This document shows positions 1-64,000 of a stretch of DNA of 64,000 bases, piece after piece. The DNA is from Olivibacter domesticus (lineage in GTDB: Bacteria; Bacteroidota; Bacteroidia; Sphingobacteriales; Sphingobacteriaceae), in contig NZ_FOAF01000001.1 in NCBI RefSeq assembly GCF_900109575.1, positions 1 to 64,000 on the forward strand, written 5' to 3'. The translations under genes and the position numbers were made by a program. Position 1 is the first letter of the stretch. Every line of letters starts with the position of its first letter. Below the pieces are notes generated by a model. That model ran no database searches. It had not been told where the DNA came from and worked only from the letters and a program-made list of their open reading frames with translations.

Positions 1-287
1 AAAAGTTTACGTTCGGCGTCTTGCAAGGTATATATTCTTTAATAACGCTAAACTAAGAATTATTTAAATTTCCCCCCAAGAATTCCACTTGATCCGGAAA
101 CAACAAAATAAATGAGCGTCGCGAATGGCTTCTTTTGATTTGACTCCCCACAATAGGGATCACCGAGCGAAGCGAAGGTAATCCCTCCGGCTCCACAAAA
201 AAGACTCTTTCAGGAGTCTTTTTTTTATTTAAGTGGGATGAGAACCCGACAGGAGGGTTTGAGTATGTCAAAATACAGAGATGAAGT
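1..287. other. Gene-free left edge with tRNA 3'-end-like remnant
   Basis: No convincing protein gene is visible here. Bases 180-195 read like the T-arm/acceptor end of a tRNA (aatccctccggctcca), but the TTCG of the T loop and a matching 5' acceptor strand are missing, so no complete tRNA can be folded. A small imperfect hairpin (155-164 with 177-186) overlaps it. It is followed directly by a strong terminator, as a tRNA gene would be. I read it as the leftover end of a tRNA gene; the short ORF that crosses it on the minus strand is not a gene. Confidence 0.35.
197..226. terminator. Bidirectional rho-independent terminator
   Basis: An 11-bp stem (197-207 with 214-224, aaaaaagactc and its complement) encloses a 6-base loop. 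A-run on the left and T-run on the right make it usable from both strands. It sits beyond the 3' end of the leftward aminotransferase gene and behind the tRNA-like remnant. Confidence 0.7.
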
Positions 288-1490
288 CTAAGCTTCCGTT
301 CTTCCCGGATATATTTCCAGCCCCTTTTCGATACATTCCAAGGCTTGTTCTAAATCCTCTTGATGTAGCACATATGCCATGCGCACCTCTTGTTCTCCCT
401 GCCCTACTGTACCGTAAAAGCCTGTCGCAGGAGCCATCATCACCGTATTGTTTTTATATGAAAATTCTTCCAGCATCCATTGGCAGAACTTATCTGCATT
501 ATCTATTGGAAGTTTGGCAACTACATAAAAGGCGCCGCCAGGCGTAGGACAATAGACCCCTGGGATCTTATTTAATCCTTCAACCAGGATGTTGCGTCGT
601 TTTGTATATTCAGCTATCACATTGTCAAAATAGCTTTTTGGCGTGTCAACAGCTGCTTCAGCTGCAATTTGTGCTACGGCAGGCGGGCTGAGTCGTGCTT
701 GAGCAAATTTTAATCCTGCTTCTAAAATTTCCTTATTCTTAGTTATTAAACATCCTAAACGAGCACCACAAGCACTATATCTCTTAGAAACAGTATCAAA
801 AACTATTGCATGCTCTTCCAATCCATCTAAATGCATTGGAGAAATGAATTCATTGCCATCATAACAAAAGTCCCTATACGCCTCATCCGAAAATAAGAAA
901 AGGTCATGCTGGAGACAAAGCTCCTTTAAATCTTCTATCTCCTTGCGAGAATATAGGTATCCAGTAGGGTTATTTGGACTGCAAATAGCTATAGCTTTTG
1001 TTCTAGGGCCTATCACCTTTTCAAATTCACTTATCGCAGGCAAGGCGAATCCATTTTCAATGGAAGATAATATAGGTTTTACCTGAATATCTGCCATACA
1101 TGCAAATCCATTATAATTTGCGTAAAAAGGCTCTGGAATGATGATTTCATCACCTGGATTAAGGCAGGTTTGCATTGCAATGGTAATGGCCTCAGATCCA
1201 CCAGTTGTTATCAGTATATTATCTGGACTAAGGTTGTAATTTAAATTATTATAATATGAGGTCAGTTTCTCACGATAGCTAGCATTACCCTGCGATGGCG
1301 TATATGCCCACACCTTAAAGTCAATATTCTTTATAGCGTTTAGCATTACCTCAGGGGTTTCGATATCCGGTTGTCCTATATTAAGATGAAGAACCTTTTT
1401 GCCATTTTTTTTAGCTGAGTCGGCAAATGGAGCTAGTTTTCTAATAGGTGAGGCAGGCATCTGCCTACCCTTTGTTGATATTGTTGGCAT
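288..1490 (-). CDS. Class I/II PLP-dependent aminotransferase
   Basis: A 400-residue fold-type I aminotransferase of the aspartate/aromatic (AspB-like) group, cytosolic, transferring an amino group between an amino acid and a 2-oxo acid with pyridoxal phosphate. Visible family marks are the N-terminal LNIGQPD segment, the SPNNPTG motif, SDEAY, and the Schiff-base lysine in the segment VSKRYSACGARLG. The length is normal. The ATG at 1490 is the only sensible start and a TAAGTTTG -7 element lies about 26 bases upstream. The gene stands alone on the minus strand. In related bacteria an aminotransferase of this type is often part of the aromatic operon, and here that operon lies 3.5 kb away, so a role in Phe/Tyr formation is possible but cannot be told from sequence; aspartate is equally likely. 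Confidence 0.85.
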   Translation of the reverse strand: MPTISTKGRQMPASPIRKLAPFADSAKKNGKKVLHLNIGQPDIETPEVMLNAIKNIDFKVWAYTPSQGNASYREKLTSYYNNLNYNLSPDNILITTGGSEAITIAMQTCLNPGDEIIIPEPFYANYNGFACMADIQVKPILSSIENGFALPAISEFEKVIGPRTKAIAICSPNNPTGYLYSRKEIEDLKELCLQHDLFLFSDEAYRDFCYDGNEFISPMHLDGLEEHAIVFDTVSKRYSACGARLGCLITKNKEILEAGLKFAQARLSPPAVAQIAAEAAVDTPKSYFDNVIAEYTKRRNILVEGLNKIPGVYCPTPGGAFYVVAKLPIDNADKFCQWMLEEFSYKNNTVMMAPATGFYGTVGQGEQEVRMAYVLHQEDLEQALECIEKGLEIYPGRTEA

Positions 1491-1515
1491 AATGTAATTG
1501 TTGGCAATTTGAATA

Positions 1516-1523
1516 CAAACTTA
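1516..1523 (-). promoter_or_regulatory. Candidate -7 promoter element of the aminotransferase gene
   Basis: Reads TAAGTTTG on the minus strand, matching the Bacteroidota -7 consensus TAnnTTTG, 25 bases before the start codon. No good -33 TTTG is seen at 19-20 bases, because the upstream terminator occupies that space. Confidence 0.35.
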
Positions 1524-1540
1524 CTAAAAGTAACGGCATA

Positions 1541-1572
1541 AAAAAGGCTGCTTACCAAATAAATAAGCAGCC
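1541..1572 (-). terminator. Rho-independent terminator of the DUF1573 gene
   Basis: A 9-bp stem, ggctgctta (1546-1554) with taagcagcc (1564-1572), is followed on the minus strand by a run of T (1541-1545). It lies 27 bases past the stop codon of the DUF1573 gene. Confidence 0.85.
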
Positions 1573-1598
1573 ATAATGCATTTAAGAAGTATTTAATT

Positions 1599-1979
1599 TT
1601 ATTTTACAACTTCTCCCTTAATATATAGCGACTTTAATGGAGTTTTCGCATTTGAACGAATAGTGATAGACTTGCTAAAAGGAGCGGCTTGTGCAGCGTT
1701 GAAAGTCACGCTGATTGATCCTGCTTCTCCTGGTTTAACAGGTGCATTCGTATATTTAGGAACAGTACAGCCGCAAGAAGACTCCACCTTAGTGATGATT
1801 AAAGGCTCCGTACCAACATTGGTGAAATTGAATTCATAAGTTACTGGTTTACCTTGTGGTATTTTACCAAAATCATACGTTTCTTTTTCAAATTTAAATT
1901 CGGCGTTACCATCTGCTTTAAGCGCAGTAAAAGTTGCAAAAGCAACCACAACAGCTAAAATAGTTAATAGTTTTTTCAT
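1599..1979 (-). CDS. Exported DUF1573 protein
   Basis: A 126-residue protein with a signal peptide (residues 1-22, ending near ALKA) and one DUF1573 domain filling the rest. The family hallmark is seen: the YDFGKIPQG segment, then FTNVGTEPLIITKVESSCGCT with the conserved CGC, then a PGE..SI.V.FN segment. The fold is an immunoglobulin-like beta sandwich, found in many copies in Bacteroidota exported proteins; its molecular function is unknown. It is a single gene with its own terminator and a long 5' region. The start is fixed by the signal peptide. Confidence 0.85.
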   Translation of the reverse strand: MKKLLTILAVVVAFATFTALKADGNAEFKFEKETYDFGKIPQGKPVTYEFNFTNVGTEPLIITKVESSCGCTVPKYTNAPVKPGEAGSISVTFNAAQAAPFSKSITIRSNAKTPLKSLYIKGEVVK

Positions 1980-2173
1980 TTGATTAATTATGCTTTAACG
2001 TTTGTATTAACAGCGTTTCTAATGTTACGCTCTCTGTTATTTGTCAATGAAGTTTTGTAAATTGAAGGTTGGCTCACTTCGGCACATGATTTCGCAATGA
2101 TTTCCCTTCTACAAACGCTATCGTTTTATCCAATTTGATTATGCACGATACTTCATCTGATATAAATTTACAA

Positions 2174-2181
2174 CAAAGTTA
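2174..2181 (-). promoter_or_regulatory. Candidate -7 element for the DUF1573 gene
   Basis: Reads TAACTTTG on the minus strand (consensus TAnnTTTG). If used, the transcript has a 5' leader of nearly 190 bases. No clear -33 TTTG is present at the expected distance. Confidence 0.3.
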
Positions 2182-2520
2182 TTATAAATGTCAATTTTAA
2201 TGCCAATAACCGAGTAATTAATTTGTTGCTATCATAAAGGGAGAAAGACATAATAATTTTTAACTATTAAGAATGAAGGTATTATGTTAATAGAAATATA
2301 TAAAACTAATTTAATTCTCTTGCAATTATTCCAGTAAATTTTTACACTTTCAGATAAAGGTGATTCTTTTTTTGACGAAAAATCATTGATAGAAGCTTAT
2401 TTTATAGAAAACTAAGACTGTATAAGCCGTTAAAGGAGAAATTTTGTTTGTCATTTAAGTGCTATTTTGAAATAGCCTTGCGGTGGGATATATGAATGCA
2501 GAATTTTATATAATTTTTAT

Positions 2521-2528
2521 TACTTTTG
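2521..2528 (+). promoter_or_regulatory. Candidate -7 element for the E1 dehydrogenase gene
   Basis: Reads TACTTTTG, a full match to the -7 consensus TAnnTTTG, 22 bases before the ATG at 2551. The -33 region is not recognisable. Confidence 0.4.
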
Positions 2529-2550
2529 AGTTTTTAGCACAATTCGTCGT

Positions 2551-4968
2551 ATGTCTGATACCAACTTAAAATATACCAATCCAATAGATACTTCAAAGTT
2601 AAGTTTTGATGATTTCAAAAAGATGGTCTTAAACGACTATCGTATTGTTCGTGAAAGCCGAGAAGCAAGTCTGCTGGGGCGAAGGGAAGTGTTAACAGGA
2701 AAAGCGAAATTCGGAATTTTTGGCGATGGAAAAGAGGTGGCTCAGGTCGCTATGGCAAAGGTTTTCAGGGAAGGCGATTGGCGATCAGGGTACTATAGAG
2801 ATCAAACTTTTGCATTTGCAACGGGCATATCCAATATTTATGAGTTTTTTTCGCAGATGTATGCAAATCCAAATATTGAAGCAGAGCCAGCTTCTGGTGG
2901 AAGGATGATGAATGGGCACTTTGCTACTAGGGAGTTGAACCAGGATGGGACTTGGGTTGATCAAACAACATTAAAGAACTCTTCGGCCGATATTTCTACC
3001 ACTGGAGGTCAGATCCCTAGATTGTTGGGGCTCGCACAAGCCTCTAAAATATACCGACGCAATAAAGAACTAGGTTACCTAACACATTTTTCTAATGGTG
3101 GTAACGAGGTTGCCTTTGGTACCATAGGTAATGCATCAACTTCAGAAGGTGTTTTTTTTGAAGCCTTTAACGCAGCTGGAGTATTGCAGATACCATTGGC
3201 AATTTCAGTATGGGATGATGGCTATGGAATATCCGTACCAGCTAAATACCAAACAACTAAAGAAGATATTTCAGAAGTACTCAAAGGTTTTCAGCGAGAT
3301 GAGAAAGGTGAAGGGTATGAAATCTTTAAAGTAAAAGGGTGGGACTATCCGGGCTTATGTGAAACTTATGAAAGGGCGATAAGAATTTGCAGGGAAGAGC
3401 ATACACCCGTATTCATTCATGTAACCGAGATGACGCAACCACAAGGTCATTCAACTTCCGGCTCCCATGAGCGATATAAATCTAAAGAAAGATTAGATTG
3501 GGAGGCAGAATATGATTGCGTTGTTCAGATGCGCAAATGGATGCTGGAGTCGGCTGTTGCCAATGAAGAGGAATTGGAGAAAATAGAAGAATATGCTAAA
3601 AAAGTAGTTAAAGAAGAACAACAAAGAGCTTGGAAAGATTATACAGCTGCTTTTAAGAATGAAAAAACAGAAGCTATTGATTTACTTAATGCGATTAATG
3701 ACCAAATCGTCAAACATTTAGCTGTCGAGCTCAAAGCCGTTCACGAAGCAAGTCTTAAACAGATCTACGGCATTGTCAGAAAAGCAATAAGGAGCCTTCG
3801 CCACCACCAAAGCGAGCAAAAAGATCAATTACTGAAGTGGTATAGGGCACAACAAGATATTAATTATGAACGCTATAATTCTAAGTTATTCACCAACACT
3901 GCTGAATCGCCACAAAATATAGCAGTGGTTCCCGCACAATATGAAAAGAATACAAAACTTGTTGATGGGAGAGAGGTTTTAAATGAATGTTTTGCAGCTA
4001 ATTTCCATAGAGAACCACGCTTACTTGCTTTCGGAGAAGATGTAGGCGCAATAGGGGATGTTAATCAAGGCTTTGCAGGACTACAGGCAAGGTTTGGAGA
4101 ACATCGTATTTTTGATACAGGTATACGAGAATCAGCTATTATTGGACAAGGGTTAGGGATGGCCCTCCGGGGATTAAAACCAATAGCTGAAATACAATAC
4201 CTCGACTACCTGCTTTATGGTCTCACGGTATTAAGTGACGATTTAGCTTGCTTAAGTTACCGTACAATGGGAGGACAGAAAGCGCCGTTAATTGTACGGA
4301 CTAGGGGGCATCGTTTAGAAGGCATTTGGCATTCCGGTTCACCCATGGCGATGATTTTAGGATCGCTGCGTGGTATGCATATTTGTGTTCCGCGTAATAT
4401 GACGCAGGCTGCCGGCATGTATAACACGTTATTACGTTCCGATGAACCTGCCTTAATCATAGAATGTCTAAACGGTTACCGTCTAAAAGAACGAATGCCT
4501 TCTAATGTAGGCGAATTTACGATACCATTAGGCGTAGCTGAGATTATTAGAGAAGGATCCGATATTACCGTTGTGTCTTATGGCTCTACCTTACGGTTGG
4601 TGCAAGAAGCTGCTGTTCAGCTTCAAGAATTAGGCATTTCAATTGAAATTATCGACCCGCAAACATTACAACCCTTTGATAAAGAACATTTGTGTGCAAA
4701 ATCATTAGTTAAGACAAATAAGTTGCTAGTGGTTGACGAAGATGTACCTGGGGGGGCATCGGCCTTTATACTTCAGCAAGTTTTAGAAGAGCAGAAAGGA
4801 TATTTCAGTCTTGATAGCCAGCCACGTACCTTGTCGGCTAAGGCACATAGACCTCCTTATGGATCTGATGGTGACTATTTTACAAAACCATCCATTGATG
4901 ATATTATTGAGATGGCTTATCAGATAATGCACGAATCGAATCCAGAGAAGTTTCCCATATTATTTTAA
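2551..4968 (+). CDS. Alpha-ketoacid dehydrogenase E1, fused alpha and beta subunits
   Basis: An 805-residue thiamine-diphosphate enzyme that decarboxylates a 2-oxo acid and passes the acyl group to lipoyl E2, most likely the branched-chain 2-oxo acid type. Residues about 40-330 form the alpha part, with the cofactor-binding region GNASTSEGVFFEAFNAAG and the D-DGYGIS segment. Residues about 470-800 form the beta (transketolase-like) part with LAFGEDVG, GIRESAIIGQGLGMA and the C-terminal transketolase domain. A charged helical linker joins them (about 345-465). In many bacteria the two are separate genes; the fused form is common in Bacteroidota. No E2 or E3 gene is adjacent, so the complex partners must lie elsewhere. 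The gene has its own promoter and terminator. Confidence 0.88.
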   Translation: MSDTNLKYTNPIDTSKLSFDDFKKMVLNDYRIVRESREASLLGRREVLTGKAKFGIFGDGKEVAQVAMAKVFREGDWRSGYYRDQTFAFATGISNIYEFFSQMYANPNIEAEPASGGRMMNGHFATRELNQDGTWVDQTTLKNSSADISTTGGQIPRLLGLAQASKIYRRNKELGYLTHFSNGGNEVAFGTIGNASTSEGVFFEAFNAAGVLQIPLAISVWDDGYGISVPAKYQTTKEDISEVLKGFQRDEKGEGYEIFKVKGWDYPGLCETYERAIRICREEHTPVFIHVTEMTQPQGHSTSGSHERYKSKERLDWEAEYDCVVQMRKWMLESAVANEEELEKIEEYAKKVVKEEQQRAWKDYTAAFKNEKTEAIDLLNAINDQIVKHLAVELKAVHEASLKQIYGIVRKAIRSLRHHQSEQKDQLLKWYRAQQDINYERYNSKLFTNTAESPQNIAVVPAQYEKNTKLVDGREVLNECFAANFHREPRLLAFGEDVGAIGDVNQGFAGLQARFGEHRIFDTGIRESAIIGQGLGMALRGLKPIAEIQYLDYLLYGLTVLSDDLACLSYRTMGGQKAPLIVRTRGHRLEGIWHSGSPMAMILGSLRGMHICVPRNMTQAAGMYNTLLRSDEPALIIECLNGYRLKERMPSNVGEFTIPLGVAEIIREGSDITVVSYGSTLRLVQEAAVQLQELGISIEIIDPQTLQPFDKEHLCAKSLVKTNKLLVVDEDVPGGASAFILQQVLEEQKGYFSLDSQPRTLSAKAHRPPYGSDGDYFTKPSIDDIIEMAYQIMHESNPEKFPILF

Positions 4969-5002
4969 AGGAATAGATCCCGACTATCCGACTGATTGAA
5001 AA

Positions 5003-5039
5003 ACCCCTAATAACGCTATAATCAGCATTAATTAGGGGT
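5003..5039. terminator. Bidirectional terminator between E1 and aroC
   Basis: A 9-bp stem, acccctaat (5003-5011) with attaggggt (5031-5039), lies between the convergent E1 and aroC genes. The A-run at 4999-5003 gives a T-run for the leftward aroC operon; the rightward side has a weaker tail. Confidence 0.75.
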
Positions 5040-5062
5040 GAATAAATATTCAAAAGCCTCGA

Positions 5063-6163
5063 TCAACTGCCGCTAACGCTTAAATTTCGAAGAAAATGGT
5101 CAACAATAACAAGTGCAGCCATTGCTTCCACTATTGCTACAGCTCTCGGTACGACACAGGGGTCATGCCTTCCTTTTCCTACTATTTGAGTTTCTTCGCC
5201 TGAAGTGTCTACGGTGTTTTGCGCTTTCATAATAGTAGCAACAGGCTTAAATGCAACACGGAAATTTATGTCCATCCCGTTCGATATACCACCTTGAATG
5301 CCGCCCGAAAAATTAGTCAGCGTTTTTATTGCTTTTATGTTCCGATCAGGATTTACAAAAATATCGTTGTGTTCAGATCCTCTCATACTTGCTCCCGAAA
5401 AACCAGAACCATACTCAAAACCATGAACTGCATTTATACTCAACATCGCCTTTCCCAAATCAGCATGTAGTCTGTCAAACACGGGCTCCCCTAAGCCGGC
5501 GGGTACGCCTTTCACTACCGTGCTGATGATACCTCCTACTGTATCGCCATCTTTTCTAACAGCGTCAATAAAAGTAATCATCTGGTTAGCCGTTGCAGGG
5601 TCTGCACATCTCACAATATTCTGTTCCCTTATGGTGACTAATTCTTTTATAGAGAGATCTCCTAAATTTGGTGCTTCTATTGTACCGACGGATGAAACAT
5701 GCGCGAAAATTTCAATACCGTGTTTGCTTAAGTAAGCTTTTGCTATTGCGCCAGCAGCAACTCGCGTTGCTGTTTCACGAGCGGAAGATCGACCACCACC
5801 TCTATAATCTCTGATGCCATACTTTGTCTGATACGTATAGTCGGCGTGCGACGGGCGGTATTTATCTTGAATATGTGAATAATCTTTGGAGCGTTGGTCT
5901 TCATTAGGAATCAACATAGCGAGGGGTGTACCCGTAGTTTTTCCTTCAAAAACTCCAGAAAGTATTTTAACCGTATCGCTTTCCTTTCGTTGAGTGGTTA
6001 TTTTAGACTGACCAGGCTTACGTTTATCCAACTCAGATTGTATATATTCAAGATCAATTTCGATATTGGGCGGACAACCGTCGATTATTACGCCAATGGC
6101 TTCGCCATGCGATTCACCGAAGGTAGTTATACGAAATACTTGTCCAAAAGAATTACCTGCCAT
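5063..6163 (-). CDS. aroC: Chorismate synthase
   Basis: A 366-residue cytosolic enzyme that converts 5-enolpyruvylshikimate 3-phosphate to chorismate with reduced FMN, the last common step of aromatic biosynthesis. Seen directly: the N-terminal FGESHG motif, RPSHADYTY, the [12 protein letters not shown] signature, and the basic RGSEHND segment. The length fits the family. It is the last gene of the leftward pheA operon, 65 bases downstream of aroA and followed by a terminator. It should be co-controlled by the aromatic attenuator in front of pheA unless there is an internal promoter, which I do not see. Confidence 0.96.
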
Positions 6164-6228
6164 GTTAATTTGTTGTTTTATTAAAGATGTTCATTGTTTA
6201 GTTCGCTCTAAACACAAATCCCTTTCTC

Positions 6229-7485
6229 TTATTGATTAGATATAGTAAAACCTATTTGCTCCAAATGTGTCCAAAACGCCGGATACGACTTGCCTACAAC
6301 CTCAGGATCTTCTATAACAAGTTCATTGAAATGAATAGCTAAGGGCGCAAAAGCCATCGCCATTCGATGATCTTCGTACGTTTTTATTCGTATACTATCA
6401 GGAGTCGTTTTGTTATCAGTGTTTAAATGATAACTTTCATTCTCTTCCATTAAAGTAACGTTAAATTTAGCTAATTCATTCTGTAAGGCCCTAATACGGT
6501 CTGTTTCTTTAATCTTTAATGTCTCTAATCCAGTAAAAGTAGCATTGTATCCTAAAACAGCGCAACATGCTATGACGGTTTGTGCTAAATCTGGACATTC
6601 TTTAAAGTTAAAAAGCGTTTGTTGTTTACCTTGGTTATTAGATTTCTCAATCTTTACGCCATTGTTTTCAAACGTGGAAACCACGCCGAAATTGGCCAAA
6701 ATGTCTACGATTGCACTATCTCCTTGCAAGCTATTCGTTTTTAAGCCAGGTAAAAATAAAGAACTTCCAATAGGAGATAAGGCAATAATAGCGTACCAAT
6801 AAGAAGCAGCGCTCCAGTCGGGCTCAACATGCAATTCCGTTTTTTTAACCTCTTGGTGCGAAATACTGATGCTATTTCCATCCCATGTATGCTGAATACC
6901 TGCCTCTGCAAGCATTTGAAGCGTCATGGTGACATAAGGCTTCGATGTTAAGTCGCCCGTAATATTTAAGGTTAAACCAAGTGGTAAAAAAGGTGCTATA
7001 AGAAGAAGTGCAGATAGGTATTGGCTACTAACATCTCCTCTGATATCTAATTGATCATGTGTTTGTTGAGCGCCCCCGTCTATGTTAAGTGGAGGGTAAC
7101 CATCGTTTTCTGTGTATTTTATCGAAGCACCAATGCTTCTTAAAGCATTTACCAAAATTCCTATCGGGCGTTGTTTCATACGTTCAGAGCCCGTAAGTAG
7201 AAAATTTCCTGGAACAAATGATAAATAAGCTGTTAAAAACCTCATGGCGGTGCCGGCAGGACCGATATCAACTGTTAAATTAGCCTTGCTTTCTTGAATC
7301 GATTTCAGGACATCACACAAAGTAACAGTATCATCCGCATTCGATAAATTTTTTATTTGGATAATGCCTTTGCTAAGTGCGCTTAAAATAAGCGCACGAT
7401 TACTTTCGCTCTTAGAACCAGTCAATTCAACGGTGTCGTTTATTTTGCCACCTTGGTATGATAATTTTAAAGTCCTTGTATTCAT
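6229..7485 (-). CDS. aroA: 3-phosphoshikimate 1-carboxyvinyltransferase (EPSP synthase)
   Basis: A 418-residue enzyme joining shikimate 3-phosphate and phosphoenolpyruvate to give EPSP. Both family signatures are visible: GPAGTAMRFL near residue 77 and KIKETDRIRAL in the C-terminal half, plus the substrate-binding GSKSESNRALI near residue 23. The ATG at 7485 overlaps the stop codon of the upstream DAHP synthase gene by one base (TAATG), so translation is probably coupled. Third gene of the aromatic operon. Confidence 0.96.
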   Translation of the reverse strand: MNTRTLKLSYQGGKINDTVELTGSKSESNRALILSALSKGIIQIKNLSNADDTVTLCDVLKSIQESKANLTVDIGPAGTAMRFLTAYLSFVPGNFLLTGSERMKQRPIGILVNALRSIGASIKYTENDGYPPLNIDGGAQQTHDQLDIRGDVSSQYLSALLLIAPFLPLGLTLNITGDLTSKPYVTMTLQMLAEAGIQHTWDGNSISISHQEVKKTELHVEPDWSAASYWYAIIALSPIGSSLFLPGLKTNSLQGDSAIVDILANFGVVSTFENNGVKIEKSNNQGKQQTLFNFKECPDLAQTVIACCAVLGYNATFTGLETLKIKETDRIRALQNELAKFNVTLMEENESYHLNTDNKTTPDSIRIKTYEDHRMAMAFAPLAIHFNELVIEDPEVVGKSYPAFWTHLEQIGFTISNQ

Positions 7486-8591
7486 TAGGCCTCCATAGCA
7501 GGTTTGGCGTTCATGATCTGATTTTGTTTACGAATTGATTCACCGTGAATTAATTCAAGTAATTTTACAGTAAAATCTTCTTCAAGGTTTAGCGCCTTGG
7601 CAAACTTGCTTCGTTTCTCAATTATTTCTTCCCATCTACTAACTTGCAAAATAGTTACTTTGTTATCTCGCTTGTATTCTCCAATTTTTTCGACAATTTT
7701 CATGCGGTCGGCCACTTTTTTGATAATTTGATCATCAAGCGCATCAATTTCTTTACGTAATACTGCTAATTTATCTTCAAAGACAGGGTCGTTAGATTCT
7801 GCTTTTCTTAACGAAAGATTATTGATAATATCGGTTAACGCCGCAGGTGTAACCTGTTGTTTTGCATCAGTCCAAGCTACCGACGGATCAATGTGTGACT
7901 CAATTATGAAACCCTGCATGTCTAAATCTACCGCTTTTTGAGCTACGTAAGGAATTAACTCGCGCGTACCGCAGATATGACTGGGATCGTTGATAATTGG
8001 AAGCTCAGGGGCTACTGTTTTTAGCTGAATAGCTAAATCCCACATCGGTTCATTACGGAATGCCGTTTTTTCATAAGATGAGAAGCCTCGATGTATAGCG
8101 CCTAATTTTTTAATACCCGCACGATTTATACGCTCTAGGGCACCTATCCATAATGACAGATCTGGGTTTACCGGATTTTTAACAAACACAGGCACATCCA
8201 CTCCTTTAAGAGCATCAGCAATTTCTTGTACCGTAAATGGATTAGCTGTGGAACGGGCGCCTACCCAAAGAACATCAACACCTGCAGCCAAGGCTTCTTC
8301 TACGTGTTTCGCTGTCGCCACTTCTGTGGCTGTAGGTAAGCCTGTTTCCTCTTTGGCACGTTTTAACCATTCTAAACCAATGCTTCCGATGCCTTCAAAT
8401 TCGCCGGGACGCGTACGGGGCTTCCATATACCTGCTCTCAAGATAGAAACCTTTCCTGTAGCAGCCAATAAATGGGCTGTTGCCACTAACTGTTCCTCGG
8501 TTTCGGCGCTGCATGGGCCGGCAATTACAAATGGTTCTTTGCCGGTAGCTAACCATGAGCTTAATGGCACGATGTCTAAATTTAGTTTCAT
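7485..8591 (-). CDS. Bifunctional DAHP synthase / chorismate mutase
   Basis: A 368-residue fusion. Residues 1-265 are a class I beta DAHP synthase, which condenses phosphoenolpyruvate and erythrose 4-phosphate and so opens the shikimate pathway; marks are VIAGPCSAE, the RAGIWKPRT segment, FVKNPVNPD and NDPSHICGTRE. Residues about 273-355 are an AroQ-type helical chorismate mutase (LRKEIDALDDQII, then KIGEYK). The mutase domain in such fusions can also act as a sensor giving feedback inhibition, which is family knowledge and not visible here. The gene starts 41 bases after pheA and ends inside the aroA start codon. Confidence 0.93.
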   Translation of the reverse strand: MKLNLDIVPLSSWLATGKEPFVIAGPCSAETEEQLVATAHLLAATGKVSILRAGIWKPRTRPGEFEGIGSIGLEWLKRAKEETGLPTATEVATAKHVEEALAAGVDVLWVGARSTANPFTVQEIADALKGVDVPVFVKNPVNPDLSLWIGALERINRAGIKKLGAIHRGFSSYEKTAFRNEPMWDLAIQLKTVAPELPIINDPSHICGTRELIPYVAQKAVDLDMQGFIIESHIDPSVAWTDAKQQVTPAALTDIINNLSLRKAESNDPVFEDKLAVLRKEIDALDDQIIKKVADRMKIVEKIGEYKRDNKVTILQVSRWEEIIEKRSKFAKALNLEEDFTVKLLELIHGESIRKQNQIMNAKPAMEA

Positions 8592-8632
8592 TGTATTATT
8601 ATTAATTTTTCTATTTAGTTGCTATTTTGAGT

Positions 8633-9460
8633 TTATATCTTGTCGTTTTTAATGTATTCTCCAAGAATATTGAAATTTATAGTATGTTTTAGTGTTTTTC
8701 TGATAGCCGCGTCGTAATTATTTTGCTTTTTCCATTCAATGTCGACATAAAAATCGTACTCGTTTCTTTTTCCCACCACAGGCATAGATTGAATTTTACT
8801 CATGTTGATCTGTTCCTCGGAAAAAAATGTAAGTACGCGGGCTAATGAGCCAATACTATTGTCGGTTTGAAACAAGAGAGTTGCTTTATTAGCTTTAGGA
8901 TTCTCCGTTTTCTCTTTAGATAAGATCAAAAAACGAGTATAATTTTTTTTATTTGTTTCTATCCTTCTTTCTATAATATCTAAACCGTAAAGCTTTGCTG
9001 CTAGTTGATTGGCAACGGCAGCTGTATCAGTTAGTTTGTTGTCAGCTATTTTCTTTGCACATGATGCGGTGTCCATTCCTTCTGTGACTTTAAAAAGCGG
9101 ATGCTCTTCTAGGTAATCTGCACACTGTCTAAGGGCTATGGGATGCGATTCTACACTTCTGATCTGGTCGAGTTTTATACCCGGTAGGGCAAGGAGATGC
9201 AGTTGGATACTTAAATATACTTCTCCAACAATCGGGAAATGATAGTCATGTAATAATGTGTAATTCGGTAATAAACTCCCCGCTATTGAATTTTCTATTG
9301 CCATAACCACATAATCTGCCTCATTTTTTTTCAAAGCCTCACATGTGTGTTTAAAAGTCTCACATTCTACTGTTTCGATTTCTTGACCGAAATATTTGAA
9401 GGCAGCCTCTTCATGAAAAGAGGCACGTGTTCCTTGGATCGCTACTTTTATTTTGCTCAT
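8633..9460 (-). CDS. pheA: Prephenate dehydratase with ACT domain
   Basis: A 275-residue enzyme that turns prephenate into phenylpyruvate. Residues 1-180 are the catalytic domain (IQGTRASFHEEAA at the start, AIENSIAGS, ESHPIAL, and the catalytic TRF in KKNYTRFLIL); residues about 190-270 are an ACT domain. The usual phenylalanine-binding ESRP motif of the ACT domain reads QSMP here. I chose the ATG at 9460; an in-frame TTG at 9472 would fall in the T-run of the attenuator and is unlikely. First gene of the aromatic operon; it directly follows the leader peptide and terminator that control it. Confidence 0.95.
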   Translation of the reverse strand: MSKIKVAIQGTRASFHEEAAFKYFGQEIETVECETFKHTCEALKKNEADYVVMAIENSIAGSLLPNYTLLHDYHFPIVGEVYLSIQLHLLALPGIKLDQIRSVESHPIALRQCADYLEEHPLFKVTEGMDTASCAKKIADNKLTDTAAVANQLAAKLYGLDIIERRIETNKKNYTRFLILSKEKTENPKANKATLLFQTDNSIGSLARVLTFFSEEQINMSKIQSMPVVGKRNEYDFYVDIEWKKQNNYDAAIRKTLKHTINFNILGEYIKNDKI

Positions 9461-9470
9461 TTTATTGTTC

Positions 9471-9504
9471 AAAAAAAAAGTCCCGGTTGCTCACCGGGAC
9501 TTTT
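9471..9504 (-). terminator. Attenuator: leader terminator before pheA
   Basis: On the minus strand a GC-rich stem (AGTCCCGGT, 9501-9493, with ACCGGGACT, 9487-9479) has a 5-base loop and runs into nine Ts ending at 9471, only 10 bases before the pheA ATG. It lies between the promoter and the first structural gene, so it must end transcription early. The end of the leader ORF (9537-9532, CCGGGA) can instead pair with TCCCGG (9499-9494) of the terminator's first arm, with flanking G-U pairs, giving the antiterminator. Confidence 0.92.
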
Positions 9505-9527
9505 CTATACATTCTTATATATGCATG

Positions 9528-9593
9528 TTAATCCCGGCCCTTACTGCTAAAGTAAAAGTAACCAAAGAACCAATATGCTGCTGTGTATTTCAT
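9528..9593 (-). CDS. Aromatic-rich leader peptide of the pheA operon
   Basis: A 21-codon ORF (ATG at 9593, TAA at 9528) beginning MKYTAAYWFFGYFYF. Nine of 21 residues are aromatic (four Phe, four Tyr, one Trp), and residues 7-15 are aromatic except for one Gly. Its last codons (GGC CGG GAT TAA) form the antiterminator strand. A ribosome stalled at the aromatic codons would leave that strand free, while a ribosome reaching the stop would cover it, so the terminator forms when charged aromatic tRNAs are plentiful. This is the classical pheL/trpL layout. The peptide itself probably has no other function. Confidence 0.9.
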   Translation of the reverse strand: MKYTAAYWFFGYFYFSSKGRD

Positions 9594-9611
9594 TATTTCT
9601 TTTTGATATGG

Positions 9612-9642
9612 CAAATATATGCAAGAATTATTATGAAACAAG
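9612..9642 (-). promoter_or_regulatory. Promoter of the pheA leader/operon
   Basis: On the minus strand: -33 CTTG (9642-9639), a 19-base spacer, and -7 TATATTTG (9619-9612). This matches the Bacteroidota housekeeping promoter (TTTG, about 19, TAnnTTTG) except for one base of the -33. Transcription should begin near 9605, about 12 bases before the leader ATG. Confidence 0.75.
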
Positions 9643-9645
9643 AAA

Positions 9646-10059
9646 AAAAATAAAAAAAATGTAAAGAAAATTCTTGGCACTATTTAGTATAGAGGGTAAT
9701 TATTCTTGGGTAATGAAAGTGTGTTTTTACAATATGTTTATCGTTAAACAGATGTGATTGACTTTTTTTTGTTGTCGTATTGCTGATTTTTTCGGTTAAT
9801 TATCTTAAAAAATAAGTTATTGAGTGAATATTGTGTGTTTTAAAAGATTTTGTTTTTGTTATTTCTATATTTTTCACGTTTTTATTTTATTATTTTCTTT
9901 AATGATGTATTTATTTTGTATGTTTTTTAAATAAATAGCGTAAATTTTATTATTTTTTTTATTTAAAAGTTGTTAATATGAAATATATGTACTTTATTTG
10001 TATTATTATTATTAAAAAATCAATTTAAAACACTTTTTTAACGCCTAAATTCAAATTAA
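9646..10059. other. AT-rich divergent region before the ammonium transporter
   Basis: About 410 bases, very AT-rich, no ORF. It must hold the promoter of the rightward ammonium transporter gene; the best match I find is weak (TTG at 9970-9972, 17 bases, TACTTTAT at 9990-9997). Confidence 0.4.
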
Positions 10060-11376
10060 ATGGAAAAAATTTGCGACATTCTTACTTTTTTGCCAACTGC
10101 TTTGCCTTCTATTGTGGTGTTGCAAGATGCTAGTGAAGCAGTTACTTCAGGAGCAGAAGCTCTTCTGACTGCTAATAACATTTGGATGATGCTTTCGGCG
10201 GCATTAGTCTTTATTATGCATCTGGGATTTGCCAGTGTTGAAGCGGGATTTACACAAGCTAAAAATACCGTTAATATCCTGTTTAAAAACACGCTTACAC
10301 CGGTAATAGGCCTTGTTACTTACGGTCTAATAGGGTTTTCCCTTATGTATCCGGGAGATTTTGGGGGAGTCTTAGGCTTTAGTAAAGAGTCTTGGGATGT
10401 TATTTGGTTAGCTCCTGCAAGTGCGGATGTGAGTGCTGGTTATGCGGATGGTGGTTATACTTTTTGGACAGATTTTTTATTTCAAGGAATGTTTGCTGCT
10501 ACCTGCGCAACGATCGTGTCGGGTGCTGTGGCTGAAAGAACAAAGTTAGGAGCTTACCTGACTTTCACGCTGATCTTTGTAAGCGTTGTTTATCCAATCA
10601 TAGGAAGTTGGAAGTGGGGTGGCGGATTCTTGGATAAATTAGGTTTCTACGATTTTGCTGGTTCTACGTTGGTGCATTCAGTTGGAGGATGGGGAGCACT
10701 GATTGGAATTTGGTTAGTGGGCCCAAGAATAGGTAAATATGAAAATGGTAAAGTGAAAGATTTTCCGGGATCTTCCGTGCCTTTAGCTACAATAGGTGTC
10801 TTCTTGCTTTGGCTCGGTTGGTTTGGCTTTAACGGAGGGTCTGTTCTTTCAGCAAATCCAGGGGCGGTATCATTGGTGTTGGTTACTACTACCCTAGGAG
10901 CATGCGGTGGCGCTATTGGTGGACATTTAGGTGGGAAAATATTTATGAAGAGAATGGACTTTGGTATGGTGCTCAATGGAATTTTAGCGGGCTTGGTTGG
11001 GATTACTGCTGGGGCCGATGTTATTACACCATTGGAAGCGCTCATAATTGGTCTTGTTGCGGGTGTTCTCGTAGTGGTGTCTGTATTGACCTTAGATAAA
11101 CTAAAATTGGATGATCCAGTCGGTGCGGTATCCGTTCATTTGGTTTGCGGTATATGGGGAACACTGGCAACGGGTATTTTTGGTGAAGGAAAATCATTTA
11201 TGTCACAGCTTTACGGTGTGTTGGCATGTGGGGCCGCTGCTGCGATAGGTGCCTTTATTATTTTTTATGTACTAAAATTGACAATGGGGTTAAGGGTGTC
11301 TAAAGAGCATGAGGTGGAGGGTTTAGATAGTCATGAGCACGGTATACGTGGTTACACGATCCTGGTAGAAGATTAA
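10060..11376 (+). CDS. amt: Ammonium transporter (Amt family), porin-linked
   Basis: A 438-residue inner-membrane channel for ammonium/ammonia with about eleven membrane helices. The two conserved pore histidines are present, in STLVHSVGGWG and VSVHLVCGIWG, and the LWLGWFGFNGGS segment is typical. The N terminus keeps an extra hydrophobic stretch before the first core helix. It differs clearly from the second Amt in this window (for example VEAGFTQAKN in place of YGGMVHRKN). It is followed 180 bases on by an outer-membrane porin gene on the same strand, a pairing that suggests joint nitrogen uptake across both membranes. No PII (GlnB/GlnK) gene is adjacent. Confidence 0.93.
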   Translation: MEKICDILTFLPTALPSIVVLQDASEAVTSGAEALLTANNIWMMLSAALVFIMHLGFASVEAGFTQAKNTVNILFKNTLTPVIGLVTYGLIGFSLMYPGDFGGVLGFSKESWDVIWLAPASADVSAGYADGGYTFWTDFLFQGMFAATCATIVSGAVAERTKLGAYLTFTLIFVSVVYPIIGSWKWGGGFLDKLGFYDFAGSTLVHSVGGWGALIGIWLVGPRIGKYENGKVKDFPGSSVPLATIGVFLLWLGWFGFNGGSVLSANPGAVSLVLVTTTLGACGGAIGGHLGGKIFMKRMDFGMVLNGILAGLVGITAGADVITPLEALIIGLVAGVLVVVSVLTLDKLKLDDPVGAVSVHLVCGIWGTLATGIFGEGKSFMSQLYGVLACGAAAAIGAFIIFYVLKLTMGLRVSKEHEVEGLDSHEHGIRGYTILVED

Positions 11377-11558
11377 TTCTTGAGCACCCGGTCCTAGTAT
11401 TTTTTGGACAGGGTGCTATCTAATCAAGCCTAATAATAATTTGTATAGCCATTCCTGTTTTTTTAATGATAAAAAATTTCTTAAAGGCAGATGTCTGGAG
11501 TATAATGACAAAAAAAATACCTAATTATCACAAACATTAATAAAAAAGTAATTAAATT

Positions 11559-12605
11559 ATGAAAAAATGCATGACCATGTTAGCTCTTTCTTTAGCTACT
11601 TCCTATGCTGTTGCGCAAGAGAGTGAGCCGTTAAGTATTTCGGGATCAGTAGATACTTATTTTAAGTATGATTTTTCAAAATACAGAGATGAGGACGGTA
11701 TGTCTAACATCCCAACCTATTTTGGTAGTGAGCAAAATTCAGTTTCTTTAGGAATGATCAATTTGGTGCTCGGTAAAAAGGTTGGGAAGGCGTCCTTTGT
11801 AGGGGATCTTTCCTTTGGTCCGCGTGGTCAGAATGCGGCTTCTATAAGCGGTTCAATACCCAATGGCCCGGATAATAACACTTTTAATATTCAAAATTTA
11901 TATGTTTCTTATGAATTTACCGATAAGTTTTCGATGACAGCAGGTTATATGGGAACATTTGTGGGTTACGAGATTATTTCCCCGACCGGCAATTTTAATT
12001 ATTCAACATCATATCTTTTTTCTAACGGCCCTTTCCAAAATGCAGGGATAAAAGCGAATTATAAATTTTCAGATAAAGTAGGGTTAATGGTCGGATTGTT
12101 TAACGACTGGAATGTTTATCAGGATTTTAATGGTGTTTCAGATTTTGGTGCTCAATTGTCGCTGTCGCCGGTTGAAGGATGGGATGCTTATATTAATTTT
12201 TTAACAGGTTATCCTTCAGGAACTATAATAGATTTAACCACTTCTTATCAAATATCCGAAGCGTTTAAGCTAGGTTTGAACGCTGCCGATCGCACTAATT
12301 CGGGAGATGATACCGGTGGCTATTTCGGTGCAGCTTTATATCCTCAATACGCTTTTTCTGATGCATTTTCCTTGGGGTTGAGAGGAGAATATTACAAAAC
12401 AAAAGATTTTATGGAGGAAGAGGTGAATGTAGAGGGGGCTTCTGTATTGGGTTTAACGCTGTCTGCAAATGTGAAAGCAGGTCCACTGACAGTAATACCG
12501 GAATTTCGATTAGATAATAACTCTGAAAAAGTGTTTATGAACTCTTCGGGAGGGCCCACTAAAAATGCTGCTCAATTTTTAATAGCGGCAGTTTATGCCT
12601 TCTAA
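11559..12605 (+). CDS. Outer-membrane beta-barrel porin
   Basis: A 348-residue protein with a signal peptide (1-19, cut after AVA) and alternating amphipathic strands rich in aromatic and Gly residues; the C terminus ends in a strand closing with Phe (LIAAVYAF), as in outer-membrane barrels. It resembles the OmpL-like 'beta-barrel porin-2' family. It follows the ammonium transporter gene and probably admits its substrate or a nitrogen source, though substrate cannot be read from sequence. A perfect terminator hairpin lies 125 bases after the stop. Confidence 0.75.
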   Translation: MKKCMTMLALSLATSYAVAQESEPLSISGSVDTYFKYDFSKYRDEDGMSNIPTYFGSEQNSVSLGMINLVLGKKVGKASFVGDLSFGPRGQNAASISGSIPNGPDNNTFNIQNLYVSYEFTDKFSMTAGYMGTFVGYEIISPTGNFNYSTSYLFSNGPFQNAGIKANYKFSDKVGLMVGLFNDWNVYQDFNGVSDFGAQLSLSPVEGWDAYINFLTGYPSGTIIDLTTSYQISEAFKLGLNAADRTNSGDDTGGYFGAALYPQYAFSDAFSLGLRGEYYKTKDFMEEEVNVEGASVLGLTLSANVKAGPLTVIPEFRLDNNSEKVFMNSSGGPTKNAAQFLIAAVYAF

Positions 12606-12730
12606 GTCAGGATATGACCTAGATAGATTTAGATTTTATGAAGAAGGAGAGGGGATTGTATCATAATTCAGTCTAACCCCAAAGTCGCCAAATAATATTT
12701 TATGGCGGTATTCATCCTAATCATCCTAAC

Positions 12731-12769
12731 AAAAAACGGCAATTCTCAATTTGAGAATTGCCGTTTTTT
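12731..12769. terminator. Strong terminator after the porin gene
   Basis: A 19-bp perfect inverted repeat (12731-12749 with 12751-12769) centred on a single base, with A-run on one side and T-run on the other. The middle base pairs must open to form a loop. It can work in both directions. Confidence 0.9.
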
Positions 12770-13350
12770 GTTGCTGTTTTACTATTTCAAGAGGCTGTTC
12801 GAAATTAAATTTTGTTTACGAATTATGATTTTGATTATTGATACAGCTCCTTTTTGTTGAGTAATCCGTTATTTATGGTTGTTTAAATTTCTTCATTTTC
12901 CTAATTGATTTATTGATTTAACGGCTGATGGTCTGTATGCGATGTGCATGTAAGCTGTTAAATATAAATGTTTATCTGCAAGACGAAAATGGATAATCAT
13001 AAGTCAATGCATGTGGCTCAATTGCTGCCGCTTTGTTGAATTAAGTGTGTCGTTGAGATTAACCAATTGTTTATAAGGAATGCTGTGGTGCTGTTTACGT
13101 AAAGGAAACGTGTGGGTTTGTGTCTTAAACTTAAGCTGCTAATAAAGCTTTATATATGTTCAATTCGTTTTTATTTAGGTGGTATCAGTCATCAGGGAAT
13201 ATAATTGAAAACAAATCTTCTATCATGCTTTTAAGGAAGATGTTCTGGTCATCCAGGTAGTAATACGAGTGATGAACCAACTGATTTTAGTCGGTAGGTC
13301 GTTGGTTTAACAAGGTCTTATTCTATGGGAGCGGCGAAGAAAGAAAAAAA
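12770..13350. other. Gene-free region between porin and second amt
   Basis: About 580 bases with no coding ORF. A hairpin of 7 bp (aaccaac 13275-13281 with gttggtt 13301-13307) is the only structure I can point to. A small RNA is possible but there is no positive evidence. Confidence 0.3.
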
Positions 13351-13372
13351 GCGCGCATTCTACAATGCACGC
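13351..13372. terminator. Terminator of the second ammonium transporter gene
   Basis: A 9-bp stem (13351-13359 with 13364-13372, one G-U pair) with a 4-base loop, T-runs on both sides, 28 bases past the stop codon of the leftward amt gene. Confidence 0.8.
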
Positions 13373-13400
13373 CTTTTTTATCGATTAAATAATTTAAATG

Positions 13401-14765
13401 TTAGAAGGTCTGTTGGTGGGTCGTAAGCGGACTTGGTGTATTGTAGTTTTCGTTGTGCTGACTCATGTCTAAGCCTAACTCTTCCTCTTCAGAGCTCACT
13501 CTTAATGGCTGTATGAGGTTAACTAATTTGAAAATGATAAATGAGACAGCAAAACTAAAAAGAACTACGATTACCATTGCCTTCAGCTGCGTAAAAAAGA
13601 ATTCAGGGTTTCCATAGAACAGTCCATCGTTTCCTATAGGATTTACTTTTTTGCTGGCAAAAACGCCAGTTAACACCATGCCTACCATGCCACCAACTCC
13701 ATGGCAAGGGAATACATCTAATGTGTCGTCTAATACTGTTTTAGATTTCCATTGAACAACTAAATTAGATATAATGGCTGCAATTACGCCGATGAAGATA
13801 CTTTGTGGGATACCTACGAATCCGGCTGCCGGTGTGATGGCTACGAGGCCCACAACAGCTCCAATACAGAACCCAAGAACAGAGGGTTTTTTACCTTTAA
13901 TCACATCAAAAAACATCCATGAAAGGCCTGCGGCTCCAGCGGCTGTATTGGTGGTGCCAAAAGCAGAAACTGCTAAGTCGCTTGCCGACAATGCGGAACC
14001 GGCGTTAAATCCGAACCATCCGAACCACAATAGTCCTGTGCCGATTAATACGTAAGGAATGTTTGCTGGAGGGATTTCCTCATGATCTAAGTGCGATCTT
14101 CTTCTCTTTAAAACAAGTGCTCCAGCAAGTGCTGCGCAACCAGCAGAGATGTGTACAACTGTACCACCGGCAAAATCAAGTACGCCCATTTTGGCTAAGA
14201 ATCCTTCTGGATGCCAGCTCCAATGAGCGAGTGGTGCATACACAAATAAACAGAATAATACAATAAATAAAATATAGGAAGTAAAACGAATTCTTTCCGC
14301 CACGGCTCCAACTACTAGTCCTGGGGTAATAATGGCAAACATAAGCTGGAACAATGCGAATAAAGATAAAGGGATTGTCGGCCCCCCCGGCCATGGTTCT
14401 CCGGCTATAACATTATTGAAAAATAAGAAGGTCTTTGGGTTGCCAATTAAGCCACCAATTGAATCGCCAAAGCAAAGGCTGAAACCAACGATTACCCATA
14501 AGACGCTCACAATGCCAGCAGCAACTACACTCTTCATCATCGTTGAAAGTACGTTTTTACGGTGTACCATCCCGCCATAGAAAAAAGCTAAACCTGGCGT
14601 CATTAAAAATACCAGTGCGGCGGAGGTGAGTACCCATGCAATGTCTGCGCCATTGTAAATGCCTTCACCGTTAAATGGGGTAGCAGGTTGAATAAAGATT
14701 GCGGCAATCGCTGCAAATAGCAATACCATAAATGGTGTTGTTTTTTTGATAGTGTTTGTTTCCAT
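13401..14765 (-). CDS. amtB: Ammonium transporter, AmtB type
   Basis: A 454-residue inner-membrane ammonium channel of the classical AmtB type. The first about 30 residues hold a hydrophobic, probably cleaved, leader; the core then shows LVFLMTPGLAFFYGGMVHRKN, the pore histidines in GTVVHISAG and DVFPCHGVGG, and LLWFGWFGFNAGS. The C-terminal tail (GLDMSQHNENY) is the part that contacts PII proteins in the family. It faces the first amt gene (convergent) and has its own strong promoter about 230 bases upstream. Two Amt proteins of different subtype this close suggest that they are used under different nitrogen conditions. Confidence 0.95.
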   Translation of the reverse strand: METNTIKKTTPFMVLLFAAIAAIFIQPATPFNGEGIYNGADIAWVLTSAALVFLMTPGLAFFYGGMVHRKNVLSTMMKSVVAAGIVSVLWVIVGFSLCFGDSIGGLIGNPKTFLFFNNVIAGEPWPGGPTIPLSLFALFQLMFAIITPGLVVGAVAERIRFTSYILFIVLFCLFVYAPLAHWSWHPEGFLAKMGVLDFAGGTVVHISAGCAALAGALVLKRRRSHLDHEEIPPANIPYVLIGTGLLWFGWFGFNAGSALSASDLAVSAFGTTNTAAGAAGLSWMFFDVIKGKKPSVLGFCIGAVVGLVAITPAAGFVGIPQSIFIGVIAAIISNLVVQWKSKTVLDDTLDVFPCHGVGGMVGMVLTGVFASKKVNPIGNDGLFYGNPEFFFTQLKAMVIVVLFSFAVSFIIFKLVNLIQPLRVSSEEEELGLDMSQHNENYNTPSPLTTHQQTF

Positions 14766-15360
14766 AATTTTTTTAAAATAATTCAGCTTTTAGGTTTGTT
14801 ACATTTTGGTTATATATAGTGAAATCTCATTTCTGCAAGGAATCTGTCAATCTAATTTGCTTAAAATGCATGTATATAGGTTATGACTATAAGTTCTGCT
14901 TTAAAATGCAGGTTTGGTTATAGTATTTTTTTTATTTTTATAATATATTTAGAGTATTTTTGTTTTTATTTGATATAAATCGAACAATTTTTATCAAATG
15001 TAGAATAGAAATTCGTTTTTTCAAAATATTTATGATTTTTTTAAATAAAAAAATCAAAATTTACACATGATGCAGGTTTGTCAACAGAATTATTGTTGAT
15101 GTTTGTTTTTTATTTTATATATTATTTTAGTTTAGTGTGTGTTATTTTGTGATTTTTATTGTTTTTTTATTATATTAATAAGATGATGTTGTTGTTTTGA
15201 TAGTCTTTAGGTGATGTTTTAAGGGGTTTTTAAGGATTTTTTTACGATATTGGTGTTGAAGATGTTCTAGGTCATTCTTTTAAATTAATTTCCTTTACAA
15301 AATTCAAAGAAGAAAGGCAGATCAGTTACAGGTGTAGATAGATGCCTGGGGTTGTTTTTT
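14766..15360. other. Long AT-rich leader/promoter region of amtB
   Basis: 595 bases, strongly AT-rich, without an ORF. It holds the amtB promoter (14995-15025), which implies a 5' untranslated leader of roughly 220 bases. I see no clear riboswitch fold in it. Confidence 0.4.
14995..15025 (-). promoter_or_regulatory. Consensus promoter of amtB
   Basis: On the minus strand: -33 TTTG (15025-15022), exactly 19 bases, -7 TACATTTG (15002-14995). This is a full match to the Bacteroidota promoter consensus. Confidence 0.75.
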
Positions 15361-16545
15361 CTATTGAGCTACTTTCTTTTTTGCGCTGACAAAGCTTAAA
15401 TAAGCTGTACCACAAATACCGGCTAGCAAAGAAGCGCACAATATGGCAAATTTGGCCTCAGCAAGAAGACTGTGATTTTCCACAAAAGATAAAATAGCAA
15501 CGAAAATTGACATAGTAAAACCTATCCCACCTAGTATACCAGCACCAAAAATATGATTCCACTTAGTGCCGGCAGGTAATTTTGCAATGCCAGCTTTTGT
15601 TGAGAGCCATGAGAAAATTGTTATACCGAGGGGTTTCCCTATAAAAAGTCCGAAAATGATACCGAAGCCAAGCGGAGTTGCCAATCCGCTCATCATACCT
15701 TTCTCAAAACGAATGTTCGTATTTGAAAGTGCAAATAAAGGCATGATAAGAAAGTTTACCGGTCTAAATAGATAATGTTCTAGTTTTTCTAAAGGTGATT
15801 CTTTAGCGTCGGGTGTTGTAGGTAAAGTAAATGCTGTAAGTACGCCGGCTATTGTCGCGTGAATGCCTGAGTGATGTATAAAATACCAAATGAATACGCC
15901 GGGTATTAAGTAGAATACAAGTTTTTTTACACCCAATTTATTAAATAGAATAAGAACAAGCCAGATAGCTCCTGCGTAGGCAAGGTTTGCAAAATGTATT
16001 TCAGAAGTATAAAATACAGCAATTACTAAAATAGCCATTAAGTCATCTACTATGGCAAGGGCCGCCAAAAAAATGCGTAATGACAGAGGAACACGTTTAC
16101 CCAAAAGACTAATGATTCCAATGGCAAAGGCGATATCCGTTGCCATTGGAATTCCCCAGCCAGTTGCTGTAATACGTCCGTTATTGAATATAAAATAAAT
16201 AAATGCAGGTGTGAGTACTCCACCTAATGCGGCAAGTATGGGAAGCGCCGCTTTTTTTGGGGAGGAAAGTTCCCCTTCAACCAATTCGCGCTTTATTTCT
16301 AATCCGACCATCAAAAAAAATATGGCCATTAATCCATCGTTTATCCATGCAGACACCGTATAATCGAGGTGCAGATAAGGCGTATCAAATCCAATAGTTG
16401 TTGTAAGTAAATCTTCAAAAGATGCTGATAAAGGAGAATTAGCGATTAACAGCGAGAACACCACGCAACATAGTAAAATAATACCTCCTGATGTTTCCGA
16501 TTGTAAAAATTCCTTAAAGGGCTTTAAGTTGATAATCTTTCTCAT
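15361..16545 (-). CDS. nhaA: Na+/H+ antiporter NhaA
   Basis: A 394-residue inner-membrane antiporter with about 12 helices that exports Na+ in exchange for protons. Family marks: FFLMVGLEIKREL, ATDIAFAIGI and the ion-binding aspartate pair in ALAIVDDLMAI. The length is normal. It lies 49 bases downstream of the AgcS symporter gene on the same strand; a shared transcript is likely. Its neighbours (Na+-coupled symporter, BCCT transporter, stress protein) point to sodium and osmotic balance. Confidence 0.95.
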   Translation of the reverse strand: MRKIINLKPFKEFLQSETSGGIILLCCVVFSLLIANSPLSASFEDLLTTTIGFDTPYLHLDYTVSAWINDGLMAIFFLMVGLEIKRELVEGELSSPKKAALPILAALGGVLTPAFIYFIFNNGRITATGWGIPMATDIAFAIGIISLLGKRVPLSLRIFLAALAIVDDLMAILVIAVFYTSEIHFANLAYAGAIWLVLILFNKLGVKKLVFYLIPGVFIWYFIHHSGIHATIAGVLTAFTLPTTPDAKESPLEKLEHYLFRPVNFLIMPLFALSNTNIRFEKGMMSGLATPLGFGIIFGLFIGKPLGITIFSWLSTKAGIAKLPAGTKWNHIFGAGILGGIGFTMSIFVAILSFVENHSLLAEAKFAILCASLLAGICGTAYLSFVSAKKKVAQ

Positions 16546-16594
16546 TGATCAAATTATTTAGTTCAAAAGCAAGCTTTTGCTCAGGAAAATTCGA

Positions 16595-18025
16595 TTATTC
16601 GCCATTCCAAAGATCAGCGTTCTTGATACCTACTTTCTTTGCATTGAAAACCGGATTTTTACCCGCTTTCTTTTGTTCCTGGTAATCTTTTAATAAGAGA
16701 AGGGCTGGTTTTCGCAGTAGGAGGATAGCAATGACATTTAGCCAAGCCATTACACCAACACCAATATCTCCGAGTGTCCAAGCAGTTTGAGCCGTTTTGA
16801 TGGTTCCGTAAAAAGTAACGAAGAGTATCAGCACTCGCAATACCCACACCATCCAAGGGTGTCGAGCCTTTTTATCCAGATAACTTAAGTTTGTTTCCGC
16901 AATATAGTAGTAAGCCATGATGGTAGTGAAGGCAAAGAATAACAAAGATATCGCCACAAAGCCACCGCCCCATAGCTCAGAAAAATGATGTGCGACTGCC
17001 TTTTGCGTAAACACAGGTCCATCTTCAATGCCCGGAATATTTTCCACAATGAATCCACCTTTGGGCGCTTTTACGTTATATTGACCGGTAAAGAGAATCA
17101 TAAAAGCGGTGGCGGTACATACAAACAAAGTATCTACATATACTGAGAAGGCTTGCACAAGCCCTTGTTTTGCCGGATGGTCTACTTCAGCGGCAGCAGC
17201 AGCGTGGGGTGCAGTTCCTTGTCCTGCTTCGTTGGAGTAGATACCCCGTTTAACTCCCCAAGAAATAGCCATACCGAGAATACCTCCAAAAGCAGGTTCC
17301 ATACCAAAAGCGGAACGAATAATTAGACTGAAAATAGCCGGAACCTCCTTTATATTAAGTGCAATAATAATAATAGCCATCAGGATATAAGAAACAGCCA
17401 TAAATGGAACTACTATCTCTGCAACCTTACCAATGCGTTTAACACCGCCGCAAATAATTAATCCTAATATAATCACGAGACCAATTCCCGTATATTCAAC
17501 AGGAACATTAAAGGTGTTATTGACGCTTACAGCGATGCTATTGCTTTGTACGCCGGGTAAGAAAATTGCGGTACTTAAAACGGTGGCTATCGCAAACACA
17601 ACGGCATACCATTTAATTCCCAAACCCTTCTCAATATAAAAGGCAGGCCCACCTCGATATTGCCCATCCTTTATTTCTTTATATAATTGCCCCAGGGTGG
17701 CCTCTACATAAGCAGATGCACTACCTAAAAAGGCAATAATCCACATCCAGAAAATAGATCCGGGACCACCCATGGCAATCGCTGTTGCTACACCGGCAAT
17801 ATTACCGGTTCCGATTCTTCCAGATAACGCAATCACAAAAGCTTGAAAGGAAGACACTCCTTTAGATGATGAGCCCCCACCAATTAATAGTTTGACCATG
17901 TCTTTAAAAAATCTAACCTGTACAAAACGAGTCGCTATGGTAAAATAAATGCCTGCGCCCATACAAAGTATAACAAGGGCATCGCTCCAAACGATATTAT
18001 TGATTGCGTTGATGGTTTTTTCCAT
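16595..18025 (-). CDS. Sodium:alanine/glycine symporter (AgcS family)
   Basis: A 476-residue inner-membrane Na+-coupled importer of small neutral amino acids. The family signature is clear in KRGIYSNEAGQGTAPHAAA, together with GRIGTGNIAGVATAIA and PGVQSNSIA. I start it at the ATG at 18025 (MEKTINAIN), because the 27 residues read in frame before it are basic and unlike the family. It is upstream of nhaA, so Na+ brought in by the symporter could be pumped out by its partner. Confidence 0.93.
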   Translation of the reverse strand: MEKTINAINNIVWSDALVILCMGAGIYFTIATRFVQVRFFKDMVKLLIGGGSSSKGVSSFQAFVIALSGRIGTGNIAGVATAIAMGGPGSIFWMWIIAFLGSASAYVEATLGQLYKEIKDGQYRGGPAFYIEKGLGIKWYAVVFAIATVLSTAIFLPGVQSNSIAVSVNNTFNVPVEYTGIGLVIILGLIICGGVKRIGKVAEIVVPFMAVSYILMAIIIIALNIKEVPAIFSLIIRSAFGMEPAFGGILGMAISWGVKRGIYSNEAGQGTAPHAAAAAEVDHPAKQGLVQAFSVYVDTLFVCTATAFMILFTGQYNVKAPKGGFIVENIPGIEDGPVFTQKAVAHHFSELWGGGFVAISLLFFAFTTIMAYYYIAETNLSYLDKKARHPWMVWVLRVLILFVTFYGTIKTAQTAWTLGDIGVGVMAWLNVIAILLLRKPALLLLKDYQEQKKAGKNPVFNAKKVGIKNADLWNGE

Positions 18026-18418
18026 GTTTTTTTTTCTGAATTCTTGCCTTTTCGTTGTTTTGATGTATTTATGGCGTAATAATAGGGTAAAGAAAACGAT
18101 TTTCAATATAATATGAGGTATAAATAATTCTTTTTTTAAGTTTCAGAGCTATTTTGATGGTTTTTTTAAAATTTTTAGTGTTTTTTTTGAAATGCCTATT
18201 TACTTATTGAAACATCACTATATTAATTTTTTGCTCGTTCATTCTTGATATATAAAAAAGAGACTCTTAAAAACTTTTTCCGTTTAGAACCGTAATATTA
18301 CTATAAATGATGAGAGGTGCTGCCTTACAACGATTTATAAGTCTTAGAAGATAATTGGTATTTAGCTTTAATTTTCGAAACCTCTTATGTATGCTATCTG
18401 GCCCAAAGAATTACCAAT
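18026..18418. other. Divergent region between agcS and the BCCT transporter
   Basis: About 390 bases, AT-rich, separating the leftward symporter/antiporter pair from the rightward BCCT-Usp pair. Promoters for both must be here but I find no convincing match to the consensus. Confidence 0.35.
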
Positions 18419-20023
18419 ATGTTAAACAGCATAACATCAAAATTGAAATTTAAGATAAATCCACCGGTCTTCTATACTACCATTGGATTTGTTTTCTTAA
18501 GCATCTTACTTTGTCTTTTATTTAAAGGGTCTATAGATGAATGGTTTAATAAAGCGCAATACTTAATAACAAATAATCTCGGATGGTTTTTCATTATTGC
18601 CGTCAATAGTATTTTAGGGTTTTGCCTATACCTGGCCTTCAGTAAATTTGGTAATATTCGACTGGGAGGGGATGCGGCTGAACCTGAGTTTAGTATGATT
18701 TCCTGGTTTGCCATGCTTTTTAGTGCCGGTATGGGTATCGGCATTATGTTCTTTAGTGTAGCAGAGCCCGTGTCTCATTTCGCAAATCCTCCTAGAGAAG
18801 TATTGGATAACTCACAAAAGGCCATTCAAGCGATGGAATTTACCGGTTTACATTGGGGGCTTCACGCTTGGGCTATTTATTCTATTGTGGGTTTGGCATT
18901 GGCATTTTTTTCTTTCAATAAAGGGTTGCCATTAACATTTCGCTCATTATTTTATCCTTTTCTCGGAGAAAAGATACACGGGTGGTGGGGGCATACAATA
19001 GATATATTTTCAGCAATCGCAACCCTTTTTGGCCTTTCAACCTCATTAGGATTAGGGGTTCAGCAAATGAACGCCGGGTTACATTATCTGTTAGGATGGG
19101 AGATAGCGGTTTCGACCCAAGGAATACTGATATTAGTTGTAACTTCCATAGCTACTTTATCTGTTGTTTCCGGTCTGGATAAAGGAGTGAAGCTCCTAAG
19201 TAATGGCAACATGATTTTGGCATTTTTATTAATGTTGTTAATATTCTGCTTGGGTCCTAGCTTGTCCATCCTCAAAAGTTTTGTTCAAAATATAGGGGCC
19301 TATTTGGCTAATTTAATCGAAATAAGTACATGGAATGATGCTTATCAAGAAAGTGGCTGGCAAAATAAGTGGACTGTGTTTTACTGGGCCTGGTGGATTG
19401 CTTGGTCGCCATTTGTAGGAAGTTTTATTGCTCGTATTTCTAAAGGACGTACCATTAAGGAGTTCATTTTAGGTGTGCTATTAATTCCTGCCTTGTTGAC
19501 ATTGTTATGGATGACTATCTTTGGGGGTACTGCCATTCATATGATTTTGCATGGCGATCTAAGTATGATCGCTGCAGTACAGGAAGATATTTCCACTGCT
19601 TTGTTTGTTTTTCTGCAAAAAATACCTTTCACCGGTATTTTATCGACCATTGCCATTTGCTTAGTTGCCTTTTTCTTTATCACCTCGTCTGATTCCGGCT
19701 CCCTGGTGATTGATAATATTACCTCTGGAGGAGAGCAGCAAACACCCGCATTACAAAGAGTATTTTGGGCCTTTTTACAAGGTGGTATTGCTATTGTACT
19801 TTTATGGGGCGGTGGATTGAATGCTTTACAAACGGCAGTTATCATTGCAGGTTTACCTTTTGCCGTTGTCATTTTATTAATGTGCTATAGTTTAGTTAAA
19901 GGATTGGATGAAGAACACCGGAAAAAAATGAAAAAATATAGAATACATCAAGAAAAGAGCTACAGAGATATTGTTCAAGAGTTATTAGAAGAAGATCAAC
20001 AAAATTCAGAGGAGCAGCCATGA
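18419..20023 (+). CDS. BCCT family betaine/choline/carnitine transporter
   Basis: A 534-residue secondary transporter with 12 predicted membrane helices for quaternary ammonium compounds such as glycine betaine or choline. The family signature region is clear: [26 protein letters not shown], and [20 protein letters not shown] with the Trp box. The C-terminal tail (about residues 500-534) is hydrophilic and charged, as in osmosensing members. Its stop codon overlaps the start of a universal stress protein gene (ATGA), so the two are translationally coupled. An osmotic-stress role is likely; the exact substrate is not readable. Confidence 0.93.
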
Positions 20024-20901
20024 TATCGAAAACAAAAAACACTATTCTAGTGGCATTAGATATGTCTGAGATGGACCATATGTTAATAAGTTATCTTAAA
20101 GTAATCACAGAACTATTCAATGTAGAAAAGATTATATTTCTCCATAATGTTAGGTTGCGTGAATTACCCAGCGAAATGAGAGGGATAGAGATGCTCGGTA
20201 GAATAAAGGAACGCGTTAGGAAAAAAATAGAAAATCAGTTTAAGACATCTCAACTACTATTTAATAACTATGAAATCAGTGTGGAAACGGAAGAGTTTAG
20301 CGAAAATGCATTCGATCGACTAACAAAACAGCGTAAAGTAGATTTGGTTGTTTTAGGAAACAAGCAACACTTGGAGGGGGATGGCGGTTTGGCACAAAAA
20401 CTTATAAGGTTACTTCCATGTGATATGTTGTTAGTTCCAGAAACGATACGTTCAACGTCAAAAAAATATTTGTGCACCCTTGACTTTTCTAAATATAGTA
20501 AAAGCGTATATAATGTAGGGAGATTTCTAGCAGAGAAAAGCCCGGACAATTATTTACTGTCTATACATGTAGCAAAAACACCTGTTCATTTCTTCTTAGG
20601 ATTGAGCGAAATAGAAATTAGAAAACTGTTAAAAGAAGAAACGGAGAGTAAAAAAATGAAATGGATAAAGCAGTATCAAATTTCGTCAGAAATAGAAATT
20701 ATTCAAGCAGATGGAAAGCATATCGCCTCAACCATCTTACAATATGCAGAGCTCAATAAAGTAACTATTGTGATTATGGGGGTAAAGGGTATTTCAACAA
20801 TCACAAACTTGTTTATCGGCGGTGTTACAAATGAAATATTTCACCATGAAACCAATTCTGCTATTCTGATCCTTAAAAATTATCAAGAAGAACCAAAATA
20901 G
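20020..20901 (+). CDS. Tandem universal stress protein (UspA family)
   Basis: A 293-residue cytosolic protein with two Usp domains, about 5-145 and 147-291. The first begins [11 protein letters not shown] and contains [10 protein letters not shown]; the second begins [11 protein letters not shown] and ends with the VIMGVKG... and SAILILK strands typical of the nucleotide-binding type. The ATG sits inside the stop region of the BCCT gene (4-base overlap). Usp proteins encoded with transporters often bind ATP and tune the transporter, which makes that the best guess here. Confidence 0.88.
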
Positions 20902-21000
20902 CGTTATAGTTTGCTTCAATGACTGCCAATTGTCTTTTTTACTTTTTCGAAACAGAACCGTAGAAGGAGTTTTTGTTGGTTTTATCCGACCTTCTATCTT

Positions 21001-21393
21001 CTATTCTTCAAGCACTGACAAGATATTTCCTGCAGGATCTTCAAACCAGGCAATTTTTGGTCCTGGTTGTTTTCCATCAGCGTTGCATATTCCTTTTTCA
21101 TCCGTTTGCAATTCACCCGAATAAGAAAGAAATGTAACCCCCTTCGTTGTAAGCGCATCAACGGTTTCCACAATATTTTCCACTGGAAAATTTAAAACAG
21201 TGTAGGTGGCAGGCACATGGTTGGGTTTTGGATATATAATTAGTGGATTGTTTCCTTCTAAATGCAATTCCAGTATTCCCATTGAACCATCTCGAACATC
21301 TAGTCCAAGTGTACTGCCATAAAATTCTTTAGCTTTTTCTAAATTATCAGCAGAAAACCCACTGAATGCTTTGCTATTCCTTAACATGACCAT
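21001..21393 (-). CDS. VOC-family (glyoxalase/bleomycin-resistance-like) protein
   Basis: A 130-residue protein with the two beta-alpha-beta-beta-beta repeats of the vicinal oxygen chelate fold: SAFSGFSADNLEKAKEFYGSTLGL-like start and WFEDPAGNILSVLEE end. Substrate is unknown. A second Met two codons in is an equally possible start. It stands alone, convergent with the Usp gene. Confidence 0.8.
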   Translation of the reverse strand: MVMLRNSKAFSGFSADNLEKAKEFYGSTLGLDVRDGSMGILELHLEGNNPLIIYPKPNHVPATYTVLNFPVENIVETVDALTTKGVTFLSYSGELQTDEKGICNADGKQPGPKIAWFEDPAGNILSVLEE

Positions 21394-21546
21394 ATGATTT
21401 TAATGTTTCCATAAAAGATTATTTCTCACATAGAGAACTTGATTTCTTATATACTTATTAACAACATAAAGTTAAGCTTGTTCGATATAATTTAGGTATG
21501 TTAAATCTGACAATAAAGAGGCCATATGCGACTGTAGATGGACGTC

Positions 21547-22539
21547 TCAACTGGCTTGCCAGATGGTGTCAACAAACCATTCCTTGCTGTCAAAAAAATG
21601 ACGAAGAGGTTTAAAGCCGGTATCTCGGGCTATTTGCTCAATTTGACTTAAGGTGAATTTTTGCGATATCTCCATATAAATATGTTCGTCTTTTAAAAAG
21701 TTTATATACGCTCTCTCATTTATATGCACCACCTGATCTACAAGACTTATCAGATAGCTTTTGCAGGAACCGGTTTCCGGGTCATACATTGCATAATGAT
21801 CAAATTGGTTAATATCAAAATCAGCATGAAGCTCACGATTTATCCGTTCCAACAAATTGAGATTAAATTTCTTTGTTATGCCACCCTTATCATTATAGGC
21901 CGCTAAAATAGTCTTAGGATTTTTTTTTAAGTCCATTCCCATTAACACCTTATCGCCAGCGGAAAGATGCTTACGCAATTCTTTACAAAATTCAAGCACA
22001 GCACTAATGGGCATATTGCCTATGTTTGAACCTAGAAAGAGTACTGCTTTTCTTCTAGAGGATGAGGCTGTTGCTTTATTGAGCATTTCAAAATATTCAC
22101 CATTTAATCCCATTATCTGGAGGTTAGGCAATGTTTCTGGAAGATTACTCGTAAGGTTGGAGATTACATTGCTGGATATATCGATTGGCAGATAATTAAA
22201 ATCTACTTTCTGTTCCAGCAGGTAGTTAAGCAGATAAGTAGATTTCAGTGCATCACCGGCTCCTAATTCGATTAGGTCAAAACTGTTATCATCATCCGTA
22301 ACTGCAGCAGACAATTCAGCTGTTTTTTTCGAAAATATTTCAAGCTCGCAATCGGTCAGGTAATATTCGGTACAATTCATCAATTCTTTAAACAGCTGAT
22401 CGCCGGTGGTATCATAGAAATATTTTGATTCCAAATACTTCGGATTTGATTGTAACCCAGTTAACACATCTTTGTGAAATGCACCCGTTTGGTGTCTTGA
22501 TATATCTGTTAATGTTGTTTTTGAACTAGAAGAATTCAT
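21547..22539 (-). CDS. egtD: L-histidine N-alpha-methyltransferase (EgtD)
   Basis: A 330-residue SAM-dependent enzyme that trimethylates histidine to hercynine, the first step of ergothioneine synthesis. Seen: the family start PKYLESKYFYDTTGDQLF, the SAM-binding ELGAGDALKS, VLFLGSNIGN, and the C-terminal EISQKFTL segment. Length matches EgtD. It is the last gene of the leftward cluster, 16 bases behind egtB. The other mycobacterial genes (egtA, egtC, egtE) are not in the window; some organisms use cysteine directly and do not need egtA and egtC. Confidence 0.93.
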   Translation of the reverse strand: MNSSSSKTTLTDISRHQTGAFHKDVLTGLQSNPKYLESKYFYDTTGDQLFKELMNCTEYYLTDCELEIFSKKTAELSAAVTDDDNSFDLIELGAGDALKSTYLLNYLLEQKVDFNYLPIDISSNVISNLTSNLPETLPNLQIMGLNGEYFEMLNKATASSSRRKAVLFLGSNIGNMPISAVLEFCKELRKHLSAGDKVLMGMDLKKNPKTILAAYNDKGGITKKFNLNLLERINRELHADFDINQFDHYAMYDPETGSCKSYLISLVDQVVHINERAYINFLKDEHIYMEISQKFTLSQIEQIARDTGFKPLRHFFDSKEWFVDTIWQAS

Positions 22540-22555
22540 ATTTTTCGTTAAGATT

Positions 22556-23707
22556 TTATTTAGCTAGTCTTATTCCTGTAAATTGCCATCGTAGATTGGT
22601 TTGGAAAAAATTCCGATACGTTATACGGCTATGACCAGGCGAAGTAACTTCAGACGCCCCTCTTAATACGGTTTGATTCACCATAAATTTGCCATTGTAT
22701 TCACCAATTGCCCCCGAGGCTTTCGTAAATCCCGGGTAGGGTAAATAAGCACTTTCCGTCCATTCCCAGTTCTCACCCCAGGTAAAGTATGGAGCTGCTG
22801 CTTCCCACTCAAATTCCGTCGGTAAACGCAAACCCCTCCAAGTAGCATAAGCATAAGCTTCAAAATAACTTATATGACAAACAGAATTATTTAAATGAAG
22901 TGGTTCGAGTCCGCTAAAAGTATATTGATGCCATTTCCCATCAATGAGATGCCAGTAAAGTGGAGCTGCTATTTTATTGCTTTTTACCCAGTCCCATCCC
23001 TCTGCATGCCAATGACGAAAATCGCGATACCCCCCGTCCTGTATAAACGCTAAGTATTCGGCGTTGTTTACCAAATTAGCGCTTATTTCGAAGCTGTTTA
23101 GATAAACCTTATGCCTGTTAAGCTCATTGTCAAAACAAAAACCATCCCCTTTAAATCCTATTTCATAAATTCCTTCTTTTATGCGAATAAATGCATCATC
23201 ATTTTTTATTTCGAATGAAGGGGATGTATAATTAACGTCGTAAGGTGGAAATAAAGGGTTATGTCCGAGTATGTATTTAATATCCGTATATAACAATTCT
23301 TGATGTTGCTCTTCATGATTGAAGCCTAACAGTACTAATTTTTTCACTTCTTCTTTAAGCTCATTACTTAGAAATTTAACCATGGCATCATCTACATAGG
23401 CACGGTAAAGATAGATGTCTTGAACAGTGGGGCGACTTAGATTACCCCTATCAGTACGAATAACTCGGTTACCGACCGTTTCATAATAACTGTTAAATAC
23501 GTAATTGTATTCACTGTTATATGCTTGGTAATTTAAAGCATAAGGTGTTAAAATAAAAGTCTCGAAAAACCAAGTTGTATGTCCAAGATGCCACTTTGGC
23601 GGGCTTACATCTACAATAGGTTGCACTACATAATCCTCCGTTTGTAAAGGGTTACAGATCATTTCCGTACGTTGGCGAACATTTTTATAACAATCGACAA
23701 TATTCAT
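22556..23707 (-). CDS. egtB: Hercynine sulfoxide synthase (EgtB)
   Basis: A 383-residue non-haem iron enzyme that joins hercynine with a thiol (cysteine or gamma-glutamylcysteine) using oxygen. Residues 1-150 are the DinB-like iron part, with candidate ligands H43 (WHLGHTTWFFET), H131 and H135 (HEEQHQELLY). Residues about 190-383 are the formylglycine-generating-enzyme-like sulfatase-modifying fold (LPTEFEWEAAAPYF, ENWEWTESAYLPYPG). It begins 6 bases after the stop of the transporter gene and runs straight into egtD. Which thiol donor it uses cannot be settled by eye. Confidence 0.92.
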   Translation of the reverse strand: MNIVDCYKNVRQRTEMICNPLQTEDYVVQPIVDVSPPKWHLGHTTWFFETFILTPYALNYQAYNSEYNYVFNSYYETVGNRVIRTDRGNLSRPTVQDIYLYRAYVDDAMVKFLSNELKEEVKKLVLLGFNHEEQHQELLYTDIKYILGHNPLFPPYDVNYTSPSFEIKNDDAFIRIKEGIYEIGFKGDGFCFDNELNRHKVYLNSFEISANLVNNAEYLAFIQDGGYRDFRHWHAEGWDWVKSNKIAAPLYWHLIDGKWHQYTFSGLEPLHLNNSVCHISYFEAYAYATWRGLRLPTEFEWEAAAPYFTWGENWEWTESAYLPYPGFTKASGAIGEYNGKFMVNQTVLRGASEVTSPGHSRITYRNFFQTNLRWQFTGIRLAK

Positions 23708-23713
23708 ATTTTA

Positions 23714-25285
23714 TTAATTGCTTTCTAAATAATGTTTAAGATTTGAAATCGTTTCAATGCCTAAATCTTGTGCTTGTTTTTGTCGCATCATTAAAGCATA
23801 GGTATTATTAAATCCTATGGGTTTTAACCATTTAACAGCATATCTTCTCTGAAATTCTTTCTTGACATACTGATAAGTTTTGTCTTTATCGCCGGCTAAT
23901 GAGTCAATCGTTCTTTGAGTCGGTTGTAAAATAGTTAGCAAACCCGTACCGGTATATTCAGGATAAAGGTCTATCTGATCGTTCGTTAACGCATCAAAAC
24001 ATATTTTGGTACCACCTAATCCTGTTTTTGTTGCTACACCGTAATTGGTATAACCTTTTATTAACATGCTATATATATTGGCTAAGATATATTGTTCCCC
24101 AAATATTTTTGAGCCAAGTCGTATAATACCTGTATTACTATTGGCTTCTTGTCTCCATAAATTATTTGCCATTAAAAAATCTTTTGCTACTTTTTCTGGA
24201 GATTGATGAAGATAGTCAACACGGTAATTTAAATCTGTCATAATGCTATCATTTATTTTATCCGATAGTAAATTGAGCGTTTTTTCGAGTTGCGGAAATT
24301 TCCTCAGCGCCTTATTGCTAACAATCGGGGCTGCGTAGTAAGGTGGGAATATTCCTTTATCATCTTGCAGTGTGAACAGATCATAAGCTTTTAGACGACC
24401 GTCAGTTGAATAGCCACTTATAATATCCAATTGATTTTCATAGGCAGCCTTATACATAACTGCATCGCTTATGACAATAGTATGTATCGTTAGACCATAC
24501 TTGCTTTGAAGACCAAGATTACCATCCTGTCTGCCCATAAATTCGGGCGTGAAGCCAGCAGTAAGCTTACCTCCATAGGCAGATGGTATAAAATACAAAG
24601 AAGCCAATAATATAAGCAATGCAGGTGCTATTTTCATGGCAGTGCCTACTGTCTTAAAACTTAATCGCTGTGCCCGTGATAGCAAAAAATCAAATAAGAG
24701 CGCTAACAGTGCAGCAGGAATAGCCCCTGTCAAAATCATATTGGTATTATTTAAGGAAATACCGCCAAATATAAATTCACCCAAGCCACCGGCAGCAATA
24801 TAAGACGCCAAAGTCGCTACGCCCACATTAATAACGGTAGCGGTACGAATTCCTGCTAATATAACGGAGGTGGCTAACGGTAGCTCTACACTAAATAATG
24901 TTTGCCATTCGCTCATACCCATCGCTACAGCAGCTTCCTTTACAGCAGGGTTTACTCCCGTAATACCTGTATAAGTATTGCGAATAATTGGTAGTAGAGC
25001 ATATAAGAATAGAGCTACAATAGCTGGTTTAGCGCCAATTCCGAGGACTGGGATCATAAATCCCAATAAAGCAATACTTGGTATTGTTTGTAAAATACCT
25101 GCAACACTTAAAACGGTTCCAGATAATTCTTTTTTACGTGCAATGAGGATTCCTAGTGGCACACCAATCAATACAGCCGCAAATAGCGAGATAAAAGTAA
25201 GCCCAATATGTTGGAGCATTTGGATCAATAGTTTATCAGACTGCTCCCACATAAAATTCAAAAGAGTTTGTTGTTGTTCATCCAT
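23714..25285 (-). CDS. EgtU-like ABC permease fused to a lobe-swapped substrate-binding domain
   Basis: A 523-residue inner-membrane protein. Residues 1-205 are a BPD-type permease of the OpuCB/ProW group (AGILQTIPSIALLGF, the ATPase-contact loop EAAVAMGMSEWQ). An extra helix (213-232) leads to a periplasmic OpuAC-type binding domain. Its parts come in reversed order: residues 239-378 match the second half of classical OpuAC (PEFMGRQDG, YSTDGRLKAYDL, FPPYYAAP, LNYRVD) and 385-523 the first half (RLGSKIFGEQYI, LGGTKICFDAL, DLYPEYTGTGL, GFNNTYAL). Placed between an ABC ATPase and egtB-egtD, it most likely imports ergothioneine, like the known EgtU permease-binding fusions; glycine betaine or choline is the alternative. 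Confidence 0.85.
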   Translation of the reverse strand: MDEQQQTLLNFMWEQSDKLLIQMLQHIGLTFISLFAAVLIGVPLGILIARKKELSGTVLSVAGILQTIPSIALLGFMIPVLGIGAKPAIVALFLYALLPIIRNTYTGITGVNPAVKEAAVAMGMSEWQTLFSVELPLATSVILAGIRTATVINVGVATLASYIAAGGLGEFIFGGISLNNTNMILTGAIPAALLALLFDFLLSRAQRLSFKTVGTAMKIAPALLILLASLYFIPSAYGGKLTAGFTPEFMGRQDGNLGLQSKYGLTIHTIVISDAVMYKAAYENQLDIISGYSTDGRLKAYDLFTLQDDKGIFPPYYAAPIVSNKALRKFPQLEKTLNLLSDKINDSIMTDLNYRVDYLHQSPEKVAKDFLMANNLWRQEANSNTGIIRLGSKIFGEQYILANIYSMLIKGYTNYGVATKTGLGGTKICFDALTNDQIDLYPEYTGTGLLTILQPTQRTIDSLAGDKDKTYQYVKKEFQRRYAVKWLKPIGFNNTYALMMRQKQAQDLGIETISNLKHYLESN

Positions 25286-26243
25286 TGGATAGGGTTCTTT
25301 TATATTGATAAAAAGCAGCCATCAGTTGTTCGAATTCAACAGTTCTAAATTCATTTTTTTGGTGATGTAAGATGCATATAACTTCTACTTCATTGAATTT
25401 GAAACTTTCTAAACCTGTCCACAGATCCGTTTCGGCAGATAATGTATTCATTTGCTGCTGATTATTACCTGCTGGTAGCCAATTCCATAGATCGAGCAGT
25501 TGAATTGTTTTAAACTCCAACGATAAACGTTGCTCTTTTAAAAAGTCGCTTACAAAAGTGTTGATAGGTTTAAACAGTAATTCGGTAGGTGTGCCGGCTT
25601 GAACAATAGCCCCTTTATCCATAAGACAAATACGGTCGCCAAGTTCAAATGCCTCTTGAACATCATGCGTCACCATGATAATAGTCTTTCTCTTCAATTC
25701 GTCTAATGCCTTAAATTCATCATGAATTTTTGAACGAGTGACATTATCGAGTGCACCGAAGGGCTCATCCATTAATAAGAGGGGTGGATCCGCTACTAAA
25801 GCCCTCGCTAGTCCTACACGCTGCTGTTGCCCTCCGCTTAACTCATGTGGATAGGCTTGTAAGTAGTTAGGTGAGAGGTGAAGTTTCTCCAATAGCTCTC
25901 TTATTCTTTTCTCTGTTCGTCTTTTCTCCCACTTTAATAATTGTGGTACGACGGCGATATTTTGCGCTACCGTAAAATGTGGAAATAAGCCGTTATTTTG
26001 CAAGACATAACCGATACTTCTTCTTAAAATGGTCGGCGACTGATGCATGACGTCTCTACCGTCAATATAGATTGTACCGGCGCTTGGTTTTATGAGCGTA
26101 TTAATCATCTTAAGCGTCGTAGTTTTTCCACATCCGCTGGGGCCAAGTAATATAAGGTTTTCTTCGGCCTTTACTTCGAAAGAAATATCCTTCACAGCAT
26201 CGGTGTTACCGAACGATTTGCTGACATTTTGTACTTTTATCAT
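25278..26243 (-). CDS. ABC transporter ATPase, EgtV/OpuCA-like
   Basis: A 321-residue ATPase for the permease encoded next to it. Walker A GPSGCGKTTT, Q-loop YVLQNNGLFP, signature LSGGQQQRVGLARAL, Walker B LLLMDEP and the H-loop THD are all present. Residues 1-240 are the catalytic domain; the C-terminal about 80 residues are a short extension without the two CBS domains of osmosensing OpuCA/ProV, which argues for a non-osmotic substrate. It overlaps the permease gene by 8 bases. Confidence 0.9.
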   Translation of the reverse strand: MIKVQNVSKSFGNTDAVKDISFEVKAEENLILLGPSGCGKTTTLKMINTLIKPSAGTIYIDGRDVMHQSPTILRRSIGYVLQNNGLFPHFTVAQNIAVVPQLLKWEKRRTEKRIRELLEKLHLSPNYLQAYPHELSGGQQQRVGLARALVADPPLLLMDEPFGALDNVTRSKIHDEFKALDELKRKTIIMVTHDVQEAFELGDRICLMDKGAIVQAGTPTELLFKPINTFVSDFLKEQRLSLEFKTIQLLDLWNWLPAGNNQQQMNTLSAETDLWTGLESFKFNEVEVICILHHQKNEFRTVEFEQLMAAFYQYKRTLSNG

Positions 26244-26251
26244 ATAATGGT

Positions 26252-27643
26252 TTAGTCTTCTAGCATCATAAAAAGATTATTCAAAGACTCCGAATAAAGC
26301 GGATGGGCAAATACGCAATAACGTATACGGTCGTACGTTATATTGCCTTCCATAGCCATTTGTAACACCGACATGATCTCGCCGCCCTCGGCACCAAGTA
26401 TGGCTACTCCTAATATCTTTTTTGTTTTAGTATCCACTATAGCTTTCATAAATCCACGTGTGTCACCAGTTTCAACCGCTCGCGCCACACTGGTCATTGG
26501 TAGCTTGGCAATTTTTATTGCTAATTTCCGTTTCTTAGCTTCGTTTTCACTTATTCCAACACGCCCTAAAGGAGGATCTGTAAACATGCAATAGGGGATT
26601 GGTCTGTTGTTGGCTTTATAGTTTTTATTTTCTAGAAGATTTCGATAAACAATCGTATAATCATTGTAAGAAATGTGCGTAAATGCCGGGCCACCTTTCA
26701 CGTCTCCCAGTGCATAAACTCCCTTTACATTTGTTTCCAATTTACTATTTACTTTTATATAACCCTTATCATCAAGCTTTACACCAGTTGCCACTAAATT
26801 CAATGTTTCGGTTTGTGGTGTACGTCCTGTGGCAACTAATATGTGACTGCAGGTGATCTCTTTTTCCTGCTGACGTTTTTTGACAGTGGCTACTATTTTT
26901 TTCTTATTGTTTTGTTTAAATTCAATTGCTTGTGAGTCCGTCAGTATATCTATACCTTCATGCATTAATATTTTTTGCATTTCTTCAGAAACGTCCTCAT
27001 CTTCATGTGGAATAAGTCGCTCTGATTTTTCAAGTATTGTTACTTTACTTCCAAATCGGCGGAACATTTGGCCGAATTCCAAACCGACATAATTGCCACC
27101 GATAACTAGCAAATGCTCAGGTGCCTTGTCTAAATCTAAAATGGTAGTAGAGGTGAGGTAATCTGTTGTTGCAAGTCCTTTTATCTTAGGTATAAGCGTT
27201 TTAAGACCTGTATTTAAAAATATAAGATCAGCTTTAACTATTTTTTCTTTACCGTTATTTAGTTTTATAGTGATTGTTTTGACATCTGTAAATGTTGCTT
27301 CACCGAAGATGAGATCTAGGTTTTTCGTTTCTTCCAGGGCCTTTTGATTTCCTTTTCGTGCATTTTCAACGATATTATCTTTGCGCTTTTTTATCTGCTT
27401 CATATCTACCCGGTAGGCTCTTATAGGAACACCTAGATCTGCGCTCTTCCCGGCAGCGTAAGCCGCTTTTGCTGATGCTGCCCAAGTTTTCGTTGGTGTG
27501 CATCCGTCATTTATGCAAGTACCACCAATCAATCTTTTTTCAATAAGTATCACCTTTTTTCCTGCATTGGCCAGTTTTTTAGCTAATGGGACACCAGCTT
27601 GACCGGAACCAACAACAATTGCATCATACTGCGTGATTTTCAT
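26252..27643 (-). CDS. FAD-dependent pyridine nucleotide-disulfide oxidoreductase
   Basis: A 463-residue flavoprotein of the glutathione/mercuric reductase family. N-terminal FAD site VVGSGQAG; redox-active cysteines C43 and C48 in GGTCINDGCTPTK; NAD(P) site VIGGNYVGLEFGQ; second FAD motif YALGDVKGG; C-terminal dimer/catalytic segment FAHPLYSES. There is no HMA domain and no terminal Cys pair, so it is not a true MerA. I start at the ATG at 27643, as the 19 residues upstream in frame do not fit the fold. It is 8 bases ahead of the ABC ATPase and heads the ergothioneine gene cluster, so reduction of oxidized ergothioneine or another low-molecular-weight disulfide is an attractive but unproven role. 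Confidence 0.85.
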   Translation of the reverse strand: MKITQYDAIVVGSGQAGVPLAKKLANAGKKVILIEKRLIGGTCINDGCTPTKTWAASAKAAYAAGKSADLGVPIRAYRVDMKQIKKRKDNIVENARKGNQKALEETKNLDLIFGEATFTDVKTITIKLNNGKEKIVKADLIFLNTGLKTLIPKIKGLATTDYLTSTTILDLDKAPEHLLVIGGNYVGLEFGQMFRRFGSKVTILEKSERLIPHEDEDVSEEMQKILMHEGIDILTDSQAIEFKQNNKKKIVATVKKRQQEKEITCSHILVATGRTPQTETLNLVATGVKLDDKGYIKVNSKLETNVKGVYALGDVKGGPAFTHISYNDYTIVYRNLLENKNYKANNRPIPYCMFTDPPLGRVGISENEAKKRKLAIKIAKLPMTSVARAVETGDTRGFMKAIVDTKTKKILGVAILGAEGGEIMSVLQMAMEGNITYDRIRYCVFAHPLYSESLNNLFMMLED

Positions 27644-27787
27644 ACGTTGGTTTTTTTGTTTAATAAATATCTTTGGAAAAACCATTAACCTTACGGTCAA
27701 TATTAAAATAGCTCACTTGAAAACACTTTATTTTCTAACAAGATAGCCTTGAAATGGTTTTTAAATAATTGGTTGCTTGCATGTAGT

Positions 27788-28291
27788 TTAAGAAGTAGGC
27801 CAAAGATTTTTTAGTTTGCGTATAAGGATAATTTGACCTGTATGGTAGGCTGTGTGATCGATAATCAATAATGCCTCGAGAAATAGGCTTTGACCAGTAC
27901 CATAATCAAATGGTTCTAGTAATTGTACTTCATGCCGAATAATGAACTTTGAGAATTCTTCTTGATCTCTCTTTATTTGGGTAATTGTTTGTGTCCACTT
28001 TTCCTCATTTAATGGTTGTTTGTCCTCAGGCCAGTATCCGGCCGGCCATGGTGGAGACTGATACTTCTCATTTCTTGAAAATTCAAGTATATCATATTGT
28101 GTGATGCGAATATGTTCTGCCAATTGCCATATGGTATAAGGAAATTCATTTTCCATTGAACCTGCTTGTTGCCATGTAAGGCCGTCCAATGCTTCAAATA
28201 CACTTACGTGAGCACCGCTTTGGTTAAAACGATCCAATAATTGATCACGTAATACTCTCGAATAGTTGATTTTCTTTTTAGCGTTTTCCAT
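27788..28291 (-). CDS. DinB-family protein
   Basis: A 167-residue four-helix protein of the DinB/YfiT group. The metal-binding histidines are probably those in IWQLAEHIRITQYD and IIDHTAYHTGQIILIRK. Members include bacillithiol-dependent transferases and maleylpyruvate isomerase-like enzymes; the substrate here is unknown. I use the ATG at 28291; a TTG 15 bases upstream is in frame. Separate from the ergothioneine cluster by 144 bases, although EgtB carries a related domain. Confidence 0.75.
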   Translation of the reverse strand: MENAKKKINYSRVLRDQLLDRFNQSGAHVSVFEALDGLTWQQAGSMENEFPYTIWQLAEHIRITQYDILEFSRNEKYQSPPWPAGYWPEDKQPLNEEKWTQTITQIKRDQEEFSKFIIRHEVQLLEPFDYGTGQSLFLEALLIIDHTAYHTGQIILIRKLKNLWPTS

Positions 28292-28503
28292 ATCTCTTAT
28301 TGTCAATAAACTGTTTCATCTTTAACAGTGTGGATATTGGATTGTTCTTGCAATATAGTAGCAATATACAAGATTTAGTTTGGCATTATCCTTGTTCTTT
28401 TTTATAGAACTAAGTTATGAGTTACTGTTATTTAATACTTGTCTTTAAAAAAAAGATAAAATCACTTTTAACAGTCGAACTAATCAAAAAGCATTTAACT
28501 GAT

Positions 28504-28719
28504 ATGAAAAAGTTTCTTTATAATTCGTCCGCAGATCTAGATAAGTTTCACTTGAAGTTAATCATTAGTTTAATTCTTTCGACAGCATCTTTTTTCTTGT
28601 TTCATCAAGTTTTTTTAAAGTTTCGTATCGATTACATCGTTATATTATCAATTTGTGTTGTTTTAGGAACCTTTGTTTATTTGCTTATGTTAAAGTATTT
28701 ATGGAAAGTAAAGTCTTAG
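28504..28719 (+). CDS. Small two-helix membrane protein
   Basis: A 71-residue ORF (ATG at 28504) with two hydrophobic helices, about residues 17-36 and 43-63, and a basic end (KYLWKVKS). I do not recognise a family. A longer reading from 28417 adds a basic stretch without support. Codon use looks like its neighbours, so it may be real, but evidence is only the membrane pattern. Confidence 0.4.
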   Translation: MKKFLYNSSADLDKFHLKLIISLILSTASFFLFHQVFLKFRIDYIVILSICVVLGTFVYLLMLKYLWKVKS

Positions 28720-28910
28720 CTACGTTTGCTTACTTTCTTCTTCTCGTTCCAAGAAATAAATATTTGTTCGCACTCTTTGCATGGAAAAATCTATAGCTTA
28801 TTTACATGTTAAATTCTACCACAGAAGGGTTAAAAGCGAGTACTCGGTGTCTCAAATTTATAACAAGACATAGTAAATACATTGTGAATATCTTTAAAAA
28901 GCCTTATTTC

Positions 28911-30374
28911 ATGAATTCAATTATTAGCCTTCTTTTAAAAAAGCATATCGTTTTTCCCGATCAATTTAACTATTTAAAAAAACAATGGCTTTTCACTGCG
29001 TTCCTAGTTTTTGCATTTGGATCCTCTTTTGCTCAAACCACGGTAAATAGCTTGTTTAGTGATCACATGGTTTTGCAACAAAATACCAAAATACCAGTTT
29101 GGGGAACTTCAAGTTCGAGCAATAGCGTAAAGGTAAAGTTTAATGGGCAAGAGATGACCGCAAAAGTTACTAACGGTAAATGGATGGCTACATTGCAGCC
29201 AATGCCTGTTGCAAAGAACGGGTTAACCATGGAGATTTTAGCTGATGATACGATTCGGATTCATGATATATTGATAGGCGAAGTATGGCTTTGCAGTGGG
29301 CAATCTAATATGGAACGTCAACTAGGGCCTCGTCCGCCACAGCGACCGATCGAGAATTGGGAGAATGAGAGAGATAAAGCTAATTATCCGTTGATCAGAG
29401 AATTTTATGTTCCTCGCCTTTATGCTAAATCGCCACAAAAAGATGCGTTTGGAAAATGGCGTGTATGTAGCCCCACTACTGTCGTTGATTTTTCGGGTGT
29501 AGGATATTTTTTTGCAGAAAAATTATATAAACAACTTAATGTACCCATTGGTATTTTGTTTTCTGCTTTCGGTGGTACCCCGGCTGAAGATTGGACGAGC
29601 AGGGCTGCATTAGAGAACAACCCAGAATTAAATAAAATCGTAAAAAATTATGTTGAAACGATGAAAGCAGATTATAAGCCTCGAGGCCAATGTCTTTCAG
29701 GCCTGTACAATGGTATGATTTATCCACTGCTTCCGTTTGCGATAAAAGGAGTAGCTTGGTACCAAGGTGAATCTAATAATAGTAGAGCGGCGCAGTATCA
29801 AAGTGTACTCAGTAATATGATAAAAAATTGGCGCCAAGATTTTAAACAAGGTGATTTTCCCTTCCTTATTGTACAGATTGCACCTAATAAGAACATGAAG
29901 CCTGAATTGCGAGAAGCTCAACGTTTAGTGGTAGAAGAGGTGCCTAATACAGCTCTTATTGTAACGACAGATTGCGGCGATGCCGACGATATACATCCAA
30001 CAAATAAACGTCCGGTGGGAGAGCGTTTGGCGTTGGCAGCAAACGCCTTAGGCTATCATGGAAAGAATGAGTATCGGGGACCCGTGTGTAAGTCCCATGA
30101 GGTAAAAGGAAATAAATTGTATTTATATTTTGAACATATTGGCGCCGGTTTAGTTGCAGGCAGGAATAAGGGGCAGTTACAAGGATTCGAGATTGCAGGT
30201 GCCGACGGAAACTATCGGTTAGCTGAAGCAGTTGTACAAGGATCTGCAATTGTATTAAGTAGTCCGCATGTACAAGAACCCAAATCCGCAAGGTACGGTT
30301 GGGATAATGTTCCTGATGTTAATCTTTATAATAGCGAAGGCTTACCTGCGTCACCCTTTATAATAAGGAATTGA
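28911..30374 (+). CDS. Sialate O-acetylesterase-like SGNH esterase
   Basis: A 487-residue exported carbohydrate esterase. A hydrophobic signal segment (about residues 26-41, ending SSFAQ) precedes the enzyme; a long basic stretch comes before it, so the exact start is uncertain (an in-frame ATG exists at 28806). The catalytic serine motif WLCSGQSNME, the GAFGGTPAEDWTS-like oxyanion block, VAWYQGESN and the Asp-His element DADDIHP are seen. The family removes acetyl groups from sialic acids or plant glycans. No PUL genes are next to it. Confidence 0.85.
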   Translation: MNSIISLLLKKHIVFPDQFNYLKKQWLFTAFLVFAFGSSFAQTTVNSLFSDHMVLQQNTKIPVWGTSSSSNSVKVKFNGQEMTAKVTNGKWMATLQPMPVAKNGLTMEILADDTIRIHDILIGEVWLCSGQSNMERQLGPRPPQRPIENWENERDKANYPLIREFYVPRLYAKSPQKDAFGKWRVCSPTTVVDFSGVGYFFAEKLYKQLNVPIGILFSAFGGTPAEDWTSRAALENNPELNKIVKNYVETMKADYKPRGQCLSGLYNGMIYPLLPFAIKGVAWYQGESNNSRAAQYQSVLSNMIKNWRQDFKQGDFPFLIVQIAPNKNMKPELREAQRLVVEEVPNTALIVTTDCGDADDIHPTNKRPVGERLALAANALGYHGKNEYRGPVCKSHEVKGNKLYLYFEHIGAGLVAGRNKGQLQGFEIAGADGNYRLAEAVVQGSAIVLSSPHVQEPKSARYGWDNVPDVNLYNSEGLPASPFIIRN

Positions 30375-30382
30375 ATGCTATT

Positions 30383-30414
30383 ACAAAAGGCCCGGCTAAT
30401 GTCGGGCCTTTTGT
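30383..30414. terminator. Bidirectional terminator
   Basis: A 12-bp stem (30383-30394 with 30403-30414) between the convergent esterase and YceI genes, with A/T runs on both flanks. Confidence 0.88.
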
Positions 30415-30415
30415 G

Positions 30416-31087
30416 TTAATTTTTGATCGCCTTAAGGTCAAATCCTATTACTACATCTTTGCTAATCGCCCAATTTTCAGGGCTTCCCTCCGTTTTATAG
30501 TTAATGCCCCAAGCGCTCCGGTCAATGGTAAACTTGGCCTTTGCTGTTAACTCATTGTCTGTTACTGCTACTTGCGCTGGGAAGGTGATGTTCAAAGTAC
30601 TATCCTTTAAGGTAAGATTGCCACTAATAACATTAGTAGCACCAGGGAGCAAACTCTTTTGCTGTGTGCTATCGTACGGTGCAACCGATGTGATCACAAA
30701 TTTAGCGGTTGGATATTTTGTCGCGTCAAAAAAATCGGCACTTTTTAAATGCCCTTCCAAATCTGTGTGTTTTTTGTCTGCTTCCGTTACAGACTTAGGG
30801 TCTACTTGTAAGCCGGTCAAACTGAACTCTAGATCACCAGCAGTTATTGCTCCATTTTCTGCAGACAGAGAGCCGTTGGTGACTTTGATAATTCCAAATC
30901 TTGGCGCTAATCCACCTTTATGGGTGGCATTCCAATCAACGCGCGTTGTTAAGGTGTCAATCTGATAACTGTTGCCGCTCGATACTGCGGCTTCTTTCTT
31001 TTCCTCGGTTTTAGCTTGATCGCTTGAGGTACCGCCACATGCTGCGAGAAGTAGGAGCAGGGCAAATGCTGGAATCATTTTCTTCAT
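30416..31087 (-). CDS. YceI-family lipoprotein
   Basis: A 223-residue lipoprotein: the signal peptide ends in the lipobox LLAAC (Cys17), followed by a charged linker and a YceI domain (about 40-222). Typical pieces are IDTLTTRVDWNATHKGG, HLKSADFFDATKYPTAKFVITSV and the closing VVIGFDLKAIK. YceI proteins are lipocalin-like barrels that bind isoprenoid-type lipids; the ligand here is not known. Confidence 0.88.
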   Translation of the reverse strand: MKKMIPAFALLLLLAACGGTSSDQAKTEEKKEAAVSSGNSYQIDTLTTRVDWNATHKGGLAPRFGIIKVTNGSLSAENGAITAGDLEFSLTGLQVDPKSVTEADKKHTDLEGHLKSADFFDATKYPTAKFVITSVAPYDSTQQKSLLPGATNVISGNLTLKDSTLNITFPAQVAVTDNELTAKAKFTIDRSAWGINYKTEGSPENWAISKDVVIGFDLKAIKN

Positions 31088-31324
31088 AGAATGCTTTATT
31101 TTAAAAGTCTATAAAAGTAGTAGAATTACACGATATTTAAAAGTACTTTGAAAAATCCTAATTCAGTGTTAACCGAAGCAATTATTCAAGCTTGTTGGCT
31201 GCAGTTGTTTAAACATTGATAATGTGCTGTTGCAAAGCATTGCTAATGTACTTGAAAGGAGCCAAATAATAGCTATTCACAACTAATATTGTCACAATGG
31301 CTTCTAATTTATTATATTTATCAC

Positions 31325-31774
31325 ATGAAAATTTCCTTTTTGCCTATCACATTGCTTCTTATTTCGCTAATGTCATGTAATCCATCAAAGAAGTCATCCA
31401 TACCGATAGAAGGAACATGGCGATTGGTGTCCGCTACCACAATCAAACAGGGGGTTAGTTCCACAACTGATTATACAAAGAAATCTAGTATGATAAAGAT
31501 AATCAACCATTCTCATTTTGCCTTCTTAAGACACGACGTAAACAGTCCGAAAGACTCTTCGAATCGTTTTGATGCAGGTGGTGGCAGTTATACGCTGAAA
31601 GGTGATATATATACGGAACATTTGGATTATTACAGCAATCGAAATTGGGAAGGGAACACCTTCAATTTTACCGTAAGTATTAGTAATGATACACTTATGC
31701 AAAAAGGAGTGGAAAAAGTTGAGCAGGAAGGTGTCGATCATGAAATCATCGAACGATATGTTCGGGTTAGATAG
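31325..31774 (+). CDS. Lipocalin-like lipoprotein
   Basis: A 149-residue protein with a lipoprotein signal (MKISFLPITLLLISLMSC, Cys18) and an eight-strand pattern beginning IEGTWRLVSATT, as in Bacteroidota lipocalin-like proteins. The ATG at 31325 is preferred over a TTG 36 bases upstream because it starts the signal peptide. Function unknown. Confidence 0.7.
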   Translation: MKISFLPITLLLISLMSCNPSKKSSIPIEGTWRLVSATTIKQGVSSTTDYTKKSSMIKIINHSHFAFLRHDVNSPKDSSNRFDAGGGSYTLKGDIYTEHLDYYSNRNWEGNTFNFTVSISNDTLMQKGVEKVEQEGVDHEIIERYVRVR

Positions 31775-31851
31775 GCTGCTAATTAAACCTATATGAAATG
31801 ATTAAACCAATTGTGCAGCTTTCATTTAAACCTTTCTTATTTAATATTAAG

Positions 31852-32061
31852 GCAACCAAAGATGGCATGTTCAGGGCGTACAACAAAAGAACAGGAGAAC
31901 TGCTGCTGGAAAAAACACTTCCAGCAGCAGGTTTCGCTACTCCGAGCACTTATGAAGTTGGTCGTAAGCAATATGTAGTAATAGCCTGTGGAGGAACCAA
32001 GTTAGGAATGTCAAAAGGCGATAGTTACGTTGCTTTTGCTTACCTTAGTAATAGCGCTTGA
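31852..32061 (+). pseudogene. Remnant of a PQQ-dependent quinoprotein dehydrogenase (3' end only)
   Basis: About 70 codons match the extreme C terminus of membrane/periplasmic quinoprotein glucose dehydrogenases: [32 protein letters not shown] and [14 protein letters not shown]. Upstream of ATKDG the frame (open from 31798) has no family similarity that I can see, so roughly the first 90% of a normal gene is missing. The remaining piece lacks the propeller and cannot be an enzyme. Deletion scar or rearrangement breakpoint near 31850. Confidence 0.75.
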
Positions 32062-32074
32062 ATAATGTTCTTTT

Positions 32075-32839
32075 TTAAAGATTCATGCCGCCTGACGCTT
32101 CAATCCGTTGTCCATTAATCCATCGTGCGTCATCCGTACATAAAAAGGCGACCACCCCCCCAATATCATCAGGAAGCCCTACGCGTCCAAGTGCTGTAAC
32201 GTTCGCTATCTGCACATTGACTTCTTTATTATCTCGTACGAGCCCCCCACCAAAATCGGTTTCGATGGCTCCTGGAGCAACTACATTTGCTGCAATCCCA
32301 CGTGCACCCAACTCTTTTGCTAAATAGCGTGTAAGGGTCTCAATTGCACTTTTCATGGAACCATAAGCCGAGGAACCCGGAAAAGAGAAGCGTGCAAGAC
32401 CGGAAGAGATATTGATGATACGTCCACTATCATTCATAAACTGTAGTGCCTTCTGTGTTAAAAAAAACACACCTTTATAATGAATATTCAACGCAGTATC
32501 AAATTGTTCTTCTGTCGTTTCGGAGAAAGATGCGTGAAGACCAGTCCCTGCGTTATTGATTAGAAAGTCAAAGTGTTCGGTCTTGAAAGTATCTTTTAAG
32601 ACCGTTTTTACTTCATTAAAAAAAGCATCAAACCCCTTAATCTCACCTGCATTTAATTGTATTGCTTTCGCTTTTTGTCCAAATTGTTCAATTTCCGAAA
32701 CAACAGAAAGTGCTTCCTCTTTTTTGCTATTGTATGTAAGGATTACGTCAAACCCCTTTTCGGCAATTCGGAGAGCCATATTTTTTCCCAAGCCACGGCT
32801 ACCACCTGTGACTAATGCGATTTTATTCTTTGTCATCAT
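32075..32839 (-). CDS. Short-chain dehydrogenase/reductase
   Basis: A 254-residue NAD(P)-dependent SDR oxidoreductase. Cofactor motif TGGSRGLG (residues 12-19), NNAG, the catalytic Ser (ISSG) and YGSMK, and the closing WINGQRIEASGGMN are present. It resembles 3-oxoacyl-ACP reductase-like enzymes; the substrate is unknown. It lies directly downstream of an AraC-type regulator on the same strand, 91 bases apart, which probably controls it. Confidence 0.9.
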   Translation of the reverse strand: MMTKNKIALVTGGSRGLGKNMALRIAEKGFDVILTYNSKKEEALSVVSEIEQFGQKAKAIQLNAGEIKGFDAFFNEVKTVLKDTFKTEHFDFLINNAGTGLHASFSETTEEQFDTALNIHYKGVFFLTQKALQFMNDSGRIINISSGLARFSFPGSSAYGSMKSAIETLTRYLAKELGARGIAANVVAPGAIETDFGGGLVRDNKEVNVQIANVTALGRVGLPDDIGGVVAFLCTDDARWINGQRIEASGGMNL

Positions 32840-32930
32840 TTTTTATTTATTTGATAAGACAAAGGTCATATAAATAATGCTCAAGCTGTTTGCAAAAAGC
32901 AAAACAATCGTTGCAAAAATCAAATTATAT

Positions 32931-33839
32931 TTATTGTATTCTGAAACTGTTGGGAGAAAAGGTTGTTTGTTTTCTGAAAAAATTGGAAAAATGAGCTACT
33001 TCTTCAAACCCTAAAGAATAAGCAATTTCTGAGATATTCCAATCGGTTTGTTTTAGTAATATTTTGGCTTCCTGTGTAATTCGGTTACTAATAATACTAG
33101 TGGTGGTTTTGCCTGTGTTTTCTTTGAGAACTTTGTTCAAATAATTGACATGAATAGCCAAACGATCGGCATAATCTTTAGCTGCCCGCAAATGCAAGCG
33201 TTGCTGCGGTGATTCTATTGGAAACTGCCGTTCCAATAATTCGATGAATAAAGAAGTAACCCTTGAAGCTGCATTATGTGTAGGATGCAATGCACCGGCA
33301 GGTTGTAATTTTTGTCCGTAATGAATGATTTCCAATACATAATTACGTAACAGATCATACTTATATACATAATCTGAAGACAATTCTTTATTCATCTTCA
33401 TGAAAATACTTGTAAGCTCTTCTACCTGTTCATTTGTAACCTGAAATATAGGAAAGCCACCGGGTTGAAAAATAGGTAAGTCTTCCAGCACCACACCGCT
33501 TTTATTGCGAATAAGAAATTCATCGGTAAAAACACAAAAGTAGCCAGTCTGATTTTCGTCTTCTGGTACCCAATGATAAGGTACCCTTGGCGTGGCGAAG
33601 AGCAATGCGCTTTTTTGAATATCAATTACCTTGTCGGCATATTCAGCCCTGTTTTTTCCTTGTATTAAGCTGATTTTATAATAAGCTCTTTTGTTGTAGG
33701 GCATCACTGATCTTACCTTAAGCTGTGCAAACACTTCTTTGTAGCTGAATACGTTGAAATGCCCGATTTCCTTTGCTATCTCTTGGGGGATATTAGTAGC
33801 TATCTGTTTGTAAAATTGCTCAAGTGTTGTGTTTTCCAT
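32931..33839 (-). CDS. AraC-family transcriptional regulator
   Basis: A 302-residue regulator with an N-terminal cupin-like sensor (about 1-190) and a C-terminal double helix-turn-helix (about 205-300: LAIHVNYLNKVLKENTGKTT, then ISEIAYSLGFEEVAHFSNFFRK). I start at the ATG at 33839 (MENTTLEQF). A -7 element TATATTTG lies at 33868-33861. The SDR gene follows; regulator and enzyme form a typical small detoxification pair. Confidence 0.88.
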   Translation of the reverse strand: MENTTLEQFYKQIATNIPQEIAKEIGHFNVFSYKEVFAQLKVRSVMPYNKRAYYKISLIQGKNRAEYADKVIDIQKSALLFATPRVPYHWVPEDENQTGYFCVFTDEFLIRNKSGVVLEDLPIFQPGGFPIFQVTNEQVEELTSIFMKMNKELSSDYVYKYDLLRNYVLEIIHYGQKLQPAGALHPTHNAASRVTSLFIELLERQFPIESPQQRLHLRAAKDYADRLAIHVNYLNKVLKENTGKTTTSIISNRITQEAKILLKQTDWNISEIAYSLGFEEVAHFSNFFRKQTTFSPNSFRIQ

Positions 33840-33860
33840 ATCGAAGAGATTTGTAAAAAT

Positions 33861-33868
33861 CAAATATA
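33861..33868 (-). promoter_or_regulatory. Candidate -7 element of the AraC regulator gene
   Basis: TATATTTG on the minus strand, a full TAnnTTTG match 21 bases before the start codon. The -33 part is not evident. Confidence 0.4.
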
Positions 33869-33912
33869 AAGAACGGATTTGAATTGAAAAATTAAATCAC
33901 AACGCTGTTCAA

Positions 33913-34392
33913 TTAATAAAGCCCTTTTTTCTCCTTTTGTTCCCATGAATGAAAAGGTTTAAGAAACTTTTCATCGTGATAAAGTTCAAAAGAAATCTTT
34001 CTCTCAGCTATCGATAACGCTATTTCCTCGTAGATAAAGGCGTCATCGAAGCCAGCAGCGGCAGCGGTAAATCGCGTGCACGCATATATTACGCGTGTTG
34101 GTCTCGCCCAATAAATAGCACCAAGGCACATAGGGCAGGGCTCACAGGAGGCGTAAAGTGTACAACCTGTTAACTGATATGTCCCGAGCTGCTCGCATGC
34201 ATTTCTTATAGCAACGATTTCAGCGTGCGCGGTAGGGTCATTACAGGACGTAACTAAATTGGAGCCGCTCCCTATAACTTTTTCATTTTTTACGATGACA
34301 CATCCGAAAGGTCCTCCTTTGTTATTGATCACACCTTCGGTAGCAAGATCAACAGCTTGTTGGAGAAATGAGATGTCTTTTTGAGTAATCAT
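33913..34392 (-). CDS. Guanine deaminase-type nucleoside/base deaminase
   Basis: A 159-residue zinc-dependent deaminase of the CDA fold. Zinc ligands and catalytic Glu are seen in H56-A-E58 and P-C86-P-M-C89; the GTYQLTGCTLYASCEPCPMC block and the C-terminal PF-W segment (KPFHSWEQ) match GuaD-type guanine deaminases better than TadA. It would turn guanine into xanthine. Neighbours give no further clue. Confidence 0.82.
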   Translation of the reverse strand: MITQKDISFLQQAVDLATEGVINNKGGPFGCVIVKNEKVIGSGSNLVTSCNDPTAHAEIVAIRNACEQLGTYQLTGCTLYASCEPCPMCLGAIYWARPTRVIYACTRFTAAAAGFDDAFIYEEIALSIAERKISFELYHDEKFLKPFHSWEQKEKKGLY

Positions 34393-34438
34393 AATGCCCT
34401 ATTATTTAACTAATTTATGATTTTCTTATAAATGTTTC

Positions 34439-35068
34439 TTACTGTGCAAAAGCGTGCGCTATTGTGGAACGGTACTTTGCATCTTTCTCTTGAAATTCAA
34501 TGCTTCGCTTATAGGTATCGAAAGTGAAAAATATCTCCCCAGGATTTGATGATTTTTGATCGAAGAACAATTTGAAACTATTCGTAGAAGATTTATCGAG
34601 ATTAACGGGTTTTTTATTTGAAAAAAATGCCAGAGGTTGGATAGGTTCTGTTTTCATTTTGTCAATACCGTTTACATGCCATAGTTGACCTAAGGCTGAA
34701 ACAAATAAGTCGCTTTCCATTCCCGATTTCTTAAACGTTACTGACCCTGTCTTGAATCCATCTTTTTCATTTACAGACCCGTCACTGTTAATTCCAGCAG
34801 GGATAGTTTTGTTAACTTCTACTATGAACCCAACTGTATCGTTTAGATATAATCCTTTCGCCACATAGGAAATGGACGTATCTCCTTCCACTTTATCCAC
34901 TATACCAAGGAAAATAGAGGAGGGATTTTCAGAATTTCTGACAATAGGCACCAGTTTCGTGGTTCCCCTATTAGACTCACCTGATGTCGAAGCATTGTTG
35001 CAAGATGATAGGAGGGCAATTGACAATAATATCGTCATTGACGGATTTATTTTTCTTCTTTTAATCAT
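34439..35068 (-). CDS. Unrecognised lipoprotein
   Basis: A 209-residue protein with a lipoprotein signal (lipobox LLSSC, Cys23), a short Ser/Asn linker and a mainly beta domain. No family is recognised; the ending SIEFQEKDAKYRSTIAHAFAQ is not diagnostic. It is 46 bases upstream of the deaminase gene on the same strand but need not share its function. Confidence 0.6.
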   Translation of the reverse strand: MIKRRKINPSMTILLSIALLSSCNNASTSGESNRGTTKLVPIVRNSENPSSIFLGIVDKVEGDTSISYVAKGLYLNDTVGFIVEVNKTIPAGINSDGSVNEKDGFKTGSVTFKKSGMESDLFVSALGQLWHVNGIDKMKTEPIQPLAFFSNKKPVNLDKSSTNSFKLFFDQKSSNPGEIFFTFDTYKRSIEFQEKDAKYRSTIAHAFAQ

Positions 35069-35954
35069 TATATGCTTATTAATAAGAGTTAAATATTTTG
35101 TTGCTCATAATACTATAGCAACAACAACGAAACTTAGACTTTGTTGTTGCTATTCTACTACTGGCATTTCTTGGTTATTTCTACCTTATCTTGTTGTCTT
35201 TACAGCCGGTATTAGCGTTAAGTTCGAGAGTGGATGCAAACGTACGTCAAGAATTCTACAATGAATGATTGTATTCAAATCTTGATAAAAAGATAAGAAA
35301 TTTTGATAAGTGTTTATTTGACATTATATTTGTGCAGGTTTATAATTGGTTAGCAAGTCTTCGTTCTCCCCGTTCAAAGGCTTGCTCTTTTTTATTCTAC
35401 TATTGAAAACATTGGTTTTTAAAATCCTTTTGATTGATTTGCTCAATCGTTTTTTGCAAACAGCAAAATATTATTTTTATTCATTCGACAGCTTTGAGTT
35501 GGCCGTTGGCTCTTATGCTAAATGTAACTTTCCAATTGCTTTCTTGTAGAAATGTCAGAGAATTATTGATGGGTTTGTATCCTATTTTAGGATTAAAAAT
35601 TAGGCGATTTAAAAGAGAGGGTGGTTGATCATAAGATCTTTTATGGGTTTTCTTGTAAATTATGAACAAAATGAACAAGGAAAAATGTAAGATGTTTCGC
35701 GTTATTTATAATGAATTTTTAAGCTCATGTAACCATGTGAAGAACATTGTCATTTGAAATAAAGAAAATGTTTGACCTAAATGTAAAATAGAATTTTAAT
35801 TGCTATTGGACAATTTTTCTAACCTTAAAACCTATAGCCATTGTGTTTACAAAAGATGCTATAGCTGTGTTAAAACGGTATATGATATTCAATGAATATA
35901 TAATATAAATAATCTAATAACTATCTATAACGAGTTTTTAATTATAAAATAATT
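35069..35954. other. Gene-free region before the tail-collar gene
   Basis: 886 bases without a supported gene. Short ORFs exist on both strands but none has a recognisable domain or coding character. It must contain the promoter of the tail-collar/adhesin cluster. The length and AT-richness fit an accessory-island border. Confidence 0.4.
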
Positions 35955-36566
35955 ATGGCAACCGAACCTTTCTTAGGAGAAATCATGATTTGGGCTCCTA
36001 ATTTTGCCCCTAGAGGATGGGCTTTTTGTCAAGGACAACTATTAGCAATTAGTACAAATACAGCACTTTTCTCCTTACTTGGAACTACTTACGGGGGAAA
36101 CGGTACTACGACTTTTGCTTTGCCAAACTTGCAGGGGCGTACGATAATAGGCCAAGGGCAGAGTCTAGGTGGTTCCAATTATACAATTGGACAAACAGCC
36201 GGAACGGAGAATGTCACCTTAACAATAGCTCAAATGCCTATGCATACCCATGTAGCAAATTTTACACCTACATCTGGCAGTGCATCTGTTGGCGTTTCGG
36301 CAAATCAAGCGGAAACACATACACCTTCTGCTTCAAATAATATTTTAGGAGCGCCTTATGATCCAAACAATGCAGCGGCTTTGTACGGTTTTATCAATCA
36401 AGCAAATGCCGGCACGTTGGTCAACTTAGGCGGTGTATCGGTAACAGGAGGGGGCACTGTAACAGTTGGACCGGCGGGTAATAGCTTACCGGTGAGCGTA
36501 ATGCAACCCTATCAAGTGTTGAATTTTGCAATTGCATTGCAAGGTGTATTTCCTTCAAGGGATTAA
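35955..36566 (+). CDS. Phage tail collar-domain protein (MdpB-like)
   Basis: A 203-residue protein starting EPFLGEIMIWAPNFAPRGWAF, followed by CQGQLLAISTNTALFSLLGTT-like and GGNGTTTFALPNLQGR motifs: the tail-collar domain found in phage tail fibres and in bacterial 'microcystin-dependent' proteins. It has no signal peptide, and the middle (about 85-165) is low-complexity, rich in Gly, Ala, Thr, Ser, ending with a hydrophobic LNFAIALQGVFPS strand. No other phage gene is nearby, so this is a domesticated copy, not a prophage. It heads a rightward cluster with a binding-protein-like gene and a giant adhesin. Confidence 0.85.
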   Translation: MATEPFLGEIMIWAPNFAPRGWAFCQGQLLAISTNTALFSLLGTTYGGNGTTTFALPNLQGRTIIGQGQSLGGSNYTIGQTAGTENVTLTIAQMPMHTHVANFTPTSGSASVGVSANQAETHTPSASNNILGAPYDPNNAAALYGFINQANAGTLVNLGGVSVTGGGTVTVGPAGNSLPVSVMQPYQVLNFAIALQGVFPSRD

Positions 36567-36729
36567 CATTCTTGCAAGAAACATGTCAAATCTATCATGC
36601 GATTCACTGATAGTTGAATAAAAATCCGAAGAATCCAAAGTGACGTTGATTTTTTAATAGATTTCTGATTCCTCGGAATGATCGATAGATGGTCATTCAA
36701 TTCTTTTGACATCCTCGTTTTATATTGAT

Positions 36730-37887
36730 ATGCAAAAGTTAAAGATCGGTTTTCTGTTTCCTTATTCAGGTATATTCAGGAATCTCCGTAATGATTTCAA
36801 ACAAGGTGTTTTACTGGCATTTGAGCAAATGATACCAGCTTGTCAGGTGGAAACTGTTGATGAGTTTATCCAAACAGGAGGGCAAACATTTGTTGAAAAT
36901 GCTTTAAACAAGCTTACCTTATTTGATGCTGTCGACATTGTAATTGGCATTGTTGGTACGAAGGTTACCCAAAATTGCTTAGAGATTATTAATAAACGTC
37001 AAGTACCCGTTATCATTGTTAATTTAGGTGGTTTTGTACCCACTTATCAATTTCGCTCTGATTACCTGTTTTATACCAGCCTAGATCTTTGGAAAAGTGA
37101 GTGGGTGATGGGTAAATGGGCGCAAAAACAATATGGAGCTAATCCCTGTGTGAGTTTATCCTACTATGAAGCAGGATATAATATGCACGAATGTTATCGC
37201 TACGGCTTGCACGCAGCTGGTGCTAAGTCTGTGAAACTCAACTTTATTAAAGGCATGACTGCTTCTCCAGATACCTTACCACTCATCGATCAATTGCAAC
37301 AGTTAATGCCCAATCATACACATGGGATGTTATCTGGGAAAGAAGGTGAGCAATTTTTGTATCATTATCAGGAAAAGAAAATCATATCTCGTACGGCTTT
37401 AAGTGTTAACCCGTTTATGGTCGATGAGAGCTTGGAAACGACTAATCTGTTCGCAGAAAATTTAACCAGTGCTGTCACATGGACCTATCACTTGGAAACT
37501 GCTGCTAATCGACTTTTTATAAGCGCTTATGAAAGCAAATTTAACCGACGTCCTATTGCCTACAGCATGCTGGCCTATGAATCTGGTTTATGCGTAGCGA
37601 TGGCCATAAACGCGCATGAGGGCAGAAGGATATCACAGCATTCGCTTGCCACGGTATTGAAAAATGCAACTTGTTTGGGGCCTCGCGGTGAAATTAACTT
37701 AAAAACAACTTCTTTTTGTTCTGATCACCCCGTGTACATCCGTATATCGCAGATCAGTCGTGATACAGGGTTAATAGAAAATAAAATAATTGACCAAGAT
37801 CCTGGTATTAGCTGGGAGCATCCTGAAATGCTGGAAGCAGCTTATCAAAATGGTTCAGGTTGGCAGAACCCTTATTTATGCGTTTAG
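36730..37887 (+). CDS. Periplasmic-binding-fold protein without signal peptide
   Basis: A 385-residue protein of the type I periplasmic binding fold (Leu/amide-binding, receptor ligand-binding-like): KIGFLFPYSGIFRNLRNDFKQG at the start, DIVIGIVGTKV, and AYESGLCVAMAI near the end. Normal ABC binding proteins carry a signal peptide; this one starts directly with the first strand (ATG at 36730, MQKLKIGFL) and has no ABC permease or ATPase nearby. It lies between the tail-collar gene and the adhesin gene (24 bases before the latter), suggesting a joint role; a cytosolic sensor is possible. Confidence 0.65.
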   Translation: MQKLKIGFLFPYSGIFRNLRNDFKQGVLLAFEQMIPACQVETVDEFIQTGGQTFVENALNKLTLFDAVDIVIGIVGTKVTQNCLEIINKRQVPVIIVNLGGFVPTYQFRSDYLFYTSLDLWKSEWVMGKWAQKQYGANPCVSLSYYEAGYNMHECYRYGLHAAGAKSVKLNFIKGMTASPDTLPLIDQLQQLMPNHTHGMLSGKEGEQFLYHYQEKKIISRTALSVNPFMVDESLETTNLFAENLTSAVTWTYHLETAANRLFISAYESKFNRRPIAYSMLAYESGLCVAMAINAHEGRRISQHSLATVLKNATCLGPRGEINLKTTSFCSDHPVYIRISQISRDTGLIENKIIDQDPGISWEHPEMLEAAYQNGSGWQNPYLCV

Positions 37888-37911
37888 ACGATAATTTTTA
37901 ACAAAGTATAT

Positions 37912-40900
37912 ATGAAATACTTTTACAACAGAGATTTTTACAACTATTTCATTATTCTCTTTTGGCTTTCTTTATTCAGCCTTACCGTGAAAGCGCAAGC
38001 ATTAATGCCAGGTGTCTATGATTGGGAGAGTTTTCCGGTAACAGTTCATGCAACAAGTACAAATACAGTGCCAGCCACTTGGGAAATCGGTAATGGTTTT
38101 ACGGCTGTGACTACTGGGAATGGTAATGGCAGTCAGATTAGGGTGTTGATAGGAAATAGTTTAAGTACAAAGGTACTGCGATATGATGCGCTGGCAGGAG
38201 CTCAAGCCATATCCGCTATTTTAAAAAGCACTTCTGGTGCCGATTTTGGTATAAAACAATTTAACATTTGGCCTAGTCAAAACGAAGCGCAGTTACTCGC
38301 GATTTATGTGAAAAGAGATGGCGTTACTATCGACACGATACAACCTTATTATCAGCCCACCACACCTATTCATAAAATCACAATAAGCGCAAACGACTAT
38401 CCATTCTTAGCAAATATAGATGAGCTCGAAATATTTAATTTCAGCGCGGGCATCATGTTAGATGATATAGAAGTTGTGATCAACCAAGCACCCATTGCCA
38501 TTGATGATGCTGTAACGGTGACAGAAGATATACCTGCCACGGGTAATGTATTAACTAATGATAGTGATCCAGAAGGAAATGCGCTCACGGCTTCATTGGT
38601 GACAGCGCCTGTAAACGGCACGGTGGTGTTGAACGCCGATGGCAGTTTCACCTATACACCAAATACGAATTACAATGGCTTAGATAGCCTTATCTATCAG
38701 GTATGTGATAATGGCACACCATCTTTATGCGATACGGCTGTGTTGAGATTTACTGTTACAGCAATAAATGAGGCACCCATTGCCGTTGATGATGCTGTAA
38801 CGGTGACGGAAGATGTGCCAGCAACGGGTAATGTATTAACTAATGATAGTGATCCGGAAGGAAATGCGCTGACAGCTTCGCTGGTGACAGCCCCTGTAAA
38901 CGGCACGGTGGTGTTGAACGCCGATGGTAGTTTCACTTATACACCGAATGCGAATTACGATGGCTTAGACAGCCTGATCTATCAGGTATGTGACAATGGC
39001 ATGCCCTCACTTTGTGATACGGCATGGGTACATTTTTCAGTTGAAGCAATAAATGATGATCCTACGTTCGCCGGTTTACCGGTATCCATTACCATTGATG
39101 AAGATGAAAGTCCAGCTTATTTGAGGAATGCACTTTCCGACGGAATATTTGCTGATGTTGATGCAAGAAACAATGAGGTTAGTTTAACTTTGCATGTTGA
39201 TATGGGCGTTATAGTATTCGCAGCCAACGGAGGAATACCGATTACCATCTCTGGAAACGGTTCCTCTACAGCGGTGATCACAGGAACGGCTACAGCTATT
39301 GAATCTTATATAAATATTAATTCAAACATAGCTTATCTACCAGAAAAAAATGCAACAGATCCTGTTACAGTTTCTTTATCGGCCAATGACAATGGACATA
39401 TGGGCACTGGTGGGGGCGGAGATGTGGCTTTAGGGAGTTTTATAATTAACATTAATGCCATAAACGACGCGCCAGAGGGGGTTGATGACGAGGCAGAAGT
39501 AGAAGGAGGCACACCGTTAAGCGGCAATGTCCTAACAAACGATAGCGACCCTGAAGGAGATGCCCTCACGGCTTCCCTAGTGACAGCGCCAGTTAATGGT
39601 ACAGTGGTACTAAATGCCAACGGCAGCTTTACCTATACCCCGAACGCAAATTTTAGTGGCTTAGACAGCTTGATCTATCAGGTATGTGACAATGGTACCC
39701 CTTCTTTATGCGACACGGCGACTGTTAGATTTACGGTTACAGCAAATACACCATTACCCTGTGGTTGGGCGATGACGCAAAATTCTGGTACTTCTGGTCC
39801 ATGTGTTTTATGCAGTGTTACTAATCCTGGGCAAGCTGTTGATGCAGATAAAGATACCTACTCTAGGATACAAATACCAGTGGGACTAAATGCGGGCGAA
39901 GTATTCCAGATATTGACGTTCACGACAGTTTCCACTACGAATGAAGTATTCCGGGTTGGATTGAGTGCAGATATGCCTTTGACGGATGCTAACTTACTAA
40001 AAGGACTTACATTGACATTCTATAATGGTGACACGCAAGTAGCGCAATACGGTGATGTCACAGCGTTGGATTTGGACGCTGCGAACGGCGAAAATCCTGC
40101 TGAGTTGTATGTCGCTCCCGGTGCAGCTTTTGATCGCGTAAGGATCGCACTCGTCGCGGCGAATGCGGACCTTAGGTCCATTCGTATTCACTATGCGCGG
40201 ATAGCGCCACCAATTGCAGTGTTGGATCAAACGCAGATCGATATTTATGAAGGCGGAACGGCAACTTTTACCGTTCCTGATCCAGTACCAGGACTAACCT
40301 ATCGGTGGTATTCGGAAAGCAACGATTTGCTCTATACCGGATCGAGTTTTACCACGCCAGTTCTTGCGGATACTACCACGTATTATGTCGAGACAGTGAA
40401 TGCCGCAGGCTGTGCGTCACGTATTCCCGTAGAAGTACGGATATTGCCTCCGGCTCCGCCAGCGCTGACAACTAGTGCCGGAACAAGCACTTTTACCGAA
40501 TCGGTTGATGGCAACCCGGTATCGATTGCGATCGACGATGTTTTAACGATAGTCGATCCAGACAATAATACCTTAGTATCCGCCACTGTTATGATAACGG
40601 ATAATTTTCAGTCCGAAGACATACTGGCTTTTGTGAACGACGGGACCACAATGGGCAATATAACAGGTCTTTATGATGCAACTACGGGCACATTAACACT
40701 TACAAGCGCTGGTGGCACAGCTACATTGGCACAATGGCAAGTTGCGCTGCGGTCGGTCACCTACAGCAATGATTCAAGGAATCCCAATACGACCGATCGA
40801 ACCGTCAGTTTCCAGGCAAATGATGGAACAAATAATAGCAATTTGGCGACAAAGACGGTCGCGGTGGTGGCAGTAAACACGCAACCTAGCGCGGTGGACG

Positions 40901-43900
40901 ATGAGGTGGAGGTACAGGAAGATATGCCAGCGACAGGCAATGTCCTGACCAATGATAGTGACCCAGAGAGTAATGCGCTGACAGCCTCGCTGGTGACGGC
41001 CCCGGTGAATGGAACGGTGGTGCTGAATGCCGATGGCAGTTTTACCTATACACCGAATGCGAATTATAATGGATTAGATAGCTTGATCTATCAGGTATGT
41101 GATAATGGCATACCTTCTCGATGTGATACGGCTAGGGTAAGATTTACAATCAACGCGATCAACGATGCTCCAGTGGCAGTAGATGACGAGATTATTTTAA
41201 CTGAAAACACCCCGGCCAGAGGCAATGTCCTGACCAATGATAATGATCCGGAAGGAAATGCGCTGACAGCTTCGCTGGTGACGGCTCCGGTGAATGGAAC
41301 GGTGGTGCTGAATGCCGATGGTAGCTTTACCTATACACCAACTGCGAATCTTATTGGATTAGACAGCCTACTTTATCAGGTCTGCGATAATGGTACACCT
41401 TCCAAGTGCGATACGGCAATAGTACGGTTTGTCATTAATGCCGGAAACCCTCGGATAAATACTGTAAATACAACTACGTCAAATGGTTTGTATAAATTAG
41501 GAGATGAAATAAATATAGCACTTGTCTTTAACCAAGTGGTGACTGTTCAGCCATCAGGAGCCACCCCATTGCTCGCATTAAATACAGGCTCATTGAGTAG
41601 GGATGCAGACTATGTTTCTGGATCAGGTAGCGACGTGCTAATGTTTAAGTATACGGTGCAAGAGGGAGATACTAGTGCCGACTTGGATTACCTGTCAACC
41701 ACCGCATTAAAACCAAATGGTGCAAGAATAAGGAACGATGCCTTGCTTGATGCAGAGCTCGCTTTACCTACAGTAGGGGGAGCAAATTCTTTAGCTGGCA
41801 AATATGATATCGCTGTTGATGGAATTGCACCGCTCTCCACTTCGGTTGTTGTGCCAAGTAATGGATATTACAGAACAGACGATTCATTGACTTTCACCGT
41901 GAATTTTAATGAGCCCGTTGTAGTGGGTAGTACAGGTGCCGGCCCTTATTTGAGTGTGACTATTGGAGAAACTGTCGTGCAGGCACCTTATGTCACAGGA
42001 TCTGGAACGAATGCGCTTACCTTTACTTATATGGTTCAAAATGGGGATTTAGATTTAGACGGGATTGCTTTGAACGGTTCTACTGGTAATAACGAGACTA
42101 TCCATGATGCCGCTGGCAACCAAGCCTTTGCTACGTTAAATGGCGTCCCTAGCACAGCAGGAATCTTCGTTAACACCAGACAACCAAGCGTTACGCTTTC
42201 TACCACGGCTAACTCACCTGTAAATGGTCCATTTACTGTAACGGCAACCTTCAGCGAGGCTGTCACCGGATTTACACTTGGAGATATAGTAGCGAACAAC
42301 GCAACGCTTAGTAACTTACAGACTGCCAATAATATCTCCTATTCATTTTTGGTAACACCTTCCGTTGGGGGAACTATACAGGCCGCTATACCGGCTGGTG
42401 TAGCCGTTAATATTGGCAATAATGGGAATATTGCTTCCAATATCCTTAGTATCCAATACACGACAACCATCACCGGTGTTACTTTGGAAGACAGCAGTTT
42501 TGTCTATGACGGTACGGTGAAGTCGCTGGCCGTAACAGGTACATTGCCCGAGGGTACTACGGTAAGTTATGTAAATAACGAACGTACCAATGTAGGCACA
42601 CAGGAAGTCACGGCAACCATCAGTGGTGCCAACTATGAAGATCTGGTGCTGAGAGCAAACCTGAGCATTACCAAGGCGGTCATCACTGGTGTTACTTTGG
42701 AAGACAGTAGTTACGTGTATGACGGCACGGTGAAGTCTCTGGCAATTAGTGGTACCTTGCCCGAGGGTACCACGGTAAGCTATGTAAATAACGAACGTAC
42801 AAATGTAGGCAGGCAGGAATTAACGGCCACCGTTAGCGGCGGTAACTATACCGATCTGGTGCTGACAGCAAACCTAAGTATCACTGAAGCTACCATCACA
42901 GGTGTTACTTTTGAAGACAGCAGTTTTGTGTATGATGGTTCGGTGAAATCGCTGGCCGTAACAGGTACCTTGCCCGATGGCACAAGTGTAAGCTATGCAA
43001 ATAACGAACGTACCAATGTAGGCGGGCAGGAAGTCACCGCCACCGTTAGCGGCGGTAACTATACCGATCTGGTGCTGACAGCAAACCTAAGTATCACTGA
43101 AGCTACCATCACCGGTGTTACTTTGGAAGACAGCAGTTTTGTGTATGATGGTTCGGTGAAATCGCTGGCCGTAACAGGTACCTTGCCCGATGGCACAAGT
43201 GTAAGCTATGCAAATAACGAACGTACCAATGTAGGCACGCAGGAGGTTACAGCCACCATCAGCGGTGCCAATTATACCGATCTGGTACTGAGAGCAAACT
43301 TGAGCATTACCAAAGCGACCATCACCGGTGTTACTTTGGAAGACAGCAGTTTTGTATATGACGGCACAGCGAAATCATTGGGAATAGCCGGTACGCTGCC
43401 AGCAGGTACCACGGTAAGCTATGTAAATAACGAACGTACCAATGTAGGCGGGCAGGAAGTCACAGCCACCGTTAGCGGTGCTAATTATGAAGACCTGGTG
43501 TTAACAGCAGACCTGAGCATTACCAAGGCGATCATCACTGGTGTTACTTTGGAAGACAGTAGTTTCGTTTACGACGGTACAGCAAAGTCATTGACAATAG
43601 CCGGTACGCTACTAGCAGGTACCGCGGTAAGCTATGCGAACAACAGCCGCACGGATGTGGGTACGCAGGAAGTCACAGCCACCGTTAGCGGTGCCAACTA
43701 TACCGATCTGGTGCTGACAGCAAACTTGAGCATTACCAAAGCGACCATCACCGGTGTTACTTTGGAAGATAGTAGTTTTGTATATGATGGAACGGCGAAA
43801 TCGCTGGCAATTAGTGGTACCTTGCCCGATGGCACAAGTGTAAGCTATGCAAATAACGAACGTACCAATATAGGCACGCAGGAAGTCACAGCCACCGTTA

Positions 43901-45603
43901 GCGGTGCTAATTATAAAGACCTGGTGCTGACAGCAAACTTGAGCATTACCAAAGCGACCATCACCGGTGTTACTTTGGAAGACAGTAGTTTTGTGTATGA
44001 CGGTACGGTGAAGTCTCTGGCAATTAGTGGTACCTTGCCCGAGGGTACCACGGTAAGCTATGCAAATAACGAACGTACCAATGTAGGCGGGCAGGAAGTC
44101 ACAGCCACCATCAGTGGTGGCAACTATGCCGATCTGGTGCTGACAGCAAACTTGAGCATTACCAAAGCTACCATCACCGGTGTTACTTTGGAAGATAGTA
44201 GTTTTGTATATGATGGAACGGCGAAATCGCTGGCCGTAACAGGAACTTTGCCCGATGGCACAAGTGTAAGCTATGCAAATAACGAACGTACCAATATAGG
44301 CACGCAGGAAGTCACAGCCACCGTTAGCGGTGCTAATTATAAAGACCTGGTGCTGAGAGCAAACCTGAGCATTACCAAGGCGGTCATCACTGGTGTTACT
44401 TTGGAAGACAGCAGTTTTGTGTATGACGGCACGGTGAAGTCGCTGGCCGTAACAGGTACCTTGCCCGAGGGTACCACGGTAAGTTATGTAAATAACGAAC
44501 GTACCAATGTAGGCGGGCAGGAAGTCACAGCCACCGTTAGCGGTGCTAATTATAAAGACCTGGTGCTGACAGCAAACTTGAGCATTGCCAAAGCGACCAT
44601 CACCGGTGTTACTTTGGAAGATAGTAGTTTTGTATATGACGGTACGGCAAAGTCATTATCGATTGACGGCACCTTGCCCGAGGGTACCACGGTCAATTAC
44701 GATAACAATAGCCGCACGGATGTCGGTACGCAGGAAGTAACAGCTACTGTTAGCGGAGAAAATTATACTCAATTAATTCTAAAGGCTAACTTAAACGTAA
44801 GGCCTGTTGAGCGTAGTATCGATTTTGCAGCATTGCCTGAGAAGACCTATGGTGATAGTGATTTTGACGCCCATGCCACGACAAATAGTGGGGAGTTAAT
44901 CAGTTACAGCAGCAGCAACACGGGTGTAGCGACAATTAGTGCCGGTGGCCGCATTCATATCATAGGGGCCGGTGAAACAATCATTACAGCTACTGTTCCA
45001 GAAAACGTTAACTATAATAATAAACCAACCGTAAGCAGGAAACTAATTGTGAAAAAGGCTGCTCAAGAAATCAGCTTCGCTGAGCTAGGTGAAGTAGCCC
45101 GTGATGCTGGAAGTGTACCGTTAGTGGTAAGTGCTAGTAGCTCATTGGCTGTAAAGTTAGAAGTGAATGATCCACAGGTAGCGACCATTTCTGGCACTAA
45201 CCTTACGATACTTCGTTTGGGTACGGTAACTGTAACGGCTTACCAAGATGGAGATGCCAATTACGAGGCCGCAAGTCCGGTGAGCATCACAGTACGTGTT
45301 AAGGATGACGTAGAAGAGCTTCCTATAAGAGTGCATAAAGCACTTTCTCCAAATGGTGATGGTATTAATGAGTTCTTGATGATTGAAGGTATCAAAGATT
45401 ATCCAGATAATAAGCTTACGATTGTAGATCGGAATGGGATGACCATCATAGAGATGGAAGGATACAACAACGAAGATAAGGTATTCCGTGGTTTTGGCCC
45501 TGGAAATAATCCGATTCCAACGGGCACCTATTATTACTTGCTAGAAGTGAAGATTGATGGGAGCTGGAAATATAAGAAGGGTTATTTCGTAGTGCGTTAC
45601 TAG
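37912..45603 (+). CDS. Giant T9SS-exported repeat adhesin with gliding-motility C-terminal domain
   Basis: A 2563-residue surface protein. Signal peptide 1-30; five near-identical cadherin/Big_9-like repeats of about 94 residues (starting near 192, 285, 518, 991 and 1085), each with GNVLTNDSDPEG or a close variant and the NG.VVLNA.GSFTYTP motif; other Ig-like and discoidin-like segments (about 613-985 and 1180-1518); eleven MBG-type repeats of 71 residues (1520-2300), each with the ITGVTLEDSSFVYDG motif or a near copy; two more Ig-like units; and a CHU_C/type B sorting domain (2470-2563) with LSPNGDGINE and PTGTYYY. Such C-terminal domains direct secretion by T9SS. A PorP/SprF gene follows 36 bases on, as is usual for type B substrates. 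Role in adhesion or gliding is inferred. Confidence 0.9.
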   Translation: MKYFYNRDFYNYFIILFWLSLFSLTVKAQALMPGVYDWESFPVTVHATSTNTVPATWEIGNGFTAVTTGNGNGSQIRVLIGNSLSTKVLRYDALAGAQAISAILKSTSGADFGIKQFNIWPSQNEAQLLAIYVKRDGVTIDTIQPYYQPTTPIHKITISANDYPFLANIDELEIFNFSAGIMLDDIEVVINQAPIAIDDAVTVTEDIPATGNVLTNDSDPEGNALTASLVTAPVNGTVVLNADGSFTYTPNTNYNGLDSLIYQVCDNGTPSLCDTAVLRFTVTAINEAPIAVDDAVTVTEDVPATGNVLTNDSDPEGNALTASLVTAPVNGTVVLNADGSFTYTPNANYDGLDSLIYQVCDNGMPSLCDTAWVHFSVEAINDDPTFAGLPVSITIDEDESPAYLRNALSDGIFADVDARNNEVSLTLHVDMGVIVFAANGGIPITISGNGSSTAVITGTATAIESYININSNIAYLPEKNATDPVTVSLSANDNGHMGTGGGGDVALGSFIININAINDAPEGVDDEAEVEGGTPLSGNVLTNDSDPEGDALTASLVTAPVNGTVVLNANGSFTYTPNANFSGLDSLIYQVCDNGTPSLCDTATVRFTVTANTPLPCGWAMTQNSGTSGPCVLCSVTNPGQAVDADKDTYSRIQIPVGLNAGEVFQILTFTTVSTTNEVFRVGLSADMPLTDANLLKGLTLTFYNGDTQVAQYGDVTALDLDAANGENPAELYVAPGAAFDRVRIALVAANADLRSIRIHYARIAPPIAVLDQTQIDIYEGGTATFTVPDPVPGLTYRWYSESNDLLYTGSSFTTPVLADTTTYYVETVNAAGCASRIPVEVRILPPAPPALTTSAGTSTFTESVDGNPVSIAIDDVLTIVDPDNNTLVSATVMITDNFQSEDILAFVNDGTTMGNITGLYDATTGTLTLTSAGGTATLAQWQVALRSVTYSNDSRNPNTTDRTVSFQANDGTNNSNLATKTVAVVAVNTQPSAVDDEVEVQEDMPATGNVLTNDSDPESNALTASLVTAPVNGTVVLNADGSFTYTPNANYNGLDSLIYQVCDNGIPSRCDTARVRFTINAINDAPVAVDDEIILTENTPARGNVLTNDNDPEGNALTASLVTAPVNGTVVLNADGSFTYTPTANLIGLDSLLYQVCDNGTPSKCDTAIVRFVINAGNPRINTVNTTTSNGLYKLGDEINIALVFNQVVTVQPSGATPLLALNTGSLSRDADYVSGSGSDVLMFKYTVQEGDTSADLDYLSTTALKPNGARIRNDALLDAELALPTVGGANSLAGKYDIAVDGIAPLSTSVVVPSNGYYRTDDSLTFTVNFNEPVVVGSTGAGPYLSVTIGETVVQAPYVTGSGTNALTFTYMVQNGDLDLDGIALNGSTGNNETIHDAAGNQAFATLNGVPSTAGIFVNTRQPSVTLSTTANSPVNGPFTVTATFSEAVTGFTLGDIVANNATLSNLQTANNISYSFLVTPSVGGTIQAAIPAGVAVNIGNNGNIASNILSIQYTTTITGVTLEDSSFVYDGTVKSLAVTGTLPEGTTVSYVNNERTNVGTQEVTATISGANYEDLVLRANLSITKAVITGVTLEDSSYVYDGTVKSLAISGTLPEGTTVSYVNNERTNVGRQELTATVSGGNYTDLVLTANLSITEATITGVTFEDSSFVYDGSVKSLAVTGTLPDGTSVSYANNERTNVGGQEVTATVSGGNYTDLVLTANLSITEATITGVTLEDSSFVYDGSVKSLAVTGTLPDGTSVSYANNERTNVGTQEVTATISGANYTDLVLRANLSITKATITGVTLEDSSFVYDGTAKSLGIAGTLPAGTTVSYVNNERTNVGGQEVTATVSGANYEDLVLTADLSITKAIITGVTLEDSSFVYDGTAKSLTIAGTLLAGTAVSYANNSRTDVGTQEVTATVSGANYTDLVLTANLSITKATITGVTLEDSSFVYDGTAKSLAISGTLPDGTSVSYANNERTNIGTQEVTATVSGANYKDLVLTANLSITKATITGVTLEDSSFVYDGTVKSLAISGTLPEGTTVSYANNERTNVGGQEVTATISGGNYADLVLTANLSITKATITGVTLEDSSFVYDGTAKSLAVTGTLPDGTSVSYANNERTNIGTQEVTATVSGANYKDLVLRANLSITKAVITGVTLEDSSFVYDGTVKSLAVTGTLPEGTTVSYVNNERTNVGGQEVTATVSGANYKDLVLTANLSIAKATITGVTLEDSSFVYDGTAKSLSIDGTLPEGTTVNYDNNSRTDVGTQEVTATVSGENYTQLILKANLNVRPVERSIDFAALPEKTYGDSDFDAHATTNSGELISYSSSNTGVATISAGGRIHIIGAGETIITATVPENVNYNNKPTVSRKLIVKKAAQEISFAELGEVARDAGSVPLVVSASSSLAVKLEVNDPQVATISGTNLTILRLGTVTVTAYQDGDANYEAASPVSITVRVKDDVEELPIRVHKALSPNGDGINEFLMIEGIKDYPDNKLTIVDRNGMTIIEMEGYNNEDKVFRGFGPGNNPIPTGTYYYLLEVKIDGSWKYKKGYFVVRY
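42469..44811 (+). repeat. Eleven tandem 213-bp repeats (MBG domains)
   Basis: Eleven head-to-tail units of exactly 213 bp (71 codons), in frame, beginning at the codon of ATC ACC GGT GTT. Units differ at scattered positions and share blocks in mosaic patterns (for example units 3 and 4, 7 and 9), which suggests unequal crossing-over and gene conversion. The last unit is the most diverged. Confidence 0.95.
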
Positions 45604-45639
45604 ATGTCTGCAAAAAAGACAGTAAAGAATTGAATAAAA

Positions 45640-46548
45640 ATGAGATATATAAAATCTATATCAGTTATTGCAGGTCTGCTGTTGGTTGTTTTCATAGCAA
45701 ACGCCCAACAAGCATTGACCTATAACCAATATGCAAATCAACCAACTGCACTGAATCCAACAGCAAGTTTGCTGCGGCCAGATGGTGAGGTAGCATTGCT
45801 CGGTCGTAAACAATGGGTGGGACTGGAGGGAGCTCCAACTACTTATTGGATGACAGCCCATCTACCTTGGCGACAATTCGGCGCTACAGTTGGTATCAAT
45901 GTACGGCATGAGAGCTTAGCGATTGAAGATGCTACAGAATTGAGCGCCTTCTTAGCCAAGTCGATTCGGATTTCAGAGAGTGAGTATCTAGCAATGTCCA
46001 TGAGCTTGGGGATTAGCCTTTACAATGGTAATTTTAGTCAGGTCGATCCGCAAGATCCTGCATTTCGTTCAGATATTCGAGAGAGCACCGCACTGATGGG
46101 TTTTGGCGTGTTGCTTTACCGCCCGGATGTTTATTATGCCGGCTTTTCAATGCCGCGTTTGGCTCTTTCCGATTTGGGATCTGGTGGCCAGGTGAATCGA
46201 CAATATAACTTCAGCAATCAATATCATGCGATGGGTGGAGTTGTGCTCCGTTTGGACGAAAGCTTTGATGTAAAGCCAGCCTTCCTTGCAAGCTATGTTC
46301 CGGGAGTTCCACTGCAAGCCGATTTGTCAGCCGTGGTATACGCAGAGAAAACTTTCGGTTTGGGAATCAATGCGCGGACTAACAATGACTTATCAGCTAT
46401 GGCTGAAATCATGATCGGACCATTAAAGGCCGGTTATAGTTATCAGTTTAACTCGAACGATAATCCTTTAAAGCGGAGGATTGACAATGCCACTCATGAA
46501 ATTGGCATAAGTTACCGGCTTGGAAATAGAAAAGCAGGACTGTTATAG
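45640..46548 (+). CDS. PorP/SprF-family T9SS outer-membrane protein
   Basis: A 302-residue outer-membrane barrel with signal peptide (1-22, ending NA) and the family opening QALTYNQYANQPTALNPT. PorP/SprF-like proteins are needed for secretion or surface anchoring of type B T9SS substrates, and are usually encoded just downstream of their large substrate, as here. It is 36 bases behind the adhesin gene and surely co-transcribed. Confidence 0.92.
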   Translation: MRYIKSISVIAGLLLVVFIANAQQALTYNQYANQPTALNPTASLLRPDGEVALLGRKQWVGLEGAPTTYWMTAHLPWRQFGATVGINVRHESLAIEDATELSAFLAKSIRISESEYLAMSMSLGISLYNGNFSQVDPQDPAFRSDIRESTALMGFGVLLYRPDVYYAGFSMPRLALSDLGSGGQVNRQYNFSNQYHAMGGVVLRLDESFDVKPAFLASYVPGVPLQADLSAVVYAEKTFGLGINARTNNDLSAMAEIMIGPLKAGYSYQFNSNDNPLKRRIDNATHEIGISYRLGNRKAGLL

Positions 46549-46592
46549 GCGTTCAAAACAGTAAGATATTTAAAACACAAGCGTAAGGCCAG

Positions 46593-47018
46593 CTACTTTT
46601 TGTGCGCCATAATTAGCATTACCGCCGGTATTAATCCCAGTGGGAAACCGCTTGGTTCCAATATGATACTGCATATAAGTACCCACAGTAGCAAACTCCA
46701 TCCCAAATAGCGAGGGAGTCGATCCCTCATTTGAGCTGCACGTGTAATCAGTAATCCCAACAGTAACAGGGGAATCATAAAACTACCTGGTAACGCCCAA
46801 AATTCAAAATTTAATTCGAAAGCAGCGAGCGTTTCAGGATCCACATGATCCCAAAGAGCGCCGGATATCCATGCACCCCAGCTATGGTAACTAACTACAC
46901 TCCAGAAAACAAAGTGTAATAAACAGATACTCACAAGCATCCACCCAGCCCATTTGTACAAGCGAGCAGCTTTAGCCGTTAAGGGCTCTTGCTGTGAAAA
47001 TAATGCCTGGTTATTCAT
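46593..47018 (-). CDS. Four-helix membrane protein (DUF6463-like)
   Basis: A 141-residue inner-membrane protein with four hydrophobic helices (about 24-44, 75-92, 101-118, 120-138). It resembles the DUF6463 family; function unknown. Last gene of the leftward GbsR cluster, 25 bases after the epimerase gene. Confidence 0.65.
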   Translation of the reverse strand: MNNQALFSQQEPLTAKAARLYKWAGWMLVSICLLHFVFWSVVSYHSWGAWISGALWDHVDPETLAAFELNFEFWALPGSFMIPLLLLGLLITRAAQMRDRLPRYLGWSLLLWVLICSIILEPSGFPLGLIPAVMLIMAHKK

Positions 47019-47043
47019 ATGTTAATTTTTATTATAGTTTAAA

Positions 47044-47970
47044 CTAAACCCTCATGCTCAAAATATCTTTAACCGCATATTCAACTTTAGGAAAAGAGAA
47101 GGTAAAACCACTGGCAAGCAAATGTCGAGGTAGTACCCATCGGCTTTTTAAAATAAGCTCTGTTTCCGTAGCTATTAGCCAGGCACCAAGTTCGAGCAAC
47201 CAAGTGGGAGAGGGGAGGCCAAAAGGAATACCATATGCTTTTCTCAATGTGCTCATCAGTACTTTATTTCTAACGGGTTCTGGCGCAGTGCAGTTAATGA
47301 CCCCTTCAAGTTCTTGATGTTGCATAATCCATTCAGTAGATCTGGCAGCGTCTTGCTCATGTATCCAAGAGACGTATTGCTGGCCGTCTCCCTGTTTTCC
47401 ACCTAAACCACATTTAACAAGGTTTAACAATCGAGGAAAAACTGATTCCTGTTTGCCTAGCACAATTCCCATTCGCAAAGCCACCTTTCTGGTATTAGGG
47501 GTATTTATTTCAAAAAAGGAACTTTCCCATTTCTGACAAACATTTATAGAAAAACCATAACCGATCTCCCCAGTGTCTTCATCCTGGGGTCGATCTTCCG
47601 CATGTCGGTAAATTGTTGCAGATGTAATATTTATCCAAATCTTTGGAGGATTTTCCATTGCGGCAATGGCCTTACCAAGCAATTCGGTCGGAACCGTTCT
47701 AGAGCTGATAATCTCTTCCTGATTTTTCTTCGTGTACCGACAATTAACATTTTTGCCGCACAGATTTATCAGCATATCTGCTGTATCAAGACAATTCTTC
47801 CAGGCTCCTTCTGTTTTTCCATCCCAATTCACTGTTTTTACATTCCCCTCATCTGCTCTATTCTGTCTACTTAGTATGATTATTTCTTCAGTAATTGGCC
47901 TATAATATGCTGCTAAAACGCTGCCAAGGTAACCGTTACCTCCAGCAAGAACTATTTTTTTGTATTTCAT
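47044..47970 (-). CDS. TIGR01777-family NAD-dependent epimerase/dehydratase (YfcH-like)
   Basis: A 308-residue Rossmann protein of the extended SDR class with the family start IVLAGGNGYLGSVLA (NAD site), WDGKTEGAW, INLCGKNVNCRYT, a YG...C..WE segment and a DUF1731-like C terminus (LLASGFTFSFPKVEYAV). True substrate unknown in the family. It lies in the leftward cluster behind a GbsR-type regulator and a small membrane protein. Confidence 0.9.
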   Translation of the reverse strand: MKYKKIVLAGGNGYLGSVLAAYYRPITEEIIILSRQNRADEGNVKTVNWDGKTEGAWKNCLDTADMLINLCGKNVNCRYTKKNQEEIISSRTVPTELLGKAIAAMENPPKIWINITSATIYRHAEDRPQDEDTGEIGYGFSINVCQKWESSFFEINTPNTRKVALRMGIVLGKQESVFPRLLNLVKCGLGGKQGDGQQYVSWIHEQDAARSTEWIMQHQELEGVINCTAPEPVRNKVLMSTLRKAYGIPFGLPSPTWLLELGAWLIATETELILKSRWVLPRHLLASGFTFSFPKVEYAVKDILSMRV

Positions 47971-48030
47971 TTTTATTATATAGAAAAGACGTCAAAAAGA
48001 ATCAAATGATTTATAGTACATTATAAATTA

Positions 48031-48396
48031 TTAATGGGCTTGTTTAGTATGCTGCTGTGCTCTATTACGCAGTTTGAAAAAAATCGTAAGATTTAAGAAA
48101 TGCATTCCGCCAAGGATGAGAATGATCCAACCGATTTTATGACTCAGTACTTCTACTACAACCTGGATATTGGGAATAGTTCCGGCTTCTTTCAAGGCTA
48201 AAGTCATGTATCCAATATTTATTAAGTAGAATCCTACTACCAATAGCTTATTTACACTATCTGCTAATTCCGTATTACCGCGGAAAATGTCTACCAAGAA
48301 AATTCGGCCATTTTTAAATAAAACGTTTGCAACCCAAATCGTTAATGCTACGCTAACTAGAAAATATACAATGTAAGTTAAAATAAAGTAGTTCAT
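48031..48396 (-). CDS. Small integral membrane protein
   Basis: A 121-residue protein with three predicted helices (about 2-24, 48-68, 85-108) and a basic His-rich tail. I do not recognise the family with certainty. It is between the GbsR regulator (72 bases) and the epimerase gene (60 bases), all leftward. Confidence 0.65.
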   Translation of the reverse strand: MNYFILTYIVYFLVSVALTIWVANVLFKNGRIFLVDIFRGNTELADSVNKLLVVGFYLINIGYMTLALKEAGTIPNIQVVVEVLSHKIGWIILILGGMHFLNLTIFFKLRNRAQQHTKQAH

Positions 48397-48468
48397 GATT
48401 TTAATGTTTTATTATTTATGTTTATTGAATTTTCAGTAAAAAATGAAAGTTTATGTTAAAAAAATATT

Positions 48469-48975
48469 CTACTTGAATATTTTAAAGATCGTGCCCCAAA
48501 ACCAATTCTCTTCTGCTTTTAGCATCGTATCTAATGTTTTATCTACATTTTTGGCTAACTTATTTATATCAGTTACCGATTTATTAAATGTTTTGTATTC
48601 AGCATTATTTTTATTTCCCTCAACCTTTGATAGTTCATCCAGTATTTTCAAAACTGGGTCTAATTCTCTTTTCCTCCGTTCTTTAGCAACTTGGCGCGCA
48701 ATATTCCAAGTGTCTTTATCTGCGTAAAAATATTCTTTCCGCTCGCCTGCCTTATGCTGTTTTTCTACAAGACCCCAACTAATTAGGTCTCTCAAAGTCA
48801 TATTGGCATTTCCTCTGGAAATGCTTAGGGATTCCATGATTTCTTCGGTTGTCAGCGGTTCTGGGGATATGAGTAGTAAAGCATGTACTTGGGCCATGGT
48901 GCGATTTATACCCCATTCTGATCCCAACTTACCCCATGCTTCGATGAATTTTCGTTTTGCTTCTGCTAGTTCCAT
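48469..48975 (-). CDS. GbsR/MarR-family transcriptional regulator
   Basis: A 168-residue winged-helix regulator of the GbsR group: KRKFIEAWGKLGSEWGINRTMAQVHALLL at the start in pieces, the recognition helix SISRGNANMTLRDLISWGLV, and a coiled-coil C terminus. GbsR-like proteins sense small molecules such as choline or otherwise act as MarR-type repressors. First gene of the leftward cluster. A perfect 44-bp palindrome lies 15 bases upstream over the -33 region, so autoregulation is very likely. The -7 element is only 4 bases from the ATG, which predicts a leaderless or nearly leaderless message. Confidence 0.9.
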   Translation of the reverse strand: MELAEAKRKFIEAWGKLGSEWGINRTMAQVHALLLISPEPLTTEEIMESLSISRGNANMTLRDLISWGLVEKQHKAGERKEYFYADKDTWNIARQVAKERRKRELDPVLKILDELSKVEGNKNNAEYKTFNKSVTDINKLAKNVDKTLDTMLKAEENWFWGTIFKIFK

Positions 48976-48979
48976 GGCT

Positions 48980-49010
48980 CAAAAGTATTAATATTTATTA
49001 AACTTTCAAA
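48980..49010 (-). promoter_or_regulatory. Promoter of the GbsR gene cluster
   Basis: On the minus strand: -33 TTTG (49010-49007), exactly 19 bases, -7 TACTTTTG (48987-48980). Full match to the Bacteroidota consensus. The start codon (48975) follows the -7 element after only 4 bases. Confidence 0.75.
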
Positions 49011-49034
49011 ATATTTTGAAAGTTTAATAAATAT
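48991..49034. promoter_or_regulatory. 44-bp perfect palindrome, likely GbsR operator
   Basis: 22 bases (48991-49012) are followed without a gap by their exact complement (49013-49034). Core half-site is aaactttcaaaat. It covers the -33 and spacer of the GbsR promoter, so a dimeric protein bound here would block RNA polymerase. There is no T-run that would make it a terminator for a gene on either side. Confidence 0.8.
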
Positions 49035-49197
49035 AATGGTAAAAAATAATGCTATTGCTTACAGTCGATTGGTACTGGAAAAATAAAAAATGCCCCTGCT
49101 CGTAGTAGATTTTTGAAGAGAGGATATATCTTTGGCAAAGAGTTATCGCTAACTTTTTTAAGAAGTTCCCAATTAAAAACCAAATTGTAAATAAGTT

Positions 49198-50070
49198 ATG
49201 AGAGCGCAGTTACTTAGCATGCAATTAAAATCTATTCAATCTTTCAGTGTACGTAGAGATCAGGAACCTACTGTTAACAATTGGTGGCACTTTCATCCTG
49301 AGTTTGAACTTATCTGTATCATACAGGGTACAGGCACCTTATTGATCGAAGACCGAGCAGTACCTTTTTACGATGGCGATGTTTTTATTATTGGTCCAAA
49401 TCAGGCTCACTATTGTCGTTTCGATGATGTATTCTTTATTGGAGATAATTGTCAACAAGTTGATGTAAAGGTAGTCCATTTCAAAGAAGAACTATTTGGC
49501 GCCAAATTCATGAATTTGCCCGAAAATGCGAAGCTAAAGTCTCTTTTGAAGCAATCGGAAAAGGGAATCAAGTTGACAGGTGCCAAAGGGCAGTTAGTGG
49601 GGAGGATGATGGCTACGGTTCTAAAATCCGAAGGGGGCCTTCAGTTGCTTAGATTAATTCGGATCCTGCTGGAAATTGCCGGTGAAAAGATAGAGTTTCT
49701 TACCAATATGGAGCCAAGCGGCAGTTTGGCTTTTTATCAAGCAGAGCGTTGGAAACATATACATGAATATGTTCAGCAACACTTTAAAGAAGATATAAAA
49801 GTTTGCGACGTGGCATCGATCGCAAATTTAGGTGTAAGTTCCTTTTGCCGTTTTTTTAAATCACTTACAGGTCAGACATTCACCCATTTTGTCATTAATA
49901 TGCGAATCCAGGAAGCTTGTAAGCTATTGAAAGAAAACTCAATGAATATTAAGCAAGTCTGTTTTGAATCTGGATTCAGAAATTTTACAAGCTTCCATAA
50001 ATATTTTAAAGCAATAGCCGGTATGAGCCCGCTTGCCTTTCGACAAGAGGCTGTTAAGGCGACCAACTAG
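49198..50070 (+). CDS. AraC-family regulator with cupin sensor
   Basis: A 290-residue regulator: cupin-like N terminus (WWHFHPEFELICIIQGTGTLLI, DVFIIGPNQAHY) and C-terminal AraC DNA-binding domain (about 190-285, VASIANLGVSSFCRFFKSLTGQ in parts, CFESGFRNFTSFHKYFK). It sits directly upstream of the SusC-SusD pair, same strand, and is the natural candidate to control it by sensing a sugar or sugar derivative. A -7 element TATCTTTG is at 49127-49134. Confidence 0.9.
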   Translation: MRAQLLSMQLKSIQSFSVRRDQEPTVNNWWHFHPEFELICIIQGTGTLLIEDRAVPFYDGDVFIIGPNQAHYCRFDDVFFIGDNCQQVDVKVVHFKEELFGAKFMNLPENAKLKSLLKQSEKGIKLTGAKGQLVGRMMATVLKSEGGLQLLRLIRILLEIAGEKIEFLTNMEPSGSLAFYQAERWKHIHEYVQQHFKEDIKVCDVASIANLGVSSFCRFFKSLTGQTFTHFVINMRIQEACKLLKENSMNIKQVCFESGFRNFTSFHKYFKAIAGMSPLAFRQEAVKATN

Positions 50071-50074
50071 TAAG

Positions 50075-50099
50075 GTATTTTGCTATTTATGCAAAATAC
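50075..50099. promoter_or_regulatory. Inverted repeat upstream of susC
   Basis: A 9-bp inverted repeat (gtattttgc 50075-50083, gcaaaatac 50091-50099) with a 7-base middle, just past the AraC gene. It lacks a T-run, so an operator is more likely than a terminator. Confidence 0.45.
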
Positions 50100-50147
50100 G
50101 CTTAATAAGATATCAATCTGAGGTAACTACTGTGATGCTCGTTCCTC

Positions 50148-50155
50148 TAATTTTG
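50148..50155 (+). promoter_or_regulatory. Candidate -7 element of the susCD operon
   Basis: TAATTTTG, a full TAnnTTTG match 44 bases before the susC ATG; no -33 TTTG at the right distance, as expected for an activator-dependent promoter. A 10-bp inverted repeat flanks it (ctactgtgat 50127-50136, atcacagtag 50189-50198). Confidence 0.4.
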
Positions 50156-50199
50156 GGTGTATAAACTTAATATAACCAATAAAACTAAATCACAGTAGG

Positions 50200-53100
50200 A
50201 TGAATAGAATTCTTAAATTCATGATCCTTGGATGTATCATGGTATACGCCTTGGCGTCTCAGGCCCAACAAGGGACCGAAATCCGGGGAATTGTGAAGGA
50301 TGAAAGCGGAGCACCCATTTCAGGTGTGACCGTGACGATCCGCAAAACAGCTCGAACAGTTGCTACAGATGCCCAGGGCCGGTTTACAATTGAAGCTTCC
50401 CCTTCAGACATATTGCTATTCTCTTCCATTGGATATGTAAAACTCGAAGAGACGATCGGTAACCGTAAGGTTGTGGAAGTGCGTTTAGTGACAGAAAATG
50501 CGGCTTTAGATGAAGTAGTCGTGGTTGGCTATGGTACACAGCGGAAATCCGACCTCACTGGTTCTGTCGGCACCGTGAAGGCCGATGCCTTGCAGGAACG
50601 GCCGACATCTTCATTGAGTCAAGGTTTGTCAGGTCGTATAACTGGCGTAAACGTATCATCTAATTCCGGCAGACCAGGGGGGAGAGCAAATATCCGAATA
50701 CGCGGTGCAAGCTCAATCAGCGTAAGTAACGATCCACTATATGTGATTGATGGGGTAATTCTTAATACAGCTGGTCTTCAAAATGGGAGTACACCGATCG
50801 ATTATCTCAACCCCAACGACATCGCTTCCATCGAAGTATTGAAAGATGCTTCGTCAACAGCTATTTATGGTGCTCGCGGTGCCAATGGAGTCATTATGGT
50901 GACAACAAAAAGAGGAACGTCTGATGGCGGTAAAGTGAACTACGATCCGGATTTCAGCATAGGTGTGGCACCTAAACTGTTACCGGTGCTCAATGCAAAA
51001 GAATTCTTGGCAGTAGAAGAAATCGCCTATGCAAATGCTGCTAAATATGATCCTGTAGGGTGGGCTACAGGAACCAAATATGTGGATCCCCGTACAAAAA
51101 GAACAAACCCGCTACTTTTCGATGAACAGGGAAACCCCTTGTATGATACCGATTGGCAAAAAGAAGCCTTTCGAAAAGCCTTTACACAAAATCATCAGTT
51201 GAGTTTTACCAACGGAAATGAAAAGGGAAGTTACGGTGCCTTTCTGAATTACCGTAATGAAAATGGCATCGTATATGGATCACAGCAAAAGAGATATGCA
51301 GGTCGATTTGTTTTTGATAGTGATATTAAATCTTGGTTAAAAGTAGGAGGGTCGCTGGGCTACACCGATCAGGATGACAAACAAATAGACCAGTTAGGTG
51401 GCGGTGGCATCACCATGATTCGCCAGGTGCTGGAAGCCCTACCGATCATACCAGTAAGATACGCTGATGGTTCCTGGGCTAGCAATAGAGATTATCCGGG
51501 AATGGAAGGAGGAGACAACCCCATCCGTGTTGCAGATGAGCGTTTGTATTTTTTGCGTACACAGACCATGCTCGGTAATATGTATGCAAATATCCGACTG
51601 AGCGACGATTTAGAATTTAGATCTACAATAGGGACCAACATCATCAATCAGCGGACGGATTATTTTGCGGCAGCAGGCTTGCAGTATATTTCCAATAATG
51701 GTGACGCATCTGTTACCAATAACAAGTTTACTTCATGGCAGTTTGAAAATTACCTGACTTATAAAAAGACATTTGCCGATATACACTCCTTCAATGCTAT
51801 GGCAGGGATATCATGGCAGCATGTTAATCGCTTCGAGAATATCGCAAGGTCGCAAGGCTTTACTGATACCTATTTTGAGTTCAATAACTTAGGAGCGGGG
51901 GCCACGGCACTTACTCCGAGCTCATTTGCGAATGCTTACGGACTCAATTCGTACTTTTCCCGTTTAAATTATGCATTTCGTGACAAGTACTTACTTACCT
52001 TCACTGGGCGTATCGATGGTTCATCTAAATTCGGAGAGGCTAATCGATATGCTTTTTTTCCTTCGGCGGCCTTCGCTTGGAAAGTTTCCGATGAGAACTT
52101 CATGCGGAACCAATCTCTTATTTCAAACCTGAAATTTCGTGCAAGCTATGGTGCTACTGGAAATTCCGAGATTCCGGAATACCGTGCCTTGGCAGGAATG
52201 AGTAGTTATGATGTCATCTTTGATGGATCCCGTCAGGTGGGAATAGGTGTTGGCCGTATGTCTAATGAAGCACTGAAATGGGAGAAAACACATCAGGTAG
52301 ACATGGGCTTGGAAGTGGGATTATTCGCTAACCGAATAAGTATGGAGCTCGATCTTTATCGCCGAAAAGTCAACGATATGTTGTTAGATTCACCGCTGCC
52401 GAACAGTAGCGGATATACCAGTATATACTCCAATATCGGCAGTATGGAAAATAAAGGAGTCGAGTTTGCGCTTAATACTACTAACCTGGAGCTAAATAAT
52501 TTCTCATGGAATACCACCTTTAGCATTTCCATAAACAAAAATGAGGTATTGGCACTTTCAGGTGGAAGCGATATCTATTCCGGAGCAACCGTGATCCGGG
52601 TAGGAGAGCCGGTTGGATCGTTCTTTGGAAGGAAACACCTAGGCACTTGGTCTACCGCTGAAACAGAAGAAGCCAAAAAATATAATATGCTGCCGGGTGA
52701 TGTTAAGTATTTAGATTTGAATAGTGACGGTGTTATCAATGACCTCGATCGCACAATCATTGGCCAGTCTATCCCAGACGGTTTTGGTACCTTTCTTAAT
52801 ACCTTTAAATATAAAGCATGGTCGTTAACGGTCGATCTCCAATTTATGTATGGAAATAGTGTGTTGGATCGGAGTATCCATTCGGCAGAAGACCGACAGG
52901 GTATTGCAAACAGCTATAAAACGGTATTGAATGCGTGGACTGAAACCAATCAAAATACACCCATAGCACAGATACGGCCTATCAATGCTTATTACACCAC
53001 CAATAACGATAGCCACAAAGTAACAAATGCCTCCTTTATTAGGGGTAGAAACCTGCTTTTGGCCTATATATTTCCAGCAAGTATTTCCTCCAAGCTGAAA

Positions 53101-53271
53101 CTGGAACGCTTAAGGATATATGGATCGGTACAGAATTTTTTTGTGGCAACCAAATACAAAGGATATGATCCAGAGGTTTCCAATTCCGGTGCACCATTTG
53201 ATCAAGGACTTGGGCTGTACGATTATCCACGGCCACGGGTATTTATGATCGGTGTAAATATCGGATTATAA
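50200..53271 (+). CDS. SusC/RagA-family TonB-linked outer-membrane transporter
   Basis: A 1023-residue TonB-dependent transporter. Signal peptide 1-22; carboxypeptidase-regulatory-like domain (about 25-105, GIVKDESGAPISGVTVTI); the SusC motif DEVVVVGYGTQRKSDLTGSV; plug domain (about 115-230, IRIRGASSISVSNDPLYVIDG-like, STAIYGARGANGVI); then the 22-strand barrel. It imports large nutrients, usually oligosaccharides, with the SusD lipoprotein encoded 26 bases downstream. No glycoside hydrolase is adjacent, so the ligand is unknown. Confidence 0.95.
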   Translation: MNRILKFMILGCIMVYALASQAQQGTEIRGIVKDESGAPISGVTVTIRKTARTVATDAQGRFTIEASPSDILLFSSIGYVKLEETIGNRKVVEVRLVTENAALDEVVVVGYGTQRKSDLTGSVGTVKADALQERPTSSLSQGLSGRITGVNVSSNSGRPGGRANIRIRGASSISVSNDPLYVIDGVILNTAGLQNGSTPIDYLNPNDIASIEVLKDASSTAIYGARGANGVIMVTTKRGTSDGGKVNYDPDFSIGVAPKLLPVLNAKEFLAVEEIAYANAAKYDPVGWATGTKYVDPRTKRTNPLLFDEQGNPLYDTDWQKEAFRKAFTQNHQLSFTNGNEKGSYGAFLNYRNENGIVYGSQQKRYAGRFVFDSDIKSWLKVGGSLGYTDQDDKQIDQLGGGGITMIRQVLEALPIIPVRYADGSWASNRDYPGMEGGDNPIRVADERLYFLRTQTMLGNMYANIRLSDDLEFRSTIGTNIINQRTDYFAAAGLQYISNNGDASVTNNKFTSWQFENYLTYKKTFADIHSFNAMAGISWQHVNRFENIARSQGFTDTYFEFNNLGAGATALTPSSFANAYGLNSYFSRLNYAFRDKYLLTFTGRIDGSSKFGEANRYAFFPSAAFAWKVSDENFMRNQSLISNLKFRASYGATGNSEIPEYRALAGMSSYDVIFDGSRQVGIGVGRMSNEALKWEKTHQVDMGLEVGLFANRISMELDLYRRKVNDMLLDSPLPNSSGYTSIYSNIGSMENKGVEFALNTTNLELNNFSWNTTFSISINKNEVLALSGGSDIYSGATVIRVGEPVGSFFGRKHLGTWSTAETEEAKKYNMLPGDVKYLDLNSDGVINDLDRTIIGQSIPDGFGTFLNTFKYKAWSLTVDLQFMYGNSVLDRSIHSAEDRQGIANSYKTVLNAWTETNQNTPIAQIRPINAYYTTNNDSHKVTNASFIRGRNLLLAYIFPASISSKLKLERLRIYGSVQNFFVATKYKGYDPEVSNSGAPFDQGLGLYDYPRPRVFMIGVNIGL

Positions 53272-53297
53272 TTAATGGCAATTCAAAATTACGCAAG

Positions 53298-54800
53298 ATG
53301 AAAATATTATCGATAAAGTACGTGCTGATGGCACTATGGACAACAACAATTGTGTTGACTGGTTGTTCGGATTTTTTGGACGAAGCCGATCCGAGCAATT
53401 TTACGGAAGAGAATTATTTTACTAAACCAGAACATGCCACCAGTTCCATAAATGCAATTTATGCGTCTATGCGAGATCCTTTAGAAAGCGGCTTCAATGG
53501 TGGAGCGTGGATGATGACCGAATTTGCAACCGGTTTGGCCGCCACAGATCTGGGGCAAGCGGTGAATAGTTACTTTGTAAAAGATCTCAACAATACGTCC
53601 GATAACACATATGGCCAAACGTATTGGCGCGCATACTACCAAGGTATTGCTAATGCCAATCTTTCCATTGCCAAAATACCTCAAATTGCGATGGATGGTG
53701 ATGAGGCTAAGAGATTACTGGGAGAAGCCCATTTTCTAAGGGCTTGGTATTATTTCCATTTAGTTAGGATGTTTGGACATATACCTTTAATTACAGAGCC
53801 AGTTGCGCTACAATCCGAGCAGTTAAGACCAGCTCCTGCCGAACCAGAGGCAGTATATAATTTCATTGTGGAAGATCTTAAAGCAGCCGAAGCAGCTGGA
53901 CTCCCGTGGAGGGATGCTTCGGGACGAGTGAACCTAGGTGCTGTAAAGTCCTTATTGGCTAAGGTGTATCTTACAATGGCGGGCTATCCGCTGCAAAAAG
54001 GGGAGGCTTATTTTGATCTGGCAGCCAAAACAGCGCAAGAGGTAATCAGTTCCGGAGAGTTTAGCCTCTTTGCCAATTATGCCGCTCTACATGATCCTGC
54101 TAAGAAAAATATAGAAGAAAATATTTTTATGATTCAGTTTAAAACGCAGATTCTCCCTTCAAACTGGCAAGTATCCATTATTCCCTATAATAAAAATATT
54201 TCTCAATACGCTGATGAAACAGGAGGCATTTACGCAACGGCAGATTTTGTTAAATCCTATGGCAGCGATGATCTACGTGCCAAGGAAAAACAGTTCTTTT
54301 TTACGAAGTTCACCCATGAGGCAGACCGGAAGAAGGAGGTCGATTTAGGTGGATATTTTATCTATAAACACTTCGATATGGTAGCGCAAACCTCTACAGC
54401 AAATAGTGATCTTAACTGGCCGCTTATCCGTTATGCCGATGTACTGCTCCTATATGCAGAAGCCTCCAACGAGGTCAATGGCCCTACTGCTGCTGCGTAT
54501 GATGCGGTCAATGCCATACGAATGCGAGCAGGGCTACCCATCCTGAGCGGTTTGTCGAAAGATCAACTTAGAGAGGCGGTGTGGAAGGAGCGTTGGCACG
54601 AGCTATGTTTTGAAAACAATACCTGGTTTGATATGGTTCGCCTCCGAAAAGCCTTCAATGTAAATACTGGAAATTTTGATGATTATATAGGACATCAGTT
54701 TTCTTACGGACCTACATTAAAGGAGCGCGAGTTGCTGTTTCCTATTCCCACGTCTGAGATACTCAATAACCCGAACCTTGTTCAGAACAAGGGCTATTAA
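53298..54800 (+). CDS. SusD/RagB-family nutrient-binding lipoprotein
   Basis: A 500-residue outer-membrane lipoprotein (lipobox LTGC, Cys23) with the SusD pattern: SDFLDEADPSNFTEENYF, GEAHFLRAWYYFHLVRMFG, AVKSLLAKVYLTMAG, LIRYADVLLLYAEASNEVNG, WKERWHELCFENNTWFDMVR and the ending LNNPNLVQNKGY. It forms the lid of the SusC transporter encoded upstream. A terminator follows. Confidence 0.95.
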   Translation: MKILSIKYVLMALWTTTIVLTGCSDFLDEADPSNFTEENYFTKPEHATSSINAIYASMRDPLESGFNGGAWMMTEFATGLAATDLGQAVNSYFVKDLNNTSDNTYGQTYWRAYYQGIANANLSIAKIPQIAMDGDEAKRLLGEAHFLRAWYYFHLVRMFGHIPLITEPVALQSEQLRPAPAEPEAVYNFIVEDLKAAEAAGLPWRDASGRVNLGAVKSLLAKVYLTMAGYPLQKGEAYFDLAAKTAQEVISSGEFSLFANYAALHDPAKKNIEENIFMIQFKTQILPSNWQVSIIPYNKNISQYADETGGIYATADFVKSYGSDDLRAKEKQFFFTKFTHEADRKKEVDLGGYFIYKHFDMVAQTSTANSDLNWPLIRYADVLLLYAEASNEVNGPTAAAYDAVNAIRMRAGLPILSGLSKDQLREAVWKERWHELCFENNTWFDMVRLRKAFNVNTGNFDDYIGHQFSYGPTLKERELLFPIPTSEILNNPNLVQNKGY

Positions 54801-54811
54801 TCTTGATGCTT

Positions 54812-54846
54812 AAAAGACTGCTGTGGGTTAGACCTGGCAGTCTTTT
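54812..54846. terminator. Terminator of the susCD operon
   Basis: A 10-bp stem (aaaagactgc 54812-54821 with gcagtctttt 54837-54846) followed by a T-run, 12 bases past the susD stop. Confidence 0.8.
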
Positions 54847-54865
54847 TTTATTTTTATTTGTCTTT

Positions 54866-55435
54866 TTACCCAACAAATATCTCAGGGTATTGTCTCGCTG
54901 CCATCAGTATTAAATTCATAGAATCTGTTACCCAGATTTTTCCGTCTTCAACCATGCGGAGGACTTCTGGCGCGGGTAATGTAATCACTTCTATGTTTTC
55001 AGTAACATCAGGTTTTTGTACTGAATTAAATTGAGCATCAAACAGTATGTAGCCATAGGTTACTTGTTTAAGTTTGGTAGGATTAATAGCAAATTTACAA
55101 ATGAACTTCAAATTTGCCTCAGCTGTCTTAATTCCACATTCTTCTTCAAGTTCCGCTACGGCCGATTGTAGCAGTGTTTTCCCCCTCTGCTGCATTCCTC
55201 CGGGGAGTTCCAATAGAACCTCACCCAAACCATGTTTGTATTGACGGGTAAGCACCACATGATTATCAGATGTGATTGCCAGGATCTGCACTACGTCTCC
55301 TAAGGGCGATAAGAAGTAATCGTCAACCACTAACCCATTTGGCAGCTGTACTCTTTGTTTACGTAACGGATACCATACGCTTGGCGAGATATCCTCCTCT
55401 TCTAAAAGAATCCAAGGTTTAATTAAATCAGACAT
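54866..55435 (-). CDS. NUDIX hydrolase
   Basis: A 189-residue protein with the ADP-ribose-pyrophosphatase-like layout (VVLTRQYKHGLGEVLLELPGG). The Nudix box is recognisable but altered: in the pattern GX5EX7REUXEEXGU the first Glu is Lys (GMQQRGK) and the Arg is Ala (VAELEEECGI). The three metal-binding glutamates of the helix remain, so activity is possible. Substrate unknown; single gene. Confidence 0.85.
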   Translation of the reverse strand: MSDLIKPWILLEEEDISPSVWYPLRKQRVQLPNGLVVDDYFLSPLGDVVQILAITSDNHVVLTRQYKHGLGEVLLELPGGMQQRGKTLLQSAVAELEEECGIKTAEANLKFICKFAINPTKLKQVTYGYILFDAQFNSVQKPDVTENIEVITLPAPEVLRMVEDGKIWVTDSMNLILMAARQYPEIFVG

Positions 55436-55531
55436 GTTGTAAAAATAAGTATTTCAGAAATTTATTTACCATTTCTTTTCATGGCTGCTTAAGTTATTAT
55501 AAAAGCCCTTAAGAATTGCTATCATAAGTCC

Positions 55532-56200
55532 TTACTCAATTATAGCAAGCTTATTAATGTCACGAACCTCAATAATAGATTTCTCGACGTTGCTTGTGAT
55601 ACATACAATCATTGCACTAGCAACCTGGTTCAATGTACTGGCCGTGTTGGGAAAAAGCAGTTTCAGGAGAGGGAACAACCACCCAATGTATTTGTACAGC
55701 GGAAGGGCGTGTTTTTGCCCTTTTACTGGTTTCATGAATCCGGGTCTGAAATTATAGCTTTTTTTGAAGGGAAGTTTCATCAAGGTGTTTTCCGTTTTTC
55801 CTTTAACGCGTGCCCACATTGATCTACCATTTTCGGTACTATCTGTGCCGGCGCCGCTCACATAGATAAAAGTCATTTGTGGATTTTGGTTAGCAAGTAT
55901 ACTGGCAAAATGGATTGTTGTTTCGTATGTTATAAGCGTATAGTTTCTTTCGGACATTCCAACGCTACTGACACCAGCACAAAAGAAACAAGCGTCATAT
56001 CCTTGAAGCATAGCATCACCTTCTTTCAATTCCAAGAAATTCGGGACAATGTATTCCTTTAACTTTGGATGAGATAAACCAGTTGGTTTTCGACTTACAC
56101 TTAATATTTCGGCAATCTCAGAATGGTTAAGACATTCTAATAAAACGCCTTCACCCACCATACCTGTGGTTCCTGTTATGATAATCTTTTGTTGTTCCAT
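55532..56200 (-). CDS. NAD(P)-binding Rossmann protein (atypical SDR)
   Basis: A 222-residue protein starting MEQQKIIITGTTGMVGEGVL, the NAD(P) site TGTTGMVG, then YDACFFCAGVSS and FIYVSGAGTDS. It resembles HTATIP2-like epimerases. I use the ATG at 56200, because it places the nucleotide motif at the normal distance from the N terminus; an upstream ATG (56242) adds 14 residues. Substrate unknown. Confidence 0.82.
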   Translation of the reverse strand: MEQQKIIITGTTGMVGEGVLLECLNHSEIAEILSVSRKPTGLSHPKLKEYIVPNFLELKEGDAMLQGYDACFFCAGVSSVGMSERNYTLITYETTIHFASILANQNPQMTFIYVSGAGTDSTENGRSMWARVKGKTENTLMKLPFKKSYNFRPGFMKPVKGQKHALPLYKYIGWLFPLLKLLFPNTASTLNQVASAMIVCITSNVEKSIIEVRDINKLAIIE

Positions 56201-56508
56201 TAGTGATATTCTTATGATGGCCTGTATAATGGGTGTGTGCATTAACGTTTATATTTCAACGAAAGCCATCAGTCTTCCATTAGCGAATATACGTATTTCC
56301 ATTCGATGTCCTGTTTTGGCTGAAAGTGTAGTAATACGCTTGTAGACCTTTTGTAGTTGTGTCGATTTTACGTTGTAGTTATACAGTAGATTCCTAATGC
56401 TAGCTTCGTGCGCAAGACCCAATTATCTTTGCAACGTACATTATTAATGATCAAAAATTACGAATAGATTATTATTCAAGTAAAATTAAATATTAATTAT
56501 CAGGAAGT

Positions 56509-57033
56509 ATGAAAACAAAATATTTGTGTTTATTATTTGTGCTACTATGCACCATCCATTTACCAGCTTTTAGTCAACAGCCTGAAAACGTAATAACCTT
56601 AACGATAACAGATGGCACGACGAAATCACCGCATACCTATCCGCTAAATAGTATGACATATTCTTGTTCAAACACCGCTTCGGATAGTACGGGTAATAGC
56701 GCTTATGACACACAAGCTGTTGTTATAGAATTTAAAAACAACTTAGATCAGTTTTTACTGAAGTGGATGGCTGGAAAATTGAAGCGAACTAAAAGCAGCA
56801 TCAGCATAAAGGATAAAGGTACTGGGAAAATAGTCAGGAACATTTCCTTTGAAAATACATTAAGAAGCGCTAGTTCTGAAAGTTTTTCTGCAGGTGATCG
56901 CAATTATTATACATCTGCTCAAGTAACCATTTATACAAATAAATTGATTATCGATGAGGTTACAATGGAAATTTTAGAACCCGTAAAAGATAAAACGGAT
57001 AAAAAAGCAAGCAGTTTAACCCATGCCTTATGA
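56509..57033 (+). CDS. Exported Hcp/TssD-like protein
   Basis: A 174-residue protein with a clear signal peptide (1-22, AFSQ) and a beta-rich domain. The order of segments, FLLKWMAGK, then SISIKDKGTGK, then ISFENTLRSASSESFSAGD and a final pair of strands TSAQVTIYTNKLIIDEVTMEI, recalls the Bacteroidota Hcp (TssD) tube proteins, where 'WM', a polar strand, and a 'F.N' strand occur in this order. True Hcp is not exported by a signal peptide and no T6SS gene is near. The family assignment is from memory of the pattern only. It is a single gene with its own terminator. Confidence 0.5.
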   Translation: MKTKYLCLLFVLLCTIHLPAFSQQPENVITLTITDGTTKSPHTYPLNSMTYSCSNTASDSTGNSAYDTQAVVIEFKNNLDQFLLKWMAGKLKRTKSSISIKDKGTGKIVRNISFENTLRSASSESFSAGDRNYYTSAQVTIYTNKLIIDEVTMEILEPVKDKTDKKASSLTHAL

Positions 57034-57081
57034 GAAATAATAGATAGTTCGACATACAAATTAAGATCTGAAAAATGTATT

Positions 57082-57117
57082 ATTATAGCCATGCATTTTT
57101 TTGTGCATGGCTATAAT
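57082..57117. terminator. Terminator between the Hcp-like and SRPBCC genes
   Basis: A 14-bp perfect stem (57082-57095 with 57104-57117) with an 8-base loop and AT-rich flanks, between two convergent genes. Confidence 0.85.
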
Positions 57118-57152
57118 ATTTTATTTCATATTAGCATTCGCCCTTTACAAGA

Positions 57153-58088
57153 CTACTTATTGAAATCAGGATAGGGGAAGCCCTTACCCGTTTCACAAAG
57201 AAATTTCAGGCTCCGGAAAAAAAGTGCCCAGTCATAGCTGCATGAGGCAAACTCCGGAGTATAGCTCTTCCAGCCATCATGATGAAAGAACAATGTACAC
57301 CCTTTGCGATGAGGCTCGAGTTCGAAAGTAAGCGTCGTACCTATCCACTCTTCAAAGGCTTTAACACAAAGCCATTTTACTTTGCTATATGGTTTAAGCT
57401 CTTCGATTTTCATCTCTTTAAAGTAATCAGGGCCAAAGGCAAACCGTAGACTACTACCAACCTCTGGTTTTGCGATGGTATCCGGTGTCCACCAGCCTGC
57501 TAAACCTTCTTGGGTCGTAAGCACTTCATACACTTTTTCAACCGGTGATTCAATAAGTAATCTGTGACAGATACTTTTACTGTTTTGTTGATCCATTGCA
57601 ACATGCTCTTCGGGCACTTTTGCTTCCAATCCTTTCCCTTCAACATCCTTCGGCGTGGCCCTGCCTTTACCGGTCATAATAAGATCCTTTAAACTGTCCT
57701 GAATATAATGTGTCCATGCGTCATGGCAAATCTGAAAACATTCATAGGCCGGAACGAGACCCTGATGGGTAAACTTCAATATTGTTTTGCCGCCTTTTTC
57801 AGATAATTCAAAGATCACATTTGTATCTTTCCATTCTGTTTCATCTTTAGTGAATTTGAAATAATTATCCAGCACATGCCAAACTACTTTTTCGTTGGGT
57901 ATCATTTCGGTGATCTTCATTTTCGTCCGATGTACATCTTCGTAGTGATATCGAAATTCACTATTGAGCTTATCTGTATCTCCATCAATATTTTCCGACC
58001 ACCAACCGCGTACATTATTAATGGCATCAAAAACTTTTCTAGGTGTTGCGTTGACCGATAGGGTCGTACTGAAATCTTTGCTTTTCAT
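57153..58088 (-). CDS. Double SRPBCC (AHSA1-like) protein
   Basis: A 311-residue cytosolic protein made of two START-like SRPBCC/AHSA1 domains joined by a linker: residues 1-150 (SKDFSTTLSVNATPRKVFDA, VRGWWSENIDG) and about 170-308 (ICHRLLIESPVEKVYEVLT, GLAGWWTPDT, GCTLFFHHDGWKSYT). Each normally stands alone, binding hydrophobic ligands. I start at the ATG at 58088; a longer ORF from 58217 adds 43 residues without similarity. A GlxA-like regulator gene is divergent from it and could control it. Confidence 0.85.
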   Translation of the reverse strand: MKSKDFSTTLSVNATPRKVFDAINNVRGWWSENIDGDTDKLNSEFRYHYEDVHRTKMKITEMIPNEKVVWHVLDNYFKFTKDETEWKDTNVIFELSEKGGKTILKFTHQGLVPAYECFQICHDAWTHYIQDSLKDLIMTGKGRATPKDVEGKGLEAKVPEEHVAMDQQNSKSICHRLLIESPVEKVYEVLTTQEGLAGWWTPDTIAKPEVGSSLRFAFGPDYFKEMKIEELKPYSKVKWLCVKAFEEWIGTTLTFELEPHRKGCTLFFHHDGWKSYTPEFASCSYDWALFFRSLKFLCETGKGFPYPDFNK

Positions 58089-58203
58089 AATCTTAGCATT
58101 TTTGTTAAAGAAAACTTTCTTGCACCTCTTCGAGATGCTTTTACAATTCAAAGTTAACGACATAAATACACCGAATAGGGGTGTTAAATAGACTTTGTAG
58201 TGG

Positions 58204-58235
58204 GTTGATTTGGACAAGGCAATTGTTTAAATTTG
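58204..58235 (+). promoter_or_regulatory. Promoter of the GlxA-type regulator gene
   Basis: -33 GTTG (58204-58207), 20 bases, -7 TAAATTTG (58228-58235). The predicted leader is about 55 bases. A -7 element for the divergent SRPBCC gene (TAACTTTG) lies at 58156-58149 on the minus strand. Confidence 0.55.
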
Positions 58236-58295
58236 TATGACAGATAGTAGTGAACGCAGGCTCCATGGGGCCAATTAAACATAAACTATTTACAA

Positions 58296-59297
58296 ATGAA
58301 ACATCTTACCATATTAGTACCCGATGTACAAACCGCGAACAGCACGATCGCTTGCATTGTTGGCGCTTATCAAATTTTTACTGGTGCTAACAACTACTGG
58401 GAAAAAAAGGGTAACAATCCCTTGTTTAAAATTGAAACGGCAGGGGTAGCAGAAGAGTCATCATTTATTAATGGGTTGCTGACCATAAAACCACAGGTAA
58501 ACATTTCTTCCTTAAAAAAGACAGACCTCATTTTGATCCCTTCACTAAACCCAGAATTTAAGACGGCTTTGAAGGGGAATGTATTGTTGATCGATTGGTT
58601 TAGAGAGCAATACAAAAGCGGGGCAGAGGTAGCCAGCATGTGTACTGGCGCCTTTATGTTGGCGTCGTCTGGCTTGCTTGAAAAGAGAAGCTGCTCCATC
58701 CATTGGAATTCCGCAGATAATTTTAGATCGTTATTTCCGGGCGTACACTTAAAAACAGAAAAATTAATCACCGATGAACATGGTATTTACACCAATGGGG
58801 GTGGCTATTCGTTTTTAAACCTGCTGCTATACCTGATTGAAAAGTATTACGATAGGGAAACAGCCATTTATTGTTCCAAAATTTTTCAGGTTGAGATAGA
58901 CCGGCAAACGCAATCTGCTTTTACCATATTCACAGGGCAAAAGTCTCATGGGGATGATGTCGTAATACAAGCACAAAAATACATGGAAGACAATTTTTAT
59001 GAGAAAATATCTGTTGAAGATCTCTCAAAAAGATTCGCTGTAGGTAGGAGAAACTTTGACCGGCGATTTATAAAAGCAACCGGCAATACGCCTATTGAAT
59101 ATTTGCAGCGAGTAAAGATTGAATCCGCAAAAAAAGCATTTGAAACCACACGTAAAACCATTAATGAAGTTATGTATGAAGTTGGTTATTCAGATGTGAA
59201 AGCCTTTAGGGAGATCTTTAGAAAACTAACCGGCATTTCACCATTAGATTATAAAAATAAGTATAACAAAGATATCGGTAACGGAATATATAGTTAG
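58296..59297 (+). CDS. GlxA-family transcriptional regulator (DJ-1/PfpI + AraC HTH)
   Basis: A 333-residue regulator. Residues 1-190 are a DJ-1/PfpI amidotransferase-like domain (MKHLTILVPDVQTANSTIAC start; conserved Cys in VASMCTGAFMLASSGLL); residues about 225-325 are an AraC-type helix-turn-helix (VEDLSKRFAVGRRNFDRRF, VMYEVGYSDVKAFREIFRK). Sensor ligand unknown. Divergent from the SRPBCC gene. Confidence 0.92.
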   Translation: MKHLTILVPDVQTANSTIACIVGAYQIFTGANNYWEKKGNNPLFKIETAGVAEESSFINGLLTIKPQVNISSLKKTDLILIPSLNPEFKTALKGNVLLIDWFREQYKSGAEVASMCTGAFMLASSGLLEKRSCSIHWNSADNFRSLFPGVHLKTEKLITDEHGIYTNGGGYSFLNLLLYLIEKYYDRETAIYCSKIFQVEIDRQTQSAFTIFTGQKSHGDDVVIQAQKYMEDNFYEKISVEDLSKRFAVGRRNFDRRFIKATGNTPIEYLQRVKIESAKKAFETTRKTINEVMYEVGYSDVKAFREIFRKLTGISPLDYKNKYNKDIGNGIYS

Positions 59298-59426
59298 CTA
59301 GTTGTTTTTCGTGTGACTCGCTCAATTATCGGCATTCGCCTATCTGTTGATAATAGTTTTTATAAACTACTTATTAATAGTATTTTGTGAATACTTTATA
59401 AATTTAAAATTAGCGTGTCTCCGGAT

Positions 59427-60473
59427 TTATAGGTTTGCTGTTTCGAAATCTAATAGCCATTGTTTTCTCCATATACCTCCACCATATCCCGTCAATGAAC
59501 CATCCGAACCAATAACACGATGACAGGGAATAATAATGGAAATTTTATTCATACCGTTGGCATTCGCAACCGCTCTAACACTTTCTGGTTTTCCTATTGT
59601 AATTGCTTGCTGTTTATAGGAAGCACTTTTTCCGTAAGGAATAGTTTGTAAAGCCTTCCAAACGCTGTTTTGAAAATCCGAGCCCGGAGTATATAGAGGA
59701 ACGGTAAAGTCCTTTAAATTACCAGCAAAATACCGGTTGAGTTGATCTTCCAAAGTATTAAAATGTTTATTTTCACCTTGAACAATGGTTGCATTTAATA
59801 CTTTAGATAAATATTTAAATTCTGTTTCAAGCATTTTTCTGTCTGTGAATTCCAACAAACAAACTCCTTCTTCAACTGCACAAGCATACATCGTTCCCAA
59901 AGGTGTTTCCAGTCTTTTAAGGTCAATAATTCTTTGAGACTTACTTTTTCTAGGTGAAACGCCAAATACATTTTTAAATGAATCACCAAAACCGCTTAAT
60001 GATTCAAAACCAGTTTCAAACGCTGCATCGGTTATTTTTTCGCCATTTTGTATTCGTTTAAAGGCAGTATTCAACTTAAACATTCTTTGATAAGCTTGAA
60101 AGGTGATACCATGATTCTTCAAAAACCACCTTCTAATAGCATTTGGTTCTATTCCTTTTTTAACTAAGTCGTAATCTTTGAATTTTAGATTCGGATTTTC
60201 TTGTAATTCAGCTATTAGTCGCACAATGTAGTCAGGTGTTCCATTCAGTTTTTCTAAAGGGCGACATACTTTACAAGGACGATATCCCTTAAGAATCGCT
60301 TCCTTAGCATTATGAAAAAATTCAACATTCCCTCGTTGAGGCTTTCTTGCTGTGCAGGAAGGCCTACAAAAAATGCCGGTCGTTTTCACTGCTGTGAAGA
60401 ATAATCCCTCAAAAGATTCATCTTTATCTAAGCAGGCTTTATACATTGTGTCAAATGAGAGTGAGAGTTCCAT
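59427..60473 (-). CDS. ada: Bifunctional Ada-type regulator / O6-methylguanine-DNA methyltransferase
   Basis: A 348-residue DNA-repair protein in full Ada layout. N-terminal Ada zinc domain with Cys36, Cys40, Cys67 and Cys70 (IFCRPSCTARKP, YRPCKVCRP), the first of which takes methyl groups from DNA phosphotriesters; AraC HTH (about 85-185, ITDAAFETGFESLSGFGDSFK); and the C-terminal methyltransferase with the acceptor Cys in IIPCHRVIG. It both repairs methylated DNA and, when methylated, activates its own transcription. No alkA or alkB gene is adjacent. Confidence 0.95.
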   Translation of the reverse strand: MELSLSFDTMYKACLDKDESFEGLFFTAVKTTGIFCRPSCTARKPQRGNVEFFHNAKEAILKGYRPCKVCRPLEKLNGTPDYIVRLIAELQENPNLKFKDYDLVKKGIEPNAIRRWFLKNHGITFQAYQRMFKLNTAFKRIQNGEKITDAAFETGFESLSGFGDSFKNVFGVSPRKSKSQRIIDLKRLETPLGTMYACAVEEGVCLLEFTDRKMLETEFKYLSKVLNATIVQGENKHFNTLEDQLNRYFAGNLKDFTVPLYTPGSDFQNSVWKALQTIPYGKSASYKQQAITIGKPESVRAVANANGMNKISIIIPCHRVIGSDGSLTGYGGGIWRKQWLLDFETANL

Positions 60474-60494
60474 CTTGTTCTATTTAATTAAGGT

Positions 60495-60526
60495 CAAAAT
60501 TATAGAAGTCAAATTTGTTCTACAAC
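60495..60526 (-). promoter_or_regulatory. Promoter of the ada gene
   Basis: On the minus strand: -33 GTTG (60526-60523), 20 bases, -7 TAATTTTG (60502-60495), 21 bases before the start codon. Confidence 0.5.
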
Positions 60527-60652
60527 CGAAAAATTGACAGGTATTTTTTCTGTGAAGATGTAATAAGAGCCATTGATAGATAAGACGTTCATATTGCGGA
60601 ATGATTAAAGTTTAACGAAAATGTACGAGTGCCGATGTATACTTAATCATAA

Positions 60653-61312
60653 CTATTTTTCAAAGCACTCATGATCGGGGTTGTGCTTGAAAGTCAACAA
60701 TTTATCGAAGTCGTTTAGCAGAGGTTGAATAGTTTTGCAATCGGTCTGCCTATTTTGTATAGCTTCCGGCTGTGGATTATTTGAGGCGTGCGACCGTGTT
60801 GTATACTTCTTTTCAAGACATAGAACAGGCTTTTCTTTTACAATATAAAAACGTTCTTCCGTTATACTATCTTTCGTGGCACCTTCTGCCGCCTGCCCAG
60901 CTTCAAAACTCCAAGAGACCTTGTTGAGATAAGCAAAAAATACTGCGTCATTGCTTATAAAGTATTGTTCGGTGGCAGAATGATGGTCGTGTTCATTATA
61001 ACTGTGTTTGATCAGAGATAGTTTTCCCTTCTCCGAAAAATAAGTGATCGTTCCTGACCTTTCATTGTAGCAGTTGTATTTAAACGATACAGAATCCAAT
61101 AGCTTGTTTTGCAGTTTATCGACGGTGAAGGCATAAGCTTGCTTAATTTCTGATATAGATGATGGATTGATAATAACATTGTCTGAATTTATGCTGGACG
61201 CAGATTTGCTATCACTAGTACGCTCTTTTAAAGAGGCCTTGTTTGACGACGTCTTCTGTTGCTGACATGATATAAAAAAAAGACAAACAAGCAGATAAAT
61301 CAATTTTTTCAT
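60653..61312 (-). CDS. Unrecognised lipoprotein
   Basis: A 219-residue protein with a lipoprotein signal (LFFISC, Cys16), a Ser/Lys-rich linker (about 17-50) and a beta-rich globular part with YNERSGTITYFSEKGKLSL-like strands. No family recognised. The start is fixed by the signal peptide. Confidence 0.6.
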   Translation of the reverse strand: MKKLIYLLVCLFFISCQQQKTSSNKASLKERTSDSKSASSINSDNVIINPSSISEIKQAYAFTVDKLQNKLLDSVSFKYNCYNERSGTITYFSEKGKLSLIKHSYNEHDHHSATEQYFISNDAVFFAYLNKVSWSFEAGQAAEGATKDSITEERFYIVKEKPVLCLEKKYTTRSHASNNPQPEAIQNRQTDCKTIQPLLNDFDKLLTFKHNPDHECFEK

Positions 61313-61406
61313 GCCGTGTTATAAATTGGTTTATTTATTGAACAAATTGAGCAAGCTTTTGGTTTGTTGAAAATCTGGTTTATGCCTTAAGGATCGGCGT
61401 TTTATG

Positions 61407-61414
61407 TATATTTG
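61407..61414 (+). promoter_or_regulatory. Candidate -7 element of the nucleotidyltransferase gene
   Basis: TATATTTG, matching TAnnTTTG, 26 bases before the ATG; the -33 part is unclear. Confidence 0.4.
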
Positions 61415-61440
61415 AGTGTTATCTGCAAGTGAACTAAATA

Positions 61441-62223
61441 ATGATGCATAAAGAATTTATAAATAGAGCTAGCAAAACTTTTGAACTTGATGAAAATGTA
61501 ATCGGTCTGGCAGTGGGTGGGTCTTGGCTAACGAATGAAATAGACGAATTCTCAGACCTTGACCTGCTTTTGGTGACTAAAACCAAGGTTTCCGGAAATA
61601 AGGAACTAATGATTGAATATGCAGAACGAATGGGTGATTTTCTTTCTGGCTTTACCGGAGAACACGTTGGCGAACCAAGACTATTAATTTGCTTATTCGA
61701 CAATCCACTTCTTCATGTCGATATAAAATTTTTAACGCTAGACGAGTTTAACTCCCGAGTTGAAGACCCCGTAATATATTTAGATAAAGAAGGAGTTCTC
61801 CAAAAAGCCATTAACCATTCAACTTTTAAGTTTCCATATCCTGAATATCAATGGATTGAAGATCGGTTTTGGACGTGGATTCATTATGCTCTTTTAAAAA
61901 TAGGTCGTGGAGAATATATGGAGGCTTTTGATTTTTTAAGCTTTTTAAGAATGACGGTTTTCGGACCATTGTTGCATATTAAAAATGGAAACCTTCCGCG
62001 TGGGGTACGAAAAATCGAAACGCAGCTACAAAAAGAAGACTTCGATCGTATAAAATTGACTATTTCAACATATAACAGAATAGATTTATTGAAAAGCTTA
62101 AGAAACGCAGTGTCCCTGTATAGAGAACTTAGGGCTACATTATTTGATAAGAATGTAGCCCTAAGAACAGAAACTGAAAATAAAGTTATGTTGTACTTTG
62201 ACAAAATTGAAAAAAGACGATAA
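61441..62223 (+). CDS. Nucleotidyltransferase-fold protein (aminoglycoside/lincosamide-type)
   Basis: A 260-residue protein with the polymerase-beta-type motif GGSWLTNEIDEFSDLDLL (GGS...DxD, residues 26-43), with a third acidic residue in VDIKFLTLDE. The layout resembles antibiotic-modifying nucleotidyltransferases (ANT/Lnu-like), which transfer AMP to a drug. Many such chromosomal proteins have no known resistance function. Two start codons in a row (61441, 61444) are possible. Confidence 0.75.
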   Translation: MMHKEFINRASKTFELDENVIGLAVGGSWLTNEIDEFSDLDLLLVTKTKVSGNKELMIEYAERMGDFLSGFTGEHVGEPRLLICLFDNPLLHVDIKFLTLDEFNSRVEDPVIYLDKEGVLQKAINHSTFKFPYPEYQWIEDRFWTWIHYALLKIGRGEYMEAFDFLSFLRMTVFGPLLHIKNGNLPRGVRKIETQLQKEDFDRIKLTISTYNRIDLLKSLRNAVSLYRELRATLFDKNVALRTETENKVMLYFDKIEKRR

Positions 62224-62262
62224 TGTATACATTACTTCACCCTAGTTTAGAGCTGTTTTATC

Positions 62263-63648
62263 TTAATTCATAGCAGGATTTGTCCGGTCAGCTGTCAATT
62301 CCGGTAGGTATGTTCGCCAAGTGATGAGTTTGGTTTTCAATTCCTTAACCACATCCGGATGCGATGCAGCCACATTGTTGGTCTCATACTTATCTTCCAC
62401 CATATCGTATAGCTGCACGTTATCTTTCTGATAGTCGACAAGCAATTTCCATTTACCCGACCGGATAGCAAGATTCGGACTTTTGTCCCGCCCCTTAGGA
62501 TAATTAAAGGCATAATCGTTCCTGCCATATTCCCAATACATGTCCTTGGATCTCGGCGTGGATGCCCCTGTTAACACCCCTGTTCTATCTTCGCCATCCC
62601 CTTTATAATTAGTAGGCAGTTGAGCTGAAGCAATGCTCGCCAATGTAGGGAACAGATCGGTGGAATTCAACACCGAAACGCTATCTGTAGTGCCAGCAGC
62701 TACATGACCGGGCCATCGAACAATGAAAGGCATGCAAATACCACCTTCGTACAGTGAGAGCTTGGTGCCGCGCAGTCCGCCAGCCCGACTACCTTTGAAG
62801 CTGGGTAGTGGGCCATTGTCACTCGTAAAGATCACCAGTGTGTTTTCGGCGATTCCCAATTTTTCCAATCCGTCTAACAATCTTCCTATCTGTTTGTCGT
62901 ATTCAGTCAGCACCAGTTTGAAGGCGGCCTCTTCGTCGGGGTTCATGGGAAATTTTCCAGATTGCCGCCGGTTTTCTTCGGGCACCCACGGGGTGTGCAT
63001 GTCATCAGGCCAAAGGTTGACGAAACAAGGTGTACCTTTATGGCGGCGAAGGAAGTCAAGCGTCTTATCCACAAAATAGCCTGTGCGATCCCAGCGTTTA
63101 ACACTATCATCGTCCGACCAGATCCAGTCCGTGGCAGTCAGCGCCGGGTCAGGATCTGGACTTTCGTAGGTGCTGGCATGTTCATCAAAACCATATTTTT
63201 TGAATCCTGGTGCGTTTTTAATATCACGTCCACCTCCCATGTGCCATTTTCCGAAATGTCCGGTAGCATACCCTGCTGCTTTCAGGACCTTGGCCATGGA
63301 TGGGGCATTTATATTCAAATAGTTTGCCTGCTCCGCCCGGGCATTGCTGCGTCGGTCATTCAGAAAGGTAGTAAAATTCCATTCTGCAGGAAACATGCCC
63401 GTGAGAATACTTGTACGGGAGGGGCTGCAGATGGGGGCGGCGCTATAATATTGTGTGTATTTCGTGCCTTCCTCGGCGAGACGATCCAAATTTGGTGTAG
63501 GAACAAACTTACCGCCGAAGGTTCCAATATCGCTAAAACCCATGTCATCCGTAAGGATAACTAAGATGTTTGGCTTTTCCTGTCCGTAGGAATCGATGGC
63601 ATGCGCTATCAGGCATAATAAGCACACAAGCTTGGCAATATATTTCAT
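62263..63648 (-). CDS. Exported type I sulfatase
   Basis: A 461-residue sulfatase with signal peptide (1-22). The formylglycine motif is C74-S-P-S-R78 followed by TSILTG, of the Cys type needing an FGE maturase; metal-binding DD at 34-35 (LVILTDDMGFSD), GKWHMGG and FTSDNGPL are present. It cleaves sulfate esters, typically from glycans. The gene ends the leftward set that begins with a SusD gene (63719-64000), hinting at a sulfated-glycan locus outside the window. Confidence 0.92.
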   Translation of the reverse strand: MKYIAKLVCLLCLIAHAIDSYGQEKPNILVILTDDMGFSDIGTFGGKFVPTPNLDRLAEEGTKYTQYYSAAPICSPSRTSILTGMFPAEWNFTTFLNDRRSNARAEQANYLNINAPSMAKVLKAAGYATGHFGKWHMGGGRDIKNAPGFKKYGFDEHASTYESPDPDPALTATDWIWSDDDSVKRWDRTGYFVDKTLDFLRRHKGTPCFVNLWPDDMHTPWVPEENRRQSGKFPMNPDEEAAFKLVLTEYDKQIGRLLDGLEKLGIAENTLVIFTSDNGPLPSFKGSRAGGLRGTKLSLYEGGICMPFIVRWPGHVAAGTTDSVSVLNSTDLFPTLASIASAQLPTNYKGDGEDRTGVLTGASTPRSKDMYWEYGRNDYAFNYPKGRDKSPNLAIRSGKWKLLVDYQKDNVQLYDMVEDKYETNNVAASHPDVVKELKTKLITWRTYLPELTADRTNPAMN

Positions 63649-63718
63649 AATTTTTATTTAGCTTTTAAATAGATTAACATATGCTGGATGTCATCATTTA
63701 AGACAAATTTAACAAAAT

Positions 63719-64000
63719 TTAATAACCGGGATTTTGTTCGAACAGCGGGTTGGCATCGATCTCTGACTGGGGCACGGGAAATAATTTATGCTTTTCCTGT
63801 GCGTCTATACCTCGGCTCCGTGCATTTTCAATATATTTATCCATTCGAAGCAAATCTCGCCTGCGCTTCCCTTCGTACCAAAACTCCCAACGCCGTTCTT
63901 TCAAAATTTGTTCGCGCAAAGCATCTTTATCGGCAAATGACTCCATTTTGAGATTCTCTGTTAAATTGGCCCGGTTGCGGATTTGATTAATCAGATCCAA
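63719..64000 (-). CDS. SusD/RagB-family protein, C-terminal part
   Basis: Only the last 93 or so residues are in the window; the 5' part lies beyond base 64000, so the visible Met is not a start. The typical SusD ending is seen: LREQILKERRWEFWYEGKRR, DLLRMDKY, FPVPQSEIDANPLFEQNPGY. It sits 70 bases upstream of the sulfatase gene on the same strand. Confidence 0.9.
   Translation of the reverse strand: MDLINQIRNRANLTENLKMESFADKDALREQILKERRWEFWYEGKRRRDLLRMDKYIENARSRGIDAQEKHKLFPVPQSEIDANPLFEQNPGY

Follow-up and report, generated by a model that had tools for sequence, protein, structure and literature searches.

Comparative evidence for a conserved leader-peptide attenuator, probably responsive to Phe and Tyr, upstream of the pheA operon in Sphingobacteriaceae

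Control by leader-peptide attenuation is textbook knowledge and is most familiar from enteric bacteria, where the pheL/pheA and trpL systems combine a leader peptide containing codons for the pathway product with three competing helices and a terminator located just before the first gene. The region upstream of pheA in Olivibacter domesticus resembles these systems in having a run of codons for pathway products, three competing helices and a terminator in front of the first gene, but differs from pheL and trpL in that Phe and Tyr codons are mixed, the promoter is of the Bacteroidota type and the operon includes the common pathway. The principle is the textbook one, and we regard the element as a real, conserved attenuator of known type in an under-described phylum.

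Prior art for a pheA attenuator in Bacteroidota is partial and consists of a Flavobacterium transcriptome paper and an Rfam family. According to the main text of the former (PMC9723704), amino acid operons of flavobacteria show clues of control by attenuation through leader peptides, such elements being without Rfam hits, and pheA is preceded by a structured 5' element in Flavobacterium psychrophilum and other Flavobacteriaceae. Gene and phylum are the same as here and it is probably the same element, but that main text gives no peptide, alternative helices or mechanism for pheA. The Rfam family Bacteroid-trp (RF01692; listed in a table of PMC2864571) is a tryptophan peptide leader RNA from the same phylum, belonging to trp and not to pheA. 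Leader peptides outside enterics are also represented by hisS leaders in Firmicutes (PMC2965389) and by small ORFs in Bacteroides thetaiotaomicron 5' UTRs that are reminiscent of attenuation leaders (PMC7366714), neither main text naming pheA, and leader genes near start codons were counted in Bacteroidetes among others in PMC4833913. In the literature searched, neither the pheA peptide and its helices nor their occurrence across Sphingobacteriaceae is described; a 2010 comparative study by Lopatovskaya and colleagues may cover the phylum. The first-pass annotation of this DNA knew of no description of the leader in its group, but in view of RF01692 and the pheA 5' element presented in PMC9723704 the leader is not entirely new to the phylum.

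The window, i.e. the whole stretch of 64,000 nucleotides analysed, carries on its minus strand a promoter, the leader ORF, a terminator hairpin (9504-9476), pheA, aroF/CM, aroA and aroC in this order (Table 1). Re-reading of the DNA showed that the promoter, the 21-codon ORF, its YWFFGYFYF stretch, the terminator and the nine Ts had been located and described correctly in the first-pass annotation. Eight of the nine leader residues 7-15 are aromatic, and the terminator stem extends into the T tract. A generic terminator scan of 8500-10100 called no terminator and hence missed that of the leader, in our opinion because the stem absorbs the T tract. The best NCBIfam matches agree with the pheA-aroF/CM-aroA-aroC operon read from the translations, aroA and aroC being above the curated cut-offs and the products of pheA and aroF/CM below theirs. 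pheA and aroF/CM are separated by 41 nt, aroF/CM and aroA overlap by 1 nt, and 65 nt lie between aroA and aroC. In all 25 loci compared (L179-L201, L239, L240) pheA is followed by aroF/CM, with aroA next in 24, the single exception being L197, where the contig ends first.

Table 1. Coordinates of the pheA leader and operon in the window, with predicted helix roles in brackets
Feature	Position	Strand	Details
Promoter, Bacteroidota-type	9612..9641	-	TTG 9641-9639, 19 nt spacer, -7 box TATATTTG 9619-9612
Leader ORF MKYTAAYWFFGYFYFSSKGRD*	9528..9593	-	ATG 9593-9591, TAA 9530-9528, 21 codons
Regulatory codons 7-15, YWFFGYFYF	9549..9575	-	
Helix 1:2 (protector)	9538..9558	-	9558-9551 with 9545-9538; arm 1 inside aromatic codons
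Helix 2:3 (antiterminator)	9493..9538	-	9538-9530 with 9501-9493
Helix 3:4, intrinsic terminator	9471..9504	-	9504-9494 with 9486-9476; T tract 9479-9471
pheA, prephenate dehydratase	8633..9460	-	ATG at 9460; best NCBIfam match
aroF/CM, DAHP synthase fused to chorismate mutase	7485..8591	-	best NCBIfam match
aroA, EPSP synthase	6229..7485	-	best NCBIfam match
aroC, chorismate synthase	5063..6163	-	best NCBIfam match

The -7 box fits TAnnTTTG, which together with an upstream TTG we take to be the Bacteroidota promoter consensus. Of 102 family genomes, 90 have TAnnTTTG within the 80 nt preceding the leader ATG, as compared to 125 of 2040 mononucleotide shuffles, and in 58 of those 90 genomes the box is located 16-18 nt from the ATG. 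A sigma-70 promoter scan, whose model does not cover Bacteroidota promoters, gave 11 hits versus 8.0 expected.

The pheA search matched 5/5 genomes of the genus and 107 of the 121 family genomes sampled (own genome included), and all family counts refer to these 107, the 14 genomes without a pheA match being left out. A leader with an aromatic run (at least 6 of 9 residues aromatic) precedes pheA in every one of them, its ORF ending 61-158 nt from the pheA match, and the number of aromatic residues per nine is 6 in 3 genomes, 7 in 45 and 8 in 59. Between leader and pheA a terminator was called in 102 genomes, and in the other five (G088, G107, G110, G030, G046) a hairpin can be recognized by eye, its T tract being shorter or broken. 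The aromatic run and the competing hairpins, whose absence from related genomes the first-pass annotation had named in advance as grounds for abandoning its reading, are thus conserved. When the criteria were tightened in an automatic test (ORF starting with ATG, six or more of nine residues aromatic, location in the last 250 nt upstream), the leader was found in 105, the terminator in 102 and both in 100 of the 107 genomes, as opposed to 8, 3 and 0 of 2140 family shuffles, which rules out a chance origin of leader plus terminator. Likewise, 500 dinucleotide shuffles of the own upstream region yielded a leader alone in 9 cases, a terminator alone in 1 and both in none.

The helices were analysed in an alignment of 47 sequences comprising up to three per genus, and compensatory changes are present within the family for helices 1:2 and 3:4 and between families for helix 2:3. 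In helix 1:2 96.0% of 325 cells are paired, compared with 23-53% when the arms are slid, and 11 cells show a change on both sides, with 0/500 shuffles reaching the observed values by paired cells and by covariation score. The third base of codon 14 (Tyr) pairs with the second base of codon 17 as C-G in 71, U-A in 24 and U-G in 1 of 98 distinct leaders, the remaining 2 having a mismatch; the U-A form is found in 6 genera, two of which have C-G otherwise (U-A in 1/5 and 2/9 members). The folding of the helix 1:2 region differs only modestly from that of shuffles (mean z -1.2; z below -2 in 18/98), and its ungapped helices are barely above those of shuffled leaders (11.2 vs 10.0).

For helix 2:3 the first-pass annotation had proposed pairing of 9537-9532 with 9499-9494, which is indeed present and extends to 9 bp (Table 1). 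In register 91.9% of 422 cells are paired, but only 19.7-56.6% when slid. Both-side changes within the family are not above those of shuffles (106/500 by cells, 92/500 by pairs), as the arm hardly varies there. When arms 2 and 3 were swapped among 52 representatives of distinct arms, own partners beat exchanged ones (0/2000 permutations), and the same result was obtained for the 18 representatives from outside the family (0/2000). The best helix between arms 2 and 3 has a mean of 21.1, whereas shuffled arm-2 regions give 11.9, and it is reached by 5 or fewer of 100 shuffles in 103/125 genomes and by more than 5 in 22/125. Helix 3:4 is paired in 94.2% of 517 cells, with both-side changes in 5/11 pairs (0/500 shuffles). 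Arm 3 is common to antiterminator and terminator, making the two structures mutually exclusive. Computed folding gave a z of -4.7 for the full leader and energies of -17.5 kcal/mol for the antiterminator and -24.4 kcal/mol for the terminator form.

A ribosome reaches about 10 nt beyond the codon in its A site. The distance between the last aromatic codon and arm 2 is 10 nt here, 7-11 nt in 107/125 genomes and 6-14 nt in 120/125, which corresponds to about one ribosome's reach if this footprint is applied. The pheA leader hence unites a run of end-product codons whose translation is predicted, an intrinsic terminator, an antiterminator that excludes it, a protector helix and one-ribosome spacing, the features of the attenuator class. 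We consider it very probable from these sequence comparisons that it is a ribosome-mediated transcription attenuator sensing a shortage of charged tRNA-Phe and tRNA-Tyr. The ribosome-stalling logic suggested in the first-pass annotation gains support from the conserved leader, the spacing and the compensatory changes in three helices.

Building on the observed anatomy, its conservation, the helix covariation and the spacing, we propose a model in which transcription start, stalling, read-through and direction of the response are predicted. RNA polymerase would start near 9606 and a ribosome would translate the 21-codon leader. With Phe and Tyr plentiful the ribosome would reach the stop codon and either cover arm 2 or let helix 1:2 form, so that arm 3 would be free to pair with arm 4, leading to termination at the T tract before pheA. 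With Phe or Tyr in short supply the ribosome would stall at codons 9-15, covering arm 1 but not arm 2, so that arm 2 would take arm 3, forming the antiterminator and allowing transcription of the operon. Assuming the usual footprint, arm 2 would just remain free when the ribosome is held at F15, arm 1 would be covered partly or wholly when it is held at F9-Y14, and a ribosome held at W8 would stop short of arm 1.

The codons of the aromatic run show a pattern of their own. Where arm 1 pairs, third bases are nearly fixed (TTT 62 and TTC 1 at position -2; TTT 69 and TTC 1 at position 0), whereas further upstream they are free (25 each of TTT and TTC at position -5), and TAC makes up 55% of the Tyr codons in leaders (224/410) versus 27% in the genes of the window (162/603). 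Near-fixed third bases at paired sites and the excess of TAC suggest that RNA pairing, and not a peptide motif, determines the codon pattern at least in part.

As to the amino acids sensed, the first-pass annotation had suggested that the attenuator may respond to all three aromatics, an extension we consider unlikely. It would account for the TGG at codon 8 here, for the occurrence of W in 46 of 102 family leaders and at position -7 in 11 genera, and for an operon that makes the common aromatic precursor. However, the 820 aromatic residues of the 102 family leaders for which a terminator was called comprise 410 Y, 362 F and 48 W, so that Trp contributes 5.9% of the aromatics as compared to 12.8% in the proteins of the 33 window ORFs, and 56 of these leaders have no Trp at all. 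As its share in leaders is below that in proteins, a Phe/Tyr sensor is favoured, which suits an operon opening the common pathway and the Phe branch. Moreover, with W8 in the A site the edge of the ribosome, given the usual footprint, would end short of arm 1, so that helix 1:2 could still form; W8 is thus upstream of the reach needed for blocking this helix. Finally, a trpE-like operon carries its own leader with WWW in 5/5 genus genomes.

We think it very unlikely that, as in TnaC, ribosome arrest is brought about by a nascent peptide that itself senses free Phe or Tyr, instead of starved tRNA being sensed. The peptide ends are similar across much of the family (e.g. GYFYF..SKSRD), but base pairing between arms 1 and 2 accounts for this conservation, F and Y replace each other at numerous positions when genera are compared, although the register shifts as well, and outside the family the peptides have, by eye, little in common beyond the aromatic run. 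Next to no weight is given to a plain terminator accompanied by an unrelated small ORF or to another RNA sensor such as a T-box, a riboswitch or a protein-bound RNA. A binding protein or a constitutive terminator is conceivable, but leader and terminator did not occur together in any of the 2140 shuffles, and leader, spacing and helices are conserved together. In addition, gathering scores were not attained by any Rfam family, either in the window or in 12 selected loci, and the pheA leader scores below the cut-offs for Phe_leader RF01859 (20.9 of 55 bits), trpL-type RF00513 (26.6 of 41 bits) and Bacteroid-trp RF01692 (20.2 of 49 bits, E 5.8). No T-box family was over threshold in the window, and the 48 weak matches obtained on 9440-9660 (E up to 10) include none.

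The attenuator, probably responding to Phe and Tyr, is an ordered, testable sensor that offers a reason for the codon pattern kept in the aromatic run. Comparative evidence places leader-peptide attenuation in all sampled genomes with pheA from one Bacteroidota family, as well as in several further families, i.e. in a phylum with a different promoter code where attenuation is little described. By implication, small ORFs located in front of amino acid operons in Bacteroidota merit checking as leaders.

The candidate attenuator design recurs in other Bacteroidota families, at times with two copies in series. In a phylum-wide sample of 148 genomes, 128 had a pheA match, and 70 of the 122 non-family matches were fetched, the best-scoring first and then spread over families, an order that gives no unbiased rate of leader occurrence. 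Among the first 30 non-family genomes a leader with a called terminator is present in 23 and a leader with a hairpin recognized by eye in 3 (G140, G144, G187). Leader and terminator are absent in the other 4 (G195, G228, G211, G237), where an open frame on the same strand, 166 codons long or more, ends at pheA, suggesting that pheA is probably inside an operon. In the next 40, more distant genomes leader plus terminator was found in 0, and 16 have a frame of the same kind ending at pheA (at least 100 codons). A separately collected set of 80 pheA loci, which overlaps partly with the other sampled genomes and was not added to the counts, contains leader plus terminator in 43, including Olivibacter, Albibacterium, Parapedobacter, Pedobacter, Desertivirga, Mucilaginibacter and Cyclobacteriaceae MAGs; the 37 loci lacking them are from Prolixibacteraceae-type genera or MAGs, L217 having only 79 nt upstream.

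In L243, L245, L248, L251, L255 and L135 pheA is preceded by two successive aromatic leaders, each of which has a terminator of its own, as exemplified by L243 with MKMNFEYNYFYFN followed by MNTGLFAYFYFFFFWVHAGPGSL. By eye, L134 is probably also of this tandem type.

Similar leaders are found before other amino acid operons. It is an evenly balanced possibility that much of the Bacteroidota shares one attenuator layout on amino acid operons, with a GC-rich arm 2 in the last leader codons and only the control codons differing (Phe/Tyr for pheA, Thr/Ile for thrA-type genes, His for hisG, Trp for trpE and branched-chain for ilvD). At pheA the Phe/Tyr codons would double as arm 1, so that base pairing would partly set the choice between F and Y, and two aromatic attenuators in series would act as a two-step gate in some lineages.

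In the genus, the WWW leader of the trpE-like gene (L264-L268), which is below the TIGR00564 cut-off, is accompanied by a terminator in 5/5 genomes, and none of these loci reaches the Rfam Bacteroid-trp cut-off. A Thr/Ile-rich leader precedes the thrA-type aspartokinase gene (815-818 aa frame; L283-L287) in 5/5 genomes, with a terminator called in 3/5. A His-rich leader, e.g. ..VFAHHIHFHHRPCGDM, precedes hisG in 5/5 genomes (L259-L263), where no intrinsic terminator was called in any of the five; control of hisG in the genus is perhaps Rho- or translation-based. This leader, located in the own genome at G000:C2, about 147700-147830, has a long hairpin, and the block after its stop codon is identical in 5/5 genus genomes. 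A search of 296 genomes for this block with up to 2 mismatches gave 15 matches versus 13 for the reversed control pattern, which is chance level outside the genus, and three further matches inspected were not his leaders. With tyrA as second target, no ORF with at least 5/9 aromatic residues and no called terminator was found in the 600 nt upstream of the matched domain (0/5 genus genomes). For ilvD of the genus no clear leader was seen, the terminators about 420-450 nt upstream in 4/7 loci standing after an ORF that by eye resembles the end of another gene, and for pabB-like genes a terminator was called in 0/4 loci tried.

Finally, we searched 146 phylum genomes with a covariance model built from the pheA element (E up to 0.01), resulting in 32 places in 27 genomes, 17 of them directly before pheA by position. 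In the window its match spans 9593-9471, in line with the leader start. As the model recovers 11 of the 23 non-family leaders called by script and misses 12, it is far from complete. Ten of the 15 places not at pheA were inspected; five represent leaders in front of other amino acid operons, the other five being plain gene ends by their look, or ambiguous. According to the best NCBIfam matches the downstream genes are a thrA-type aspartokinase (L327, which L328 resembles by sequence), hisG (L330), trpE (L333) and ilvD (L336), with only the first 400 residues used as query for L327, L333 and L336 and with trpE and ilvD below the cut-offs. L327 and L328 have Thr/Ile-rich leaders with a visible terminator before the aspartokinase gene. 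L330, L333 and L336, which are from other families, have leaders with His, Trp/Phe and branched-chain residues, respectively, each followed by a terminator.
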